DNA from: Variovorax sp. V93
GTDB taxonomy: Bacteria; Pseudomonadota; Gammaproteobacteria; Burkholderiales; Burkholderiaceae_C
DNA length: 64,000 nucleotides
Assembly: GCF_041154485.1 (NCBI RefSeq)
Contig: NZ_AP028669.1
Span: forward strand, 2,170,001 to 2,234,000
Direction of reading: 5' to 3'
Both the position numbers and the translations under genes were made by a program. A model generated the notes under the pieces. The model was not told the DNA's origin. It saw only the letters and a program-made list of their open reading frames with translations, and ran no database searches. This document shows positions 1-64,000 of this stretch, one piece after another (the stretch's first letter is position 1; every line of letters starts with the position of its first letter).

Positions 1-101
1 AAGCCCCGGATGGTCGGAGACAGATCGAAGGCCTGCTGCATCTCGCGCTGCAGGCGATCCATCTCTGCAAACATGTCGCGCGGAAACAGGGATCGGTACA
101 T
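1..101 (-). CDS. Hsp20 family small heat-shock protein, N-terminal part only
   Basis: The reverse strand opens with ATG at 101-99 and runs off the left edge of the window after 33 codons. It begins MYRSLFPRDMFAEMDRLQRE and continues with a Met/Gln-rich amphipathic helix. This start is typical of bacterial Hsp20/alpha-crystallin proteins of Burkholderiales, ATP-independent holdase chaperones that bind unfolding proteins in the cytoplasm. A GGAGG ribosome binding site lies about 10 bases upstream of the ATG. The alpha-crystallin domain itself is outside the window, so the assignment rests on the N-terminal pattern only. The gene is divergent from the small gene at 371, and no other gene lies between them. 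Confidence 0.7.
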   Translation of the reverse strand, partial: MYRSLFPRDMFAEMDRLQREMQQAFDLSPTIRG

Positions 102-370
102 GGCGAAAACCTCCATTCAAAACAACAGGTTGAACGGCGCGCCGGAGGCGTGCGTCTCCAGCGCTTCCGATCAGCGAAATAGGCGCTCGCTGCGGGTTTT
201 CAAGGGGGGATGTCCGGGGGGGCGGTAACCCGATTGCCCAGGTGCTATGAAGGCCGATGCCGCAATTGAAAAAAACTCGGCTCGAGGCCTCTTGAACGGG
301 CGCCGCGCGCACCTAAATCGATCCTCGTCGAAATCGTCAATCGTCATTCCAAACCTGAAGGAGATTTGCC

Positions 371-727
371 ATGCCGATGGACCTGCTCAAGCAGATTGCC
401 GCATCCCGCCTGCCCGTGTCTTTCCGCACGCTCAAGGAGATCGACGAGGTCAGGATCCTGCGCCAGGCGGGGCTCGTGATTGCACTGATTCCGGCGCCAG
501 CCGACCCCCTGAAGCTCGCAGGCAGCGAGCCCGCGGCGCAGGTGCTGGCCATCACCGAGAAAGGACGCGAGGAGCTCGTGCGGATCCGCTACCCGGGCGA
601 GCTGCCACAGCCCGGAGCCGGCTCCCGGGGCCCGAAGAACTGGCTCGGCGCAAGGCGCTTCGGACATGCATTGCAGCAAGTCTTACCAGCGCGAAGCCGC
701 GATTCGCGCCCCTCGCAGGGCTTGTAG
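371..727 (+). CDS. Small uncharacterised protein (118 aa)
   Basis: The reading frame starts at an ATG preceded by a GAAGGAG ribosome binding site 8 bases upstream; a second in-frame ATG two codons later is possible. The protein begins MPMDLLKQIAASRLPVSF and has an amphipathic, partly hydrophobic core (LRQAGLVIALIPAP near residues 30-45) followed by VLAITEKGREEL. That last stretch resembles the wing of a small winged-helix protein, but this is too weak to name a function. The C-terminal third is Arg/Pro/Gly-rich and looks disordered. No family is recognised. Its neighbour downstream at 833 is also uncharacterised, and both run toward the glycogen operon. Confidence 0.6.
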   Translation: MPMDLLKQIAASRLPVSFRTLKEIDEVRILRQAGLVIALIPAPADPLKLAGSEPAAQVLAITEKGREELVRIRYPGELPQPGAGSRGPKNWLGARRFGHALQQVLPARSRDSRPSQGL

Positions 728-832
728 GCCGCATCCTTCCTGAACATGCGCGCAAATCCATGCCGCCGGATGCGTGGTTCCGCGCTGAATCCGATTCGCT
801 CATGCAAGCGAAAAATTCATCAGGAGACAGAC

Positions 833-1153
833 ATGGACTTCGAAGGCATCTATTGCTTTGACACGGCGGCCGTCCGCTTCGCGATCTACCCGGACGGCCA
901 CGATGGCGCACGCGTCATCGGGCAGATTTCGGAGGAAACCCTGCATGACGTGTTCGGCACCAGGAACCTGGGCGACCGCCTGCTGGAAACCTGCAAGGCG
1001 CACTTCGATGTCATTGGCGCTGCGGCGCTCAAGCGCTACCGCGCCGACCCGAACCAGCCGATCGTGCTGACGGTGGACGATTTTTCGCGGCGCCTTTCTC
1101 CCCGGTCCGGGGGCTCGCAAACCGCACCGCAGGCCACGCCTCTGGCTGCCTGA
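833..1153 (+). CDS. Small protein resembling DUF1488 (106 aa)
   Basis: The start was placed at the ATG at 833 because an AGGAGA ribosome binding site sits just before it; a longer frame beginning at 746 has no such site and its extra residues look non-coding. The protein begins MDFEGIYCFDTAAVRFAI and continues with a short acidic and hydrophobic pattern (QISEETLHDVF) similar to DUF1488 proteins, small cytoplasmic proteins of unknown role. The family call is tentative. The last 20 residues are Ser/Pro/Ala-rich. The gene is 174 bases upstream of glgB; whether it is transcribed into the operon cannot be read from the sequence. Confidence 0.55.
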   Translation: MDFEGIYCFDTAAVRFAIYPDGHDGARVIGQISEETLHDVFGTRNLGDRLLETCKAHFDVIGAAALKRYRADPNQPIVLTVDDFSRRLSPRSGGSQTAPQATPLAA

Positions 1154-1327
1154 AAAACGCCGCGCCCCCCATCGCGTGATGGGCAACTCTCCGACACGGC
1201 AAGGAGGTTTCAGCCTTACCCGCTGCGCCCGGATTCTTTGCAAATTGTGTGCTCAGGCCTTGTGGACGCCGAAAGCGTGTTCCGTTGGACACCCGGTCGC
1301 TGGCCTTCATGCAAGCAAGGAACACCG

Positions 1328-3226
1328 GTGCCAGTGACCCAACTGCTTTCAGAGCCTGAGGCGCAAGACGCCTACCTGTTCCGCGAAGGAACGCATTCCC
1401 GCCTGTACGACCTCATGGGTTGCCACCCGCTGAAGGAGGGCGGCGCGCGCTTTGCGGTGTGGGCGCCCAACGCGGAATCGGTGACGGTGGTCGGCGACTG
1501 GAACCATTGGTCCGGCGACGCCGATCCGCTGGCGCCGTCCGCGGACGGCACCGGCATCTGGCTGGGCCGCGCGCCCCATGCCGCGCCGGGGCAGGCCTAC
1601 AAGTACCGCATCCGTTCGCGCTTCGGCGGCTACACGGTCGACAAGGCCGACCCGGTCGCGTTCTGCGCAGAGCTGCCGCCCGCCACGGCCTCGCGCATCT
1701 GCGAACTTTCTTATGACTGGAAGGACGCCGACTGGATGGCCACGCGGGGCGCGCGCAATGCGCTCGATGCGCCGATGTCGGTCTACGAGGTGCACCTGGG
1801 CTCGTGGCGCCGCCGCGAAGGCCGCTTCATGGGCTACCGCGAGATCGCGCATGAACTCGCGGCCTACGTGAAGGAGATGGGCTTCACGCACGTGGAGCTC
1901 ATGCCGGTGACGGAGCATCCGTTCTACGGCTCCTGGGGCTACCAGACCACCGGCTACTTCGCGCCCACGGCGCGCTACGGCTCGCCGCAGGACTTCATGT
2001 ACCTGGTCGATCACCTGCACCAGAACGGCATCGGCGTGCTGCTGGACTGGGTGCCTTCGCACTTTCCGGCCGACGAGCACGGCCTTGCGTTCTTCGACGG
2101 CACGCACCTCTACGAGCATGCCGATCCGCGCCAGGGCTTCCACCCGGAGTGGAACTCCAGCATCTTCAACTACGGCCGCGCGGAGGTGCGCAGCTTCCTG
2201 GTGTCGTCGGGCCTGTTCTGGCTCGACCGGTACCACGTGGACGGGCTGCGCGTCGATGCGGTCGCGTCCATGCTCTACCTGGACTACGCGCGCCAGCACG
2301 GCGAATGGATTCCCAACCGCCATGGCGGCCGCGAGAACCTGGAGGCGATCGACTTCCTGCGTACGCTGAACCGCGCGGTCTACCGCGAGTTCCCCGACGC
2401 GATCACCGTGGCCGAGGAATCCACCGCCTGGCCGCGCGTCTCGCGGCCGACCGACATGGACGGGCTGGGCTTCGGCGAGAAATGGAACATGGGCTGGATG
2501 CACGACGTGCTCGCCTACATGAAGCAAGAGCCCATCCACCGCAAGTACCACCACCACAAGATGACCTTCTCGCTGGTGTATGCGTTCCACGAGAACTTCG
2601 TGCTGCCGCTGTCGCACGACGAGGTGGTGCACGGCAAGGGTTCGCTGCTCGGCAAGATGCCCGGCGACCAATGGCAGCAGTTCGCCAACCTGCGCGCGCT
2701 GTTCGGCTTCATGTGGGCGCATCCTGGCAAGAAGCTGCTGTTCATGGGGGGCGAGTTCGGGCAGCGGCGCGAGTGGACGCACGACGGCGAGCTCGAATGG
2801 TGGGTCTGCGAGCTCGAAGACCATGGCGGCCTGCAGCGGCTGGTGGCGCAGCTCAACCGCGTGTACCGCGGCGCGCCCGCGCTCTACCAGCAGGATTTCT
2901 CCGCATCGGGTTTCGAATGGGTGGCGGCCGACGATGCCGACGCCAGCGTGTTCGCCTTCCTGCGCAAGCCGCGCGACGGCCATCCGCCGCTGCTGGTCGT
3001 CAGCAACATGACGCCGGTGCCGCGCACCAACTACCTGCTGGGCGTGCCGCTGCCCGGCTTCTGGAGCGAGCTCATCAACACCGACGCCGTCGAGTTCGGC
3101 GGCTCGGGGTGGGGCAACCTTGGCGGCGTCGAGGCCGCCCCCGTGCGTTCGCATGGCCGCATGCACTCGGTGTGCATGACCCTGCCGCCGCTGTCCACGC
3201 TGATTCTCGAACACCGGCCATCATGA
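1328..3226 (+). CDS. glgB: 1,4-alpha-glucan branching enzyme
   Basis: GlgB cuts an alpha-1,4-glucan chain and transfers the piece to a 6-hydroxyl, making the branches of glycogen-like polymers in the cytoplasm. The protein (632 aa) has an N-terminal CBM48 beta-sandwich ([20 protein letters not shown], about residues 42-61), a GH13 barrel and a C-terminal beta domain. The catalytic residues are visible: nucleophile D310 in GLRVDA, acid/base E363 in TVAEEST, and D431 in [14 protein letters not shown]. Start: the GTG at 1328 is used because AAGGAA precedes it and the protein then begins VPVTQLL; an upstream extension to 1238 is less likely. It is slightly shorter than E. coli GlgB, lacking an extra N-terminal domain. 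The stop overlaps the glgE start (ATGA). First gene of the glucan-trehalose operon. Confidence 0.95.
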
Positions 3227-5274
3227 TGAAACTGTTCGCAAACCCGCAGGCGCCCGCGGCTTCCGTGGCGCCCGATGTGCGCGACGGCAACCGCCGCGCG
3301 GTCATCGATGCCGTGCTGCCGTCGGTGGACCACGGCCGCTTCGCCGTGAAGTGCATCGTCGGCGAAAGGGTGCAGGTGAAGGCGCACTGCTTCACCGACG
3401 GCCACGACGTGCTGCGCGTGCAGCTGTGCTGGCGTCCGCAGGGCAAGGCCGAGTTCCGCGAGGTGCCGATGAAGCCGCTCGTCAACGACGTGTGGGAGGC
3501 GTCCTTTGCGCCGCCCGCGCTCGGACGCTACTTCTACACCGTGGTGGCCTGGGTCGATCCCTTCGAGTCGTGGCGCCATGAAATGACGCGCCGCGTGGAC
3601 CCCGACGACGTGCGCATCGCCTCGCAGGTGGGCGCGCTGGAAGTGGCGGGCGCGGCCGAGCGGGCCGAGGGCGCGGACCGCCAGGCGCTGGCCAACTGGG
3701 CCACCGAGCTCGATGCCGTGGCAGCCGACCCCGGCGCGGACGTGTCGGCGCTCAAGGCGCTGGCGCTGGACGAAGAGCTCGCCATGCTGGCGCGCCGGCA
3801 CCCCGACCGCCGGCACGAGGTGCGCTTTTCCCTCGAGCTGCCGCTGGAGGCCGAGCGCGAGCGTGCGCGCTTCAGCACCTGGTACGAGCTGTTCCCGCGC
3901 TCGGCCGGCACCACGCCCGGCGTGCACGGCACCTTCAAGGACGTGGAGGCGCGGCTGCCCGCCATCGCGGCCATGGGCTTCGACGTGCTGTACTTTCCGC
4001 CGATCCACCCGATCGGCCGGCTGCAGCGCAAGGGTCCCAACAACGCGCTGGCCAGCGGGCCCGACGATGTCGGCAGCCCCTGGGCCATTGGCGCGGCCGA
4101 GGGCGGCCACAAGTCCATTCTTCCGGCGCTGGGCACGGCGGAAGACTTTCGCCACCTCTGCGCAGAGGCCGCCTCGCACGGGCTGGAGATCGCGCTGGAC
4201 ATCGCCTTCCAGTGCGCGCCCGACCATCCCTACGTGAAGGCGCATCCCGACTGGTTCCGCTGGCGCCCCGACGGCAGCGTGCAGTACGCGGAGAACCCGC
4301 CCAAGAAGTACCAGGACATCTATCCCTTCAACTTCGAGAGCGAGGACTGGCGCGGCCTGTGGGCCGAGCTGCGCAGCGTGATCGAGCACTGGATCGGCGA
4401 GGGCGTGCGCATCTTCCGCGTCGACAACCCGCACACCAAGGCCTTCGCATTCTGGGAGTGGGTGATCGGCGAGATCCGGCGCGCGCATCCGGAAGTGATC
4501 TTCCTGGCCGAGGCCTTCACGCGGCCGAAGGTGATGCACCGGCTTGCGAAGCTGGGCTTCTCGCAGTCCTACACCTACTTCACCTGGCGCAACACCAAGC
4601 AGGAGCTGGTCGAATACTTCACCGAGCTTTCCACGCCGCCCGGCGTGGACTACTTCCGGCCCAACGTGTGGCCCAACACGCCCGACATCCTGCACGAGCA
4701 GCTGCAGGGCGGCGAAGCCTCGGTGTACATGGCGCGGCTGGTGCTTGCCGCCACGCTCGCGGCCAACTACGGCATCTACGGGCCGGCCTACGAGCTGCGT
4801 GACCACCGGCCGCGCTCGCCCGGCAGCGAGGAATACCTGGACTCCGAAAAATACCAGCTGCGCCACTGGAACCACGACGACCCGGGCAGCCTGGCGCCGT
4901 TCATCACCCGCGTGAACCACATCCGCCGCGAGAACCCGGCGCTGCACCGGGACCGCGGCCTGCGCTTCCTGCGCATCGACAACGACCAGCTGCTGGCCTA
5001 TGCCAAGGTCTCGGAGGGCGGCGACAACGTGGTCGTGACGGTGGTCAATCTCGATCCGCACAACGTGCAGTCAGGCTGGCTCGAGCTCGACCCCCAGAGC
5101 GTGGGCGTCGACCGTTCGCGCCCGTTCCAGATGCACGACCTGCTGAGCGGGCAGCGCTTCATCTGGCAGGGCGGCTGGCACTACGTCAAGCTCGATCCGC
5201 ACAGCGTGCCCGCGCACATCTTCGTCGTACGGCGGCGCCACGGCGACGAGCGCGACTTCGACTACTTCCTGTGA
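3223..5274 (+). CDS. glgE: Alpha-1,4-glucan:maltose-1-phosphate maltosyltransferase
   Basis: GlgE adds maltosyl units from alpha-maltose 1-phosphate to the non-reducing end of alpha-1,4-glucans, a route to glycogen that does not need ADP-glucose. The protein (683 aa) has the GlgE layout: N-terminal beta-sandwich, a helical insert with [17 protein letters not shown] before the GH13_3 barrel, and PPIHPIGR after GFDVLYF. Predicted nucleophile is D401 in [11 protein letters not shown] and acid/base E430 in FLAEAFTRP, matching family positions. Two adjacent in-frame ATGs (3223, 3226) compete as start; the first forms an ATGA overlap with glgB. Its substrate would come from the TreS-maltokinase fusion directly downstream, so the three genes form the GlgE pathway. 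Confidence 0.95.
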
Positions 5275-5284
5275 GGCCGCAACG

Positions 5285-8614
<3,330 letters not shown>

Positions 8615-8681
8615 TGCTTGCACCGCATTCACCGCATTCACCGCCTTCGTCCGCCACCGCAACCACCTACCGGAGAGACAC

Positions 8682-9416
8682 ATGGACCGATTTGGCATTC
8701 ACCTGGAGCCGCTGAACGCAATGCTTTACCAGGTCGGGGCCTTCGTGCCCCGCCTCGCAATTGCATTGGTGGTGGTGCTTGCCGGCTGGCTCATCGCCAA
8801 GACCGCGCGCTTTGCGGTCACCAAGGCGCTGCGCGCGATCAACTTCAACGTGCTGACCGAGCGCGCGGGCCTGGACAACTTCCTGCGCCAGGGCGGATGG
8901 CCGGGCGACACCTGCAGCCTCTTCGGCGTGCTGGCGTATTGGCTGGTGATCTTTGCGGCGCTGCTGCTGGCCTTCAACGGCATGGGCCTGAGCTACATCG
9001 CCGACCTGCTCGGGCGCGTGGTGTGGTTCGTGCCGAACCTCTTCGTGGCCCTCTTGGTGCTGGCCTTCGGTTCTTACTTTGCCCGCTTCGTGGGAGAGGC
9101 GGTGTCGAGCTACTTCCGGGGCGCGCAGATGCGCGACGCCATGCTGCTGGGGCAGATCGCGCGCTATGCGGTCATGGCCTTCGTCATCCTGATCGCGCTG
9201 GACCAGGTCAAGGTGGGCGGCGACATCGTGCGCGAAAGCTTCCTGGTGATCCTGGCGGGCGTGGTGTTCGCGCTGGCGCTGGCCTTCGGCCTGGCCGGCA
9301 AGGACTGGGCGGCCGAGCAGATCGAGCGCTGGTGGCCGCGCCTGCCGAAGGACAGCAACAACAGCGGCGCGGCCAGGCCCAAACCGAATCCGCTCGACGA
9401 GCGCCCGCCGCGCTGA
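8682..9416 (+). CDS. Membrane protein with conserved TM-helix (MscS-channel N-terminal type)
   Basis: The protein (244 aa) starts MDRFGIHLEPLNAMLYQVGA and contains repeated TM helices: about residues 20-40 (LAIALVVVLAGWLIAKTA), 85-108, 110-135, 160-178 and 195-212. The pattern VVVLAGWLIAKTARFAVTKAL followed by LTERAGLDNFLR is typical of the conserved TM-helix repeat found in MscS-related channel-like proteins (PF05552 type). The beta-domain of true MscS channels is absent, so channel activity is not shown. A GGAGAG ribosome binding site precedes the ATG. Its place inside a trehalose/glucan operon suggests a role in the osmotic response, but this is inference. The C-terminus is a hydrophilic Asn/Pro-rich tail. 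Confidence 0.85.
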   Translation: MDRFGIHLEPLNAMLYQVGAFVPRLAIALVVVLAGWLIAKTARFAVTKALRAINFNVLTERAGLDNFLRQGGWPGDTCSLFGVLAYWLVIFAALLLAFNGMGLSYIADLLGRVVWFVPNLFVALLVLAFGSYFARFVGEAVSSYFRGAQMRDAMLLGQIARYAVMAFVILIALDQVKVGGDIVRESFLVILAGVVFALALAFGLAGKDWAAEQIERWWPRLPKDSNNSGAARPKPNPLDERPPR

Positions 9417-9441
9417 AATTTTTTCTCCCACATCCCATTTG

Positions 9442-11603
<2,162 letters not shown>

Positions 11604-11607
<4 letters not shown>

Positions 11608-13437
11608 CGTGCAGCCGCATCCACCGCATGCCGTTCGGCGCCACGCTGCGCGCCGATGGCGCTGTGGACTTTGCGCTGTGGGCGCCGGCCGTGCACGGCG
11701 TCACGCTGGTGCACACGCCGGCCGGCGGGAAGGAGGCCCTGCACGCCATGGCGCAGGACGCGGACGGCTGGCACCGCCTCACGCTCGCCGAAGCGCGCGC
11801 TGGCGACCTCTACGCCTATCGGCTGCCCGACGGCACCACCATGCCCGACCCGGCCTCGCGCTTCAATCCGCAGGACGTGCACGGCCCGAGCCAGGTGGTC
11901 GATCCGGCCCGCTACGCATGGGCCAACACCGCCTGGCGCGGCCGCCCGTGGCACGAGGCCGTGGTCTACGAACTGCACGTGGGCACCTTCACCGAGGAAG
12001 GCACGTTCCGGGCCGCGCGCGAACGGCTCCGCGAGCTGGCGGAGCTGGGCATCACCGCGGTCGAGCTCATGCCGCTCGCGGATTTTCCCGGTGCGCGCAA
12101 CTGGGGCTACGACGGCGTGCTGCAGTTCGCGCCCGATGCCAGCTACGGCACGCCCGATGAGCTCAAGGCCCTTGTCGACGCTGCGCATGCGCTGGGCCTG
12201 ATGATGCTGCTCGACGTGGTCTACAACCACTTCGGGCCGGAGGGCAACTACCTGCATGCATGCTGCCCCGAGTTCTTCGATGCGAGCGAGCACACGCCAT
12301 GGGGCGCGGCCATCAACTTCGACGGACCGGGCTCGCGCACCGTGCGCGACTTCTTCATCCACAACGCGCTGTACTGGGTGGAAGAGTTCCACTTCGACGG
12401 CCTGCGCATGGATGCGATCCACGCCATTCGCGATTCATCGCCCAGGCACATCGTGCAGGAGATCCGCGAGGCGCTGAACGCCGGGCCGGCACGCGAGCGG
12501 CAGGTGCACCTGGTGCTGGAGAACGACGCCAACCAGGCCTCGCTGCTGGCGCGCGACGGCAACGGTCTGCCCGTGGCGGGCACGGCGCAGTGGAACGACG
12601 ACCTGCACCACGCCGCGCACGTGCTGGCCACCGGCGAGCGCGACGGCTACTACGCCGACTATGCCGACGACGCCGCGGCCCGCTTCGCGCGCGCGCTGGC
12701 CGAAGGCTTCATCTACCAGGGGCAGCCCTCGGCCTTCCGCGGCGGGGAGCCGCGCGGCGAGCCCAGCACGCAGCTGCCGCCGGTGGCGTTCGTGTCCTAC
12801 CTGCAGACCCACGACCAGGTCGGCAACCGCGCGTTCGGCGAGCGCATCCATGCGCTGGGCGATCCGGCGCTGGTGCGCGCCGCGCTGGCCTGCGTGCTGC
12901 TGTCGCCGCATGTGCCCATGTTCTTCATGGGCGACGAATTCGCGGCCTCGTCGCCGTTCCTGTACTTCTGCGATTTCGGCCCCGAACTGGCCTCGGCCGT
13001 GGCCGAAGGGCGCCGCGCGGAGTTCGGGCGCTTCGCGGCCTTTGCCGACGAAGCCGCGCGCGCGCGCATTCCCGATCCCAATGCGGAGCAGACCTTCCAG
13101 GCCTCGAAGCTGCGCTGGCGCGAGCGCGGCACGCGGGTGCATTTCGCGCAGCTGTGCGAGGTGCAGCAATTGCTCGATGCGCGCCATCGCCTGCTGGTGC
13201 CGCACCTGGCCGGCACGCACGGCGCGGGAAGCCATGGCTGCGAAGAGGGGCTGGTCCGGGTTCAGTGGAAGCTCTCGGGCAAGCGTCTTCATCTGCTTGC
13301 GAACCTTGGCGCGCAGCCTGCGGTGGAAGCCGCCGCGCCTGCGGGCATGGTGCTCCACAGCCGGGGCGCCGCGGCCGTTGCCGCGGGCCTGCGGCTCGAG
13401 CGCGGCGCCGTGCATGCCACGCTGGAGGACATGGCCG

Positions 13438-13445
<8 letters not shown>
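11604..13445 (+). CDS. treZ: Malto-oligosyltrehalose trehalohydrolase
   Basis: TreZ releases trehalose from maltooligosyl-trehalose, the second step of the TreY-TreZ route from glucan to trehalose. The 613-aa protein begins MTCSRIHRMPFGATL, has the CBM48-like N-terminal domain (VDFALWAPAVHGVTL) and a GH13_10 barrel with LDVVYNHFGPEGNYL, nucleophile D270 in DGLRMDAIHAI, acid/base E306 in LVLENDANQAS and the conserved TOTHDQ-like segment seen here as LQTHDQVGNRA. The start ATG overlaps the glgX stop and the end overlaps the next start by 8 bases, so glgX, treZ and malQ-treY are one tightly coupled block. Confidence 0.95.
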
Positions 13446-18498
<5,053 letters not shown>

Positions 18499-19032
18499 GC
18501 AACTGATTCATCGAGCCATTAGCGCAGATCTGTGCCACTCGGTCGGCTGAACAGCCGTAATGAGGCAACAGCACTCGCGAACTTTCATAGCGCACGCCTC
18601 TGATCCTGTGCATCCGGCCAATCAGAGAATCTTCACCAGAGGTGATGTTTTTGGGTCGGCCGCTTCACGTTCAGTTGCTGAGCCACAAAGCAAGCAGCGC
18701 GAGCAAATACACAAGCACCAAGAAGCAATTCCCGGGTAGCTGGCTGCGTTCCATGTGCGTTCTCCAGTGAGGTGGACAACCGGCGCCGCTTGTTTGCCTG
18801 TCTTGGAACAAAGCGTTTCGCCGTGAAGTCACTGTAGAAGTTGCGCCGCACGCGCGCATGAGCGGTACGCACCTTTTCCGGGGGGACAAATGCCCTCACT
18901 GCTGCTGCCACGACAAAGAGCCTCCCAGAGACCACCAGTGGCCACACCGCTGTTCTGACCTGCAAGCCCTGCAGCGGCGCCCGGCGGCGATGGCCGCAGC
19001 CGTCGTATCCGGGTGGCTGCGGCCGTGTGCTT
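18499..19032. other. Intergenic region after the glucan-trehalose operon
   Basis: This 534-base stretch separates the end of treY from the convergent PRC-barrel gene. It contains a small perfect hairpin (CGGCTG-AA-CAGCCG, about 18551-18564) without a T-run, so it is not a clear terminator. A possible 27-codon membrane peptide lies on the reverse strand at 18671-18754 and is listed separately. Base composition is lower in GC than the flanking genes. Longer open frames on both strands here lack ribosome binding sites and family-like sequence, and were not accepted. Confidence 0.6.
18671..18754 (-). CDS. Possible 27-residue single-span membrane peptide
   Basis: The reverse-strand frame encodes MERSQLPGNCFLVLVYLLAL followed by LALWLSN and a stop. 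Residues about 10-25 form one strongly hydrophobic helix, the usual look of a bacterial small membrane protein. A CTGGAGAAC sequence upstream of the ATG can serve as ribosome binding site. The frame is open further upstream but that part is Arg/Cys-rich and unlike coding sequence. The role is unknown. Evidence is limited to the start signal and the hydrophobic helix. Confidence 0.4.
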   Translation of the reverse strand: MERSQLPGNCFLVLVYLLALLALWLSN

Positions 19033-19371
19033 TCAAAGCCCGTAGTACTTGTCCACCGTCCCGCTGTACGCATCGTCGTACTCGGGCACCCGGTCGCTCG
19101 CATACTTCGGCGCGCCCTCGATCTGCGCCTTGGTCAACGGCACCACATAGCCGTCCTGCGAAGTGTCGTACTTCAGCATGGACCAGGGGATCGGATAGCG
19201 GTCCGTGCCCATGCCCAGGAAGCCGCCGAACTCCAGCACGGCATAGCGGACCTGGCCCGAGATCTTGTCGATCATGAGTTCATCGATGCTGCCGAGCTTG
19301 TCTCCCGATGTGTTGTAGACGGATGTCCCCTCGACACGCTCTGACGAAATAACTGGATTGGCGCTCACCAT
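19033..19371 (-). CDS. PRC-barrel domain protein (112 aa)
   Basis: The protein begins MVSANPVISSERVEGTSVYN and contains one PRC-barrel: GTSVYNTSGDKLGSIDELMI followed by VRYAVLEFGGFLGMG and YPIPWSMLKYD. PRC-barrel proteins of this size are soluble, often stress-induced, and of uncertain function in Proteobacteria. The start was set at the ATG at 19371 because GGAGAC precedes it by 6 bases; an alternative ATG seven codons upstream (MAAGDFS) is less well placed. The C-terminus, rich in Tyr and Asp, ends SGTVDKYYGL. It stands alone, convergent with treY and 150 bases from the MerR gene. Confidence 0.85.
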   Translation of the reverse strand: MVSANPVISSERVEGTSVYNTSGDKLGSIDELMIDKISGQVRYAVLEFGGFLGMGTDRYPIPWSMLKYDTSQDGYVVPLTKAQIEGAPKYASDRVPEYDDAYSGTVDKYYGL

Positions 19372-19524
19372 GGAAAAGTCTCCGGCCGCCATTTCTGGGC
19401 AATGGCGGCATAGATTGCAGTGCCCAGGATTGCACTTTCGATCTAGAAAATTTCTGCCGCATCGGCCGGGAGACCGTCGTGTTGTAGGAGGCTGTCTGGC
19501 ACCTCGCACGGCATGAGGCGCCGC

Positions 19525-19965
19525 CTAATTCGGCAACTGCCGCGCCTTCTTTTCGCGTGCGCCAATGGCCCCGGAGGCCGCGGCGCGCACGATGCGCCTG
19601 AAGGTCGGGCATTCCATGTGGCTGGGCGCGGGGCAGGCGGCCGCGTGCCGCAGGCCGTCGCGCATGGCGCTCAGTTTGCGGATGGTGCGGTCGAGCTCGT
19701 CCGCCTTGGCCGCGAGCATCTGCCGGTCGATGCGCGGCCCGCCCCCGGGCGCGAACATGCGCGCGATCTCGTCGAGCGAGAAGCCCGCGGCGCGTCCCAC
19801 GGCGATCAGCGCCAGGCGTTCCAGCACGCCGGCATCGAACAGGCGGCGCAGGCCGCGCCGGCCGCTCGAGGCGATCAGCCCCTTGTCCTCGTAGAACCGC
19901 AGCGTCGATGCGGGAACGCCCGATTGCCGTGCCACTTGGGCGATGTCCAAATGTTGTGCCACCAC
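19525..19965 (-). CDS. MerR-family transcriptional regulator with CueR-like C-x7-C loop
   Basis: The 146-aa protein has the MerR winged helix-turn-helix at residues 5-70 (DIAQVARQSGVPASTLRFYE, then GFSLDEIARMF), a dimerisation helix at about 80-108, and a short C-terminal loop with C111 and C119 spaced C-x7-C, followed by CPTFRRIVRA. CueR, which senses Cu(I), has the same spacing; SoxR's four-cysteine cluster is absent. Whether this loop binds a metal is not known. The gene is divergent from the methyltransferase at 20039, with a classic MerR-type operator between them, so it most likely controls that gene and itself. Confidence 0.9.
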   Translation of the reverse strand: MVAQHLDIAQVARQSGVPASTLRFYEDKGLIASSGRRGLRRLFDAGVLERLALIAVGRAAGFSLDEIARMFAPGGGPRIDRQMLAAKADELDRTIRKLSAMRDGLRHAAACPAPSHMECPTFRRIVRAAASGAIGAREKKARQLPN

Positions 19966-19968
19966 CTC

Positions 19969-19999
19969 TTGACCTCAAGTCGACTTGAAGTTGCACAGT
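19969..19999 (+). promoter_or_regulatory. MerR-type promoter/operator upstream of the methyltransferase
   Basis: A -35 element TTGACC (19969-19974) and a weak -10 CACAGT (19994-19999) are separated by 19 bases, the long spacer that MerR-family activators need. The spacer is filled by an 18-base dyad, CCTCAAGT-CG-ACTTGAAG (19973-19990), with one mismatch pair at the ends. The dyad closely resembles the SoxR-type operator core CTCAAGTTAACTTGAG. It lies 40-70 bases upstream of the methyltransferase start and just upstream of the MerR start. Confidence 0.65.
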
Positions 20000-20038
20000 C
20001 TAGCTTTCGCCGGACAGACAAGCCAAGGACAAACCATC

Positions 20039-20890
20039 ATGGACATCACGCAACAGCAACACAACGAACAAGCCGCCCTCTGGAACGGCCGCGGCGGCCG
20101 CGCCTGGGTCGACGCGCAGGAGTCGCTCGACCAGCTGTTCGCGCCGTTCGAGAACCTGCTCGTGGACGAGGCGCGCGCCGCGTCCGCGCGCCGGGTGCTC
20201 GACGTCGGCTGCGGTACGGGCGCCACCACGCTGGCCATTGCACGGGTGCTCGGCGCGGCAGGGCATTGCGTCGGTGCCGACATCTCCGAGCCGATGATCG
20301 CCGCGGCCCGCGCGCGTGCCGAACAGGCGGGCGCGCCGGCAAGCTTCATCTGCGGCGACGTGCAGAGGCAGGCCTTCGAGCCCGCAAGCTTCGACCTGAT
20401 CGTTTCGCGCTTCGGCGTGATGTTCTTCGACAGCCCGGTGCAGGCTTTCGCCAACCTGCGGCATGCCGCGAAGGACGGCGCCGCGCTCCGGGCCATCGCA
20501 TGGCGCAGCGCCGCGGAAAACCCGTTCATGACGACGGCCGAGTGCGCCGCCGCGCCGCTGCTGCCGAACCTGCCGGCACGCAAGCCGGGCGCGCCGGGAC
20601 AGTTCTCCCTTGCGGACCGCGATCGGGTTGTGTCCATCCTGGAGGAGAGCGGCTGGGCCGGCATCGACATCCAGCCGATCGATGTGGCGTGCACATTGCC
20701 GGAGAAGGCGCTGCATGGCTATCTCACGCGGCTCGGGCCGGTCGGCCTGGTTCTGCAGGATGCGGACGAGCGAACGCGCACGCGGGTCATCGAGGCCGTG
20801 CGCGCGGCGTTCGAGCCTTATGTGCACGGCAGCGAAGTTCGCTTCACCGCCGCCTGCTGGATGATCGGTGCCCGGGCGCCGGCTGCGTAG
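20039..20890 (+). CDS. Class I SAM-dependent methyltransferase
   Basis: The 283-aa protein starts MDITQQQHNEQAALWNGRGG and shows the Rossmann-type methyltransferase core: motif I VLDVGCGTG (residues 53-61), acidic residue at the end of strand 2 (VGADISEPM), and motif for strand 4 FDLIVSRFGVMFFDSP. The WNGRGGRAWVDAQE opening is common in UbiE/Coq5-like methyltransferases of unknown substrate. The start at 20039 is supported by CAAGGAC upstream; a TTG 18 codons earlier would put the start inside the promoter. It is divergent from, and probably controlled by, the MerR gene, so it may act in a metal or toxic-compound response. The substrate cannot be told from sequence. Confidence 0.9.
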   Translation: MDITQQQHNEQAALWNGRGGRAWVDAQESLDQLFAPFENLLVDEARAASARRVLDVGCGTGATTLAIARVLGAAGHCVGADISEPMIAAARARAEQAGAPASFICGDVQRQAFEPASFDLIVSRFGVMFFDSPVQAFANLRHAAKDGAALRAIAWRSAAENPFMTTAECAAAPLLPNLPARKPGAPGQFSLADRDRVVSILEESGWAGIDIQPIDVACTLPEKALHGYLTRLGPVGLVLQDADERTRTRVIEAVRAAFEPYVHGSEVRFTAACWMIGARAPAA

Positions 20891-20897
20891 CGGCAGC

Positions 20898-23432
20898 TCA
20901 GCCCAAGAGCCGCGGCACGCCCTGCACCGCAAGCGCCCCGATGATTCCCTGCGCGGTCACGCAGTGCCACATCAGCGCGGTGTTGTCGATGGTCGCGCGG
21001 GCCGCGGGCTGCAGCCGGCCCGACCACGAACGCACCAGCACATAGCCGCCCATCAGCATCAGCACCGCGATGTGGAAGGCCTGGTAGCCCAGCAGCATGC
21101 CGACCGATGCGCTCCAGCCCTGCGCGCGCGGATCGAGCCCGGCGAGCTGATGGCCGCCGATGTCGAGCGCCGCCGCGCCGGCAGCGCAGTCCATGGCCAG
21201 CGCAGCAAGCAGGCGCAGCCCGCGCTGGCGGCGCACATCGGCCGCGTGCAGCCTGCGTGCGGCCAGTGCCATGGCGGTCGAGCCGGCCGCAAGCAGGAGC
21301 GCCGCGCCCAGCGGCCAGCGCAGGGGCGGCAGCGCGGCACCGGGCGGCGGGCACACGTCGCTGGCCATCGACAGGTGCACGTGGGTGTAGAGCAGCGACA
21401 CGAAGATCGTCATGTCCACTGCAATGAGCACGATCATGGCCCACCACGAGTGCGATGCCCGGCCATGCGCACCGACCGGCAGGTGCACGCCATGGCCGAC
21501 GTCGACCGTTGCCACCGGCGGCGGACGGTCGGAGTCCCACAGCCAGCGCAGGATGCATGCGACCGCGATCACGCCGCAGGCCAACGCAGGCAGCGCCTGC
21601 GACACCGTGAGGAGCAGGAAGAAGCCCGCGGTGCCGGCCGCCGCCGCCAGCGGCCACCAGCTGTCGGTCGGCAGGCGCAGCAGGTGCATCGGCCGCGCGT
21701 CGCGCGGGCTGGTCACCAGCGTCTCGCGGCCGCCGAACACCGTGCCCGGCAGCCAGTGGCGACCGGCCTCCACTTCTTGCGGCAGCGCGGGTTGCCGCCA
21801 CAGCGGATAGCGTGAATCCACCTGCGGAATGCTGCGCACGGCGTATTCACGCGGCGGCAGCCATTCGAGCGTGCCCGCGCGCCAGGGATTGCCATGGTCC
21901 TGCCGGGGCCGGCGCAGCATGCGCACCGCGTCCACCATGAAGAGCAGCACGCCGGCCGCGAGCGTGTAGGCGCCAACGGTCGACAGCATGTTGAGCGCGT
22001 TCCAGCCCAGATCGCCGGCATAGGTGTACACGCGCCGCGGCATGCCGAGCATGCCCGCGATGTGCATCGGGAAGAACGCCAGATTGAAGCCGCCGAACAT
22101 CAGCCCGAACACCCAGCGGCCCCAGCGCTCGGAAAGCCGGTGGCCGTTGAAGACCGGCGCCCAGTAGTAGAAGCCCGCGAACACCGGAAACACCATGCCG
22201 CCGATGAGCACGTAGTGCAGGTGCGCAACGATGAAGTAGCTGTCGTGCGCCTGCCAGTCGAAGGGCAGCACCGCCACCATCACGCCGGTGAGGCCGCCCA
22301 GCACGAAGATGAAATGAAAGCCGAGCAGGAACAGCGTGGGCGCATTGAGCGCGACGCGGCCGCGCCAGAAGGTGGCAATCCATGCGAACACCTGCACGCC
22401 GCTCGGTATGGCCACGATGAAGCTCGCGGCCGACACCACCAGCAGCGAGAGGTTGCCCAGGCCCGCGGTGAACATGTGGTGCACCCACAGCGCGAAGCTC
22501 ACCACCCCCACGCCGATGAGCGCGAGCACCACCGCGCGGTGGCCCACCAGCGGGGTGCCCGCGAGCGTGGCCACCATCATCGACACCATGCCGGCCGCGG
22601 GCAGGAAGATGATGTAGACCTCCGGGTGGCCGAAGAACCAGAACAGGTGCTGCCACAGCAGCGGATCGCCGCCGCGCGCGGGAATGAAGAAGGGCCAGTC
22701 GAACGCGCGCTCCAGCTCCAGCAGCATGGTGGCCGCGATCACGGCGGGAAACGCGATCACGATCATCAGCGCGGTGACCAGCATGGCCCAGGCGAAGATC
22801 GGCATGCGCATCAGCGTCATGCCGGGCGCGCGCGTGAACAGCACGCCCACGATCAGCTCGATGGCGCCCGCAATGGCCGAGATCTCGATGAACCCGATGC
22901 CCAGCAGCCACCAGTCGGCGCCGCGCCCCGGCGAGAACTCCTTGCCGGTCAGCGGCGGATACATGAACCAGCCGCCATCGGGCGATACGCCGAAGAACAG
23001 CGTGCAGAAGAAGGCGATGCCGCCGATGGCATAGGCCCAGAACGCATAGGCCGAGAGCAGCGGAAAGGGCAGGTCGCGCGCACCCAGCATGCCCGGCAGC
23101 AGGTAGATGGCCACGGCCTCGACGATGGGCACCGCGAACAGGAACATCATCACGGTGCCGTGCATCGTGAAGAGCTGGTTGTAGGTGCCCGCGTCGATCA
23201 GGTGGTTGTCGGGCACCGCGAGCTGCGTGCGCATCATCAGCGCGAGGATGCCGGCCAGCACGAAGAAGAGCATGGCGGTGGCGATGTAGAACACGCCGAT
23301 GCGCGTGTTGTTCACCGCCGAGAGCTGCCGCCAGCCGACGGGCGGGCGCCACGCGCGCTCGAGCGCCTCGCGCTCGCCTGCGGGGCGCGGCGGCGGGCTG
23401 GAACGGCCTTCCTCGGAAACCTGCGCCGTCAT
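20898..23432 (-). CDS. ctaD: Cytochrome c oxidase subunit I fused to a subunit III-like domain
   Basis: The 844-aa membrane protein is the catalytic core of a haem-copper oxidase that reduces O2 with electrons from cytochrome c. Residues about 35-550 are subunit I with about 12 TM helices. Ligands visible: H91 and H406 (low-spin haem), H269, H318 and H319 (Cu-B), H404 (high-spin haem), with E271 and Y273 in FFGHPEVY as in A-type oxidases. Unusually, the K-channel lysine position in AIPSGVQVFAW is Q347, and the asparagines that follow the D-channel Asp (D120 in GARDLPFP) are missing. Residues about 640-844 hold further TM helices (WAMIVLIAVDMTIFVSLLY; AFHIAVLMLMGGYVLV) like subunit III. The start overlaps the coxB stop (ATGA). 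Confidence 0.93.
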   Translation of the reverse strand: MTAQVSEEGRSSPPPRPAGEREALERAWRPPVGWRQLSAVNNTRIGVFYIATAMLFFVLAGILALMMRTQLAVPDNHLIDAGTYNQLFTMHGTVMMFLFAVPIVEAVAIYLLPGMLGARDLPFPLLSAYAFWAYAIGGIAFFCTLFFGVSPDGGWFMYPPLTGKEFSPGRGADWWLLGIGFIEISAIAGAIELIVGVLFTRAPGMTLMRMPIFAWAMLVTALMIVIAFPAVIAATMLLELERAFDWPFFIPARGGDPLLWQHLFWFFGHPEVYIIFLPAAGMVSMMVATLAGTPLVGHRAVVLALIGVGVVSFALWVHHMFTAGLGNLSLLVVSAASFIVAIPSGVQVFAWIATFWRGRVALNAPTLFLLGFHFIFVLGGLTGVMVAVLPFDWQAHDSYFIVAHLHYVLIGGMVFPVFAGFYYWAPVFNGHRLSERWGRWVFGLMFGGFNLAFFPMHIAGMLGMPRRVYTYAGDLGWNALNMLSTVGAYTLAAGVLLFMVDAVRMLRRPRQDHGNPWRAGTLEWLPPREYAVRSIPQVDSRYPLWRQPALPQEVEAGRHWLPGTVFGGRETLVTSPRDARPMHLLRLPTDSWWPLAAAAGTAGFFLLLTVSQALPALACGVIAVACILRWLWDSDRPPPVATVDVGHGVHLPVGAHGRASHSWWAMIVLIAVDMTIFVSLLYTHVHLSMASDVCPPPGAALPPLRWPLGAALLLAAGSTAMALAARRLHAADVRRQRGLRLLAALAMDCAAGAAALDIGGHQLAGLDPRAQGWSASVGMLLGYQAFHIAVLMLMGGYVLVRSWSGRLQPAARATIDNTALMWHCVTAQGIIGALAVQGVPRLLG

Positions 23433-24373
23433 TTCAGTTGCGCGAGCCAGGCCGCGATGGATTGCAGGTCGGCCTCGCCGATGCGATCGCCGGCGGAGGG
23501 CATGCGCGCGCCTGGCTTCAGCTGCTGCGTATGGGCCACCCATGCGGCGAGTTGCGCGGCATCGTTCGCCACGGTGCCGGCACCCAGATGCAGCCGGCTG
23601 CCCACGTGCGTGAGATCGGGTCCGAGGCGGCTTTGCTCGCTCACGCCGCGCACCGTATGGCAGGCGTTGCAGCGGTGCGCGAGGAAGGCCTCGCGGCCGC
23701 GTTCGATCTCGCGCGACGCCGCGGCCGCCGGCCTGGCCTGCGCCGCGAGCCAGGCATCGAAGGCCGCGGGTTCCTCGGCCACCACATGCAGCGCCATGCG
23801 CGCATGCTGCTCGCCGCAGTATTCGGCGCACTGTCCGCGCCAGGTGCCGGGCCGGTCGGCCTGCAGCAGCAGGTGCTGCACGCGGCCGGGCAGCATGTCC
23901 ATCTTGCCGCCGAGCGAAGGCACCCAGAAACTGTGGATCACGTCGGCGCTGCCAAGGCCGAAATAGATTGGCCGGCCGACGGGAATGCGGATCTCGTTCG
24001 CAGTGACGACCTCGGCGCCGCTGGCGGCGTCGCGATAGCGCACCTCCCACCACCACATGTGGCCCGTGACGCCGACGATCAGCGCACCGGGCGGTGGAAT
24101 GGGCCGCCACGGCGGCCGGTGGAATTCGCTGTAGGCGAAGAGCGCCGAGAGCACCACCGTCGGAAACGCGAGACCCCCGCCGAGCAGCCACCGGCGCGTG
24201 CTCACCCCGTCGCCCCCCGGGCGGGCAACGGCGAGCACGAGCAGCAGCATGACCCCGGCGAAGATCACCGCGCCGCCCACCGCCAGCACGCCGCTCACTT
24301 CGAGCAGCGATTGCGCAACGGGGCCGGCGGCCCGCAGCGCGGATTGGGATGCGCCCTCGCTCGCCGCGTTCAT
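23429..24373 (-). CDS. coxB: Cytochrome c oxidase subunit II with C-terminal cytochrome c domain
   Basis: The 314-aa protein is the electron-entry subunit of a caa3-like oxidase. Two TM helices (about residues 27-50 and 63-82) anchor a periplasmic cupredoxin domain. The Cu-A site is complete: H147 in VIHSFW, then C182, E184, C186, H190 and M193 in CAEYCGEQHARM; the aromatic patch MWWWEVRY is at 106-113. A cytochrome c domain follows with haem motif CNACH (C235, C238, H239) and likely axial M291 in ARMPSAGD. The fused cytochrome marks the caa3 type. It overlaps the lipoprotein cytochrome gene upstream and ctaD downstream by 4 bases each, giving a three-gene operon. Confidence 0.94.
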   Translation of the reverse strand: MNAASEGASQSALRAAGPVAQSLLEVSGVLAVGGAVIFAGVMLLLVLAVARPGGDGVSTRRWLLGGGLAFPTVVLSALFAYSEFHRPPWRPIPPPGALIVGVTGHMWWWEVRYRDAASGAEVVTANEIRIPVGRPIYFGLGSADVIHSFWVPSLGGKMDMLPGRVQHLLLQADRPGTWRGQCAEYCGEQHARMALHVVAEEPAAFDAWLAAQARPAAAASREIERGREAFLAHRCNACHTVRGVSEQSRLGPDLTHVGSRLHLGAGTVANDAAQLAAWVAHTQQLKPGARMPSAGDRIGEADLQSIAAWLAQLK

Positions 24374-24768
24374 TTCTCGAGCGCGAGCAGGTAGGCCGCC
24401 ATGTCGCGCGCGTCCTGGGGCGAGACGCCCATCGCGGGCATGGTGGTGCCCGGCACCATGGCGGCCGGCGCCACGATCCAGCGCCCCAAAGCGTCGGGGC
24501 CGTTCGGCATCTGGCCGGCAATGTAGCTGCGGCGGCCGAAGGCGGCGAGCGTGGGGCCGGTGCGGCCGCGCGCGGCCTGCACATCGGGAATGGTGTGGCA
24601 GCTTCCGCACTGGTATTGCGCCAGCAGCAGCCTTCCGCGCTCGCGCTGCGCGGGCGGCGCGCGCTCGAAGACGGGGCCGCTTTCTCCCGGCGTGCATCCG
24701 GCTGCGAGCATCGCCAGCACCAGCAGGGCGAGCGGACACACGGCAGGGCATGAGGGGGCGGCCACCAT
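24370..24768 (-). CDS. Monohaem cytochrome c lipoprotein
   Basis: The 132-aa protein has a signal peptide with lipobox LAAGC (C25) and one haem-binding motif CGSCH (residues 54-58), with a likely axial Met in TTMPAMGVSP. It is therefore a membrane-tethered periplasmic c-type cytochrome. The gene is first in the operon with coxB and ctaD, overlapping coxB by 4 bases, so it probably feeds electrons to that oxidase. The C-terminal half (IAGQMPNGPDALGRWI ... MGVSPQDARDMAAYLLAL) is clearly paralogous to the second haem domain of the divergent cytochrome at 24847. The start ATG at 24768 lacks a strong ribosome binding site. Confidence 0.88.
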   Translation of the reverse strand: MVAAPSCPAVCPLALLVLAMLAAGCTPGESGPVFERAPPAQRERGRLLLAQYQCGSCHTIPDVQAARGRTGPTLAAFGRRSYIAGQMPNGPDALGRWIVAPAAMVPGTTMPAMGVSPQDARDMAAYLLALEK

Positions 24769-24846
24769 GCCGCGATTCTGCGGATTGGAATGCGGCTTGC
24801 GCCGACACGGCGGCGCTGGTGCGCGTCGGACAATGCCGCCAATTGA

Positions 24847-25719
24847 ATGCTGCCGATGGGTGCACCCAAGACCGTCCTGCTCACTGTCGCCGCGCTGGGC
24901 CTCGCGGGCGCGGCGGCGGGCGCGCTGGTGGTGTATGGCGGCCTGTACGACGTGGCGGCCACGCAGCAGCATTTCCAGCCGGTCTATTCGCTGCTGGAAA
25001 CCGCCATGCACCAGTCGGTGAGGATGCGCGCGCGCAACATCGAGCCGCCGCGGCTCGACGACGAGCGGCTGGTGATGCGCGGCGCGGCCTGCTTTCGCGA
25101 CAAGTGCGTGCAATGCCATGGCGCGCCGGGCGTCGCGCAGGGCGACATCGGGAAGAGCATGCAGCCGCTGCCGGGACCGCTGGTGGATGCGCGGCACCAC
25201 TGGAAGCCGCGCGAACTCTACTGGCTGACCAAGCACGGCATCCGCATGAGCGGCATGCCGGCCTGGGAGTTCAGGTTGTCCGAGGAAGACCTGTGGTCGG
25301 TGGTGGCGTTCATGGCGCGCCTGCCCGAGCTCACGCCGCAGCAGTACGCCGAAGCAACGCGCGTGGAGCCCTCCGGCGCGCAGGGCGCAGTGGCGCGGCC
25401 GGCATGCGGGCCGGCAGAGAGCGCCGCACCGCTGCGGGTGGCCGATGCGCAGCGCGGCGCGCGTGCGCTGTACCAGTACGCATGCAGCGCCTGCCACACG
25501 ATCCCGGGCATCACGGGCTCGTCGCCGAACGTGGGGCCTCCGCTCGCGGGCATGGGCGGCCGTTCGCTGATCGCGGGAAAGCTCGCCAACACGCCGGACA
25601 ACATGGTGCGCTGGCTGCGCCATACGCACGAGGTGGATCCGCTCACGGCCATGCCGGAGATGGGGGTGTCCGAGCAGGACGCGCGCGACATCGCCGCCTA
25701 CCTGGCGGCGCTGCGCTGA
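24847..25719 (+). CDS. Dihaem cytochrome c
   Basis: The 290-aa protein has an N-terminal membrane anchor or signal (about residues 8-32, TVLLTVAALGLAGAAAGAL) and two class I-like cytochrome c domains. Haem motifs are CVQCH (near residue 95) and CSACH (near residue 215); candidate axial Met residues are in MSGMPAWEF and AMPEMGVSEQ. Such dihaem proteins shuttle electrons in the periplasm to terminal oxidases. It is divergent from the caa3-type operon, with 78 bases between the starts. Two starts compete: ATG 24847 and ATG 24856, neither with a clear ribosome binding site. The two haem domains differ; the second matches the lipoprotein cytochrome across the promoter region. Confidence 0.88.
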   Translation: MLPMGAPKTVLLTVAALGLAGAAAGALVVYGGLYDVAATQQHFQPVYSLLETAMHQSVRMRARNIEPPRLDDERLVMRGAACFRDKCVQCHGAPGVAQGDIGKSMQPLPGPLVDARHHWKPRELYWLTKHGIRMSGMPAWEFRLSEEDLWSVVAFMARLPELTPQQYAEATRVEPSGAQGAVARPACGPAESAAPLRVADAQRGARALYQYACSACHTIPGITGSSPNVGPPLAGMGGRSLIAGKLANTPDNMVRWLRHTHEVDPLTAMPEMGVSEQDARDIAAYLAALR

Positions 25720-25725
25720 GCCTTT

Positions 25726-26025
25726 CTAGAATTTGGCCGCGTTGCGTTCGTCGTCGACCGTGGCAATGCGCAGCCGGGCCCGCTCGTGCTTGATGACGAG
25801 CTGCGCGCACCGCTCGCGCATGGAAGGATCCGTAGGCTGCTGCTCGCTGCAATCCACGAGAAGCTGCGACTCGTCGAAGTCGAGCCCATGAAGAACCTCC
25901 TGGCCATGCGAATTGATGGCCAGGAGGTTGTCGGCCGACAGCTGGGCGCGCAGGGCTTCGGAGATGGCGAGCGTCTGCAAGGGCTTCACCGCTTCTCGGG
26001 TCCGGTGCCGGGGGCTGTGCGCCAC
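25726..26025 (-). CDS. Uncharacterised small protein (99 aa)
   Basis: The frame starts with GTG at 26025, three bases after the stop of the upstream gene on the same strand, with AAGAAG as a possible ribosome binding site inside that gene's end. The protein is soluble with no signal peptide: a basic N-terminus, then TLAISEALRAQLSADNLLAI and a C-terminal charged helix (ERCAQLVIKHERARLRIATV). No family is recognised. It is convergent with the dihaem cytochrome gene with only 6 bases between the stops. The tight spacing suggests cotranscription with the gene at 26029. Confidence 0.6.
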   Translation of the reverse strand: MAHSPRHRTREAVKPLQTLAISEALRAQLSADNLLAINSHGQEVLHGLDFDESQLLVDCSEQQPTDPSMRERCAQLVIKHERARLRIATVDDERNAAKF

Positions 26026-26028
26026 TGC

Positions 26029-26460
26029 TTACTTCTTCATCGCCTTGATGTCGGCCTTGCCCTTGGCCTCGGTGGCCTTGGCTTCCTTCACGCAGGCGTT
26101 CTTGGCGTCGCCCTTCTGGTCGTCGCACTTTTCCTTGGCGATCGCATAGGCCGCTTCCACCTTGGCTTCGGCCACCTTGCGCGCGTTGCTGTCGCTGGGC
26201 TTCTGCTTCTGGTCGAGTTCGGCCTTGGCAATCTTTTCCTTGCCCTTGGCTTCTTCGATGCAGACGTCCTTGGCGTTGTCCTTCATGGCATCGCATGCCG
26301 CCTTGTCGGCCTTGTAGTCGGCCGCGATTTTGTCGCGCGCGGCCTTGTATTCGGCCATGGCCGGATCGGTGGCCGCCGCAGGAGGCGTGTTCACTTGCGC
26401 ATGCACCTGGACCACCGCCATGCAGGAGGCTGCGGCACACATCAATAGCAGTTTCTTCAT
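26029..26460 (-). CDS. Secreted Lys/Ala-rich protein of unknown function (143 aa)
   Basis: The protein has a clear signal peptide (MKKLLLMCAAASCMAVVQVH, cleavage after AQ near residue 23) and a mature part dominated by charged Ala/Lys/Asp/Glu helices with four paired cysteines (DKAACDAMKDNAKDVC and EKCDDQKGDAKNAC). The pattern suggests an alpha-helical periplasmic hairpin protein held by disulfides. GGAGTTCAACC before the ATG is the ribosome binding site. The gene at 26717, divergent across a 256-base region, encodes a paralog with the same cysteine positions. The function is unknown; the company of small stress-type genes is suggestive only. Confidence 0.8.
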   Translation of the reverse strand: MKKLLLMCAAASCMAVVQVHAQVNTPPAAATDPAMAEYKAARDKIAADYKADKAACDAMKDNAKDVCIEEAKGKEKIAKAELDQKQKPSDSNARKVAEAKVEAAYAIAKEKCDDQKGDAKNACVKEAKATEAKGKADIKAMKK

Positions 26461-26716
26461 GGTTGAACTCCTTGACACCGGTGGTTTTTCTTGCAGGGGG
26501 AAGATCCGGCGTCCGAGGCCAATATAGAAGTCGGCCGCTGCGAAGCGGTAGGACGCCTTGCGAAGCGGTCGTAAGCACATGCTGACGCTGCCCGCGCGTG
26601 CAGGCATGCATCGGCGGGGGCGTCGGCGGTGCCTCCGGCGGGCTTGGGCGCACGTCCTACCGGCGCGGACGATGCGGCGCCCACACTGCGGCAAGAGCGA
26701 CTGACAGGAGATCGCC

Positions 26717-27151
26717 ATGCAAAGGCTTCACGCGTTGTTCGCCGCCGCGCTGCTGTGGGCGGCGATGATCATTCCGGCGGGTGCGCAGACTTCGCCGCCA
26801 CATCCGGCCGAGATCGATCCGGCCATCGTCGAATACGGCGCTGCGCGGGAGCGGATCGGCGCCAACCTGAAGGCCGCGCTGGAACAGTGCGAGAAACAGG
26901 TCGAGCCCGCCAGGGCGGTCTGCATCAAGGAAGCGCAGGGCCGCCAGAGGATTGCACTTGCCGAACTCGACCACCAGCGCAGCCCCAGCGACGCCAATGC
27001 CCGCAGGCTCGCCGAAACGCGGGTGGCGGTGAACTACGAGATTGCCAGGGAGAAGTGCAACGAGCGGCAGGACGGCGACAAGGCCGCATGCCTGTCGCGC
27101 GCGAGCGAGGAAGAATCGAAGGCCAGGGCGGGCATCAAGACCGGGCAGTAG
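26717..27151 (+). CDS. Secreted helical protein, paralog of the 26029 gene (144 aa)
   Basis: A signal peptide (about residues 1-23, LFAAALLWAAMIIPAGAQ) is followed by the same architecture as the divergent neighbour: IDPAIVEYGAARERIGANLK, then the cysteine pairs EQCEKQVEPARAVC and EKCNERQDGDKAAC. The shared block SPSDANARRLAETRV corresponds to KPSDSNARKVAEAKV in the paralog. The two genes therefore arose by duplication and inversion. ACAGGAGATCGCC before the ATG is the ribosome binding site. The mature proteins differ in charge, this one being richer in Arg. The function is unknown. Confidence 0.82.
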   Translation: MQRLHALFAAALLWAAMIIPAGAQTSPPHPAEIDPAIVEYGAARERIGANLKAALEQCEKQVEPARAVCIKEAQGRQRIALAELDHQRSPSDANARRLAETRVAVNYEIAREKCNERQDGDKAACLSRASEEESKARAGIKTGQ

Positions 27152-27167
27152 CAGGAGAGAAGGCTCG

Positions 27168-28949
27168 TCACGCTGTCGCGCTGGCCCAGTATTCCCGCAT
27201 GGTGGCCTTGATGGTCCGCATGGCTTCGGGATCCCCCTGCCACAGGGCCAGCAGGTAGGCCTTGGCCTGGGCGAGCGAGACATCGGGCGGCAGCGGCGGC
27301 ACGGCGGAATCGGTGACCATCTCCAGCAGCATCGGGCGGTCGGCCGCAAAGGCAGCGTCCCATGCCGGGCCGATGGCTTCGGGCGTGTCGACGCGCAGGG
27401 CCGCAAGCCCGAGCATCCCGGCGAAGCGCGCATAGGGAAAGTCGGGCAGCTCCTGCGAGGCGTTGAACTTCGGATCCCCGCCGAGCACGCGCTGCTCCCA
27501 GCTCACGAGGTTGAGGTCGCGGTTGTTCAGCACCATGACCACGAGGCGCGGGTCGGCCCAGCCGCGCCACATGCGCGCCAGGGTGATGAGCGCATTGAGG
27601 CCGTTCATCTGCATGGCGCCGTCGCCCAGCATCGCGACCACGGGCCGGTCGGGATGCACCAGCTTGGCCGCAATCGCATAGGGAAGGGCCGGGCCCATGG
27701 TGGCGAGGCCGCCGGACAGGCTGGCCTTCATGCCGCGGCGCAGCTTGACGTCGCGTGCGTACCAGTTGGCGGCCGTGCCGCTGTCGCAGGTGAGCACCGT
27801 TTCTTCGGGCAGGCGCGGCGACAGCTCCCAGAACACGCGCTGCGGATTGACCGGCGAGGCCTCCACATGGGCGCGCGCCTCGAGCACCCGCCACCAGCGC
27901 GCCACGTCGGCCTCGATGCCCTGGCGCCAGGCGCCGTGTTCCTTGTGATCGAGCAGCGGGAGCAGCGCCGCGAGCGTGGCACGGCTGTCGCCGACCAGGC
28001 CCAGTTCCGCGGGGTAGCGCAGCCCGATGGCGCGCGGGTCGGTGTCGATCTGCACGCAGCGGGCCTGGCCCTCGGGCGGCAGGAATTCGGCGTACGGAAA
28101 CGACGAGCCCACCATCAGCAAGGTGTCGCAGTCCTCCATCATGCGCGAGCTGGGCCGCGTGCCGAGCACGCCGATGGCGCCGGTCACGAAGGGCAGGTCG
28201 TCGGGTACCGCCGCCTTGCCGAGCAGGGCCTTGGCAATGCCGGCCCCGAGCCGCTCGGCTGCATGGATCAGTTCGTCCGTGGCATGCAGGGCGCCCGCGC
28301 CCGCCAGGATGGCCACCTTGCCGCCCGCGTTGATGATGTCCGCCGCCTGCCCCAGCGCCGCGGCGTTCGGCACCGTGGCGCTGGCCGTGCTGCCGATGCC
28401 GCTGTGCACGGTGCCGTGCCTGCGCGGCGGCACCGGCACCGCCGGCAGCTCCTGCACGTCGTTGGGCACGATCACGCAGGTGACGGCGCGGCGGTCGCGC
28501 GCGATGCGCATCGCGCGATCGATCAGGTGGCGAACCTGCTCCGCGCTGGTGGCCATCTGCACGAACTCGTGCGCCACGTCCTTGAACAGCGACACCAGGT
28601 CCACCTCCTGCTGGTAGTCGCCGCCGAGCGCGCTGCGCTGCTGCTGGCCGACGATGGCGACCACCGGCTGGCGGTCCAGCTTCGCGTCGTAGAGGCCGTT
28701 CAGCAGGTGGATCGCGCCCGGTCCCGAGGTGGCCAGGCAGACGCCCACCTCGCCCGAGAACTTGGCATGCGCGCAGGCCATGAAGGCAGCCAGTTCCTCG
28801 TGCCGGCTTTGTATGAATTCGATGGCGCCGTCCGCCCGGTCGAGCGCGCCCATGAGGCCGTTGATGCCGTCGCCGGGGTAGCCGTAGACGCGCCGCACGC
28901 CCCAGTCGTGCAGGCGCTGGACCACGAAATCGCTGACTGTCTTCTTCAT
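27168..28949 (-). CDS. Thiamine pyrophosphate-dependent enzyme, PoxB/pyruvate oxidase type
   Basis: The 593-aa protein follows the three-domain plan of acetolactate synthase/pyruvate oxidase enzymes: PYR domain (residues 1-180) with the TPP-activating E51 in SRHEELAAFMA, a central domain (about 200-330) and the PP domain with the metal-binding GDGAMQMNGLNAL ... LNNRDLNLVSWEQ near 435-470. The sequence best resembles PoxB, which oxidatively decarboxylates pyruvate to acetate and passes electrons to quinone; the membrane-binding C-terminal peptide of E. coli PoxB is not obvious. Indole-pyruvate or acetolactate activity cannot be excluded. A GGCTCC region precedes the ATG without a strong ribosome binding site. 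The DUF421 gene lies 43 bases upstream on the same strand. Confidence 0.85.
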   Translation of the reverse strand: MKKTVSDFVVQRLHDWGVRRVYGYPGDGINGLMGALDRADGAIEFIQSRHEELAAFMACAHAKFSGEVGVCLATSGPGAIHLLNGLYDAKLDRQPVVAIVGQQQRSALGGDYQQEVDLVSLFKDVAHEFVQMATSAEQVRHLIDRAMRIARDRRAVTCVIVPNDVQELPAVPVPPRRHGTVHSGIGSTASATVPNAAALGQAADIINAGGKVAILAGAGALHATDELIHAAERLGAGIAKALLGKAAVPDDLPFVTGAIGVLGTRPSSRMMEDCDTLLMVGSSFPYAEFLPPEGQARCVQIDTDPRAIGLRYPAELGLVGDSRATLAALLPLLDHKEHGAWRQGIEADVARWWRVLEARAHVEASPVNPQRVFWELSPRLPEETVLTCDSGTAANWYARDVKLRRGMKASLSGGLATMGPALPYAIAAKLVHPDRPVVAMLGDGAMQMNGLNALITLARMWRGWADPRLVVMVLNNRDLNLVSWEQRVLGGDPKFNASQELPDFPYARFAGMLGLAALRVDTPEAIGPAWDAAFAADRPMLLEMVTDSAVPPLPPDVSLAQAKAYLLALWQGDPEAMRTIKATMREYWASATA

Positions 28950-28992
28950 CGAGGCTCCAATCCATTGCCGGGGGTTGCCGGCGGCTGTTGTT

Positions 28993-29472
28993 TCATTCGT
29001 TGCGGATGACGCTGACCTTGCCGTCGCTCTCGAGCCGGGCGACACGGACCACGCCGAGATCGTCAACACCTTCCTCGCGCAGCTTTCCCATCAGTTCGTC
29101 GACGGTGATGCGTTCTTTCCTGAGCGTGCGCGCGACCAGCTTGCCGTGCCGTACCAATGGCTCGGGCGGCGGCTCCAGCAGCCGCGCGACGAGTTCGTAG
29201 CGGTAGGCGAGCACGTCGAGCAGGTAGTTCCAGGCGATCAGCGTGCCCAGCAGCGCCACGCCATTGGTGATGGACTTGTATTCGCCCTGCATCGCGCTGC
29301 TCGAGGCATCGGCCACGAGCACGATGAACAGCAGGTCGGCCATGCTCATCGATCCGATGTCGCGCCGCAGGACGAAACGGAAGACGATCAGCAGGAACCA
29401 GTAGACGGCGCTGCCGCGGATCACCATCTCCAGCAGCGGCTGGTCGGGGGAGAACAAGTCGGACAGGTTCAT
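28993..29472 (-). CDS. DUF421 (YetF-like) membrane protein
   Basis: The 159-aa protein has three TM helices in its first half (VIRGSAVYWFLLIVFRFVLRR, LLFIVLVADASSSAM, ITNGVALLGTLIAWNYLLDV), followed by the cytoplasmic YetF-type domain: LVRHGKLVARTLRKERITVD, then ELMGKLREEGVDDLG and VRVARLESDGKVSVI. This order matches DUF421 proteins, whose function is unresolved though some are involved in envelope stress. It precedes the PoxB-like gene by 43 bases and probably shares its transcript. The start ATG 29472 opens MNLSDLFSPDQPLLEM. Confidence 0.9.
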   Translation of the reverse strand: MNLSDLFSPDQPLLEMVIRGSAVYWFLLIVFRFVLRRDIGSMSMADLLFIVLVADASSSAMQGEYKSITNGVALLGTLIAWNYLLDVLAYRYELVARLLEPPPEPLVRHGKLVARTLRKERITVDELMGKLREEGVDDLGVVRVARLESDGKVSVIRNE

Positions 29473-29686
29473 ATGTGCCCTTCGGCGGCGAGGGCGGCCA
29501 CCTGCAGCGCGATGTTCCGCGCGCGCCGCGCCTGCGGATGTCGTGCAATCGGCCTCAGGCACCGTCGGCGCAATCCCACAATGGCCCTCGCCAGACTGCT
29601 CCCACGCACAAGGCCTGTGTCCTCCGACCCGCAGCGAGGACGAACCGCGCAGCATGAAACGCTCCTTCACCCACCAGGAGAAAGCA

Positions 29687-30001
29687 ATGCCAAGAGGTGA
29701 GAAGTCGTCCTATACGGACAAGCAGAAACGCAAGGCCGAGCACATCGAGGAAGGCTACGAGCATCGCGGCGTGGGCAAGGGCGAAGCCGAGAGGCGCGCC
29801 TGGGCCACCGTCAATGCCGAGACCGGCGGCGGCAAGAAGAGCGGCAGCGGCCGCGGCAAGGCGGAGAACCACGCGCCCTCGCGCAGCGGCGGCCACAAGG
29901 GCGGCGCCGCGGCAGCGTCCCGCACGGCCGCCGAACGATCGGCATCGGCGAAGAAGGCTGCGGCCACGCGCAAGCGCAACGCCGAGCGGCGCAGCGGCTG
30001 A
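29687..30001 (+). CDS. Small basic stress-type protein (104 aa)
   Basis: The protein starts MPRGEKSSYTDKQKRKAEHI and continues EEGYEHRGVGKGEAERRAWA before a Gly/Lys/Ser/Ala-rich, disordered and strongly basic tail ending in AAATRKRNAERRSG. Proteins with this N-terminal block are widespread in Proteobacteria and often labelled plasmid stabilisation protein, a name with little experimental support. The basic tail suggests nucleic-acid binding; this is inference. CAGGAGAAAGCA before the ATG at 29687 is the ribosome binding site, which fixes the start inside a longer open frame. Confidence 0.8.
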   Translation: MPRGEKSSYTDKQKRKAEHIEEGYEHRGVGKGEAERRAWATVNAETGGGKKSGSGRGKAENHAPSRSGGHKGGAAAASRTAAERSASAKKAAATRKRNAERRSG

Positions 30002-30128
30002 TCCCCCGGGATGCAATATCCGAACCGATGACCCGCGGCATCGGCGTCATTCGCGTGTGGGTGGCGCGCGAGTTCGGTGAAGCGCACCCTGGATGTGCGC
30101 AAACATCAACGGTCCTCCTCGGGCCGCA

Positions 30129-30737
30129 TCAGCGCTTCACGGGCAGGCGAATGCGCGGCCCGGGCGTGGTGGAGACGCGCAGCGCCTCCTGCGCCTGGCG
30201 CAGGAAGCGCTCATTGCGTGCGCTCGTCTGCGAGGCGACGCAATCCCGCGGAACGATGGCCTCCAGGTCGCGCATGCCCGCGTCGGCCACGGTGGCCCAG
30301 ATGCACTGGTCGCTCGCCACGCCGGTCACGATCAGCCGCCTGGCCTTCAGGTACGCGAGCAGCAGTTCGAGCGGCGTCGCGAAGAAGGCGGACTGCTTGG
30401 GCTTGAGCACGAAGTAGTCCGTTTCCTGGGGCAGCAGCGCCGAGGTGATCTCCGCACCGGCGCCCCCGGACGCCAGCGACAGTTCCACCAGCCTGGGAAA
30501 GTCCGAGCGCCAGCGTCCGCGGTTGTCGTTGACGTAGATGGCGGGCACCGCGGCGCGCGTGCAACGCGCCTTCAGCGCCGCGATGCGCCCCGCAATGGCA
30601 TGGGCCCCGGGCAACAGCTTTTCGGCGTCGGGAAAATCCCAGCAGCTGATCATGTCGATGATCAGGAGGGCCGTGTGGCCCGCGGCGGGAGTCGGTGCGA
30701 GGGCGGGGGGCTGCGAGCGGGAGCGGGGAGGCGCCAT
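30129..30737 (-). CDS. Isochorismatase-family cysteine hydrolase
   Basis: The 202-aa protein has the family's catalytic triad: D28 in LLIIDMISCWDF, a lysine in FVLKPKQSAF (K112 or K114) and C145 in VTGVASDQCIWATVADA. Enzymes of this fold hydrolyse amides, ureas or vinyl ethers such as nicotinamide, N-carbamoyl compounds or isochorismate; the substrate cannot be assigned. The N-terminal 20 residues are Pro/Arg/Ser-rich and may be disordered or mark a later true start, but there is no other Met. The end is convergent with the small basic protein gene. A CTTTCCTACGGC sequence lies 37-45 bases upstream of the start. Confidence 0.88.
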   Translation of the reverse strand: MAPPRSRSQPPALAPTPAAGHTALLIIDMISCWDFPDAEKLLPGAHAIAGRIAALKARCTRAAVPAIYVNDNRGRWRSDFPRLVELSLASGGAGAEITSALLPQETDYFVLKPKQSAFFATPLELLLAYLKARRLIVTGVASDQCIWATVADAGMRDLEAIVPRDCVASQTSARNERFLRQAQEALRVSTTPGPRIRLPVKR

Positions 30738-30843
30738 GGCGTCCCACCATTCCCAATGGCCGGCGCCGCGGCCGTAGGAAAGGCCCGCGTGGCGGCGAAA
30801 GTCGCTGCCACGCGCGCTGGTCAGGGCCGGCCGGGGCCGCTGC

Positions 30844-31044
30844 TCAACGGCCTTGCGGCACGCCGTAGGCCGCGCGCACCTCGTCGAGCCGTGCTTGCGC
30901 GACCTCGAAGCACTCGGCCAATTGCTCCGGCGTGGCCGGCGGATAGCCGGCCGGCGGCTGCAGCGCATTGCCCAGCCGTTCCCAGGCGGCCTCCCAGGCC
31001 AGCTTGGCGAGCGCGCGGGACTCCGGATTGGAAGCAGCGGGCAT
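30844..31044 (-). CDS. Uncharacterised small protein (66 aa)
   Basis: The ATG at 31044 is preceded by GAGGACGAAC, a reasonable ribosome binding site, and encodes MPAASNPESRALAKLAWEAA followed by WERLGNALQPPAGYPPATPE and a helix ending in YGVPQGR. It is a soluble, helical protein without a recognised family. The frame is open further upstream but that part has poor coding character. It is the gene upstream of the isochorismatase-like hydrolase on the same strand, 106 bases away. A GCCTCCTACGCG sequence lies 67 bases upstream of the start, as seen before several small genes of this region. Confidence 0.55.
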   Translation of the reverse strand: MPAASNPESRALAKLAWEAAWERLGNALQPPAGYPPATPEQLAECFEVAQARLDEVRAAYGVPQGR

Positions 31045-31324
31045 GTTCGTCCTCGGTTGTGACGAAACGGAGTATGCGCCGGCGGAACAAGGCGGTTTGG
31101 CGCAGGCCGCGTAGGAGGCCTCTTTCACGACGACGCGCGTTATCCCGCCCCGCCGGCCCGAAACCTGTCCGACCATTGTTGCGAGGACGACGCCCGCTTG
31201 GGGCCTGCTGCAAAGAAGCCACAAGCTAGGCCCGTGCAGGAGGGCCTTCTGTAGGAGCCGGCCTCATCGAGATGCACGGATAGCCCCCATGCACCCAGCC
31301 AACCGTTCACAAGGAGTGCTCCCG

Positions 31325-31405
31325 ATGAACAGATCCGCTTTCACCCGGCCCCTTGCCCTTGTCACCGGCGCTTCCTCCGGCATCCGCCTGGAGGCGCACC
31401 GCTAA
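31325..31405 (+). pseudogene. Remnant of a short-chain dehydrogenase (first 26 codons)
   Basis: A good ribosome binding site (AAGGAGTGCTCCCG) leads into an ATG frame reading MNRSAFTRPLALVTGASSGI and then RLEAHR before TAA. The ALVTGASSGI block is the NAD(P)-binding start of a short-chain dehydrogenase/reductase, where the next residues should be G-x-x-x-A and a 200-residue Rossmann domain. Here the frame breaks right after the glycine motif, and the rest of the gene is absent because the DUF3182 gene starts 15 bases later. The piece therefore looks like a deletion remnant, although its start could now serve translational coupling of the next gene. Confidence 0.65.
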
Positions 31406-31420
31406 GCCCGGGCCCATGCC

Positions 31421-32593
31421 ATGGACACACTTTTCAGCTCGGGAGTCGCCCTCGTGGACACGGTCCTCAAGAGCACCGGCGGCAGCGTCGTGGTCTGGAG
31501 CGCGGATCCGCAGGCCTACGGCAGCGATCACGAACGGGCCACGCGCAGCAATTTCGCGCAGCGGCTCGCGGCGCTGAAGCAGTTCCGCTACGCGGGCGAA
31601 TACGACGCCTCGCGCGCGCACGAGAACACGCCGCTTTACTTCGTGCCGAGCGACACCATCGCCAGCACGCAGCTGGCGCGCTCGCTCGGCATCTCGACGC
31701 TGCACGACCTGTTCGGCGGCGTGGTTCCGCACCCCTTCGTCGCCACCAAGGCGATCACGCACCCGCTGGTGGGCAGGGCGGCGGTCTGCCCCGAAGGATG
31801 GGAGCCGGCCTTCGCCCCTGCCGTGTCGCAGGCGGTGCTCGGCGGCTTTTCGGCGTTCTCGCTCGAAGACGCGCGATGGGCCGGGCGCCACCTGCTGGAA
31901 AGCGGCGCGGTGCGCATCAAGCCGGTGTGCGCCACCGGCGGGCGTGGCCAGGCCGTGGCCGCCGATGCCGATGCCCTGGACCGCTGCCTCGCGGCCATGG
32001 ACGAGGGCGAGATTGCGCTGCACGGCGTGGTGCTCGAAGAAAACCTCGCCACGCCGGAGACCTGCAGCGTCGGGCAGGTGCTGGTCGACCAGATGATCGT
32101 GAGCTACTTCGGCCGCCAGCGGATGACGCGCGACAACACCGGCCAGAACGTCTACGGCGGCTCCGACCTGACGCTCGTGCGCGGCAACTTCGATGCGCTG
32201 CTGGCCATGACCAGCCCGCCGCCCGCGCTTTGCCTGGCCATCGACCAGGCGCGGCGCTACCACCATGCGGTGATCGACTGCTACCCCGGTTTCTTTGCCT
32301 CCCGCGTGAACTACGACGTGGCGCAGGGGCTGGGCGCGGACGGCGCCTGGCGCTCGGGCGTGCTCGAGCAGTCGTGGCGCGTGGGCGGCGCCACCGGGGC
32401 CGAAATGGTCGCGCTCGAATGCTTCTGGCGCGACCCGGCGCTCGAGCGCGTGCGCATCTCCTGCTTCGAGGCGTATGGTGAGGCGCCGGCGATCCCGGCG
32501 GGCGCAACGGTGCACTATCGCGGCGTCGATTCGCAGATCGGGCCGCTCGCCAAATACGCATTGTTCCAGCCATATGACAGCGACACGACATAA
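31421..32593 (+). CDS. DUF3182 family protein (390 aa)
   Basis: The protein begins MDTLFSSGVALVDTVLKSTG and has the features of DUF3182, a family found mainly in Burkholderiales: GVVPHPFVATKAITHPL near residue 100, RIKPVCATGGRGQAV near 165, and EIALHGVVLEENL near 205. The glycine-rich stretch and the KP-x-x-x-x-GGRGQ segment resemble an ATP-grasp fold, which would imply ATP-dependent ligation, but no substrate is known. It overlaps the alpha/beta hydrolase gene by 20 bases, so the two are translationally linked. Just upstream sits the dehydrogenase remnant. Confidence 0.85.
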   Translation: MDTLFSSGVALVDTVLKSTGGSVVVWSADPQAYGSDHERATRSNFAQRLAALKQFRYAGEYDASRAHENTPLYFVPSDTIASTQLARSLGISTLHDLFGGVVPHPFVATKAITHPLVGRAAVCPEGWEPAFAPAVSQAVLGGFSAFSLEDARWAGRHLLESGAVRIKPVCATGGRGQAVAADADALDRCLAAMDEGEIALHGVVLEENLATPETCSVGQVLVDQMIVSYFGRQRMTRDNTGQNVYGGSDLTLVRGNFDALLAMTSPPPALCLAIDQARRYHHAVIDCYPGFFASRVNYDVAQGLGADGAWRSGVLEQSWRVGGATGAEMVALECFWRDPALERVRISCFEAYGEAPAIPAGATVHYRGVDSQIGPLAKYALFQPYDSDTT

Positions 32594-33353
32594 CTTCATA
32601 GACATATCCGTAGACGGCCAGCACATCGCCGGAACGCTGGTTGCCGCCTCCACGATGGTGCCCGGCGTTCTCCTGGTCCATGGCTGGGATGGCAGCCAGG
32701 AGCAGTACATCGCGCGCGCGCACGAGATTGCCGCGCTCGGCTGCGTCTGCCTCACCTTCGACCTGCGCGGCCATGCGCGCCATGCCTCATTGCGCCAGGA
32801 GGTCACGCGCGAGGACAACCTGCGCGACGTGCTCGCGGCCTACGACACGCTCATCAGCCATCCGACCGTCGACCCGCAGGCCATTGCCATCGTCGGCAGC
32901 AGCTACGGCGGCTATCTTGCGGCGCTGGTGAGCACCATGCGGCCGGTGCGCTGGCTCGCGCTGCGGGCGCCGGCGCTCTACCGCGACCGCGAGTGGCTCG
33001 CGCCCAAGGGCCAGCTGAGCAGGCCCGACCTCGTGGCCTACCGCCGCACCCTGGTGGGCCCGCGTGACAACCGGGCGCTCGCGGCCTGCGAGGCATTCAC
33101 GGGCGACGTGCTGATCGTGGAATCGGAGCACGACCAGATCGTGCCGCACCCGGTCATCGAAAACTACCTGGGTGCCTTCAAGCGCGTGCGCTCCGCGACC
33201 TACCGGGTCCTCTCCGGTGCCGACCATGCACTGTCGAAGCAGGCGCACCGCCAGGCCTATGGACAACTCCTGGTCTCCTGGATGACGGAAATGACGCTGG
33301 GTGCTAGGGCGACCGGCACCATGACGCGGCCCGTTTCCGCGAGTCCCGCATAG
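32574..33353 (+). CDS. Alpha/beta hydrolase
   Basis: The 259-aa protein has the serine hydrolase fold: oxyanion segment VLLVHGWDGSQEQYI (residues 32-46), nucleophile S110 in GSSYGGYLAAL, acid D187 in ESEHDQIVP and base H218 in GADHAL. It resembles dienelactone hydrolase/peptidase S9-like esterases; the substrate is unknown. The ATG at 32574 lies inside the end of the DUF3182 gene (20-base overlap), a strong sign of a shared operon and perhaps of a linked function in which the ligase-like DUF3182 product makes a compound that this enzyme cleaves. That link is inference. Confidence 0.9.
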   Translation: MTATRHNFIDISVDGQHIAGTLVAASTMVPGVLLVHGWDGSQEQYIARAHEIAALGCVCLTFDLRGHARHASLRQEVTREDNLRDVLAAYDTLISHPTVDPQAIAIVGSSYGGYLAALVSTMRPVRWLALRAPALYRDREWLAPKGQLSRPDLVAYRRTLVGPRDNRALAACEAFTGDVLIVESEHDQIVPHPVIENYLGAFKRVRSATYRVLSGADHALSKQAHRQAYGQLLVSWMTEMTLGARATGTMTRPVSASPA

Positions 33354-33368
33354 AAAGACAGGTTTCCC

Positions 33369-33872
33369 ATGCAGACCCTCGCCCTGACCCTGAGCGAAAG
33401 ACAACGCTCGACGCTGCGGACCGGCCTCGTCGCGGGAACGCTTGCAAGCATTGCCTCCACCGCCGCGCTGATGCTGTGCGGCCGGCGCGAGGCCGGCAGC
33501 ATGGTGGCGCCGACCAACGCCACCAGCCACTGGCTCTGGGGCGACCAGGCCTTCGATGTGCGCGGCCCCACGCTGAAGCACACCGCGCTGGGCTACGCCA
33601 CGCACCATGCGAGCGCCATCTTCTGGGCGCTGATCTATGGCTGGCTGCATGCCAGCCGGCATCCCGCGCAGTCGGCCCCCGCGGCGCTCGCGAGCGCCGG
33701 CGCCGCCACTGCGCTGGCCTGCGCGGTGGACTACACGATCACTCCGCACCGGCTCAGGCCGGGCTTCGAACACCACCTGTCCAAAGGCTCGCTGGGGCTG
33801 GTCTACGGACTCTTCGCCGTGGGCCTGGCGGCCGGATGCCTGCTGGCCCAGCGCCGTACCGCGCACGAGTAG
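33369..33872 (+). CDS. Conserved membrane protein of unknown function (167 aa)
   Basis: Four hydrophobic segments are visible: about residues 18-36 (GLVAGTLASIASTAALMLC), 75-95 (TALGYATHHASAIFWALIYG), 103-122 (AALASAGAATALACAVDYTI) and 140-160 (LGLVYGLFAVGLAAGCLLA). Conserved-looking polar residues between them (NATSHWLWGDQAF, HHASAIFW, TPHRLRPGFEHHLS) include several histidines, which could bind a metal. The family is not recognised. The gene is 15 bases downstream of the hydrolase, with an AGACAGG region before the ATG, so it probably belongs to the same transcript. Confidence 0.8.
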   Translation: MQTLALTLSERQRSTLRTGLVAGTLASIASTAALMLCGRREAGSMVAPTNATSHWLWGDQAFDVRGPTLKHTALGYATHHASAIFWALIYGWLHASRHPAQSAPAALASAGAATALACAVDYTITPHRLRPGFEHHLSKGSLGLVYGLFAVGLAAGCLLAQRRTAHE

Positions 33873-33967
33873 TGCGCCTTGCTACGCGCACTCAGGGAGC
33901 TTTCCTACGCCGCCGCGCCGGCGGCCCTTTCATCGTTCGGCTTCCATCAACCCAACCGGAGCCCACG

Positions 33968-34462
33968 ATGCCCAACTCCACCAAGCGCGCAGCACCCGAT
34001 GCATGCAGCCTTCTCGATACCGACCACCGCAACGTCAAGAAGATGTTCAAGGAGTACGAGGAACTGACCCATTCGCGCGCTGCCGACGTGCAGCAGAAGA
34101 AGCGCGAACTCGCCAGCCAGATCTGTACCGAGCTGACCGTTCATGCGCAGATCGAGGAAGAAATCTTCTACCCGGCCGTGCGCGAGGCGATCAGCGAAAC
34201 CGATCTTCTCGACGAAGCCGAGGTCGAGCACGCCAGCGCCAAGGAACTGATCGCGCAGATCGAGGCCGCCACCGAGGTGGACGACAAGTTCGATGCCAAG
34301 GTCATCGTGCTGGGCGAATACATCGACCACCATGTGAAGGAAGAGCGCAACGAGATCTTCGTCAAGGCACGCGCCGCCCGGGGACTCGACCTGGTGGCCA
34401 TGCGCGAGCAGCTCGCCGCGCGCAAGGAAGAGCTGATGGAAGAACTCACCGCAGCGGCCTGA
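33968..34462 (+). CDS. Hemerythrin HHE domain protein
   Basis: The 164-aa protein is a four-helix hemerythrin-like domain. Candidate di-iron ligands are H20 in DTDHRNVKKMF, H59 and E63 in TVHAQIEEEIFYP, the His in DEAEVEHASAKEL, and the His and Glu residues in YIDHHVKEERNEIF. Single-domain HHE proteins bind O2, NO or iron, and are often stress-induced in Burkholderiales. It has its own start region: GCTTTCCTACGCCG lies about 60 bases upstream of the ATG. The gene follows the membrane protein gene by 95 bases and may have its own promoter. Confidence 0.9.
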   Translation: MPNSTKRAAPDACSLLDTDHRNVKKMFKEYEELTHSRAADVQQKKRELASQICTELTVHAQIEEEIFYPAVREAISETDLLDEAEVEHASAKELIAQIEAATEVDDKFDAKVIVLGEYIDHHVKEERNEIFVKARAARGLDLVAMREQLAARKEELMEELTAAA

Positions 34463-34614
34463 CTGCACGCAGCCCGCGACACGTGCTTCCAGCTTGAGTC
34501 CGCCATCGAGGCTTTCGTCGCCAGCCTGCCTTTGCAGATGATGGAGAAGTTTTCCGCCCGGGGCCATGGTAGAAACCGGCCACCCCCGCGCATGTTGCGC
34601 ATTGCATCGCACCG

Positions 34615-36261
34615 ATGGCCGAAGACTTCTCCTTCAATCCACGACATTCCGTGCCGCCGGCCGGCCCTGGCCTCTGGCGTGCGTCCTGGCTGCTGCTGCT
34701 CGGCCTGGCCCTGCTGTTGCTGGGCGGTTGCGCGGGGCTGCCGGCCGGGGTGGAGCGCAAGCCTTCGGTGGCCATCGCGGACGGGGCCGACACCATGCTG
34801 GGCCGCCTGGTGGCGGCGGCTTCGCCGCCGGGGCAGGGACTGAGCGGTTTCCGGCTGCTGCCGATGCCGCAGTATTCGCTGCATGCGCGCGTCGAGCTCG
34901 CGCGCCGCGCCCAGCGCTCGATCGACGTGCAGTACTACCTGGTGCAGAACGACGAAACCGGCCGCTACCTGCTGCGCACGCTGCGCGACGCGGCCGAGCG
35001 CGGCGTGCGCGTGCGCCTGCTGGTGGACGACCTCTACACCGCGGGCGCCGATCCGCTGTTCGCGGGCTTCGCGGCGCATCCGAACGTGGAGGTGCGCTTC
35101 TTCAATCCGTTTCCGGCCGGCCGCGGCCTGCTGGGCACGCGCTGGGCGGCATCGCTGCTCGACTTCGACCGCGTGCACCGCCGCATGCACAACAAGCTCT
35201 TCGTGGTGGACAACTCGATGGCGGTCATGGGCGGGCGCAACATCGCCAACGAATACTTCCTGCGCGATGGCGGCTCCAACTTCATCGACATCGATACGCT
35301 GGTGGCCGGCACGGTCGTGCCGCGGCTGTCGTCGCTGTTCGACATGTACTGGAACAGCCCGTACGTCTATCCGATCGAGTCGCTGGTCTCCAATGGCGGG
35401 GCCACGCCGCAGCAGCTGCGCGAGCGCTTCGAGCAGATGACCGCCGGACCGGACACGCTGCATCCCGATCCGCTGACCTCCACCGACCTGCTGGGCAACA
35501 ACGCGCTCGGCAAGGACCTGGGCGAGGGCGCACTGTCGCTCGTCTGGGCGCGCGCCGAAGCCTATGCCGACGCGCCCGCCAAGGCACTGGGACCCCCGGA
35601 AGCCCGCGGACTGCCGGCCGACGAATCGACCGACAGCGTGCTCTACAACGTGCGGCGCTACCTGCGCGGCGCGCAACAGGAGATCCTGCAGACCACGCCC
35701 TACCTGATTCCGGGCCGCGGCGGCATGGAGACGATCCGCCTCGTGCGGCAGCGCGGCGTGAGCTACACCATCGTCACCAATTCGCTGGCCGCCACCGACG
35801 AATCGCTGGTGCACATCGGCTACCGCCGCTACCGGCCCGAGATGCTGGGCCTGGGCGTGGAGCTCTACGAGCTGAGTCCCAAGCGCGTCGAGCAGACCAG
35901 GCGCTTCGGCATCTACGGCTCCGCGAGCGGACGGCTGCATGGAAAGTCGGCCGTGGTCGACCGCAGCATGGTGTTCATCGGCTCGATGAATTTCGATCCG
36001 CGCTCGATGCTGCACAACACCGAGATCGGCCTGTTCATCTTCAGCCCGCAGATTGCCCAGCAGCTCACCAGCCTGATCGGCTTCATCCGGCTGGACGGTG
36101 CCTACCAGCTGCAGCTGGGGCCGCGCGGCGGCATCGAATGGGTGAGCCCGGCGACGGGCGACGGCGCCGACACCATCCTGCATGTGGAGCCGGAAACGGA
36201 TTTCTGGTCGCGCTGGAAGCTGGAGCTATTCGCGCCGCTGGTGCCCGAGAGCCTGCTGTAG
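34615..36261 (+). CDS. Phospholipase D-like lipoprotein, cardiolipin synthase type
   Basis: The 548-aa protein has a signal with lipobox LLGGC (C39) after a hydrophobic stretch, so it is probably anchored in the membrane facing the periplasm. Two HKD motifs are complete: H192, K194, D199 in HNKLFVVD and H442, K444, D449 in HGKSAVVD, each followed by the GG(R/S)N-type Asn (MGGRNIANEYF, IGSMNFDPRS). This layout matches the ClsC/YmdC-like PLD group, which transfers phosphatidyl groups to make cardiolipin. The N-terminal 20 residues before the hydrophobic segment are unusually long for a lipoprotein signal, so an internal start cannot be excluded. It stands alone, convergent with the NlpD-like gene. 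Confidence 0.9.
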   Translation: MAEDFSFNPRHSVPPAGPGLWRASWLLLLGLALLLLGGCAGLPAGVERKPSVAIADGADTMLGRLVAAASPPGQGLSGFRLLPMPQYSLHARVELARRAQRSIDVQYYLVQNDETGRYLLRTLRDAAERGVRVRLLVDDLYTAGADPLFAGFAAHPNVEVRFFNPFPAGRGLLGTRWAASLLDFDRVHRRMHNKLFVVDNSMAVMGGRNIANEYFLRDGGSNFIDIDTLVAGTVVPRLSSLFDMYWNSPYVYPIESLVSNGGATPQQLRERFEQMTAGPDTLHPDPLTSTDLLGNNALGKDLGEGALSLVWARAEAYADAPAKALGPPEARGLPADESTDSVLYNVRRYLRGAQQEILQTTPYLIPGRGGMETIRLVRQRGVSYTIVTNSLAATDESLVHIGYRRYRPEMLGLGVELYELSPKRVEQTRRFGIYGSASGRLHGKSAVVDRSMVFIGSMNFDPRSMLHNTEIGLFIFSPQIAQQLTSLIGFIRLDGAYQLQLGPRGGIEWVSPATGDGADTILHVEPETDFWSRWKLELFAPLVPESLL

Positions 36262-36288
36262 GCCGCGCGTCGGCGGCCCGTGCAGGTG

Positions 36289-36792
36289 CTATTGCTGCAG
36301 GCGACCGCTCAAATAGGGCTCGGGGTCGACGGCGGTGCCGTTCTTGCGGATCTCGAAATGCAGCTTCACGCGGTCGGCTTCGCTCTTGCCCATTTCGGCG
36401 ATCTTCTGGCCTTGCCGGACCACCGCGTTTTCCTTCACGAGGATGGTCTGCGCATGGGCGTAGGCGGTAAGAAAAGTCTCGTTGTGCTTGATGATGACCA
36501 TGTTGCCGTAGCTGCGCAGCTCGCCGCCCACGTACACCACGCGGCCGTCCGCCGAGGCCACGATGGGGTCGCCCAGGTTGCCGGCAATGTCGAGCCCCTT
36601 GTTGCGCACGCCGTCGAAGCGGGCAATGGTGGTGCCGGCGGCGGGCCGGATGAACATGGCCTGGGGCTGCTGCACGGGCGGCGGAATGGTCACGCCGGGC
36701 CGCGCCGGCGGCTGCGGCGTGGTGCAGGCGGCCAGGCCGGCGGCCAGCAGAAGCGCGGCGCCGGTACGAAAGGCAAAAGTCTGGAGGTGCAT
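36289..36792 (-). CDS. NlpD-like lipoprotein with a degenerate LytM (M23) domain
   Basis: The 167-aa protein has a lipoprotein signal (lipobox LAAC, C23), a short Pro-rich linker (about 24-46) and one LytM domain. The domain lacks zinc ligands of active M23 peptidases: NKGLDIAG replaces H-x-G-x-D, and RLHFEI-type sequence appears as KLHFEIRKNG without the first His. This is the state seen in E. coli NlpD and EnvC, which do not cut peptidoglycan but activate amidases. Unlike NlpD it has no LysM domain. The palindromic element at 36856-37123 ends 64 bases upstream of the start codon and may affect expression. Confidence 0.88.
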   Translation of the reverse strand: MHLQTFAFRTGAALLLAAGLAACTTPQPPARPGVTIPPPVQQPQAMFIRPAAGTTIARFDGVRNKGLDIAGNLGDPIVASADGRVVYVGGELRSYGNMVIIKHNETFLTAYAHAQTILVKENAVVRQGQKIAEMGKSEADRVKLHFEIRKNGTAVDPEPYLSGRLQQ

Positions 36793-36855
36793 GGCTCTTT
36801 TGGAACGAATTCGTTGCTGAGGGTTCCCGCGGTCGGCGCGCCGGGCGAGCCACCT

Positions 36856-37123
36856 AGGGCCTGTTCACACTACTAACGGAGATCGCGTTGTTCGGCAAAG
36901 GGGCGGGCTGCAAGGCGCCTGTGCGCAGCAAGGCTCACGCCTTGCAAGCGCAGGCAACGCCGCAGACGGCCCCTTTGCCGAACAACCCGAAGGGAAGGCA
37001 TGCCAAAGCGGCCAACTCCGCGTTGCACTTCTTGCGTGTGCCGACGCACACGCGGCGGCGTGCGCCTTGATTTGTCCGCTTTGGCATGCCTTCGCGACTC
37101 CGTTAGTAGTGTGAACAGGCCCT
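36856..37123. repeat. Palindromic MITE-like element with 26-bp terminal inverted repeats
   Basis: A 268-base non-coding unit is bounded by perfect 26-bp inverted repeats at 36856-36881 and 37098-37123; the left copy begins AGGGCCTGTTCACACTAC. Inside are two perfect 18-bp inverted repeats, each around a smaller stem: 36887-36904 with 36969-36986 (GTTGTTCGGCAAAGGGGC type), and 36994-37011 with 37076-37093 (GAAGGCATGCCAAAGCGG type). The whole folds as a base stem with two long hairpins. There is no convincing open frame. No clear target-site duplication is visible. It lies between creA and the NlpD-like gene. The structure suits a miniature inverted-repeat element mobilised by a transposase encoded elsewhere, perhaps IS5-like judging from the end sequence; that is inference. 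Confidence 0.75.
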
Positions 37124-37155
37124 GCCCATGCTAGCAAACTCGGCCGGACCCGGAT

Positions 37156-37662
37156 CTACTTGAGCGGGATCGGCGTGCCGCGGTCGATCGGCACCGCCGT
37201 CACGCTGTTCTTCGGCGAACCTTCGATCAGCAGGTCGGAGTACGTGAGATAGACCAGCGTGTTGCGCCTGGCGTCGACCATGCGCACCACGCGCAGCCGC
37301 TTGAACAGGATCGACAGCCGCTCGCTGTAGACCTCTTCCCGCTTGGGCAGGGGCTGCGCGATGCTGACCGGCCCGACCTGGCGGCAGGCAATGGAGGCTT
37401 CGGACTTGTCTTCCGCAACACCGAAAGCGCCGGCCAGCCCGCCCGTCTTGGCGCGCGAGACGTAGCAGGTCACGCCATTCACCTTGGGGTCGTCGTAGGC
37501 CTCGACCACGATCTTGTGGTCAGGGCCGATGAGCTTGAACGCGGTGTCCACGTCGCCCACCGTTTCCGCATGCGAGGCCGAGGCCAGCGCAAGGCCCAGC
37601 AGCGCGATGCCGCATGCGAAGGCGCCGCGAAGGAGGAGGGGAGCGCGGGGGGCCTGGGTCAT
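37156..37662 (-). CDS. creA: CreA family protein
   Basis: The 168-aa protein has a signal peptide (about 1-32, cleavage after SHA) and the CreA domain: [20 protein letters not shown], then the conserved segment [20 protein letters not shown] and IACRQVGP. CreA is a periplasmic protein of unknown function found in many Proteobacteria. Two cysteines (in VTCYVS and IACRQV) may form a disulfide. The gene is 10 bases downstream of the NUDIX gene on the same strand, so they are probably cotranscribed. The palindromic element begins 33 bases after its stop. Confidence 0.92.
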
Positions 37663-37672
37663 GGGTGTTGTT

Positions 37673-38224
37673 TCAAACGATGCTGAGTTCGTGCACGCGG
37701 TCGAAGCTGCCGCGCCGCCGGTCCTCGAAGAAGTGTTCCAGCGCCTCGCGCACGGTGCGAAAGGCGATCTCTTCCCAGGGAATCTCTTCCTCGGTGAAAA
37801 GCCTGGCCTCGATGGTTTCGTGGCCGGGGTCGAAGCGGTCGTCGAGCAGGCGGGCGCGGTAGAACAGGTGCACCTGGCCCACCCGCACCACGCTGATCAC
37901 CGCGAACAGGCCCTGCATCTCGTAGTGGGCGCCGGCCTCTTCGTCGGTCTCGCGGGCCGCGCCCTGGGCCGCGGTTTCGCCCAGCTCCATGAAGCCCGCG
38001 GGCAGCGTCCACTTGCCCCAGCGCGGCTCGATGTTGCGCTTGCACAGCAGCACCTTGTCGCCGAGCACGGGAATGGTGCCCACCACGTTCAGCGGGTTCT
38101 CGTAGTGGATGGTGCTGCAGGCCGGGCAGACCGCTCGCTCCTTGGTGTCGCCGTCGTCGGGAACGCGGTAGACCACCGCGGTGCCGCAGTTCTTGCAGTG
38201 CTTGATGGGTACGCGCAGGATCAT
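37673..38224 (-). CDS. NUDIX hydrolase with N-terminal zinc ribbon
   Basis: The 183-aa protein starts [20 protein letters not shown]; cysteines 10, 13, 33 and 36 form a zinc ribbon. The NUDIX box follows at about 77-99 as [20 protein letters not shown] followed by AG, with the expected G-x5-E-x7-R-E-x2-E-E-x-G spacing. The combination is like NudC-type or ADP-ribose/NADH pyrophosphatases, which hydrolyse nucleoside diphosphate derivatives. E166-F-F-E-type C-terminal sequence adds nothing specific, so the substrate is open. It precedes creA and follows the FAH-family gene by 19 bases on the same strand. Confidence 0.9.
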
Positions 38225-38243
38225 GGAGCGGGAAACCGCGGCA

Positions 38244-38945
38244 TCAGGCGATCTTGATGGTGAGCTTCGGCAGGCCGGCCACTTCGCCCACCAGCGTGTC
38301 GCCCGCCACCACCGCCGCCACGCCTTCGGGCGTGCCGCTGTAGATCAGGTCGCCGGGCTGCAGCTCCCATGCGGCCGACAGGTGCTCGATGGTTTCGGCC
38401 ACGTTCCAGATCAGCTTGCTCACGGTGCTGCGCTGGCGGTCGGTGCCGTTGACCTGCAGCGAGATCTCGGCGTTCTCGGCGTCGCCGGCCTCGGCCACCG
38501 GCACGATCGGGCCGATGGGCGCGCTCTGCTCGAAGCCCTTGCCGATGTCCCAGGGGCGGCCCTGCTTCTTCATGTCGTTCTGCAGGTCGCGCCGCGTCAT
38601 GTCCAGGCCCACCGCATAGCCGTAGATGTGCTTGTGCGCATCGGCCGCCGCAATGTTCTTGCCGCCGGTGCCGATCGCCACCACGAGCTCGATCTCGTGG
38701 TGCAGGTTCTTGGTGAGCGTGGGGTAGGCCATGGCGCCGGTCTGGCCCGCATCGACCACCACCAGCGCGTCGGCCGGCTTCATGAAGAAGAAAGGCGGTT
38801 CGCGGCCGGTAAAACCCATTTCCTTGGCGTGATCCTCGTAGTTGCGGCCCACGCAGTAGATGCGGTGCACCGGAAAACGGGCGGCCTGGCCGACCACGGG
38901 GATCGAAACGGTCGCGGGCGGGGCGAAAACAAACTCGGAAGCCAT
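38244..38945 (-). CDS. Fumarylacetoacetate hydrolase family protein (possible fumarylpyruvate hydrolase)
   Basis: The 233-aa protein is the single-domain FAH type: IYCVGRNYEDHAKEMGF, then FFFMKPADAL, then metal-binding LHHEIELVVAIG, and C-terminal GDLIYSGTPEGVAAV. Such enzymes cut C-C bonds of acylpyruvates with Mg2+. The close pairing with a maleylacetoacetate isomerase-like gene, divergent by 88 bases, suggests the last two steps of gentisate breakdown (maleylpyruvate isomerisation, then fumarylpyruvate cleavage). Tyrosine breakdown is an alternative, but its FAH is larger. No gentisate dioxygenase is in the window, so the pathway is inferred. Confidence 0.85.
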   Translation of the reverse strand: MASEFVFAPPATVSIPVVGQAARFPVHRIYCVGRNYEDHAKEMGFTGREPPFFFMKPADALVVVDAGQTGAMAYPTLTKNLHHEIELVVAIGTGGKNIAAADAHKHIYGYAVGLDMTRRDLQNDMKKQGRPWDIGKGFEQSAPIGPIVPVAEAGDAENAEISLQVNGTDRQRSTVSKLIWNVAETIEHLSAAWELQPGDLIYSGTPEGVAAVVAGDTLVGEVAGLPKLTIKIA

Positions 38946-39033
38946 TGCGTCTGTCCTTTTCAGCGGAACGGAGAAAAAACGGCAGTGTGCCAGAGGCAGG
39001 CGCGGGCTGCCGGTGCGGCGCTATGCTTGCGGG

Positions 39034-39675
39034 ATGATGAAGCTGCACAACTACTTCCGATCGTCCGCCTCGTTCCGCGTGCGCATCGCGCTCCACCTGA
39101 AGGGCCTGGAGTTCGACTACATCCCGGTGCACATCGCCCGCGGCGAGCACCGCACGGGACCGTTCTCGGCCATTTCGGCCGACATGCTGGTGCCGCTGCT
39201 CGAAGACGAGGGCGAGCGCTTCTCGCAGTCGATGGCCATCATCGAATACCTGGACGAGACCTATCCCGAGCCGGCGCTGCTGCCGCACGATCCGGTGGGC
39301 CGCGCCCATGTGCGCGCACTCGCGGACTCCATCGCCTGCGAGATCCATCCGCTCAACAACCTGCGCGTGCTCAAGTACCTGGTGAAGGAACTCAAGCTCG
39401 ACGACGAGGCCAAGAACGCCTGGTACCGCCACTGGGTGCGCGAAGGCATGCTGGCCTTCGAGCGCCAGCTCGCCCAGCATCCAGGCGGCCGCTTCTGCTA
39501 TGGCGACACGCCCACGCTGGCCGACTGCTGCCTGGTGCCGCAGATCTTCAACGGCCGCCGCTTCGACTGCGACTTCAGCGGGCTGCCGCGCACCATGGCC
39601 GCCTTCGAGGCCTGCATGGAGCTCGACGCCTTCCAGCGCGCCCAGCCTTCGCAGTGCCCCGACGCGGAAGCCTGA
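39034..39675 (+). CDS. maiA: Maleylacetoacetate/maleylpyruvate isomerase (zeta-class GST)
   Basis: The 213-aa protein has the GST fold of zeta-class enzymes: MKLHNYFRSSASFRVRIAL gives the SS-x-x-(F/Y)RVR glutathione-binding motif, followed by SQSMAIIEYLDETYPEP, and a helical domain with CEIHPLNNLRVLKYL and TLADCCLVPQIFN. It uses glutathione to turn cis to trans double bonds in maleylacetoacetate or maleylpyruvate. The usual NPQGLVP segment before the cis-Pro is replaced by ISADMLVPLLED, which may reflect a different substrate. ATG 39034 is used; the next codon is also ATG. It is divergent from the FAH-family gene and upstream of pgeF by 14 bases. Confidence 0.9.
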   Translation: MMKLHNYFRSSASFRVRIALHLKGLEFDYIPVHIARGEHRTGPFSAISADMLVPLLEDEGERFSQSMAIIEYLDETYPEPALLPHDPVGRAHVRALADSIACEIHPLNNLRVLKYLVKELKLDDEAKNAWYRHWVREGMLAFERQLAQHPGGRFCYGDTPTLADCCLVPQIFNGRRFDCDFSGLPRTMAAFEACMELDAFQRAQPSQCPDAEA

Positions 39676-39689
39676 GCGAGCCCGCCGCC

Positions 39690-40457
39690 ATGGAAGACGC
39701 GCACTGGCTCGTGCCCCGCTGGCCGGCGCCGCCCAACGTGCGGGCCGTGTGCACCACGCGCCACGGCGGTGTTTCGCAGGGCCGCTACCAGAGCCTCAAC
39801 CTTGGCGACCACGTGGGCGACCTGGCCGCCCACGTTGCCGAAAACCGCCATCGCCTGGCGCAGGCCATCGGCGGCGCGCGCCCGGTCTTCCTGCAGCAGG
39901 TGCACGGCACAGGACTCGTGGCGCTCGATGCCGAAGCCGGCATCGTGGGCGATGGCACGCCGGCCGACGCCTGCACCGCCACGGCCGTCGGCGTGGCATG
40001 CACGATCATGGTGGCCGACTGCCTGCCCGTGCTCTTCACCGACGAATCGGGCCAGCGGGTGGCAGCCGCGCATGCCGGCTGGCGCGGCCTGGCCGGCGGC
40101 GTGCTCGAGGCGGCGGTCCGCTGCTTCGAGCCCGCGCAGGCGGCCGGCAAGGTCATGGCCTGGCTCGGCCCCTGCATCGGCCCCCGGGCCTTCGAGGTCG
40201 GGCCCGAGGTCAAGGCCACGTTCGAGGCGCATGCGAGCGAGGCCGCACGCTGCTTCCGGCCCGCGCCGGCGCCCGGCAAATGGCTGGCCGATCTTCCCGC
40301 GCTCGCGCGCCAGCGCCTCTGCGCGGCCGGCGTGGCGTCGGTGCACGGCAACGACGGCAGCGACGCGTGGTGCACCGTCGCCAACCCGTCACGGTTCTTT
40401 TCGCACCGGCGGGACGGGGTCAGCGGGCGTTTCGCCGCGCTGGTCTGGAAGGTCTGA
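39690..40457 (+). CDS. pgeF: Peptidoglycan editing factor / laccase-domain protein
   Basis: PgeF (YfiH) corrects cell-wall precursors by hydrolysing UDP-MurNAc-L-Ser species and was earlier described as a polyphenol oxidase-like laccase-domain protein. The 255-aa protein has the family ligands H72 in FLQQVHGTG, C111 in VADCLPVLF and H128 in AAAHAGWRGLAGG. It starts 14 bases after maiA at an ATG without a strong ribosome binding site. Its last 69 bases overlap the end of the convergent membrane protein gene at 40389, which is unusual for two conserved genes. It lies upstream of phaC, a linkage common in Burkholderiales. Confidence 0.93.
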   Translation: MEDAHWLVPRWPAPPNVRAVCTTRHGGVSQGRYQSLNLGDHVGDLAAHVAENRHRLAQAIGGARPVFLQQVHGTGLVALDAEAGIVGDGTPADACTATAVGVACTIMVADCLPVLFTDESGQRVAAAHAGWRGLAGGVLEAAVRCFEPAQAAGKVMAWLGPCIGPRAFEVGPEVKATFEAHASEAARCFRPAPAPGKWLADLPALARQRLCAAGVASVHGNDGSDAWCTVANPSRFFSHRRDGVSGRFAALVWKV

Positions 40458-40787
40458 GTCCGTACCTGCCGCCGCGGCCGCCTCGCTTGCGGCGCGGCGC
40501 GCTTCTTCCTGCGCCTTTTCCTCGCGCTGCCTGATCGCGCGGCGCCGCCCGGGGGTGCCCATCAGGTAAACCACCAGTGCGACAGGCGCCAATCCGTACA
40601 AAAGAAATGTGAAGATGGCACCCAATACGGTGCCCGTGGTGTTGGTGGCTTCGGCCACGGCCATCATCAGGGCAACGTAGAGCCAGCCAATCACGATCAG
40701 GTGGATAAACACAAGAAGTTTCAGTCGGTAAGTGAGCGGGGAGCGTTGTGGGCGCCTTGCGAAATGCAGGATACTCAAAATACGCAA
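40389..40787 (-). CDS. Small membrane protein with charged C-terminal tail (132 aa)
   Basis: The protein starts MRILSILHFARRPQRSPLTY and has two TM helices, about residues 22-45 (LKLLVFIHLIVIGWLYVALMM) and 56-79 (VLGAIFTFLLYGLAPVALVVY), then a charged cytoplasmic-type tail (RRRAIRQREEKAQEEARRAA) and a Pro-rich end. No family is recognised. The 69-base 3' overlap with pgeF codes the disordered tail, so the two can coexist. The start lies 36 bases from phaC, divergent, so both promoters share this short region. Confidence 0.7.
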   Translation of the reverse strand: MRILSILHFARRPQRSPLTYRLKLLVFIHLIVIGWLYVALMMAVAEATNTTGTVLGAIFTFLLYGLAPVALVVYLMGTPGRRRAIRQREEKAQEEARRAASEAAAAAGTDSDLPDQRGETPADPVPPVRKEP

Positions 40788-40822
40788 GCCATCCGTACCG
40801 ATTCAGGCGAGGACCAGGAGAC

Positions 40823-42577
40823 ATGATGAAGCAACAAGCCACGGGGGCCGATGCGTTCGCGCCCTTCCAGCAGGCTCTTTCAGAGGGATGGACCCAGGCG
40901 CTGGAATCGCTCCAGCAGTCCGCCGTACAGGGGGCCTCGGCCTTCAACGGCGGGGGCACGCCACTGTGGCAATTGCCGCCGGGGGCGAAGCTGCCTGAAT
41001 TGCCGAAAGTCTCCATTGCGCCCGAAAAGCTGCAATCCATCCAGCAGCAGTACATGGCCGAAGCCACCGAGCTCTGGCGCCGCGGCCTCGATGCCAGGCC
41101 CGAGGGCGACAGGCGCTTTGCCGGCGAAGCCTGGGGCAGCAATCCGCTCGCGGCCTTTTCGGCGGCGGTCTACCTGCTCAACGGCCGCACCCTGCTCAGC
41201 ATGGCCGAGGCCATCGACGCCGACGAAAAGACCAAGGCGCGCATGCGCTTCGCGGTCGAGCAGTGGATGGCGGCGGCGTCGCCCAGCAATTCGCTCGCCT
41301 TCAATGCCGAGGCACAGAAAAAGGCCATCGACACGCAGGGCGAGAGCATCGCCAAGGGCATCCAGAACCTGCTGCACGACATGAAGCAGGGCCACCTCAG
41401 CATGACCGACGAAAGCGCCTTCGAAGTGGGGCGCAACGTGGCCACCACCGAGGGCGCCGTGGTGTTCGAGAACGAGCTGTTCCAGCTGCTCGAATACAAG
41501 CCGCTCACGGCCAAGGTGTACGAACGGCCGTTCCTGCTGGTGCCGCCGTGCATCAACAAGTTCTACATCCTCGACCTGCAGCCCGAGAACTCGCTGATCC
41601 GCTATGCCAACGAGCAGGGCCACCGCGTGTTCGTGGTGAGCTGGCGCAACCCCGACGAGTCGCTGGCCAACGCCACCTGGGACGACTACATCGAGAACGC
41701 CGCCATCAAGGCGATCCACCTCGTGCAGGAGATCGGCGGCAGCAAGCAGATCAACGCGCTGGGCTTCTGCGTGGGCGGCACCATCCTGAGCACCGCGCTG
41801 GCCGTGCTCGCGGCGCGCGGCGAAAAGCCGGCCGCCTCGGTCACGCTGCTCACCACCTTTCTCGACTTCAGCGACACCGGCATCCTCGACATCTTCGTCG
41901 ACGAGGCGATGGTGGCGTACCGCGAAATGCAGCTGGGCAAGGGCGGCCTGCTGCCGGGCATGGACCTGGCCTCGACCTTCAGCTTCCTGCGGCCCAACGA
42001 CCTGGTCTGGAACTACGTGGTCGGCAACTACCTGAAGGGCGAAACCCCGCCGCCCTTCGACCTGCTCTACTGGAACAGCGACGCCACCAACCTGCCGGGC
42101 CCGTTCTATGCCTGGTACCTGCGCAACACGTACCACGAGAACAAGCTCGCCAAGCCCAATGCGCTCACGGTCTGCGGCGAGAAAATCGACCTCGGAAAGA
42201 TCGACATCCCGGCCTACATCTACGGCTCGCGCGAAGACCACATCGTGCCGATCGGCGGCGCCTATGCGTCCACGCAGCTGCTGCCGGGCAAGAAGCGCTT
42301 CGTCATGGGCGCCTCCGGCCACATCGCAGGCGTGATCAACCCGCCCGCCAAGAAAAAGCGCAGCCACTGGATACGCGAAGACGGCAAATTCCCCAAGACC
42401 CATGCCGAATGGCTGGCCGGCGCCACCGAGCACCCCGGCAGCTGGTGGACCGACTGGGCCCAATGGCTCAAGGGCCATGCGGGCAAGCAGGTTTTGGCGC
42501 CCAAGGCCTACGGCAACGGCAAGGCCTACAAGGCGATCGAGCCGGCGCCCGGACGCTACGTCAAGGCAAGAGCCTGA
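40823..42577 (+). CDS. phaC: Class I poly(3-hydroxyalkanoate) synthase
   Basis: PhaC polymerises (R)-3-hydroxyacyl-CoA into PHA granules. The 584-aa protein has the class I layout with an N-terminal domain of about 200 residues and an alpha/beta-hydrolase-like catalytic domain with nucleophile C316 in GFCVGGTI, D472 in SREDHIVP and H500 in GASGHIAG. Other family segments are NKFYILDLQPENS and VFVVSWRNPD. Start at ATG 40823 follows a CCAGGAGAC ribosome binding site; a second ATG is adjacent. phaA follows after 50 bases, so phaCA form an operon. phaB is 7.3 kb away, beyond the C5-diacid operon. Confidence 0.96.
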   Translation: MMKQQATGADAFAPFQQALSEGWTQALESLQQSAVQGASAFNGGGTPLWQLPPGAKLPELPKVSIAPEKLQSIQQQYMAEATELWRRGLDARPEGDRRFAGEAWGSNPLAAFSAAVYLLNGRTLLSMAEAIDADEKTKARMRFAVEQWMAAASPSNSLAFNAEAQKKAIDTQGESIAKGIQNLLHDMKQGHLSMTDESAFEVGRNVATTEGAVVFENELFQLLEYKPLTAKVYERPFLLVPPCINKFYILDLQPENSLIRYANEQGHRVFVVSWRNPDESLANATWDDYIENAAIKAIHLVQEIGGSKQINALGFCVGGTILSTALAVLAARGEKPAASVTLLTTFLDFSDTGILDIFVDEAMVAYREMQLGKGGLLPGMDLASTFSFLRPNDLVWNYVVGNYLKGETPPPFDLLYWNSDATNLPGPFYAWYLRNTYHENKLAKPNALTVCGEKIDLGKIDIPAYIYGSREDHIVPIGGAYASTQLLPGKKRFVMGASGHIAGVINPPAKKKRSHWIREDGKFPKTHAEWLAGATEHPGSWWTDWAQWLKGHAGKQVLAPKAYGNGKAYKAIEPAPGRYVKARA

Positions 42578-42627
42578 TCCCCGATCCTTCACAACCCTGA
42601 CTTCAAATCACTTCAACGGAGAACCTC

Positions 42628-43806
42628 ATGGAAGACATCGTCATCGTTTCGGCTGCACGCACGGCGGTCGGCAAGTTCGGCGGCTCGCTCGCGGGCATTG
42701 CAGCCACCGAGCTGGGCGCCCTCGTGATCAAGGAAGTGATTGCGCGCGCCAATCTCACGGCCGACCAGGTCGGCGAAGCCATCATGGGCCAGGTGCTGGC
42801 CGCCGGTGCGGGCCAGAACCCCGCGCGCCAGGCATGGCTCAAGAGCGGCGGCACCAAGGAAACGCCGGCGCTCACCATCAACGCCGTCTGCGGCTCGGGC
42901 CTGAAGGCCGTGATGCTCGCGGCGCAGGCCGTGGCCACGGGCGACAGCGAGATCGTGATTGCCGGCGGCCAGGAGAACATGAGCGCCGCGCCGCACGTGC
43001 TGCCCAATTCGCGCAACGGCCAGCGCATGGGCGACTGGAAGCTGGTCGACACCATGATCGTGGACGGCCTGTGGGACGTCTACAACCAGTACCACATGGG
43101 CATCACGGCCGAGAACGTGGCCAAGAAGTACGGCATCGACCGCTCCGCGCAGGACGAGCTCGCACTCGGCAGCCAGACCAAGGCCGCGGCCGCGCAGGAC
43201 GCCGGCAAGTTCAAGGACGAGATCGTGCCCGTGAGCATTGCGCAGAAGAAGGGCGACCCGATCGTCTTCGACAAGGACGAGTTCATCAACCGCAAGACCA
43301 GCGCCGAAGGCCTGGCCGGCCTGCGCCCCGCCTTCGACAAGGCCGGCGGCGTGACCGCGGGCAATGCCTCGGGCCTGAACGACGGGGCAGCAGCCGTGAT
43401 GGTGATGACGGCCAAGAAGGCCGCCGCGCTCGGCCTCAAGCCGCTGGGCCGCATCGCGAGCTACGCCACCGCCGGCCTCGACCCGGCCATCATGGGCATG
43501 GGCCCGGTGCCCGCGTCGACCAAGGCGCTGCAGCGCGCCGGCTGGAAGGCGGCCGACCTCGACCTGCTCGAGATCAACGAAGCCTTTGCGGCGCAGGCCT
43601 GCGCGGTGAACAAGGAAATGGGCTGGGACGTGAACAAGGTCAACGTAAACGGCGGCGCCATTGCCATCGGCCACCCGATCGGCGCGTCGGGCTGCCGCAT
43701 CCTGGTGACGCTGCTGCACGAAATGCAGCGCCAGAACGCGAAGAAGGGCATCGCCTCGCTGTGCATCGGCGGCGGCATGGGCGTGGCGCTGACCATCGAA
43801 CGATAG
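42628..43806 (+). CDS. phaA: Acetyl-CoA acetyltransferase (beta-ketothiolase)
   Basis: PhaA condenses two acetyl-CoA to acetoacetyl-CoA, the first step of PHB synthesis. The 392-aa protein has the biosynthetic thiolase residues: C88 in NAVCGSGLKAV, H349 in GHPIGASGCRI and C379 in SLCIGGGMG. It begins MEDIVIVSAARTAVGKFGGS after a CGGAGAACCTC ribosome binding site. It is transcribed with phaC. The 3' side is a 215-base AT-richer convergent region full of inverted repeats. Confidence 0.96.
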   Translation: MEDIVIVSAARTAVGKFGGSLAGIAATELGALVIKEVIARANLTADQVGEAIMGQVLAAGAGQNPARQAWLKSGGTKETPALTINAVCGSGLKAVMLAAQAVATGDSEIVIAGGQENMSAAPHVLPNSRNGQRMGDWKLVDTMIVDGLWDVYNQYHMGITAENVAKKYGIDRSAQDELALGSQTKAAAAQDAGKFKDEIVPVSIAQKKGDPIVFDKDEFINRKTSAEGLAGLRPAFDKAGGVTAGNASGLNDGAAAVMVMTAKKAAALGLKPLGRIASYATAGLDPAIMGMGPVPASTKALQRAGWKAADLDLLEINEAFAAQACAVNKEMGWDVNKVNVNGGAIAIGHPIGASGCRILVTLLHEMQRQNAKKGIASLCIGGGMGVALTIER

Positions 43807-43864
43807 GTTCCACTGAGGGGCGCGCATTCAGAGCGCGCTCCGCCGACGGGCCACGTTGTTCACC

Positions 43865-43998
43865 GCTCAAATTTTGAGCAAAATGATTATTCCCCTTGTA
43901 AAACAATGAGTTAGATCACCTTTACAAGGAAGAACATCAGTTATCCCCAAAGTTGTCCACGGAAACTGGGGATGGCGGCGACTTCTTCACAAGTCGCC
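43865..43998. repeat. Cluster of inverted repeats between phaA and the LysR gene
   Basis: Four dyads lie in 134 bases between two convergent genes: GCTCAAA-T-TTTGAGC (43865-43879); CCTTGTAAA (43894-43902) with TTTACAAGG (43921-43929); ATCCCCA (43943-43949) with TGGGGAT (43967-43973); and GGCGACTT-CTTCAC-AAGTCGCC (43977-43998). Within the third dyad, TTATCCCCA and TTGTCCACG resemble degenerate DnaA boxes. The fourth, followed further on by TTGTTTTT at 44008-44015, may be part of a phaA terminator. The region is richer in A and T than the rest of the window. Confidence 0.6.
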
Positions 43999-44021
43999 CG
44001 CAAGTCCTTGTTTTTGGGCGC

Positions 44022-44933
44022 TCAATCGACGGCGGCCTGCTCCCCCGCGTAGTGCTGACACAGCGTCTCGACCAGCGCCTGCGCGTAGATGGGCAGGGCG
44101 GCCCGGTCACGCACCAGCAGGTAGCGCTCCCGCACGCACCATGCGTCGCTGAGATCGATCAGCGCGAGCTGCATGCTCTCCTGGTTGCGCCGCGCCGCCG
44201 ACTCCGGCACCACGCCAATGCCCACGCCGCTGCCGATCATCCGGCACATGGCGTCGAAGCTGCCGAGCTGGATGCGCAGCTTCTGCCGCTTGCCGAGGTT
44301 GTCGGTGATCTGCGCCAGAAAGGTCTGCAATGTGCTGCCTTGCTGCATGCCGATCGCGTCTTCGTCGAGCGTTTCCGCGGATGAAATCCTGCGGCGCTTC
44401 GCAAAGCGGTGCTGGCGCGAGGTGACGAGCACCAGCCGGTCGGTGCTGAAGTGGATCGCCTCCAGGCCCAGCGTGTCGACGCGGCCCGCCACGATGCCGA
44501 TGTCGGCGCGGCCGTCGAGCACGCCGCGCGGGATCTGAGCATTCGGTTTTTCCTGAAGGTCGACGTTGATGCGCGGGTTGCGTGCAAGAAAGCCCGGCAG
44601 GATTTCAGGCAAAAAATCGGTCACCGCCGTGGTGTTGGCGAACACGCGCAGATGGCCGCGCAGCCCGCCGCCGTATTCGAGCAGGTCGGCGCGCAGCTGC
44701 TCGGTCTGGTGCAGCACGAGGCGCGCGTGGTGCAGGAAGGCTTCTCCCGGCGGCAGCAGGCGCACGCCCCGGGCTTCGCGCTGCAGCAGCTGCAGCCCGG
44801 CCTGGTTTTCGAGCGCCTTGATCCGCGCGCTGGCCGCCGCAAGCGACAGATGCTGCCGTTCGGCCGCGCGCGTGAGGTTGCCGAGCTCGGCCGTGGCAAC
44901 GAAGAGGCGCAGATCCGTCAAGTCGAAAAGCAT
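44022..44933 (-). CDS. LysR-family transcriptional regulator
   Basis: The 303-aa protein has the LysR N-terminal winged helix-turn-helix (residues 2-60: LTDLRLFVATAELGNLTRAA, then ASARIKALENQAGLQLLQRE) and a C-terminal periplasmic-binding-like effector domain (from about 88, GHLRVFANTTAVTDFLPE). It is divergent from the Bug-hydratase-transferase-lyase operon with a 117-base intergenic region, the standard layout for a LysR activator of that operon; the effector may be the imported acid or its CoA ester. A dyad CCGAA-N10-TTCGG (44949-44968) in the intergenic region is a candidate binding site. The start was placed at MLFDLTDL; a nine-codon longer form is possible. Confidence 0.92.
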   Translation of the reverse strand: MLFDLTDLRLFVATAELGNLTRAAERQHLSLAAASARIKALENQAGLQLLQREARGVRLLPPGEAFLHHARLVLHQTEQLRADLLEYGGGLRGHLRVFANTTAVTDFLPEILPGFLARNPRINVDLQEKPNAQIPRGVLDGRADIGIVAGRVDTLGLEAIHFSTDRLVLVTSRQHRFAKRRRISSAETLDEDAIGMQQGSTLQTFLAQITDNLGKRQKLRIQLGSFDAMCRMIGSGVGIGVVPESAARRNQESMQLALIDLSDAWCVRERYLLVRDRAALPIYAQALVETLCQHYAGEQAAVD

Positions 44934-45050
44934 GGCGCCATCGTAAAGCCGAAAGCCCAAGCCTTCGGTATCTCAGAAGGCTGGCTTCCGAAATCGCAGA
45001 TTGCGCGCACTGCCACGGCAGAACACCATGCGGCCATGGAGACAAAGACA

Positions 45051-46025
45051 ATGAAATTCCGCGCACTGGCGCTTCTTTCCCTTGCCGCGGCAGCGCTCTG
45101 CACTGCGGTTCCGGCTGCCGCGCAGCCCTACCCCTCGCGCCCCGTCACGCTGGTCGTGCCGCAGGCCGCGGGCGGCACCAACGACATCGTGGGCCGCCTC
45201 GTGGGCCAGAAGCTCGGCGAGCTGATGAACGCCAGCGTGGTGGTCGACAACCGGCCGGGCGCGGGCGGCAACATCGGCACGCAGCTGGTCGCCAAGGGGC
45301 CGAAGGACGGCTACACGCTGCTCATGACCATCAGCAGCAGCCAGGCCATCAATCCGGCGCTCTACAAGAACCCGGGCTTCGATCCGGTGAAGGACTTCAA
45401 GCCCGTCGGCCTGGTCGGCGCGGTGCCCAACGTGCTGCTGGTGCATCCCTCGTTTCCCGCCAGGGACTTCAACGAGTTCCTGAAGCTCGCGCGGCAGAAG
45501 GGCGCCAACTACCAGTACGCCTCGGCCGGCAACGGCACGCTCAACCACCTGCTGGGTGAAATGCTCAACAGCATGGCCGGCATCTCGATGCAGCACGTGC
45601 CGTACAAGGGCGTGGCGCCCGCGCTCAACGACGTGTTGGGCGGGCAGCTGCCGATCGTGTTCGCGAGCCTGCCCTCGGCGCTCTCGCACATCAAGGCCGG
45701 CAAGCTGCGCGCGCTGGCCGTGAGCGGCGAGAAGCGCTCGCCGGTGCTGCCCGACGTGCCCGCCATTGCCGAGGCGGTGCCGGGCTACAACGGCACGCTC
45801 TGGATCGGCCTGTTCGCGCCCGCGGGCGTGCCTCCCGAGGTGCTGGCCAAGCTGCAGGACGCCACGCGCAAGGCGCTGGCCGCGAAGGAGCTGCGCGACA
45901 AGCTCGAACAGCAGGGCGTCGAGATCGCGGCGCCCACCACGCCCGATCAATTCTCGAAACTGCTGCAGGACGACCTCGCCAAGTGGGCGCGCATCGTCAA
46001 GGCCTCCGGCGCAGCGGTCGACTGA
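45051..46025 (+). CDS. Bug-family tripartite tricarboxylate transporter substrate-binding protein
   Basis: The 324-aa protein has a signal peptide (about 1-27) and a Bug fold: PYPSRPVTLVVPQAAGGTND, then NRPGAGGNIGTQLVAKGPKD, GYTLLM, HVPYKGVAPALNDVLGGQL and GLFAPAGVPPEV. Bug proteins bind carboxylated compounds in the periplasm for TctAB-type uptake or sensing; no TctA or TctB genes are in the window. The ATG at 45051 is chosen because GGAGACAAAGACA precedes it; an ATG 15 bases upstream has no ribosome binding site. First gene of the operon with the hydratase, CoA-transferase and lyase, so its ligand is probably the diacid that these enzymes degrade. Confidence 0.92.
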   Translation: MKFRALALLSLAAAALCTAVPAAAQPYPSRPVTLVVPQAAGGTNDIVGRLVGQKLGELMNASVVVDNRPGAGGNIGTQLVAKGPKDGYTLLMTISSSQAINPALYKNPGFDPVKDFKPVGLVGAVPNVLLVHPSFPARDFNEFLKLARQKGANYQYASAGNGTLNHLLGEMLNSMAGISMQHVPYKGVAPALNDVLGGQLPIVFASLPSALSHIKAGKLRALAVSGEKRSPVLPDVPAIAEAVPGYNGTLWIGLFAPAGVPPEVLAKLQDATRKALAAKELRDKLEQQGVEIAAPTTPDQFSKLLQDDLAKWARIVKASGAAVD

Positions 46026-46033
46026 AGGAACCC

Positions 46034-46942
46034 ATGACCAACACCGAGCAGGAAAAACCCTCCGGCGCGATCGATGCCGGCATGCTGGCAAGGCTGCAGG
46101 CCTGGCAAGGCCGCAGCGAGACGCTGGCCGACGACATCACCGCGGCTCCCGTGCGCGCGCTCTCGGCCACGCTCGACCGCGACGACGCGCCGCCCGCCGC
46201 CAGCACGCGCCTTCCCGAACTCTGGCACTGGCTCTACTTCCTGCCGCACCATCGGCAGTCCGAGATCGGCGAGGACGGCCATGCGAAGCGCGGCGGCTTC
46301 CTGCCGCCCGTGCCGCTGCCGCGCCGCATGTGGGCCGGCGGACGGCTGAGGTGGGAGCAGGGCAACCCGCTGCAGGTCGGCGACAGGGCCGAGCGCACCT
46401 CGACCATCGCCTCGGTCACCCACAAGGCCGGCCGCACCGGCGAGCTGATGTTCGTGCTGGTGCGCCATGAAGTGCGCAACGAACGCGGCCTCGCGCTGAC
46501 CGAGGAACACGACATCGTCTACCGCGCCGCGGCCGCGCCCGGCGAGAAGGCGCCACCGCCCACGCCGGCGCCGAAGGACGCCGCCTTCAGCCGCGAGATC
46601 GTGCCCGACGACGTGCTGCTGTTCCGCTATTCGGCGCTCACCTTCAACGGCCACCGCATCCACTACGACCGCCGCTACGTGACGCAGGTCGAGGGCTATC
46701 CGGGCCTGATCGTGCACGGCCCGCTGATCGCGACGTTGCTGGTGGACCTGCTGCGCCGCAACGTGCCGGGCGCGCAACTCGCGCGCTTCGAGTTCCGCGC
46801 CGTGCGGCCGACCTTCGACACCGCGCCGTTCCGCGTGCATGGCAAGCCGGCCGAAGGCAGCACGGACGGCAAGACCTTCAGCCTCTGGGGCGAGGACGCC
46901 GACGGCTGGCTCACGATGCAGGCCACGGCCGTGCTCGCATGA
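46034..46942 (+). CDS. MaoC-type acyl-CoA hydratase (itaconyl/mesaconyl-CoA hydratase type)
   Basis: The 302-aa protein is a double-hotdog hydratase: the N-terminal half has DDAPPAASTRLPELWHWLYF and the C-terminal half ends in the active-site segment FRYSALTFNGHRIHYDRRYV followed by TQVEGYPGLIVHGPL. This HxxxYD-type sequence matches itaconyl-CoA hydratase (Ich) and mesaconyl-C4-CoA hydratase. The next two genes encode a CoA-transferase and a CitE-like lyase, as in the itaconate pathway of Pseudomonas aeruginosa, so the likely step is itaconyl-CoA to citramalyl-CoA. Other short-branched enoyl-CoA substrates are possible. The start ATG 46034 is 9 bases after the Bug gene's stop, with GAAGGAA before it. 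Confidence 0.85.
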   Translation: MTNTEQEKPSGAIDAGMLARLQAWQGRSETLADDITAAPVRALSATLDRDDAPPAASTRLPELWHWLYFLPHHRQSEIGEDGHAKRGGFLPPVPLPRRMWAGGRLRWEQGNPLQVGDRAERTSTIASVTHKAGRTGELMFVLVRHEVRNERGLALTEEHDIVYRAAAAPGEKAPPPTPAPKDAAFSREIVPDDVLLFRYSALTFNGHRIHYDRRYVTQVEGYPGLIVHGPLIATLLVDLLRRNVPGAQLARFEFRAVRPTFDTAPFRVHGKPAEGSTDGKTFSLWGEDADGWLTMQATAVLA

Positions 46943-46961
46943 AAAACTGGAAAACAAGCCC

Positions 46962-48143
46962 ATGACAAGACCCCTCGACGGCATCACCGTGGTTTCGCTC
47001 GAACACGCGATCGCCGCGCCTTTCTGCACCCGGCAGCTGGCCGACCTCGGCGCCCGCGTCATCAAGGTGGAGCGCCCCGGCGCCGGCGATTTCGCGCGCG
47101 CCTACGACGCACGCGTGGGCGGCGAGGCTTCGCACTTCGTGTGGGTGAACCGCTCCAAGGAAAGCCTCACGCTCGACCTCAAGCAGCCCGCCGCGCTCGC
47201 GGTGCTGCAGGAGCTGGTGGCCGATGCCGACGTGCTGGTGCAGAACCTCGCGCCGGGCGCCGCCGCGCGCATGGGCCTGGGCGCCGAGGCGCTGCAGGCA
47301 ATGCATCCGCGGCTCATCGTCTGCGACATCTCGGGCTATGGCGACGACGGCCCGTACCGCGACAAGAAGGCCTACGACCTGCTGATCCAGAGCGAGGCGG
47401 GTTTCCTGTCAGTCACGGGCACGCCGGACGATCCGTGCAAGTCGGGCAATTCCATCGCCGACATCGCGGCGGGCATGTACGCCTACACCGGCATCCTCGC
47501 GGCGCTGCTCCAGCGCGGCAAGACCGGCAAGGGCTCGCACATCGACGTGTCGATGCTCGAGTCGCTCGCCGAGTGGATGGGCTACCCGATGTACTACGCC
47601 TACGACGGCGCGCCGCCGCCGCCGCGCAGCGCCGCCTCGCACGCCACCATCTATCCCTACGGTCCGTTTCCCGCGGGCGACGGCGGCACGGTGATGCTGG
47701 GCCTGCAGAACGAGCGCGAATGGCGGGTGTTCTGCGAGAAGGTGCTGCTGCAGGCGGGGCTCGCGACCGACGCGCGCTTCGACAGCAACGCACGGCGCAA
47801 CGAGCACCGCGACGCGCTGCGCGCGATCATCGTGGAGACCTTCGCCGCGCTCGGCACCGCGCAGGTGGTCGAGCGCCTCGATGCGGCGCAGATTGCCAAC
47901 GCGCGCATGAACGACATGGCCGGGCTGTGGGCTCATCCGCAGCTGCAGGCGCGCGAGCGCTGGCGGCAGGTGGGCTCGCCGGCCGGCGACATTCCGGCCC
48001 TGCTGCCGGCGGGTCGCCAGAGCGCCTTCGACTACCGCATGGACGCGATACCGGCGGTCGGCCAGCACACCGAAGCCATCCTGCGCGGCCTCGGCCGCAG
48101 CGAGGCGGACATTGCGGCGCTGCGCGAGGCGGGCGCGGTGTGA
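46962..48143 (+). CDS. CaiB/BaiF (family III) CoA-transferase, possible itaconate CoA-transferase
   Basis: The 393-aa protein begins MTRPLDGITVVSLEHAIAAP and follows the family plan: LADLGARVIKVERPG, FVWVNRSKESLTLDLK, DISGYGDDGPYRDKKAYDLL and QSEAGFLSVTGTPDD, then KGSHIDVSMLESLAEWMGYP. Family III transferases move CoA from a donor such as succinyl-CoA to a free acid. The genetic setting, between an Ich-like hydratase and a CitE-like lyase, suggests itaconate (or mesaconate) activation. It ends GTGA, overlapping the lyase start by 4 bases. A GAAAACTGGAAAACAAGCC leader gives a weak ribosome binding site. Confidence 0.87.
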   Translation: MTRPLDGITVVSLEHAIAAPFCTRQLADLGARVIKVERPGAGDFARAYDARVGGEASHFVWVNRSKESLTLDLKQPAALAVLQELVADADVLVQNLAPGAAARMGLGAEALQAMHPRLIVCDISGYGDDGPYRDKKAYDLLIQSEAGFLSVTGTPDDPCKSGNSIADIAAGMYAYTGILAALLQRGKTGKGSHIDVSMLESLAEWMGYPMYYAYDGAPPPPRSAASHATIYPYGPFPAGDGGTVMLGLQNEREWRVFCEKVLLQAGLATDARFDSNARRNEHRDALRAIIVETFAALGTAQVVERLDAAQIANARMNDMAGLWAHPQLQARERWRQVGSPAGDIPALLPAGRQSAFDYRMDAIPAVGQHTEAILRGLGRSEADIAALREAGAV

Positions 48144-49024
48144 GCGCGCAGCTCGCGCTGGCGCGCACCTTTCTCTTCGTGCCGGCCGACCGGCCTGAAC
48201 GCCATGCGCGCGCGCTGGCCACCGGTGCGGGCGCGGTGATCGTGGACCTGGAGGACGCGGTGGCGCCCGAACGAAAGGCTGCGGCGCGCGAAGGCCTCGC
48301 GGCCTCGTTCGCCGCGCTGTCCGCGGCCGGCCGGCAGCGCCTGCTGGTGCGCATCAATGCCGCAGGCACCCCCTGGCACGAGGACGACCGCGCGGCCGTG
48401 GCCGGGCTGGTCTCGCAAGGGCTGGCCGCGGGCGTGGTGCTGCCCAAGGCGGAGCGGGACAGCGACCTGCGGCGGCTGGCCGAAGTCGTCGGCCCGAACG
48501 GATTGCTCGTGCCGCTCGTCGAATCAGCCGCCGGGCTTGCGGCAGTCGATGAACTCGCGGCAGTGCCACAGGTGCTGCGGCTCGCCTTCGGCAACCTGGA
48601 TTTCCAGGCTGATGTCGGGCTGGCCTGCGATGCGGACGAGGCTGAACTCGTGCCGGTGCGCCTCGCGCTGCTGCTGGCCTCGCGCCGCGCCGGCCTGCCC
48701 GCGCCCGTCGACGGCGTGACGGCCGACTGGCGCGACACGCAGCGCCTGGCCGCCGACACGGCGCGCGCACGGCGCGGCGGCTTCGGCGCCAAGCTGTGCA
48801 TCCACCCCGACCAGGTCGCGCCGGTGCAGGCGGCGCTCGGGCCGAGCGCCGGCGAGCTCGCATGGGCGCGCCGCGTGATCGAGGCCGTGCGGTCGGCCGG
48901 CGGCGGCGTGGCCAGCCTCGACGGACGCATGGTCGATGCGCCGGTGGTTCGCCTGGCCGAACGGCTGCTGGCGCTCGCCGCAGAACAAGACACACATCCA
49001 ACAACCCAGGAGACAACCCGATGA
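48140..49024 (+). CDS. CitE/HpcH-type CoA ester lyase, possible citramalyl-CoA lyase
   Basis: The 294-aa protein starts at GTG in the GTGA overlap and reads VSAQLALARTFLFVPADRPE. The HpcH/HpaI aldolase-type barrel shows IVDLEDAVAPERK, LLVRINAAGTPWHEDD, the metal-binding Glu in VPLVESAAGL and the metal-binding Asp in RLAFGNLDFQADVG, and FGAKLCIHPDQV. Such enzymes cleave malyl-, citramalyl- or related CoA esters; here citramalyl-CoA to acetyl-CoA and pyruvate fits the neighbours. The end overlaps the next Bug gene (ATGA). Confidence 0.88.
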   Translation: MSAQLALARTFLFVPADRPERHARALATGAGAVIVDLEDAVAPERKAAAREGLAASFAALSAAGRQRLLVRINAAGTPWHEDDRAAVAGLVSQGLAAGVVLPKAERDSDLRRLAEVVGPNGLLVPLVESAAGLAAVDELAAVPQVLRLAFGNLDFQADVGLACDADEAELVPVRLALLLASRRAGLPAPVDGVTADWRDTQRLAADTARARRGGFGAKLCIHPDQVAPVQAALGPSAGELAWARRVIEAVRSAGGGVASLDGRMVDAPVVRLAERLLALAAEQDTHPTTQETTR

Positions 49025-50025
49025 ATCTGAAGAAGAACTGGAAGGCCCGCACCCTGCTGGCCGCGGCATTGGGCGCAGGCCTGCTGGCCGCGCAAACGCC
49101 GGCCGCTGCACAGGCGCCCTGGCCCGAAAAGCCCATCACCATGGTGGTGCCGTATTCGGCCGGCGGCCCCACCGACGTGGTCGCGCGCATGCTCGCGATT
49201 CCCATGGGCAAGTCGCTCGGGCAGACCGTGATCGTCGAGAACACCGTGGGCGCGGGCGGCACCATCGCGCCCGCGCGCGTGGCCAAGGCGGCGCCCAACG
49301 GCTACACCATCCTGATCCACCACATGGGCATGGCCACCGCGCCCGCGCTCTACAAGAAGCTCAGCTACGACCCGCTGAAGGACTTCGAATACGTGGGCCA
49401 GGTGATGGACGTGCCCATGACCCTGCTCTCGCGCAAGGACTTTCCGGCCAACAATTTTCAGGAACTGCTGGCCTACGTGAAGACGAACAAGGACAAGGTG
49501 ACGCTCGCCAACGCCGGCATCGGCGCGGTGTCGCAGCTGTGCGGCATGCTGCTGGCGCACCAGATCGGGGTGCAGCTCACCACCGTGCCCTACAAGGGCG
49601 CCGGCCCGGCGCTCAACGACCTGATGGGCGGGCAGGTCGATCTGCTGTGCGACCAGACCACGCAGACCGCACCGGTCATCAAGGACGGCAACCGCGTCAA
49701 GGTGTTCGGCGTGACCACGCCCAAGCGCCTGTCCAGCATGCCCAACATCCCCACGCTCGACGAGCAGGGCCTGAAGGGTTTCGACGTGAAGGTGTGGCAC
49801 GGCATCTACGCGCCCAAGGGCACGCCGCCGGCCGTGATGGAGAAGCTCAACAAGGCCCTGCGCGCTGCGCTGCAGGACGACATGGTCAAGCACCGCTTCG
49901 CCGAACTGAGCACCGAGGCGGTCCCCATGGACAAGGTGACCCCCGAAGCGCTGCGCACCCACCTGGCGGCCGAGACCGAGAAGTGGGGGAAGGTGATCAA
50001 GGCGGCGGGGGTGCAGGCGGATTAG
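49021..50025 (+). CDS. Bug-family substrate-binding protein (second of the operon)
   Basis: The 334-aa protein has a signal peptide (about 1-31, AQTPAAAQA) and the Bug plan: WPEKPITMVVPYSAGGPTDV, NTVGAGGTIAPARVAKAAPN, TTVPYKGAGPALNDLMGGQV and GIYAPKGTPPAV. It differs clearly from the Bug protein at 45051, so the operon has two receptors, which may have different ligands or one may sense instead of transport. Its ATG overlaps the lyase stop. It is the last gene of the operon; no clear terminator follows. Confidence 0.92.
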   Translation: MNLKKNWKARTLLAAALGAGLLAAQTPAAAQAPWPEKPITMVVPYSAGGPTDVVARMLAIPMGKSLGQTVIVENTVGAGGTIAPARVAKAAPNGYTILIHHMGMATAPALYKKLSYDPLKDFEYVGQVMDVPMTLLSRKDFPANNFQELLAYVKTNKDKVTLANAGIGAVSQLCGMLLAHQIGVQLTTVPYKGAGPALNDLMGGQVDLLCDQTTQTAPVIKDGNRVKVFGVTTPKRLSSMPNIPTLDEQGLKGFDVKVWHGIYAPKGTPPAVMEKLNKALRAALQDDMVKHRFAELSTEAVPMDKVTPEALRTHLAAETEKWGKVIKAAGVQAD

Positions 50026-50115
50026 CACAGCTGAGCGATCCTCGGTCCGCCCGGGCCCCCTGGCCCACGGCGGGCCGGATACCGCTGACCAGACACGCCG
50101 GCCGCAGACGGAGGC

Positions 50116-50364
50116 TCAAGCGCCGGTCGGCGGCTTCTTCGGCTTCATGCGCGTGACCTTGTACACGGCGCCTTCCTTGTCGTACGTCGTCCATTCGCCG
50201 GTCTGTTCGCCGTTCTCGAAATGGCCGGAGCGCATCCGGGTTCCGTCGCTGCGGAACCATTCCCAATAGCCCGTCAGGACACCCTCGGGCGTCTTCTGCC
50301 CGCGCGCCCAGACGCTGCCGTCCTTGTGGTACTGCACATGAGCTTGGGTGGTTGGTTTCTTCAT
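50116..50364 (-). CDS. MORN/YwqK-like repeat protein (82 aa)
   Basis: The protein starts MKKPTTQAHVQYHKDGSVWA and contains about three short repeats of the MORN/YwqK type: YHKDGSVWARG, GYWEWFRSDGTRMRSG and GEWTTYDKEGAVYKV. Such repeats occur in small cytoplasmic proteins and antitoxin-like proteins of uncertain role. No toxin partner is visible. It follows the CinA-like gene by 14 bases on the same strand, so the two probably share a transcript. Confidence 0.75.
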   Translation of the reverse strand: MKKPTTQAHVQYHKDGSVWARGQKTPEGVLTGYWEWFRSDGTRMRSGHFENGEQTGEWTTYDKEGAVYKVTRMKPKKPPTGA

Positions 50365-50378
50365 CGGCGCCTCGTGGT

Positions 50379-50897
50379 TCAGCCAGACGTTCCTGAATGG
50401 GCCCGCAGCGTCTCGTCGAACAGCAGGAGCAGCTGCCGCGCAAAGACGTCCATGTTCGACGCGCGGTCCGCATGGGCGGTTTCGATCGTCCTGCTCGCCG
50501 CAGCCTCTCCGGCGATGGCCAGGCACACATGCCCTGGCGCGTCGCCGTAGGGGCTGCCGGAAGGGCCGGCCGCGCCGCTCTCGGCAATGCCCCAGGTGGC
50601 GCGGTGGCTGTCCCGGATCCTGCCTGCAATGAAGCTGGCATAGGGTTCGGTTTCCGCGCGCATGCCCGCCATGTCTTCGGCCGTCAGGCCCAGCAGCGCT
50701 TTTCCGGCCCGGCGCGAGTAGACGACCGCGCCGCCGAGAAAAAAAGCCGACGCGCCCGGGATGGCGAGCAGGGCGGCCGACACGAGGCCGCCAGCCGAGG
50801 ATTCGGCCACCGCCACCGTCTGGCGCCGCTCGCGGAGGACGGCGCCGACACGGCCGGCGAGGATGGAAAGCGGCTCGAGGCCGGCGCCGTCAGACAT
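50379..50897 (-). CDS. CinA C-terminal domain protein (nicotinamide-nucleotide amidohydrolase type)
   Basis: The 172-aa protein is a stand-alone CinA_C domain: QTVAVAESSAGGLVSAALL (the AES-x-x-GG motif), AFFLGGAVVYSRRAG, AESGAAGPSGSPYGDAPG and GHVCLAIAG. The stand-alone form is PncC in E. coli, which deamidates nicotinamide mononucleotide to nicotinate mononucleotide. Here the usual AESCTGG is AESSAGG and the typical TGIAGP motif is AESGAAGP, so activity may differ. The start MSDGAGLEPLSIL is preceded by a weak ribosome binding site. Followed by the MORN-like gene. Confidence 0.85.
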   Translation of the reverse strand: MSDGAGLEPLSILAGRVGAVLRERRQTVAVAESSAGGLVSAALLAIPGASAFFLGGAVVYSRRAGKALLGLTAEDMAGMRAETEPYASFIAGRIRDSHRATWGIAESGAAGPSGSPYGDAPGHVCLAIAGEAAASRTIETAHADRASNMDVFARQLLLLFDETLRAHSGTSG

Positions 50898-51121
50898 GGG
50901 GACGCCGCCTGGCGATTCCGAAATTCATACTTTCGAACTCCTTGGAAGCAATAGGGGTGTGCGGGGACGGTACGGACTTATGCAATATGGTTGCACATGC
51001 GGCCGCGCCGTGACAGCTGGTTGCAAGCTCGGCTCAGTGTTTTCCTCAGAGTTCGACGGCTTGAAACTCGCTAGAGTGAAGGCGGCCGTTCAGGCTTTTC
51101 GCATACATCAAGGAAAAATTC

Positions 51122-51859
51122 ATGAGCAAGAAAGTTGCATATGTCACCGGAGGCATGGGTGGCATCGGAACAGCCATCTGCCAGCGCCTTCACAAGGACG
51201 GCTTCACTGTCGTCGCAGGCTGCGGCCCCACGCGCGACCATGCCAAATGGCTGGCCGAGCAGAAGGCCCTGGGCTTCGAGTTCCACGCTTCGGTCGGCAA
51301 TGTCGGCGACTGGCAATCCACCGTCGAGGCCTTTTCCGCCGCCAAGGCAGCACACGGCCCGATCGACGTGCTGGTCAACAACGCCGGCATCACGCGGGAC
51401 CGCATGTTCCTGAAAATGACGCCCGAGGACTGGAGCGCGGTCATCGAGACCAATCTCAACAGCATGTTCAACGTCACCAAGCAGGTGGTGGGCGACATGG
51501 TCGAGAAGGGCTGGGGCCGCATCATCAACATCAGCTCGGTCAACGGCGCCAAGGGCCAGGCGGGGCAGACCAACTATTCGGCGGCCAAGGCCGGCATGCA
51601 CGGCTTCACGATGGCGCTGGCGCAGGAGCTGGCGAGCAAGGGCGTCACGGTCAACACGGTGAGCCCGGGCTATATCGGCACCGACATGGTCAAGGCCATC
51701 CGCCAGGAAGTGCTCGACAAGATCGTGGCCACCATTCCGGTCAAGCGCCTGGGCGAGCCGAGCGAAATTGCTTCCATCATCGCGTGGCTTGCCACGGACG
51801 AGGGCGGCTACAGCACGGGCGCCGACTTCTCGGTCAACGGCGGCCTGCACATGCACTGA
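51122..51859 (+). CDS. phaB: Acetoacetyl-CoA reductase (NADPH)
   Basis: PhaB reduces acetoacetyl-CoA to (R)-3-hydroxybutyryl-CoA for PHB synthesis. The 245-aa short-chain dehydrogenase begins MSKKVAYVTGGMGGIGTAIC and has the catalytic S139 in NISSVNG, Y152 and K156 in TNYSAAKAG, and the family end STGADFSVNGGLHMH. It closely resembles Cupriavidus PhaB. It is separated from phaCA by the LysR/Bug operon, has a 224-base upstream region of its own and a strong terminator right after, so it is probably an independent unit. Confidence 0.96.
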   Translation: MSKKVAYVTGGMGGIGTAICQRLHKDGFTVVAGCGPTRDHAKWLAEQKALGFEFHASVGNVGDWQSTVEAFSAAKAAHGPIDVLVNNAGITRDRMFLKMTPEDWSAVIETNLNSMFNVTKQVVGDMVEKGWGRIINISSVNGAKGQAGQTNYSAAKAGMHGFTMALAQELASKGVTVNTVSPGYIGTDMVKAIRQEVLDKIVATIPVKRLGEPSEIASIIAWLATDEGGYSTGADFSVNGGLHMH

Positions 51860-51882
51860 TCATGCTGACGGGAAGCTGATCG

Positions 51883-51908
51883 AAAAGACCCGCCGAGGCG
51901 GGTTTTTT
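51883..51908 (+). terminator. Intrinsic terminator after phaB
   Basis: A 7-bp stem ACCCGCC (51888-51894) with GGCGGGT (51897-51903) around a two-base GA gap is followed by six Ts (51903-51908) and preceded by AAAA. It lies 24 bases after the phaB stop and separates phaB from dctA. The A-run on the left may let it work on both strands. Confidence 0.88.
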
Positions 51909-51984
51909 CATTTCTGCGATGTGGCTTCTACGTATGAGAAGCTTTCGATTCGGTTCTACAGTTTCCAACCCCTCCGGAGGCAAC

Positions 51985-53328
51985 ATGGCAGACACAACAA
52001 TCACACCCACCAGAAAGCTCCCGCTCTATCGTTCGCTCTACGTGCAGGTGATCGCGGCGGTGATCATCGGCGTGCTGCTCGGCCACTTCCAGCCCGCGCT
52101 CGGCGAGGCCATGAAGCCACTGGGCGACGGCTTCATCAAGCTCATCAAGATGATCATCGCGCCGATCATCTTCTGCACGGTGGTGGTGGGCATCGCCGGC
52201 ATGGAAGACATGAAGAAGGTCGGCAAGACCGGCGGCCTGGCGCTCTTGTACTTCGAGATCGTGAGTTCCATCGCGCTGGTGGTGGGGCTCGTGCTGGTCA
52301 ACCTGCTCAAGCCCGGCGCGGGCATGAACATCGACCCGTCGACGCTCGACACCAAGGCGCTCGCCTCCTATACCGGTCCGGGCAAGATGACGGGCACGGT
52401 CGACTTCCTGCTCAACGTGATCCCGAGCACGCTGGTCGACGCCTTCGCCAAGGGCGAGATCCTGCAGGTGCTGCTGATCGCGGTGCTGTTCGGCTTTGCG
52501 CTGCACCGTTTCGGCGGGCGCGGCACGCTGGTGTTCGACGTGATCGAGAAGGGCTCGCACGTGCTCTTCGTGATCGTGGGCTACATCATGAAGCTGGCGC
52601 CCATCGGCGCCTTCGGCGCCATGGCCTTCACCATCGGCAAGTACGGGCTGGGCAGCCTGTTCTCGCTCGGCAAGCTGATGGGCACCTTCTACCTGACCTG
52701 CCTGCTGTTCATCTTCGTGGTGCTCGGGCTCATAGCGCGCTTCCATGGCTTCAGCATCTGGAGGTTCATCAAGTACATCAAGGAAGAGCTGCTGATCGTG
52801 CTGGGCACCTCGTCGAGCGAATCGGTGCTGCCGCGCATGATGGAGAAGATGGAGAACCTGGGCGCCAACAAGACCTGCGTGGGCCTGGTGATTCCCACCG
52901 GCTATTCGTTCAACCTCGACGGCACCTCCATCTACCTCACGATGGCGGCCGTGTTCATTGCGCAGGCCACCAACACGCCGATGACGCTGACCCAGGAGAT
53001 CACGCTGCTGGCCGTGCTGCTGCTCACCTCCAAGGGCGCGGCGGGCGTCACGGGCAGCGGCTTCATCGTGCTGGCGGCCACGCTCTCGGCCGTGGGCCAC
53101 GTGCCGGTGGCGGGCCTGGCGCTGATCCTGGGCATCGACCGCTTCATGTCGGAAGCCCGCGCGCTGACCAACCTGATCGGCAACGGCGTGGCCACCATCG
53201 TGGTGGCCAAGTGGACCAACGAGCTCGACACCGAGCGGCTGCACGCCGGGCTCAACAACGAGAGCTGGGTGGAGTCGCAGGAGCCCGAAGTGCTCGAAGC
53301 CGCGCGCATCAGCAAGATGGCCGACTGA
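51985..53328 (+). CDS. dctA: C4-dicarboxylate transporter (DAACS family)
   Basis: DctA takes up succinate, fumarate, malate and related acids with protons or sodium. The 447-aa protein has 8 TM helices and two re-entrant loops; characteristic segments are [19 protein letters not shown], the serine-rich loop [35 protein letters not shown] and [27 protein letters not shown] ribosome binding site precedes the ATG at 51985. The gene stands alone between the phaB terminator and the antiporter gene. Location near the C5-diacid operon and the PHB genes suits a role in supplying carbon acids. Confidence 0.95.
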
Positions 53329-53378
53329 CGATGCCCGTGTGAAACCAGAGGGGCGCATCGTTCCTGCAAAATGGAGCA

Positions 53379-55082
53379 ATGCCCCACAGCGTTTCCCTGA
53401 TCAACACGATTGCCGCCGGCCTGGGACTGGCGCTCGTGCTGGGTTTCCTGGCGCTGCGGCTGCGGCTGCCGGCCCTGGTGGGCTACCTGCTCGCGGGCGT
53501 GATCATCGGGCCCTTCACGCCGGGCTTCGTGGCGGATGCGGGCATTGCGGCGCAGCTGGCCGAGATCGGCGTGATGCTGCTGATGTTCGGCGTGGGCCTG
53601 CATTTTTCGCTCGACGACCTGCTGGCGGTGCGCAAGATCGCGCTGCCGGGCGCATTGGCGCAGATCGCGGTGGCCACGCTGCTGGGCGGTGCGCTGGCGC
53701 TCTGGTGGGGCTGGTCATGGGGCGAGGCGCTGGTCTTCGGCCTGGCGCTGTCGGTGGCAAGCACGGTCGTGCTGCTGCGCGCGCTCGAGAGCCTGGGCAT
53801 TCTCGATTCGTTCACCGGGCGCATCGCGGTCGGCTGGCTGGTGGTCGAGGACCTGGCCATGGTGCTGGTCCTGGTGCTGATGCCGCCGCTCGCAGGGGCC
53901 CTGGGCGGCCATGCCGGCAATTCGGCCAACCCCGCCGACCCGCTGTGGCAGACGCTCGGCGTCACGCTGCTGCAGGTGGGCGGGTTCGTGGCGCTGATGC
54001 TGGTGGTGGGGCGGCGCGCGTTCCCGTGGATTCTCTGGCAGGTCACGCGCACCGGCTCGCGCGAGCTGTTCACGCTGTGCGTGATCGCGGCCGCGGTCAG
54101 CATCGCCTTTGCCTCGGCGGCGCTGTTCGGCGTGTCGTTCGCCCTCGGTGCATTCTTTGCGGGCATGGTGATGCGCGAATCGGAATTCAGCCACCGCGCG
54201 GCGCAGGAGTCGCTGCCGCTGCGCGATGCCTTCGCGGTGCTGTTCTTCGTGTCGGTGGGCATGCTCTTCGATCCCTCGGTGCTCATCGAACGGCCGCTGC
54301 AGGTGCTGGCAGTGGTGGGCGTGATCGTGCTGGGCAAGTCGCTGGCCGCCTGCGCGCTGGTGCTGGCGTTCCGCTATCCGCTGGGCACGGCGCTCACCGT
54401 GAGCGCGAGCCTCGCGCAGATCGGGGAGTTCTCGTTCATTCTTGCGGGCCTTGGCGTCTCGCTCGGCCTGCTGCCGGTGGAGGGCCAGAGCCTGATCCTG
54501 GCCGGCGCGCTGATTTCCATTGCCACCAATCCGCTGTGGTTCAGCCTGATCGCGCCGCTGCAGAAATGGCTGCACGGCCGTCTCCCCTTGGCGCGCAGCC
54601 TCGAATCGCACGACCATCCGCTGGCCGAGCTGCCGACCACCACCGCAGCCCGGTACCTCTCCAGCCAGGTGGTGCTCGTGGGCTACGGCCGCGTCGGGCG
54701 CCGCATCGCGTCCGAGCTGGAGGCGCACGACATTCCCTACGTGGTGGCGGAGCAGAACCGCGAAATGGTGGAGAAGCTGCGCGAGGCCGGCGTTGCGGCC
54801 GTCTGGGGCGATGCGGCCGATCCGGCCGTGCTGATCCAGGCGCACATCGCGCGCGCCCGCGTGCTGGTGGTGGCCATACCGGACACCATGAACGTGCGGC
54901 AGATGATGGAGACCGCCCGCACCCTCAATCCGGCCATCGAAACCGTGATCCGCAGCCACAACGAAGAGGAAGCGCAGCTGTTGACGCGCGAGATGGCCGC
55001 CACGGTCTTCCTGGGCGAACAGGAGCTGGCGCAGGCCATGGCGCGCGACGTGGTGCGGCGCGCAGCGGCGGCGGCCGCCTGA
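53379..55082 (+). CDS. CPA2-family cation:proton antiporter with TrkA-N domain (YbaL/KefB type)
   Basis: The 567-aa protein has about 12 TM helices typical of the Na+/H+ exchanger family (LVGYLLAGVIIGPFTPGF, MLLMFGVGLHFSLDDLLAV, GWLVVEDLAMVLVLVL) and a C-terminal Rossmann TrkA-N domain from about residue 430, with the nucleotide-binding VVLVGYGRVGRRIA. The domain order matches YbaL and Kef proteins, K+ or Na+/H+ exchange systems gated by NAD(H) or nucleotides. The TrkA-C domain is missing or very short. The ATG at 53379 has a weak ribosome binding site. It is 50 bases downstream of dctA. Confidence 0.93.
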   Translation: MPHSVSLINTIAAGLGLALVLGFLALRLRLPALVGYLLAGVIIGPFTPGFVADAGIAAQLAEIGVMLLMFGVGLHFSLDDLLAVRKIALPGALAQIAVATLLGGALALWWGWSWGEALVFGLALSVASTVVLLRALESLGILDSFTGRIAVGWLVVEDLAMVLVLVLMPPLAGALGGHAGNSANPADPLWQTLGVTLLQVGGFVALMLVVGRRAFPWILWQVTRTGSRELFTLCVIAAAVSIAFASAALFGVSFALGAFFAGMVMRESEFSHRAAQESLPLRDAFAVLFFVSVGMLFDPSVLIERPLQVLAVVGVIVLGKSLAACALVLAFRYPLGTALTVSASLAQIGEFSFILAGLGVSLGLLPVEGQSLILAGALISIATNPLWFSLIAPLQKWLHGRLPLARSLESHDHPLAELPTTTAARYLSSQVVLVGYGRVGRRIASELEAHDIPYVVAEQNREMVEKLREAGVAAVWGDAADPAVLIQAHIARARVLVVAIPDTMNVRQMMETARTLNPAIETVIRSHNEEEAQLLTREMAATVFLGEQELAQAMARDVVRRAAAAAA

Positions 55083-55106
55083 GCCGTCCTCGGCGGAAGA
55101 AAAGTC

Positions 55107-55511
55107 TCAGAGGTCTTCGATGACCAGCGTGCGATAGCGCTGTGCGATCGAATAGGGCACGGTGCGCACCACCTCCATCAGGTGGTTGGCTGCCTCTTCG
55201 TTCTTCGTCCTGACCAGGAGCCCGGTGTGGCCTTCGCGCGCGAGCTTGGTGTAGGCGCGTACGGTGGCCGCGTCGGTTCCGGCCGACGGCAGCGGCTCGT
55301 CGGCTTCCCGCACCGTGGGTGTGATTTCTTCCAGGATCGTGGCCGCGGGAAGCAGGTAGATCTCGTCGCCGCTCACGCCGTTTTCGATCAGTTTGTGACC
55401 GATGCGGTTGGCGTCTTCCGCGCTTGGAAACATCACCATCGAATAGCCTGTGGGGTAGAAGGCGCCGCCGATGCTCGAGCGCATGCGGGGCTCTAGGACG
55501 AAACTCTTCAT
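55107..55511 (-). CDS. Uncharacterised small stress-type protein (134 aa)
   Basis: The protein starts MKSFVLEPRMRSSIGGAFYP and continues TGYSMVMFPSAEDANRIGHK, with no signal peptide and a mixed alpha/beta pattern that ends SIAQRYRTLVIEDL. A DUF-type family is likely but not recognised. A GGAGGCAGCATC sequence gives the ribosome binding site. A GCAGGCCTACAGCG sequence lies about 65 bases upstream, as in several small genes near 19-34 kb. The gene is convergent with the antiporter gene. Confidence 0.7.
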   Translation of the reverse strand: MKSFVLEPRMRSSIGGAFYPTGYSMVMFPSAEDANRIGHKLIENGVSGDEIYLLPAATILEEITPTVREADEPLPSAGTDAATVRAYTKLAREGHTGLLVRTKNEEAANHLMEVVRTVPYSIAQRYRTLVIEDL

Positions 55512-55745
55512 GATGCTGCCTCCTGGTGATGCAGTTCTTTGCCCACAACACTAGGCCTGCTGCCGGCGGGGCGCTGTAGGCCTGCTCCCCGTATTCCCGC
55601 AGGTTTGGCGCGGCAGTCGCGGCGCCGGCCGGCCGGGCTCTTGTACACTCCCATCCTCATGCCGTGCCATCTCTTCCCCGCCACCGTCTGTGCAGCCTCC
55701 ATGGCCCGCATGATGCCGCCTGCCTGCGCGCGGGCGGAGGGGTCA

Positions 55746-55790
55746 TTGGTTGCACGAATGATTACCACCATTACCACCGCGGCCACCTGA
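55746..55790 (+). CDS. Threonine/isoleucine-rich leader peptide
   Basis: A 14-codon frame reads LVARMITTITTAAT (TTG start, then stop TGA 55788-55790), so 5 of the last 9 residues are Thr and two are Ile. A shorter version begins at ATG 55758 (MITTITTAAT), and the frame is also open upstream to ATG 55701. TTG is favoured because GGAGG lies at 55736-55740. The pattern is the hallmark of the E. coli thrL leader (TTITTTITIT). The stop codon lies within the first hairpin arm, as required for ribosome-controlled attenuation. The next gene is homoserine dehydrogenase, the branch enzyme to Thr and Ile. Confidence 0.75.
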   Translation: MVARMITTITTAAT

Positions 55791-55886
55791 GCACGCGCAG
55801 GTGGCCGTTTCGGCAGCCACCTGGTGTATCGCTCTTCTTCTCCGAACGAATGAAACCCAGCTCTGGCAGCTGGGTTTCTTGTTTTT
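55780..55886 (+). promoter_or_regulatory. Thr/Ile transcription attenuator of homoserine dehydrogenase
   Basis: Three structures lie between the leader codons and the gene. Stem 1:2 is a perfect 10-bp pair CGGCCACCTG (55780-55789) with CAGGTGGCCG (55798-55807). Stem 2:3 uses the same CAGGTGGC (55798-55805) with GCCACCTG (55816-55823). They exclude each other. The intrinsic terminator is GAAACCCAGCT (55852-55862) with AGCTGGGTTTC (55868-55878), an 11-bp stem with a 5-base loop, followed by TTGTTTTT (55879-55886). The exact switch that frees or blocks the terminator needs RNA folding; the segment 55816-55824 can also pair weakly with 55857-55867, which would disrupt it. Confidence 0.8.
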
Positions 55887-55901
55887 CATCCGGAGATGTC
55901 C

Positions 55902-57260
55902 ATGTACCGCGATCCAGTCCAGTCCCTCGAACCCCTGCCCAGCCTTCCTGCGGCCATTCGTGCGCTGCGCGTGGGGATGATCGGCATCGGCACCGTCGGC
56001 TCCGGCACGCTGCGGGTGCTGGCGCGCAACCAGGCCGAGATCGCGGGACGGGCGGGCCGCCCCATCGAGCTGGCGATGGTGGCTGCGCGCAACCTGGTGC
56101 GCGCAGCCGCCGTCGTGGGCGGGGATATTCCCTTGACGGACGACCCGCTGCGCGTGGCCACCCATCCCGATGTCGACGTGGTGGTGGAAGTGGCCGGCGG
56201 CACCGGTCCGGCGCGCGAATGGGTGCTGGCCGCCATCGCGCACGGCAAGCACGTGGTCACGGCCAACAAGGCCCTGCTCGCGGTGCATGGCGCCGAGATC
56301 TTTGCCGCGGCCCGGCGGCATGGCGTGGCCGTGGCCTACGAGGGCGCGGTGGCGGTGAGCATTCCCATCGTCAAGGCGCTGCGGGAGGGCCTCGCGGCCA
56401 ACCGCATCGAGTGGGTGGCGGGCATCATCAACGGCACCACCAACTTCATCCTGAGCAAGATGCGCGATGAAGGCCTGGACTTCGCCGCGGCGCTCGCGCA
56501 GGCCCAGGCACTCGGCTATGCCGAAGCCGATCCGGCCTTCGACATCGAGGGCATCGACGCCGCGCACAAGCTCACGCTGCTGGCCGCCAATGCCTTCGGC
56601 ACCGCCGTGCGGCTTGCCGACGTGCAGGTGCAAGGCATCACGGCGCTCGAGCGGGTGGACGTGGCCTGCGCCGAGCAGCTGGGCTACCGCATCAAGCTGC
56701 TGGGCCTGGCGCGGCGCCGGGAGGAGGGCGTGGAACTGCGCGTGCAGCCCGCGCTGGTGCCCGCGTCGCACCTGATGGCGCATGTGAACGGGTCGATGAA
56801 TGCCGTCATGGTCAAGGGCGATGCGTCCGGCGTGACGATGTACTACGGCGCGGGTGCCGGCTCTGAGCAGACCGCATCGGCGGTGATTGCCGACCTGGTC
56901 GACGTGGCGCGGCTAGCCGGCACCCATGCCGCACAGCGGGTGCCGCACCTGGGCTTTCATGCGCATGCGATGAGCGCATTGCCGGTGCTGCCCCGCGCCG
57001 AGGCATGCTGCGCGCACTACCTGCGCATTCCCGTGCGTGCCGCGAGCCATGTCGAGGCGGTGTCGGGCTGGCTGGCGGGGCAGCAGGTGCCGGTGCGGCA
57101 GGTGGCGCTGGCGGCTGCGCAGCCCGGCATGGGCGCGCAGCTGCTGGTGCTGACGCAGCCGGTGCGGCAGGGCACGATGGACCTGGCGCTGCAGGCCCTG
57201 CAGGCGCATCCTTCGGTCGCGGGAAAGCTCACCGCCTTGTGCGTGGAGACGCTGGCCTGA
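55902..57260 (+). CDS. hom: Homoserine dehydrogenase
   Basis: Homoserine dehydrogenase reduces aspartate semialdehyde to homoserine, the step toward threonine, isoleucine and methionine. The 452-aa protein has the NAD(P)-binding motif GIGTVG (G28, G30, G33) in VGMIGIGTVGSG, the substrate domain with GIINGTTNFILSKM and DIEGIDAAHKLTLLA, and a C-terminal ACT-like regulatory region (about 375-452). The ATG at 55902 is used because CGGAGATGTCC precedes it; ATG 55896 is too close to the ribosome binding site. It lies 16 bases after the attenuator's T-run. There is no thrB or thrC gene next to it. Confidence 0.94.
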   Translation: MYRDPVQSLEPLPSLPAAIRALRVGMIGIGTVGSGTLRVLARNQAEIAGRAGRPIELAMVAARNLVRAAAVVGGDIPLTDDPLRVATHPDVDVVVEVAGGTGPAREWVLAAIAHGKHVVTANKALLAVHGAEIFAAARRHGVAVAYEGAVAVSIPIVKALREGLAANRIEWVAGIINGTTNFILSKMRDEGLDFAAALAQAQALGYAEADPAFDIEGIDAAHKLTLLAANAFGTAVRLADVQVQGITALERVDVACAEQLGYRIKLLGLARRREEGVELRVQPALVPASHLMAHVNGSMNAVMVKGDASGVTMYYGAGAGSEQTASAVIADLVDVARLAGTHAAQRVPHLGFHAHAMSALPVLPRAEACCAHYLRIPVRAASHVEAVSGWLAGQQVPVRQVALAAAQPGMGAQLLVLTQPVRQGTMDLALQALQAHPSVAGKLTALCVETLA

Positions 57261-57365
57261 GACAGAATGCGGCACGGCGTGCGTTGGCGCGGCCGATGGA
57301 ACGGGAGTTGCTGCAATGGATTTCGCCTGGCATGGCTGCCGTCGAGGGCAAGGCGGGAGCTGCAC

Positions 57366-57707
57366 ATGAAGCCCTGGCGCTGGCTCGTCATGCTGGCGCT
57401 GGCCTCGCCTGCATTCGCACAACCCGCGCAGACGGGAGAGGGCGCATCTTCCGCTTCTTCATCCTGCGAAGCGGAAGAAGCCGCACTGGAGCGCGACATG
57501 GACCTGGCCCGCTCCAGGGGCCAGATGCTGCGCCGCCGGCAGCTCGCCGAGAACCTGGACGCGCTGCGGGCGCGCTGCCGGGCGTCCGAACCGCCGCAAA
57601 GCCGCGCGGCGCGCATCGACAAGCTGGAGCACGACATCCGCGCGCTGCGGGCCGAACTCGAGCATGCCGAGGCGCAGCTGCGCGAGCTGAAGAACGAGCG
57701 GCCCTGA
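57366..57707 (+). CDS. DUF1090-like periplasmic protein (113 aa)
   Basis: The protein has a signal peptide (MKPWRWLVMLALASPAFAQP, cleaved near residue 19) and a mature helical part with the DUF1090 pattern: C-x(n)-EEAALERDMDLARSRGQMLR followed by LDALRARC and a C-terminal charged coiled-coil (IDKLEHDIRALRAELEHAEA). DUF1090 proteins such as E. coli YqjC are small periplasmic coiled-coil proteins of unknown function, often stress-linked. It follows hom by 105 bases. The start is set at ATG 57366, because the frame's upstream part lacks a ribosome binding site. Confidence 0.85.
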   Translation: MKPWRWLVMLALASPAFAQPAQTGEGASSASSSCEAEEAALERDMDLARSRGQMLRRRQLAENLDALRARCRASEPPQSRAARIDKLEHDIRALRAELEHAEAQLRELKNERP

Positions 57708-57725
57708 CAGCCGCGCCGGTGCGCG

Positions 57726-58577
57726 TCAGAGCCTGGGCAGCTGCATGCGCAGGCGCCGCGCCGCTTCCTCTTCGCGCGCATCGTCCACCTCGCGCAGCAC
57801 GTTGCCCAGATCGACGGGGCCGGTGTCGCGCGCATGCGTGCCGCTCAGCACCGATTCGACGCGCAGCAGGCCGCGCTCGTACAGGTGCCAGATCTCGTCG
57901 CCGTAGTGCGTGTCCAGCAGCTGCGGCGCGAACTGGCCGAAGAAGTTGCGCAGGTTCTCCACGTCGCGCAGCAGCATGCGCTTCGCATGGTTGTTGCCGG
58001 CCGCATCCACCGCCTGCGGCAGGTCGATCACCACCGGGCCGTCGGCCGCGAGCAGCACGTTGAACTCCGACAGGTCGCCGTGCACCACGCCCGCGCACAG
58101 CATGCGCACCACTTCCTTCAGCAGGCTGGCGTGGTGCTGCACGGCTTCGCCCTGCGTGAACGCCACATCGTTGAGCCGCGGCGCCGCATCGCCGTTGGCG
58201 TCGGTCACCAGTTCCATCAGCAGCACGCCTTCGAGGAAGTTGTAGGGAACGGGCACGCGCACGCCGGCCGCCGCCAGGCGGTAGAGCGCATCGACCTCGG
58301 CGCTTTGCCAGATGGCCTCGGTCACCTGGCGGCCGAAGCGCGTGCCCTTGGCCATGGCGCGCGTCTCGCGCGAATTGCGCACGCGGCGGTTCTCGGTGTA
58401 GTCGACGGCCTGGCGAAAGCTGCGCTTGTCGGCTTCCTTGTAGACCTTGGCGCAGCGCGTCTCCTCGCCGCAGCGCACCACGTAGACCATGGCTTCCTTG
58501 CCGCTCATCAGCTGGCGGACCACCGTGTCGATCAGGCCTTCGTCGACCAGCGACTGCAGTCGTGGTGGTGCTTTCAT
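57726..58577 (-). CDS. RIO-family serine kinase
   Basis: The 283-aa protein is an atypical protein kinase of the RIO group: flexible ATP loop SGKEAMVY (25-32), ATP lysine K44 in CAKVYK, catalytic HGDLSEFN with D168 and metal-binding N173, and the DFG-like IDLPQAVD with D185. Archaeal and eukaryotic RIO kinases act in ribosome maturation; bacterial members are known but their role is unclear. The conserved length and all key residues suggest an active ATP-binding protein. The ATG at 58577 has no strong ribosome binding site; longer upstream frames look non-coding. It is convergent with the DUF1090 gene. Confidence 0.92.
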   Translation of the reverse strand: MKAPPRLQSLVDEGLIDTVVRQLMSGKEAMVYVVRCGEETRCAKVYKEADKRSFRQAVDYTENRRVRNSRETRAMAKGTRFGRQVTEAIWQSAEVDALYRLAAAGVRVPVPYNFLEGVLLMELVTDANGDAAPRLNDVAFTQGEAVQHHASLLKEVVRMLCAGVVHGDLSEFNVLLAADGPVVIDLPQAVDAAGNNHAKRMLLRDVENLRNFFGQFAPQLLDTHYGDEIWHLYERGLLRVESVLSGTHARDTGPVDLGNVLREVDDAREEEAARRLRMQLPRL

Positions 58578-58908
58578 TGGTACCGCTCCGTCGGGTCCAG
58601 CGGGCGGGTCGAGAGGAAGGCCCTCAGGCTTTCCGGGCCGATCTGGTAGACCCCGATCATGCCTGCGTTGCGCAAAGGGCCTTGCCGTGCTCCGTGAAGT
58701 GGTGCGCAGCGCGAGCCGGCCGCTAGCAGCTTTCGCGCATCGCTTCAAAGCGCGGCCGGCTGTTTCCACGTCGCGATTGCCGGGATTGCGTGCGGCATGA
58801 GGTTGTACCTGGATGCCATCGCAAAATTGATTTCACGGACCGGCCCAAAAAAAGCAAGAACGGTTCGCAGCCTCCCTCCATCCATTCATTGAATCGAAGG
58901 AAACCCGA
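58578..58908. other. Intergenic region between divergent genes
   Basis: This 331-base stretch separates the RIO kinase from the secreted repeat protein. No gene, terminator or long inverted repeat is seen. The right half (about 58813-58850) is AT-richer, with GCAAAATTGATTTCACGG and an A-run, which could hold a promoter for the gene at 58909, but no convincing -35/-10 pair stands out. Confidence 0.5.
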
Positions 58909-59307
58909 ATGACCCTCTCCAGCTCCAGACACGGCGCCAGGCTTCTCTGCGCCGCCGCAGTGGCCCTCGCGGCCGCCGCCGGCGCCGCCCATGCCGAAAC
59001 CTATGAAGGCGTCCATCCCCCCACCACCGCCGAGAGCCGCGCCAATGTGGCCGCCGGGGCCGTGGTGGCCGCGCACACGGGCGATCCCTATGCCACGGGT
59101 GCGGATGCCGGCCCGATCTATCCGCCGGTTGCCATGAACAGCCGCGATGCCGTGCGTGCCGAAGCGGTGGCCGCTGCCCGCGCGCCCGACCCGTACGCCG
59201 AAGGTGCCTCGTCGGGCACGGCGCCGGTCGTCGCCGGTGCGGTGGACCGCGCGACGGTGCGAGCCGAAGCCTATGCCGCCGCACGCGGCAATGCGCTGCC
59301 GCTGTAG
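58909..59307 (+). CDS. Secreted Ala-rich protein with DUF4148-like repeats (132 aa)
   Basis: The protein has a signal peptide (about 1-29, ending AAHA) and three short repeats of the type SR-x-x-V-x-AEA-V-AAAR: ESRANVAAGAVVAAHTGDPY, NSRDAVRAEAVAAARAPDPY and DRATVRAEAYAAARGNALPL. Similar repeats occur in DUF4148 periplasmic proteins of Burkholderiales. The first copy lacks the AEA core. The function is unknown. GAAGGAAACCCGA gives the ribosome binding site. An intrinsic terminator follows at 59352. Confidence 0.8.
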   Translation: MTLSSSRHGARLLCAAAVALAAAAGAAHAETYEGVHPPTTAESRANVAAGAVVAAHTGDPYATGADAGPIYPPVAMNSRDAVRAEAVAAARAPDPYAEGASSGTAPVVAGAVDRATVRAEAYAAARGNALPL

Positions 59308-59351
59308 TGGCAAGCAACCCGTCCGCAAGGATGCGGGTACGAGAAAGAAGG

Positions 59352-59382
59352 CCGGGCCTGCGAAAGCGGGCCTGGTTTTTTT
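59352..59382 (+). terminator. Intrinsic terminator after the secreted repeat protein
   Basis: CCGGGCCTGC (59352-59361) pairs with GCGGGCCTGG (59366-59375), a 10-bp stem with two G-U pairs and a GAAA tetraloop, followed by seven Ts (59376-59382). It lies 44 bases after the stop of the gene at 58909 and 40 bases before the Bug gene at 59422, so the latter must have a promoter close to or inside this interval, or rely on read-through. Confidence 0.85.
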
Positions 59383-59421
59383 GCGCCGATGTAAGGTTGC
59401 GGCCCCAAGCAGAGATCGAAC

Positions 59422-60393
59422 ATGAACAAGAAGATCAGGCTCGCCGCATTCCTCCTCGCCTGCGCATCGGCGATGGCCGCCTCCGCCCAGGAGTGGCCGA
59501 CGAAGCCCGTGCGCGTGATCGTTCCCGCGCCCGCCGGCAGTTCGCTCGACCTGATCGCGCGCACGCTGGCCGACCGGCTGCGGCCCATGTGGAAGCAGCC
59601 CATCGTCATCGAGACCCGGGCCGGCGCGGGCGGCCTGATCGGCATGGACGCCGTGGCCAAGGCGCCGAACGACGGCCACACCCTGGGCATAGGCTTCAAC
59701 GGTCCGATCGCCTTCGGGCCCCACATGTACAGCCGCATGCCGTACGCGCCCGCGCGCGACCTGCTGCCGATCGTGCTCACCACCTCGCAGCCGAACGTGC
59801 TGGCCGTGCAGGCCGGCAACCCGGCCAACACGCTGCCTGAGTTCGTGGCGTGGGCGAAGAAGCAGGGCCACCAGTTCAGCTATGCCTCGGTGGGCGCGGG
59901 GAGTTCGTCGCACCTGACGATGGAGCTGTTTCGCAGCGTTGCCGGCATCGAGGCGGTGCATGTGCCTTATGCCGGATCGCCGCCCGCGGGCCTCTCGGTG
60001 GCAGCCGGCGACACGCAGGCGCTTTTCACCGTGGCACCGGCGCTGCTGCCGCTCATCCAGGGCAAGCGCCTCAAGCTGCTCGCGGTCACGAGCGCGAAGC
60101 GCTCCGAGCTCATGAAGGACCTGCCCACGGTGGCGGAGTCGGGCTATCCGGGCTTCGAGTCGCTGGCGTGGAACGGCCTCTTCACCGCGAGCGGTACGCC
60201 GCCCGACGTCGTTCGCCGCATCAACGCCGACGTGAACACCGTGCTGCAGGAGCCTGCCGTGCGCGAACTGCTGGCCAGCCAGGGCCTGGTGGCGGGCGGC
60301 GGCTCCGCCGAGGAGTTCAGCTCATTCATCGACAGCGAGGGCCGCAAGTGGGGCGCGATCATCGCCAGGCGCGGCATCCGGCTCGACCAGTGA
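59422..60393 (+). CDS. Bug-family substrate-binding protein
   Basis: The 323-aa protein has a signal peptide (about 1-22, ASAMAASAQ) and the Bug features EWPTKPVRVIVPAPAGSSLD, ETRAGAGGLIGMDAVAKAPN, VHVPYAGSPPAGLSVAAGD and NGLFTASGTPPDV. The segment usually reading GG-x-x-D is here AGSSLD, a mild change near the ligand site. It is upstream of the AtuA gene by 86 bases and probably serves the same pathway, with a second Bug gene behind AtuA. The ligand is unknown. Confidence 0.91.
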   Translation: MNKKIRLAAFLLACASAMAASAQEWPTKPVRVIVPAPAGSSLDLIARTLADRLRPMWKQPIVIETRAGAGGLIGMDAVAKAPNDGHTLGIGFNGPIAFGPHMYSRMPYAPARDLLPIVLTTSQPNVLAVQAGNPANTLPEFVAWAKKQGHQFSYASVGAGSSSHLTMELFRSVAGIEAVHVPYAGSPPAGLSVAAGDTQALFTVAPALLPLIQGKRLKLLAVTSAKRSELMKDLPTVAESGYPGFESLAWNGLFTASGTPPDVVRRINADVNTVLQEPAVRELLASQGLVAGGGSAEEFSSFIDSEGRKWGAIIARRGIRLDQ

Positions 60394-60479
60394 GATTTCT
60401 CGGACGATCTGAGATTCAGATCAATTGATCCGAATTTTCGATTTTACGGATGACGGCAGCCTGCCTAAAGTCCGCCTCG

Positions 60480-61871
60480 ATGAATGCCAATGCACCGCCC
60501 CCACTGCTGATCGGCTGCGCGGCCGGCTTTTCCGGCGACCGCACCGATGCGGCCGGGCCGGTGGTCGACACGCTGATCGCGCGGCTGGCCAGCGGCCCGG
60601 CGGGGCAGCGCGCCTATCTGATCTTCGAGACGCTGGCCGAACGCACGCTCGCGCTCGCCCAGCTGCGCCGCCGCGACAACCCTGAGGCCGGCTACGAGCC
60701 CTTGCTCGACGCCATGCTGCGGCCCGTGCTGGCGCGTTGCCTGGCCCACGGCATCCGCATCGTGAGCAACTTCGGCGCGGCCAATCCGCGCGCCGCGGCC
60801 CGCCACATCGCCCGCATGGCGCGCGAATTGGGCGCCGACGCGCCGCGCATCGCGGTGGTGGAGGGCGACGACCTCTCCGGCCCTGCGCACCGCGCGCTGC
60901 TGCATGAAACGCTGGGCGCGCAGATGGAGGGCCTGCGCATCGTCAGCGCCAACGCCTACATCGGCGCCGAGCCGATTGCCGCCGCGCTCGACGCCGGTGC
61001 GCAGATCGTGGTGTGCGGCCGCGTGGCCGATCCCTCTCTTGCGGTCGGCCCGGCCATGTCGCACTTCGGCTGGCGCGCCGACGACTGGCACCGGCTGGGC
61101 CGCGCCACCATGGCGGGCCATCTGCTCGAATGCGGCGCGCAGGTGTGCGGCGGCTACTTCGCAGACCCGGGCTACAAGGACGTGCCGGGGCTCGACAGCG
61201 TGGGCTTCCCGATTGCCGAGATCGACGCCGACGGCCGCTGCACCATCGGCAAGGCCGACGGCACCGGCGGGCTCGTGAGCGAAGCCACCGTGAAGGAGCA
61301 GCTGCTCTACGAAGTGCACGACCCGAGCGCCTACCTCACGCCCGACGTGGTGGCCGACATTGCCGAAGCCGAGGTGCGCGCGCTGCCCGGCAGGGACCGC
61401 GTCCAACTCTCCGGCGTGCGCGGCCATGCGCGGCCGAGCCACTACAAGGTCAACGTCTGCCATGAAGGCGGCTGGCTCGCCGAGGGCGAAATCTCCTATG
61501 CGGGACCGCGTGCCGAGGCGCGTGCGCGGCTCGCGGCCGAGGTGCTGCGCAAGCGCCTCGAAGGACTGGCGCTGCGCGTGGACCTGATCGGCGCGCTGAG
61601 CATCCTGGGCGACGATGCCGGCCACATGCTCGCGGACACGCCCGACACCGGCCTGCGCGACCTGCGCCTGCGCGTGGCCGCCACGCATGCGGAGCGCGCG
61701 CAGGCCGAGCGCCTGGCGCGCGAGGTCATGGCGCTCTACACCTGCGGGCCTGCGGGCGGCGGCGGCGTGCGCACGGCGCTCACGCCGCGGCTCAATACCC
61801 TGTCGTGCCTGCTGCCGCGGGAAGCGGTGCCGGTGCGCTTCGAACTGCTCGGCGCGGAGGCCCTCTCATGA
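60480..61871 (+). CDS. AtuA-family protein (acyclic terpene utilisation, DUF1446)
   Basis: The 463-aa protein begins MNANAPPPLLIGCAAGFSGD and shows the AtuA pattern: RIVSNFGAANPRAAARHIA, AQIVVCGRVADPSLAVGP, ATMAGHLLECGAQVCGGYF and VLRKRLEGLALRVDLIGALS. AtuA was named from acyclic terpene (citronellol) degradation in Pseudomonas, but its exact reaction is not defined. Here it sits with Bug receptors, not with terpene genes, which suggests carboxylic-acid metabolism. An ATG 10 codons upstream (60450) is an alternative start. The end overlaps the small partner gene (ATGA). Confidence 0.88.
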   Translation: MNANAPPPLLIGCAAGFSGDRTDAAGPVVDTLIARLASGPAGQRAYLIFETLAERTLALAQLRRRDNPEAGYEPLLDAMLRPVLARCLAHGIRIVSNFGAANPRAAARHIARMARELGADAPRIAVVEGDDLSGPAHRALLHETLGAQMEGLRIVSANAYIGAEPIAAALDAGAQIVVCGRVADPSLAVGPAMSHFGWRADDWHRLGRATMAGHLLECGAQVCGGYFADPGYKDVPGLDSVGFPIAEIDADGRCTIGKADGTGGLVSEATVKEQLLYEVHDPSAYLTPDVVADIAEAEVRALPGRDRVQLSGVRGHARPSHYKVNVCHEGGWLAEGEISYAGPRAEARARLAAEVLRKRLEGLALRVDLIGALSILGDDAGHMLADTPDTGLRDLRLRVAATHAERAQAERLAREVMALYTCGPAGGGGVRTALTPRLNTLSCLLPREAVPVRFELLGAEALS

Positions 61872-62236
61872 ACACATCGACAGACGACATGATCGAAGTG
61901 CCGGTCTACCGCGCGGCCCACGGCCGCACCGGCGACAAGGGCGACCGCTCCAACATCAGCGTGATCGCCTGGCACGCGGACCTCTACCCGGTGCTGGCCG
62001 AGCAGCTCACGCCCGAGCGCGTGTCGATGCAGTTCCGCCACCGCGCACCGGCACGGGTGCAGCGTTTCCTGCTGCCGCGGCTGCATGCGATGAACTTCGT
62101 GCTCGATGCCGTGCTCGACGGCGGCGTCAACGATGCACTGAACCTCGATGCGCACGGCAAGGCGCTGTCCTTCCTGTTGCTCGACATGCCCATCCGCGTG
62201 CCGCGCGCGCTGGCGCCGCTGCTGGCAGGGCCGTAG
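61868..62236 (+). CDS. AtuA-associated C-terminal-domain protein (122 aa)
   Basis: The protein begins MNTSTDDMIEVPVYRAAHGR and has the block RTGDKGDRSNISVIAWHADL, then RHRAPARVQRFLLPRLHAMN and a C-terminal GGVNDALNLDAHGKALSFLL. This short protein corresponds to the domain that is fused to the end of AtuA in many other bacteria, so here the gene is split into two. It starts in the ATGA overlap with the AtuA gene, consistent with equal production of the two subunits. The reaction is unknown. Confidence 0.85.
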   Translation: MNTSTDDMIEVPVYRAAHGRTGDKGDRSNISVIAWHADLYPVLAEQLTPERVSMQFRHRAPARVQRFLLPRLHAMNFVLDAVLDGGVNDALNLDAHGKALSFLLLDMPIRVPRALAPLLAGP

Positions 62237-62280
62237 CAGCCATCCTTTTTTTCCTCAGCCATCCATTCGGAGACAAAACA

Positions 62281-63252
62281 ATGAAACGACGTTCCCTGAC
62301 CCTTTCGGCCGCCGCGCTGGCCCTGGTGCCGCTGCTGGGCCACGCGCAGCCGCAGGCCTTTCCAGAAAAGCCCATCACCTTCGTCGTGCCCTTTGCGGCC
62401 GGCACCGCCACCGACCAGATCGCGCGTGCGCTGGGCAACAGCATCACGGCCGAAACGAAGCAGCCCGTCGTGATCGACAACAAGGCGGGCGCCAGCGGCT
62501 TCATCGCCTCGCAGCAGGTGGCCAAGGCCGCGGCCGACGGCTACACCGTGCTGATCACGACCAACACCACGCATGCCGCCAACGAGCACCTGTTCAAGAA
62601 GCTGCCCTACGACCCGGTGAAGGACTTCGCGCCCGTCACGGCACTCGGCAAGGGCGGGCAGATCATGGTGGTGAATCCGTCGTTCCCTGCGAAGAGCGTG
62701 GCCGAGTTCGTGGCGCTCGCGAAGAAGGAGCCGGGCAAGTACAGCTTCGGCAGCGGCAGTTCGTCCAGCCGCATGGCGGGCGAGCTGCTGCAGCAGATGG
62801 CCGACATCAAGCTGCTGCACGTGCCCTACAAGAGCAACACGCTGGCCGTCACCGACCTGCTGGGCGGCCAGATCCACATGATGATCACCGACGCGGCCAC
62901 CGGCCTGCCGCAGGTCAAGGGCGGCAAGCTGCGCGCGCTGGGCGTTTCGAGCGCGGCGCGTTCGCCGCTCGCGCCCGACGTGCCGACCATTTCGGAGGCC
63001 GGCGTGAAGGGCTATGAAATGGGCTACTGGTTCGCCGCCTATGCGCCCGCGAAGACACCGCCGGCCGTGGTCAAGCGGCTCAACGAGCTGCTGGTGAAGG
63101 CCGCCAAGAGCGAGTCCGCGAAGGCGGCCTTCTACGAACCCACCGGCACCGAGGTGTTCACCACCTCGCCCGAAGAGCTCGCCAGGTTCCAGACGGCCGA
63201 GTCGCAGAAGTGGGGCCGCATCGTCAAGGCCGCCGGCATCGAAGCCGAGTAG
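62281..63252 (+). CDS. Bug-family substrate-binding protein (second near AtuA)
   Basis: The 323-aa protein has a signal peptide (about 1-23, ALVPLLGHAQ) and Bug segments FPEKPITFVVPFAAGTATDQ, IDNKAGASGFIASQQVAKAA, LHVPYKSNTLAVTDLLGGQI and FAAYAPAKTPPAV. It follows the AtuA-partner gene by 44 bases, with a CGGAGACAAAACA ribosome binding site, so it is part of the same operon. With the gene at 59422 this makes a Bug-AtuA-Bug arrangement, parallel to the two-Bug operon at 45051-50025. Confidence 0.92.
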   Translation: MKRRSLTLSAAALALVPLLGHAQPQAFPEKPITFVVPFAAGTATDQIARALGNSITAETKQPVVIDNKAGASGFIASQQVAKAAADGYTVLITTNTTHAANEHLFKKLPYDPVKDFAPVTALGKGGQIMVVNPSFPAKSVAEFVALAKKEPGKYSFGSGSSSSRMAGELLQQMADIKLLHVPYKSNTLAVTDLLGGQIHMMITDAATGLPQVKGGKLRALGVSSAARSPLAPDVPTISEAGVKGYEMGYWFAAYAPAKTPPAVVKRLNELLVKAAKSESAKAAFYEPTGTEVFTTSPEELARFQTAESQKWGRIVKAAGIEAE

Positions 63253-63313
63253 GGCGCGCGCCGGCCGCAGCGGGGATCGGCGCCGCGCAGACACACAACG
63301 AAGGAGACAAACC

Positions 63314-64000
63314 ATGAAACGCTGGAGCCTGTTGGCTGCCACGGTGGCTTCGGCCGCCCTTTTCCTGAGCGCATGCGGCGGAAGCGGTGGTGGAGGAGGC
63401 GGTGGCTTCGTGCTGCCGCCGCCGGCCGCAACCACGCCCCCGCCGGCAACTGCCGAAGCGCCGAAGTTCAAGCTCGCCATCTCGAAGACCGAGGACGTTG
63501 CGGGCAGCTTCGGCAGCGTCGGCACCTACGAGAAGATCACCGGCACCTTCACGGGCGAGGTCGATCCGAAGGACGCGCGCAACGCCATCATCCAGGACCT
63601 GCCGCTCGCGCCGCTCAATGCCAATGGCAAGGTCGAGTACAGCTCCGAGTTCGTGCTCTTCAAGCCCAAGGACATGAGCAAGGCCAGCGGCGTGCTGCGC
63701 TACGACGCGCCGAACCGCGGCAACATCGTCAACCTCGATCCGTACTTTGCGTCGCGCGGCTACGTGTTCCTCACGGCCGCCTGGCAGGGCGACGTGCCGG
63801 CCGCGGCGGGCAAGCTCACGCTCCAGGTGCCCGTGGCCCGGAATGCGGACGGCAGCAGCATCACCGGCACCTACCGCGCCGAGCTGTTGCCCACGGCGGC
63901 CACCAACGATTCGCTGCCGCTGCCCGGCGGCCCGTTCAATGCGGCCATGCAGGCCTACGCGACGGCGAGCCTGGACAACACGCAGCCCGGCTACGTGCTC
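63314..64000 (+). CDS. Alpha/beta-hydrolase domain lipoprotein, N-terminal part
   Basis: The frame starts at ATG 63314 after AAGGAGACAAACC and stays open to the right edge (229 codons). The protein has a lipoprotein signal with lipobox LSAC (C21) and a poly-Gly stretch, a Pro/Ala/Thr linker, then a beta-rich domain with FKLAISKTEDVAGSFG, YEKITGTFTGEVDP, YSSEFVLFKPKD and LDPYFASRGYVFLTAAWQGD. This start is like the alpha/beta hydrolase domain-containing proteins of Burkholderiales (Abhydrolase_10 type). The catalytic serine would be outside the window. It may belong to the same transcript as the AtuA genes. Confidence 0.75.
   Translation, partial: MKRWSLLAATVASAALFLSACGGSGGGGGGGFVLPPPAATTPPPATAEAPKFKLAISKTEDVAGSFGSVGTYEKITGTFTGEVDPKDARNAIIQDLPLAPLNANGKVEYSSEFVLFKPKDMSKASGVLRYDAPNRGNIVNLDPYFASRGYVFLTAAWQGDVPAAAGKLTLQVPVARNADGSSITGTYRAELLPTAATNDSLPLPGGPFNAAMQAYATASLDNTQPGYVL

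Follow-up and report, generated by a model that had tools for sequence, protein, structure and literature searches.

A probable amino-acid attenuator with an additional pairing layer upstream of a second homoserine dehydrogenase gene in Variovorax

Amino-acid attenuators have been described in several bacterial lineages. In the trpL attenuator of Sinorhizobium meliloti, the leader ORF begins at the 5′ end of the RNA, the control codons are Trp codons and the alternative structures follow the usual four-segment logic. The ilvBNC attenuator of Corynebacterium glutamicum, as set out in the portion of the text available, combines a terminator, an antiterminator and an anti-antiterminator with control codons in the leader peptide, and in the model given there, pausing at the control codons itself creates the antiterminator, without a freed third arm (PMC11857589). 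In the LEU element of actinobacterial leuA, according to the available sections of its description, the run of Leu codons itself pairs with the Shine–Dalgarno (SD) sequence, and a pseudoknot is proposed (PMC1262725). In the excerpts available from the literature, including PMC1262725, PMC2864571, PMC3896937, PMC2965389, PMC4239095, PMC3766115 and PMC11857589, a Thr attenuator for hom is not described in the group of bacteria considered here; one may be mentioned in Vitreschak et al. (2004, FEMS Microbiol Lett).

The locus described here lies in a 64,000-nucleotide stretch of the genome of Variovorax sp. V93; we refer to the whole of this stretch as the window, and coordinates are those of its forward strand, on which all features of the switch lie. 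The original prediction placed a Thr/Ile-coded attenuator ahead of a homoserine dehydrogenase gene and proposed that conservation be checked in relatives, where both the leader codons and the stems are indeed conserved. We are highly confident that this is a genuine amino-acid attenuator. Comparison of the loci at the sequence level identifies a leader ORF, three arms (arms 1, 2 and 3) and a complementarity of arm 3 to the terminator.

The gene before which the switch sits is the second of two homoserine dehydrogenase paralogues in the window genome, here called hom2 (55902–57260; NCBIfam NF004976, 501 bits); the other copy, hom1 (at G000:C1:2026576), scores 578 bits. A tree of two hom1 proteins and 64 hom2 proteins, out of 91, separates the paralogues, with only two outgroup rows and a short search. 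Automatic annotation begins hom2 at 55896, probably in error; the SD spacing favours the ATG at 55902, as do close relatives, in which only the second ATG is retained. Proteins at least 70% identical to hom2 are encoded in 6 of 150 family genomes, the window genome included, with one more at 61%; within the genus of the window, 61 of 100 genomes carry the gene at 72% identity or above by manual count. Named relatives at 74–82% are Variovorax sp. YR216, two Acidovorax and one Giesbergeria MAG. The thrABC context is absent, the next long ORF on the hom2 strand being no thr gene by NCBIfam matches, and a RIO-like kinase is encoded nearby on the opposite strand.

An ACT-domain motif (VADQAGVL) and a Pfam ACT match are present in hom1 (loci compared: window 55902–57260 and L001). 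Neither the motif nor the Pfam ACT match was found in the window hom2, and the motif is missing from 11 of the 12 other hom2 rows compared, L207 retaining DEAGL. With this motif missing, hom2 may be insensitive to Thr feedback, and expression control may replace feedback inhibition. Regulation of this second homoserine dehydrogenase by expression would suggest why these bacteria retain a spare copy.

The original prediction had a short leader ending MITTITTAAT-stop, and these residues are encoded as described: read from the ATG at 55758, the sequence is ATG ATT ACC ACC ATT ACC ACC GCG GCC ACC TGA, with five Thr and two Ile codons. The start is a different matter. The frame upstream of these ten codons is open back to an ATG at 55659, giving an ORF of 43 aa (55659–55790; MPCHLFPATVCAASMARMMPPACARAEGSLVARMITTITTAAT), and this ATG sits 9 nt after an extended −10 promoter element, TGTACACT (55642–55649). 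In all 92 aligned loci, which include many close relatives, a TANNNT box (mostly TACACT) ends 6–10 nt before an in-frame leader ATG, and the frame is open from that ATG to the leader stop (31–61 aa); the same test of box, ATG and open frame in the two other frames succeeded at one locus of 92 in each. A first, stricter search for the box and ATG had found 51 of the 92. In an alignment of 18 species, gaps in the leader ORF are mostly multiples of three, and the −10 element, mostly TGTACACT, stands a few bases before the leader ATG. A start at 55758 was rejected, as some relatives (the L213 group) lack that ATG. The leader is therefore probably the 43-aa ORF starting at 55659 rather than a 10-aa peptide starting at 55758, and because the −10 box is so close to the in-frame ATG, the hom2 mRNA is predicted to be leaderless.

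Homoserine is the shared precursor of Thr, Ile and Met. The control codons in the window are ATT ACC ACC ATT ACC ACC (Ile-Thr-Thr-Ile-Thr-Thr; 55761–55778), and in the 51 distinct leader ends compared, the codons from −9 to −5, counted from the stop, mostly specify Thr, Ile or Met. Codon −9 is Ile in 41 and Met in 9; codon −8 is Thr in 38 and Ile in 7; codon −7 is Thr in 43; codon −6 is Ile in 38 and Met in 12; codon −5 is Thr in 44; and codon −4 is Thr in 36 and Asn in 8. As a separate observation, ATT is the sole Ile codon at positions −9 and −6 (79 of 79), while six ATC occur at −8; in five window genes, ATT makes up only 15 of the 106 Ile codons.

The end of the leader runs into a set of competing stems, which are present as originally predicted. 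Arm 1 (CGGCCACCTG; 55780–55789), a 10-bp arm, overlaps the leader stop TGA (55788–55790) and pairs with arm 2 (CAGGTGGCCG; 55798–55807). Arm 2 can pair instead with arm 3 (CGGCAGCCACCTGG; 55811–55824), within which a second copy of arm 1, GCCACCTG (55816–55823), is able to pair with CAGGTGGC (55798–55805). Across 86 distinct sequences, 96.4% of cells are paired between arms 1 and 2, one pair showing a compensatory change, and 94.7% between arms 2 and 3. No covariation was found in the 2:3 pairing, because arm 2 hardly varies, and with the partner slid by −3, 86.8% of cells still pair. The 1:2 and 2:3 stems thus appear to be mutually exclusive and conserved, the second by conservation alone. 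The 141-nt stretch folds at −56.8 kcal/mol, below all 200 of 200 shuffles (z −4.97).

Downstream lies an 11-bp terminator hairpin, T (55852–55878; 55852–55862 paired with 55868–55878), trailed by TTTCTTGTTTTT immediately upstream of the hom ribosome binding site, again as the original prediction had it. The U-tract spans 55875–55887. In the 10 nt after the hairpin there are 7–9 U in 72 of the 92 aligned loci and at most 6 in the other 20; 18 of these 20 loci belong to one genus and the remaining two to two more genera, and L226, with 7 U in 10, is placed among the loci that have a U-tract, although most of its genus has none. Between arm 3 and the hairpin is a C/U-rich spacer, S (55838–55848), a predicted anti-SD segment in which TCTCCG (55839–55844) is complementary to CGGAGA (55891–55896) in the SD region of hom2 (55890–55896); relatives have a GGAG-like element before the start. 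For 20 cluster representatives, spacer:SD duplexes have −14.46 kcal/mol with the own partner and −11.93 kcal/mol with swapped partners, and only 2 of 20,000 permutations were as good. The own partner is best in 3 of the 20 rows, and 12 of 20 fall below z −2 against shuffled spacers; some duplexes also recruit bases of the hairpin flank or the U-tract. At the loci without a U-tract, the spacer–SD helix is able to enclose the hairpin, and control at these 20 of 92 loci may be translational. A second small ORF over the terminator was considered and rejected, its frame, judged by eye, not being conserved in relatives.

The two competing stems had been thought to leave the terminator arms untouched. 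This proved wrong: because arm 3 is complementary to the terminator, the stems are not independent of it. In the window, arm 3 could form 12 bp with the terminator hairpin, involving the loop and both hairpin arms, and the two partners of arm 3, arm 2 and the terminator, are exclusive. The pattern is GC-N-GYC-M in arm 3, and M′-GRC-N′-GC in the terminator loop and first bases of the 3′ arm. In folded relatives, the partners of CCGGCNGCC are the terminator loop and the 3′-arm bases GCUGG; most of these relatives add pairing between CUGG of arm 3 and CCAG of the 5′ arm. The loop and both arms are thus the predicted target of arm 3, and the suspicion of an antiterminator unlike the E. coli one is borne out. 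An antiterminator directed to the 5′ arm alone was rejected by eye, the GUUUC:GAAAC match of the window not being retained in relatives; part of the 5′ arm does take part, at one end of the longer helix between arm 3 and T.

Several comparisons with permuted partners support this pairing. Mean pairs between arm 3 and the loop number 5.75, against 5.19 for permuted partners (20 unique combinations; 0 of 10,000 as high), in an ungapped count in which L162, L167/L182 and the L178 group pair poorly (3–5 of 7). The arm 3:T duplex of 24 cluster representatives has −21.67 kcal/mol with the own partner and −18.65 kcal/mol with permuted partners (0 of 20,000 as good), the own partner having a median rank of 4 of 24. 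On alignment A3, which comprises the 92 loci that remain after omission of same-genome duplicates, some near-identical or redundant loci (for example, L034, L035, L037, L153 and L208) and weak matches, arm 3 and the terminator show 39 double-change cells against 10.9 when shuffled (0 of 500) and a covariation score of 0.110 against 0.044; on the same alignment, the numbers of double-change pairs and of pair types are no higher than after shuffling. Of 86 rows, 43 have U:A or G:C at N:N′ and the other 43 have a mismatch, among them the window, which has an A·A mismatch inside the 3:T helix. Compensatory changes are seen between related species (U-A in L162, C-G in L167, via a bulge) and within one clade (L235 and L236), and on the tree the N:N′ covariation comes from few independent events, 5 changes in N and 3 in N′. 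Taken together, we think it likely that the arm 3:T helix is an antiterminator.

The leader stands upstream of hom2 in 40 of 40 loci checked, 39 by pattern and L008 by eye, and all 40 with a looser pattern; L057 and L063 are one record, leaving 39 distinct records. A hom N-terminal motif follows in an open frame downstream at 89 of the 92 aligned loci, incomplete at two of them. The other three loci, L172, L181 and L182 of a single genus (g73), retain promoter, leader and switch but have no hom match; the ORF that follows is only 114–119 aa long and is related to the ACT-like C-terminal portion of hom2 (lowest E 8.6e-21, at L172). The catalytic part of hom was not found behind these three leaders in the stretch examined.

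A covariance model built from 31 distinct leaders, the window locus included (R1), matched the leader once in the window genome, with E 2.2e-47; further matches there fall on its own complement (E 0.008 and 0.7), with two more at E 1.0 and 1.5. In the 260 nt inspected upstream of hom1, such a leader is absent and R1 has no match. At E 0.01, R1 has matches in 53 of 399 family genomes, and full-length matches at E below 1e-15 occur in 46 of the 399, in 17 genera by manual count. A further model, R2, was applied to three genera and found the leader in 5 of 9, 19 of 80 and 14 of 17 of their genomes. In an order-wide covariance search, 14 of 399 genomes pass E 0.001, 3 in the known family and 11 others, and the best match outside the family has E 6.9e-6; strong matches occur only in the GTDB family Burkholderiaceae_C. 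Ten order-wide matches (L196–L205) were rejected as resembling other terminators, L204 being an exception with a Thr-rich stretch in one frame, and the weak matches L193, L194 and L229 appeared unrelated by eye.

The order-wide match at E 6.9e-6, L195, lies before a gene that we take, from inspection by eye, to be that of threonyl-tRNA synthetase (thrS); homologues of this gene in 147 of 150 genomes are consistent with this assignment. The same kind of leader stands at 2 of 30 thrS loci from that homologue search (L242 and L245), in genomes that each hold a second thrS match. The three leaders (L195:1451–1592, L242:1374–1503 and L245:2950–3081) come from three genomes of other Burkholderiales families. 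They encode 39–42 aa with a run of six or seven Thr, have a TAG-type box just before the ATG and are probably leaderless; the stop lies inside arm 1, arms 1, 2 and 3 are present, and 2:3 has 10–11 bp. Their equilibrium folds hold 2:3 nearly throughout, 1:2 appearing only for L245 at early stall, with the SD still paired. Other short leaders (MTPRTT…, MAVRTTTTHP and MTPRTS…), each followed by a strong hairpin with a T-run, seem to be present at L272, upstream of thrS in the window genome, and at L244 and L246; these are possibly a separate Thr attenuator.

How the ribosome would set the switch can be considered from the geometry of the leader. The leading edge of a ribosome lies about +12 from its A site. 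Arm 2 begins 10 nt after the first base of the window stop codon, and across the distinct leaders compared its core, GGTGGC, always lies 10–14 nt downstream of the corresponding base, so that a ribosome at the stop would mask arm 1 and hardly arm 2. Arm 2 being left mostly free, 2:3 could form and arm 3 could not reach the terminator. We propose a ribosome-mediated attenuator that responds to charged tRNA-Thr, probably also to tRNA-Ile and tRNA-Met, and controls hom2; taken whole, and with the sign given here, this model seems to us reasonably probable. Transcription would start just before the ATG at 55659, and ribosomes would load on the 5′ end of the RNA. With Thr plentiful, a ribosome at the stop codon would cover arm 1; 2:3, as an anti-antiterminator, would then pair, allowing the terminator to fold and the spacer to sequester the SD (OFF). 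In a shortage of Thr, Ile or Met, the ribosome would stall on the first control codons, upstream of arm 1; 1:2 would then form, leaving arm 3 free to pair with the terminator across its loop and both of its arms (ON). The output would be the intrinsic terminator in the window and 71 other aligned loci and probably SD sequestration in the 20 of 92 without a U-tract. The geometry suggests ON/OFF logic that is reversed relative to the E. coli thr and trp leaders.

Folding under constraints gave mixed results. At 11 of the 20 loci without a U-tract, 3:T exceeds 0.5 at early stall and falls below 0.5 with the ribosome at the stop. Only 1 of the 72 loci with a U-tract switches at equilibrium, which counts against the model for most species, the window included, and these loci would therefore have to rely on kinetics. 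This split fits an equilibrium (translational) device on the one hand and a kinetic (termination) device on the other. A rise of SD pairing by more than 0.3 at the stop was seen at 3 of 20 loci without a U-tract and at 0 of 72 with one. Folding of the growing chain was carried out for 9 of the 92 loci; early stall was modelled by folding the RNA downstream of arm 2 alone, which presupposes 1:2. A clean switch resulted in 4 of the 9 species (L161, L167, L237 and L178); L149, L160 and L206 finish in 3:T even with the ribosome at the stop; and in the window (L143) and L064, 3:T persists only during emergence of the terminator, which is the final structure even with 1:2 kept. In the window, the two states differ little: the terminator takes over once 20 nt have emerged if the ribosome is at the stop, and once 23 nt have emerged if 1:2 is kept.

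The late Thr codons, −5 and −4, are about as conserved as the early ones, and a stall there would mask arm 1, which speaks against the reversed model. In a rival attenuator of conventional sign, a ribosome stalled on these codons would mask arm 1 and 2:3 would favour readthrough, whereas ample Thr would let the ribosome depart soon, so that 1:2 pairs and a free arm 3 aids the terminator, for example, by loop contact. Their conservation (44 of 51 at −5, 36 of 51 at −4), the fact that this sign is the usual one in E. coli thr and trp, and the success of the window terminator in nested folding whatever the state of the ribosome all speak for such an arrangement. The difficulty is that arm 1 would be masked by a ribosome at the stop as well, with arm 2, 10–14 nt away, mostly free, so that both states would be 2:3; moreover, 3:T occupies both arms of the terminator and abolishes T in the nested folding of several relatives. 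On balance, we regard the conventional sign as unlikely.

We give still less weight to an attenuator that is mainly translational in all species, with the spacer–SD helix decisive and the U-tract secondary. The S:SD complementarity that exceeds swapped controls would be explained, as would the 20 of 92 loci lacking a U-tract, but 7–9 U in 10 nt after a strong hairpin are retained in the other 72, and modelled SD pairing differs little between states. That there is no ribosome switch at all, the leader instead binding a ligand or protein, or being an unregulated terminator with a conserved short ORF, seems to us highly improbable. Close relatives do conserve long core stretches beyond the needs of codons and pairing, which speaks for it; against it stand the run of Thr, Ile and Met codons that ends inside arm 1 before a Thr-pathway gene, the open leader frame in 92 of 92 loci, the mutual exclusion of the pairings and the finding that no Rfam family matches at gathering level.

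The ribosome-mediated attenuator with reversed sign thus remains the reading we prefer. Its fullest form would join a leaderless leader with its stop in arm 1, an extra pairing layer that reverses the sign, an antiterminator that opens both the terminator and the SD helix, a sensor that feeds into termination in some sister lineages and into SD sequestration in others, the control of hom2, and a similar thrS leader in three genomes; whether all of these hold jointly we judge to be evenly balanced. Under reversed sign, a leader left untranslated would not mean silence of the gene, contrary to the usual rule, and the default state of the leader would be ON. The split between loci with and without a U-tract offers a direct way to ask how attenuators move between transcriptional and translational control.

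Three features of ribosome-mediated attenuators in general are found at this locus: a short leader ORF with end-product codons before a pathway gene, exclusive stems of which the first overlaps the leader end (2:3 by conservation only), and a putative antiterminator that uses terminator sequence, seen as complementarity and covariation. What appears to be new is the hom2 paralogue as target, the predicted 43-aa leaderless leader, the putative arm 3 antiterminator and the spacer–SD complementarity. No Rfam family reaches threshold in the window. In particular, Thr_leader (RF00506) has no gathering-level match in the window or at 8 other loci and is not among the 11 matches at E up to 10 within 55500–56000. 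The enterobacterial thr leader that this family represents is like the hom2 leader in its Thr/Ile-rich peptide, its stop codon in a competing stem, its intrinsic terminator and its target in the Thr pathway. The hom2 leader differs in that its target is a lone second hom rather than thrABC, that it has one more pairing layer and a longer, probably leaderless peptide, that its antiterminator would take both terminator arms and the loop, and that the state with arm 1 masked is probably of opposite sign. Relative to trp, it would go one pairing step further. With trpL of S. meliloti, it would share an ORF at the 5′ end of the RNA and differs from it in the Trp codons and four-segment logic of the latter. 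The ilvBNC attenuator of C. glutamicum, as presented in the text available, where the word ‘leaderless’ is used twice, resembles the hom2 leader in its three alternative structures and leader-peptide control codons and differs in its amino acids, phylum and gene and in the proposed freed third arm of the hom2 leader (PMC11857589). The LEU element, from the available part of its description, has in common with the hom2 leader an ORF with control codons, alternative structures and pairing with the SD of the target gene; its codon run is itself the SD partner, and it responds to Leu rather than Thr (PMC1262725).
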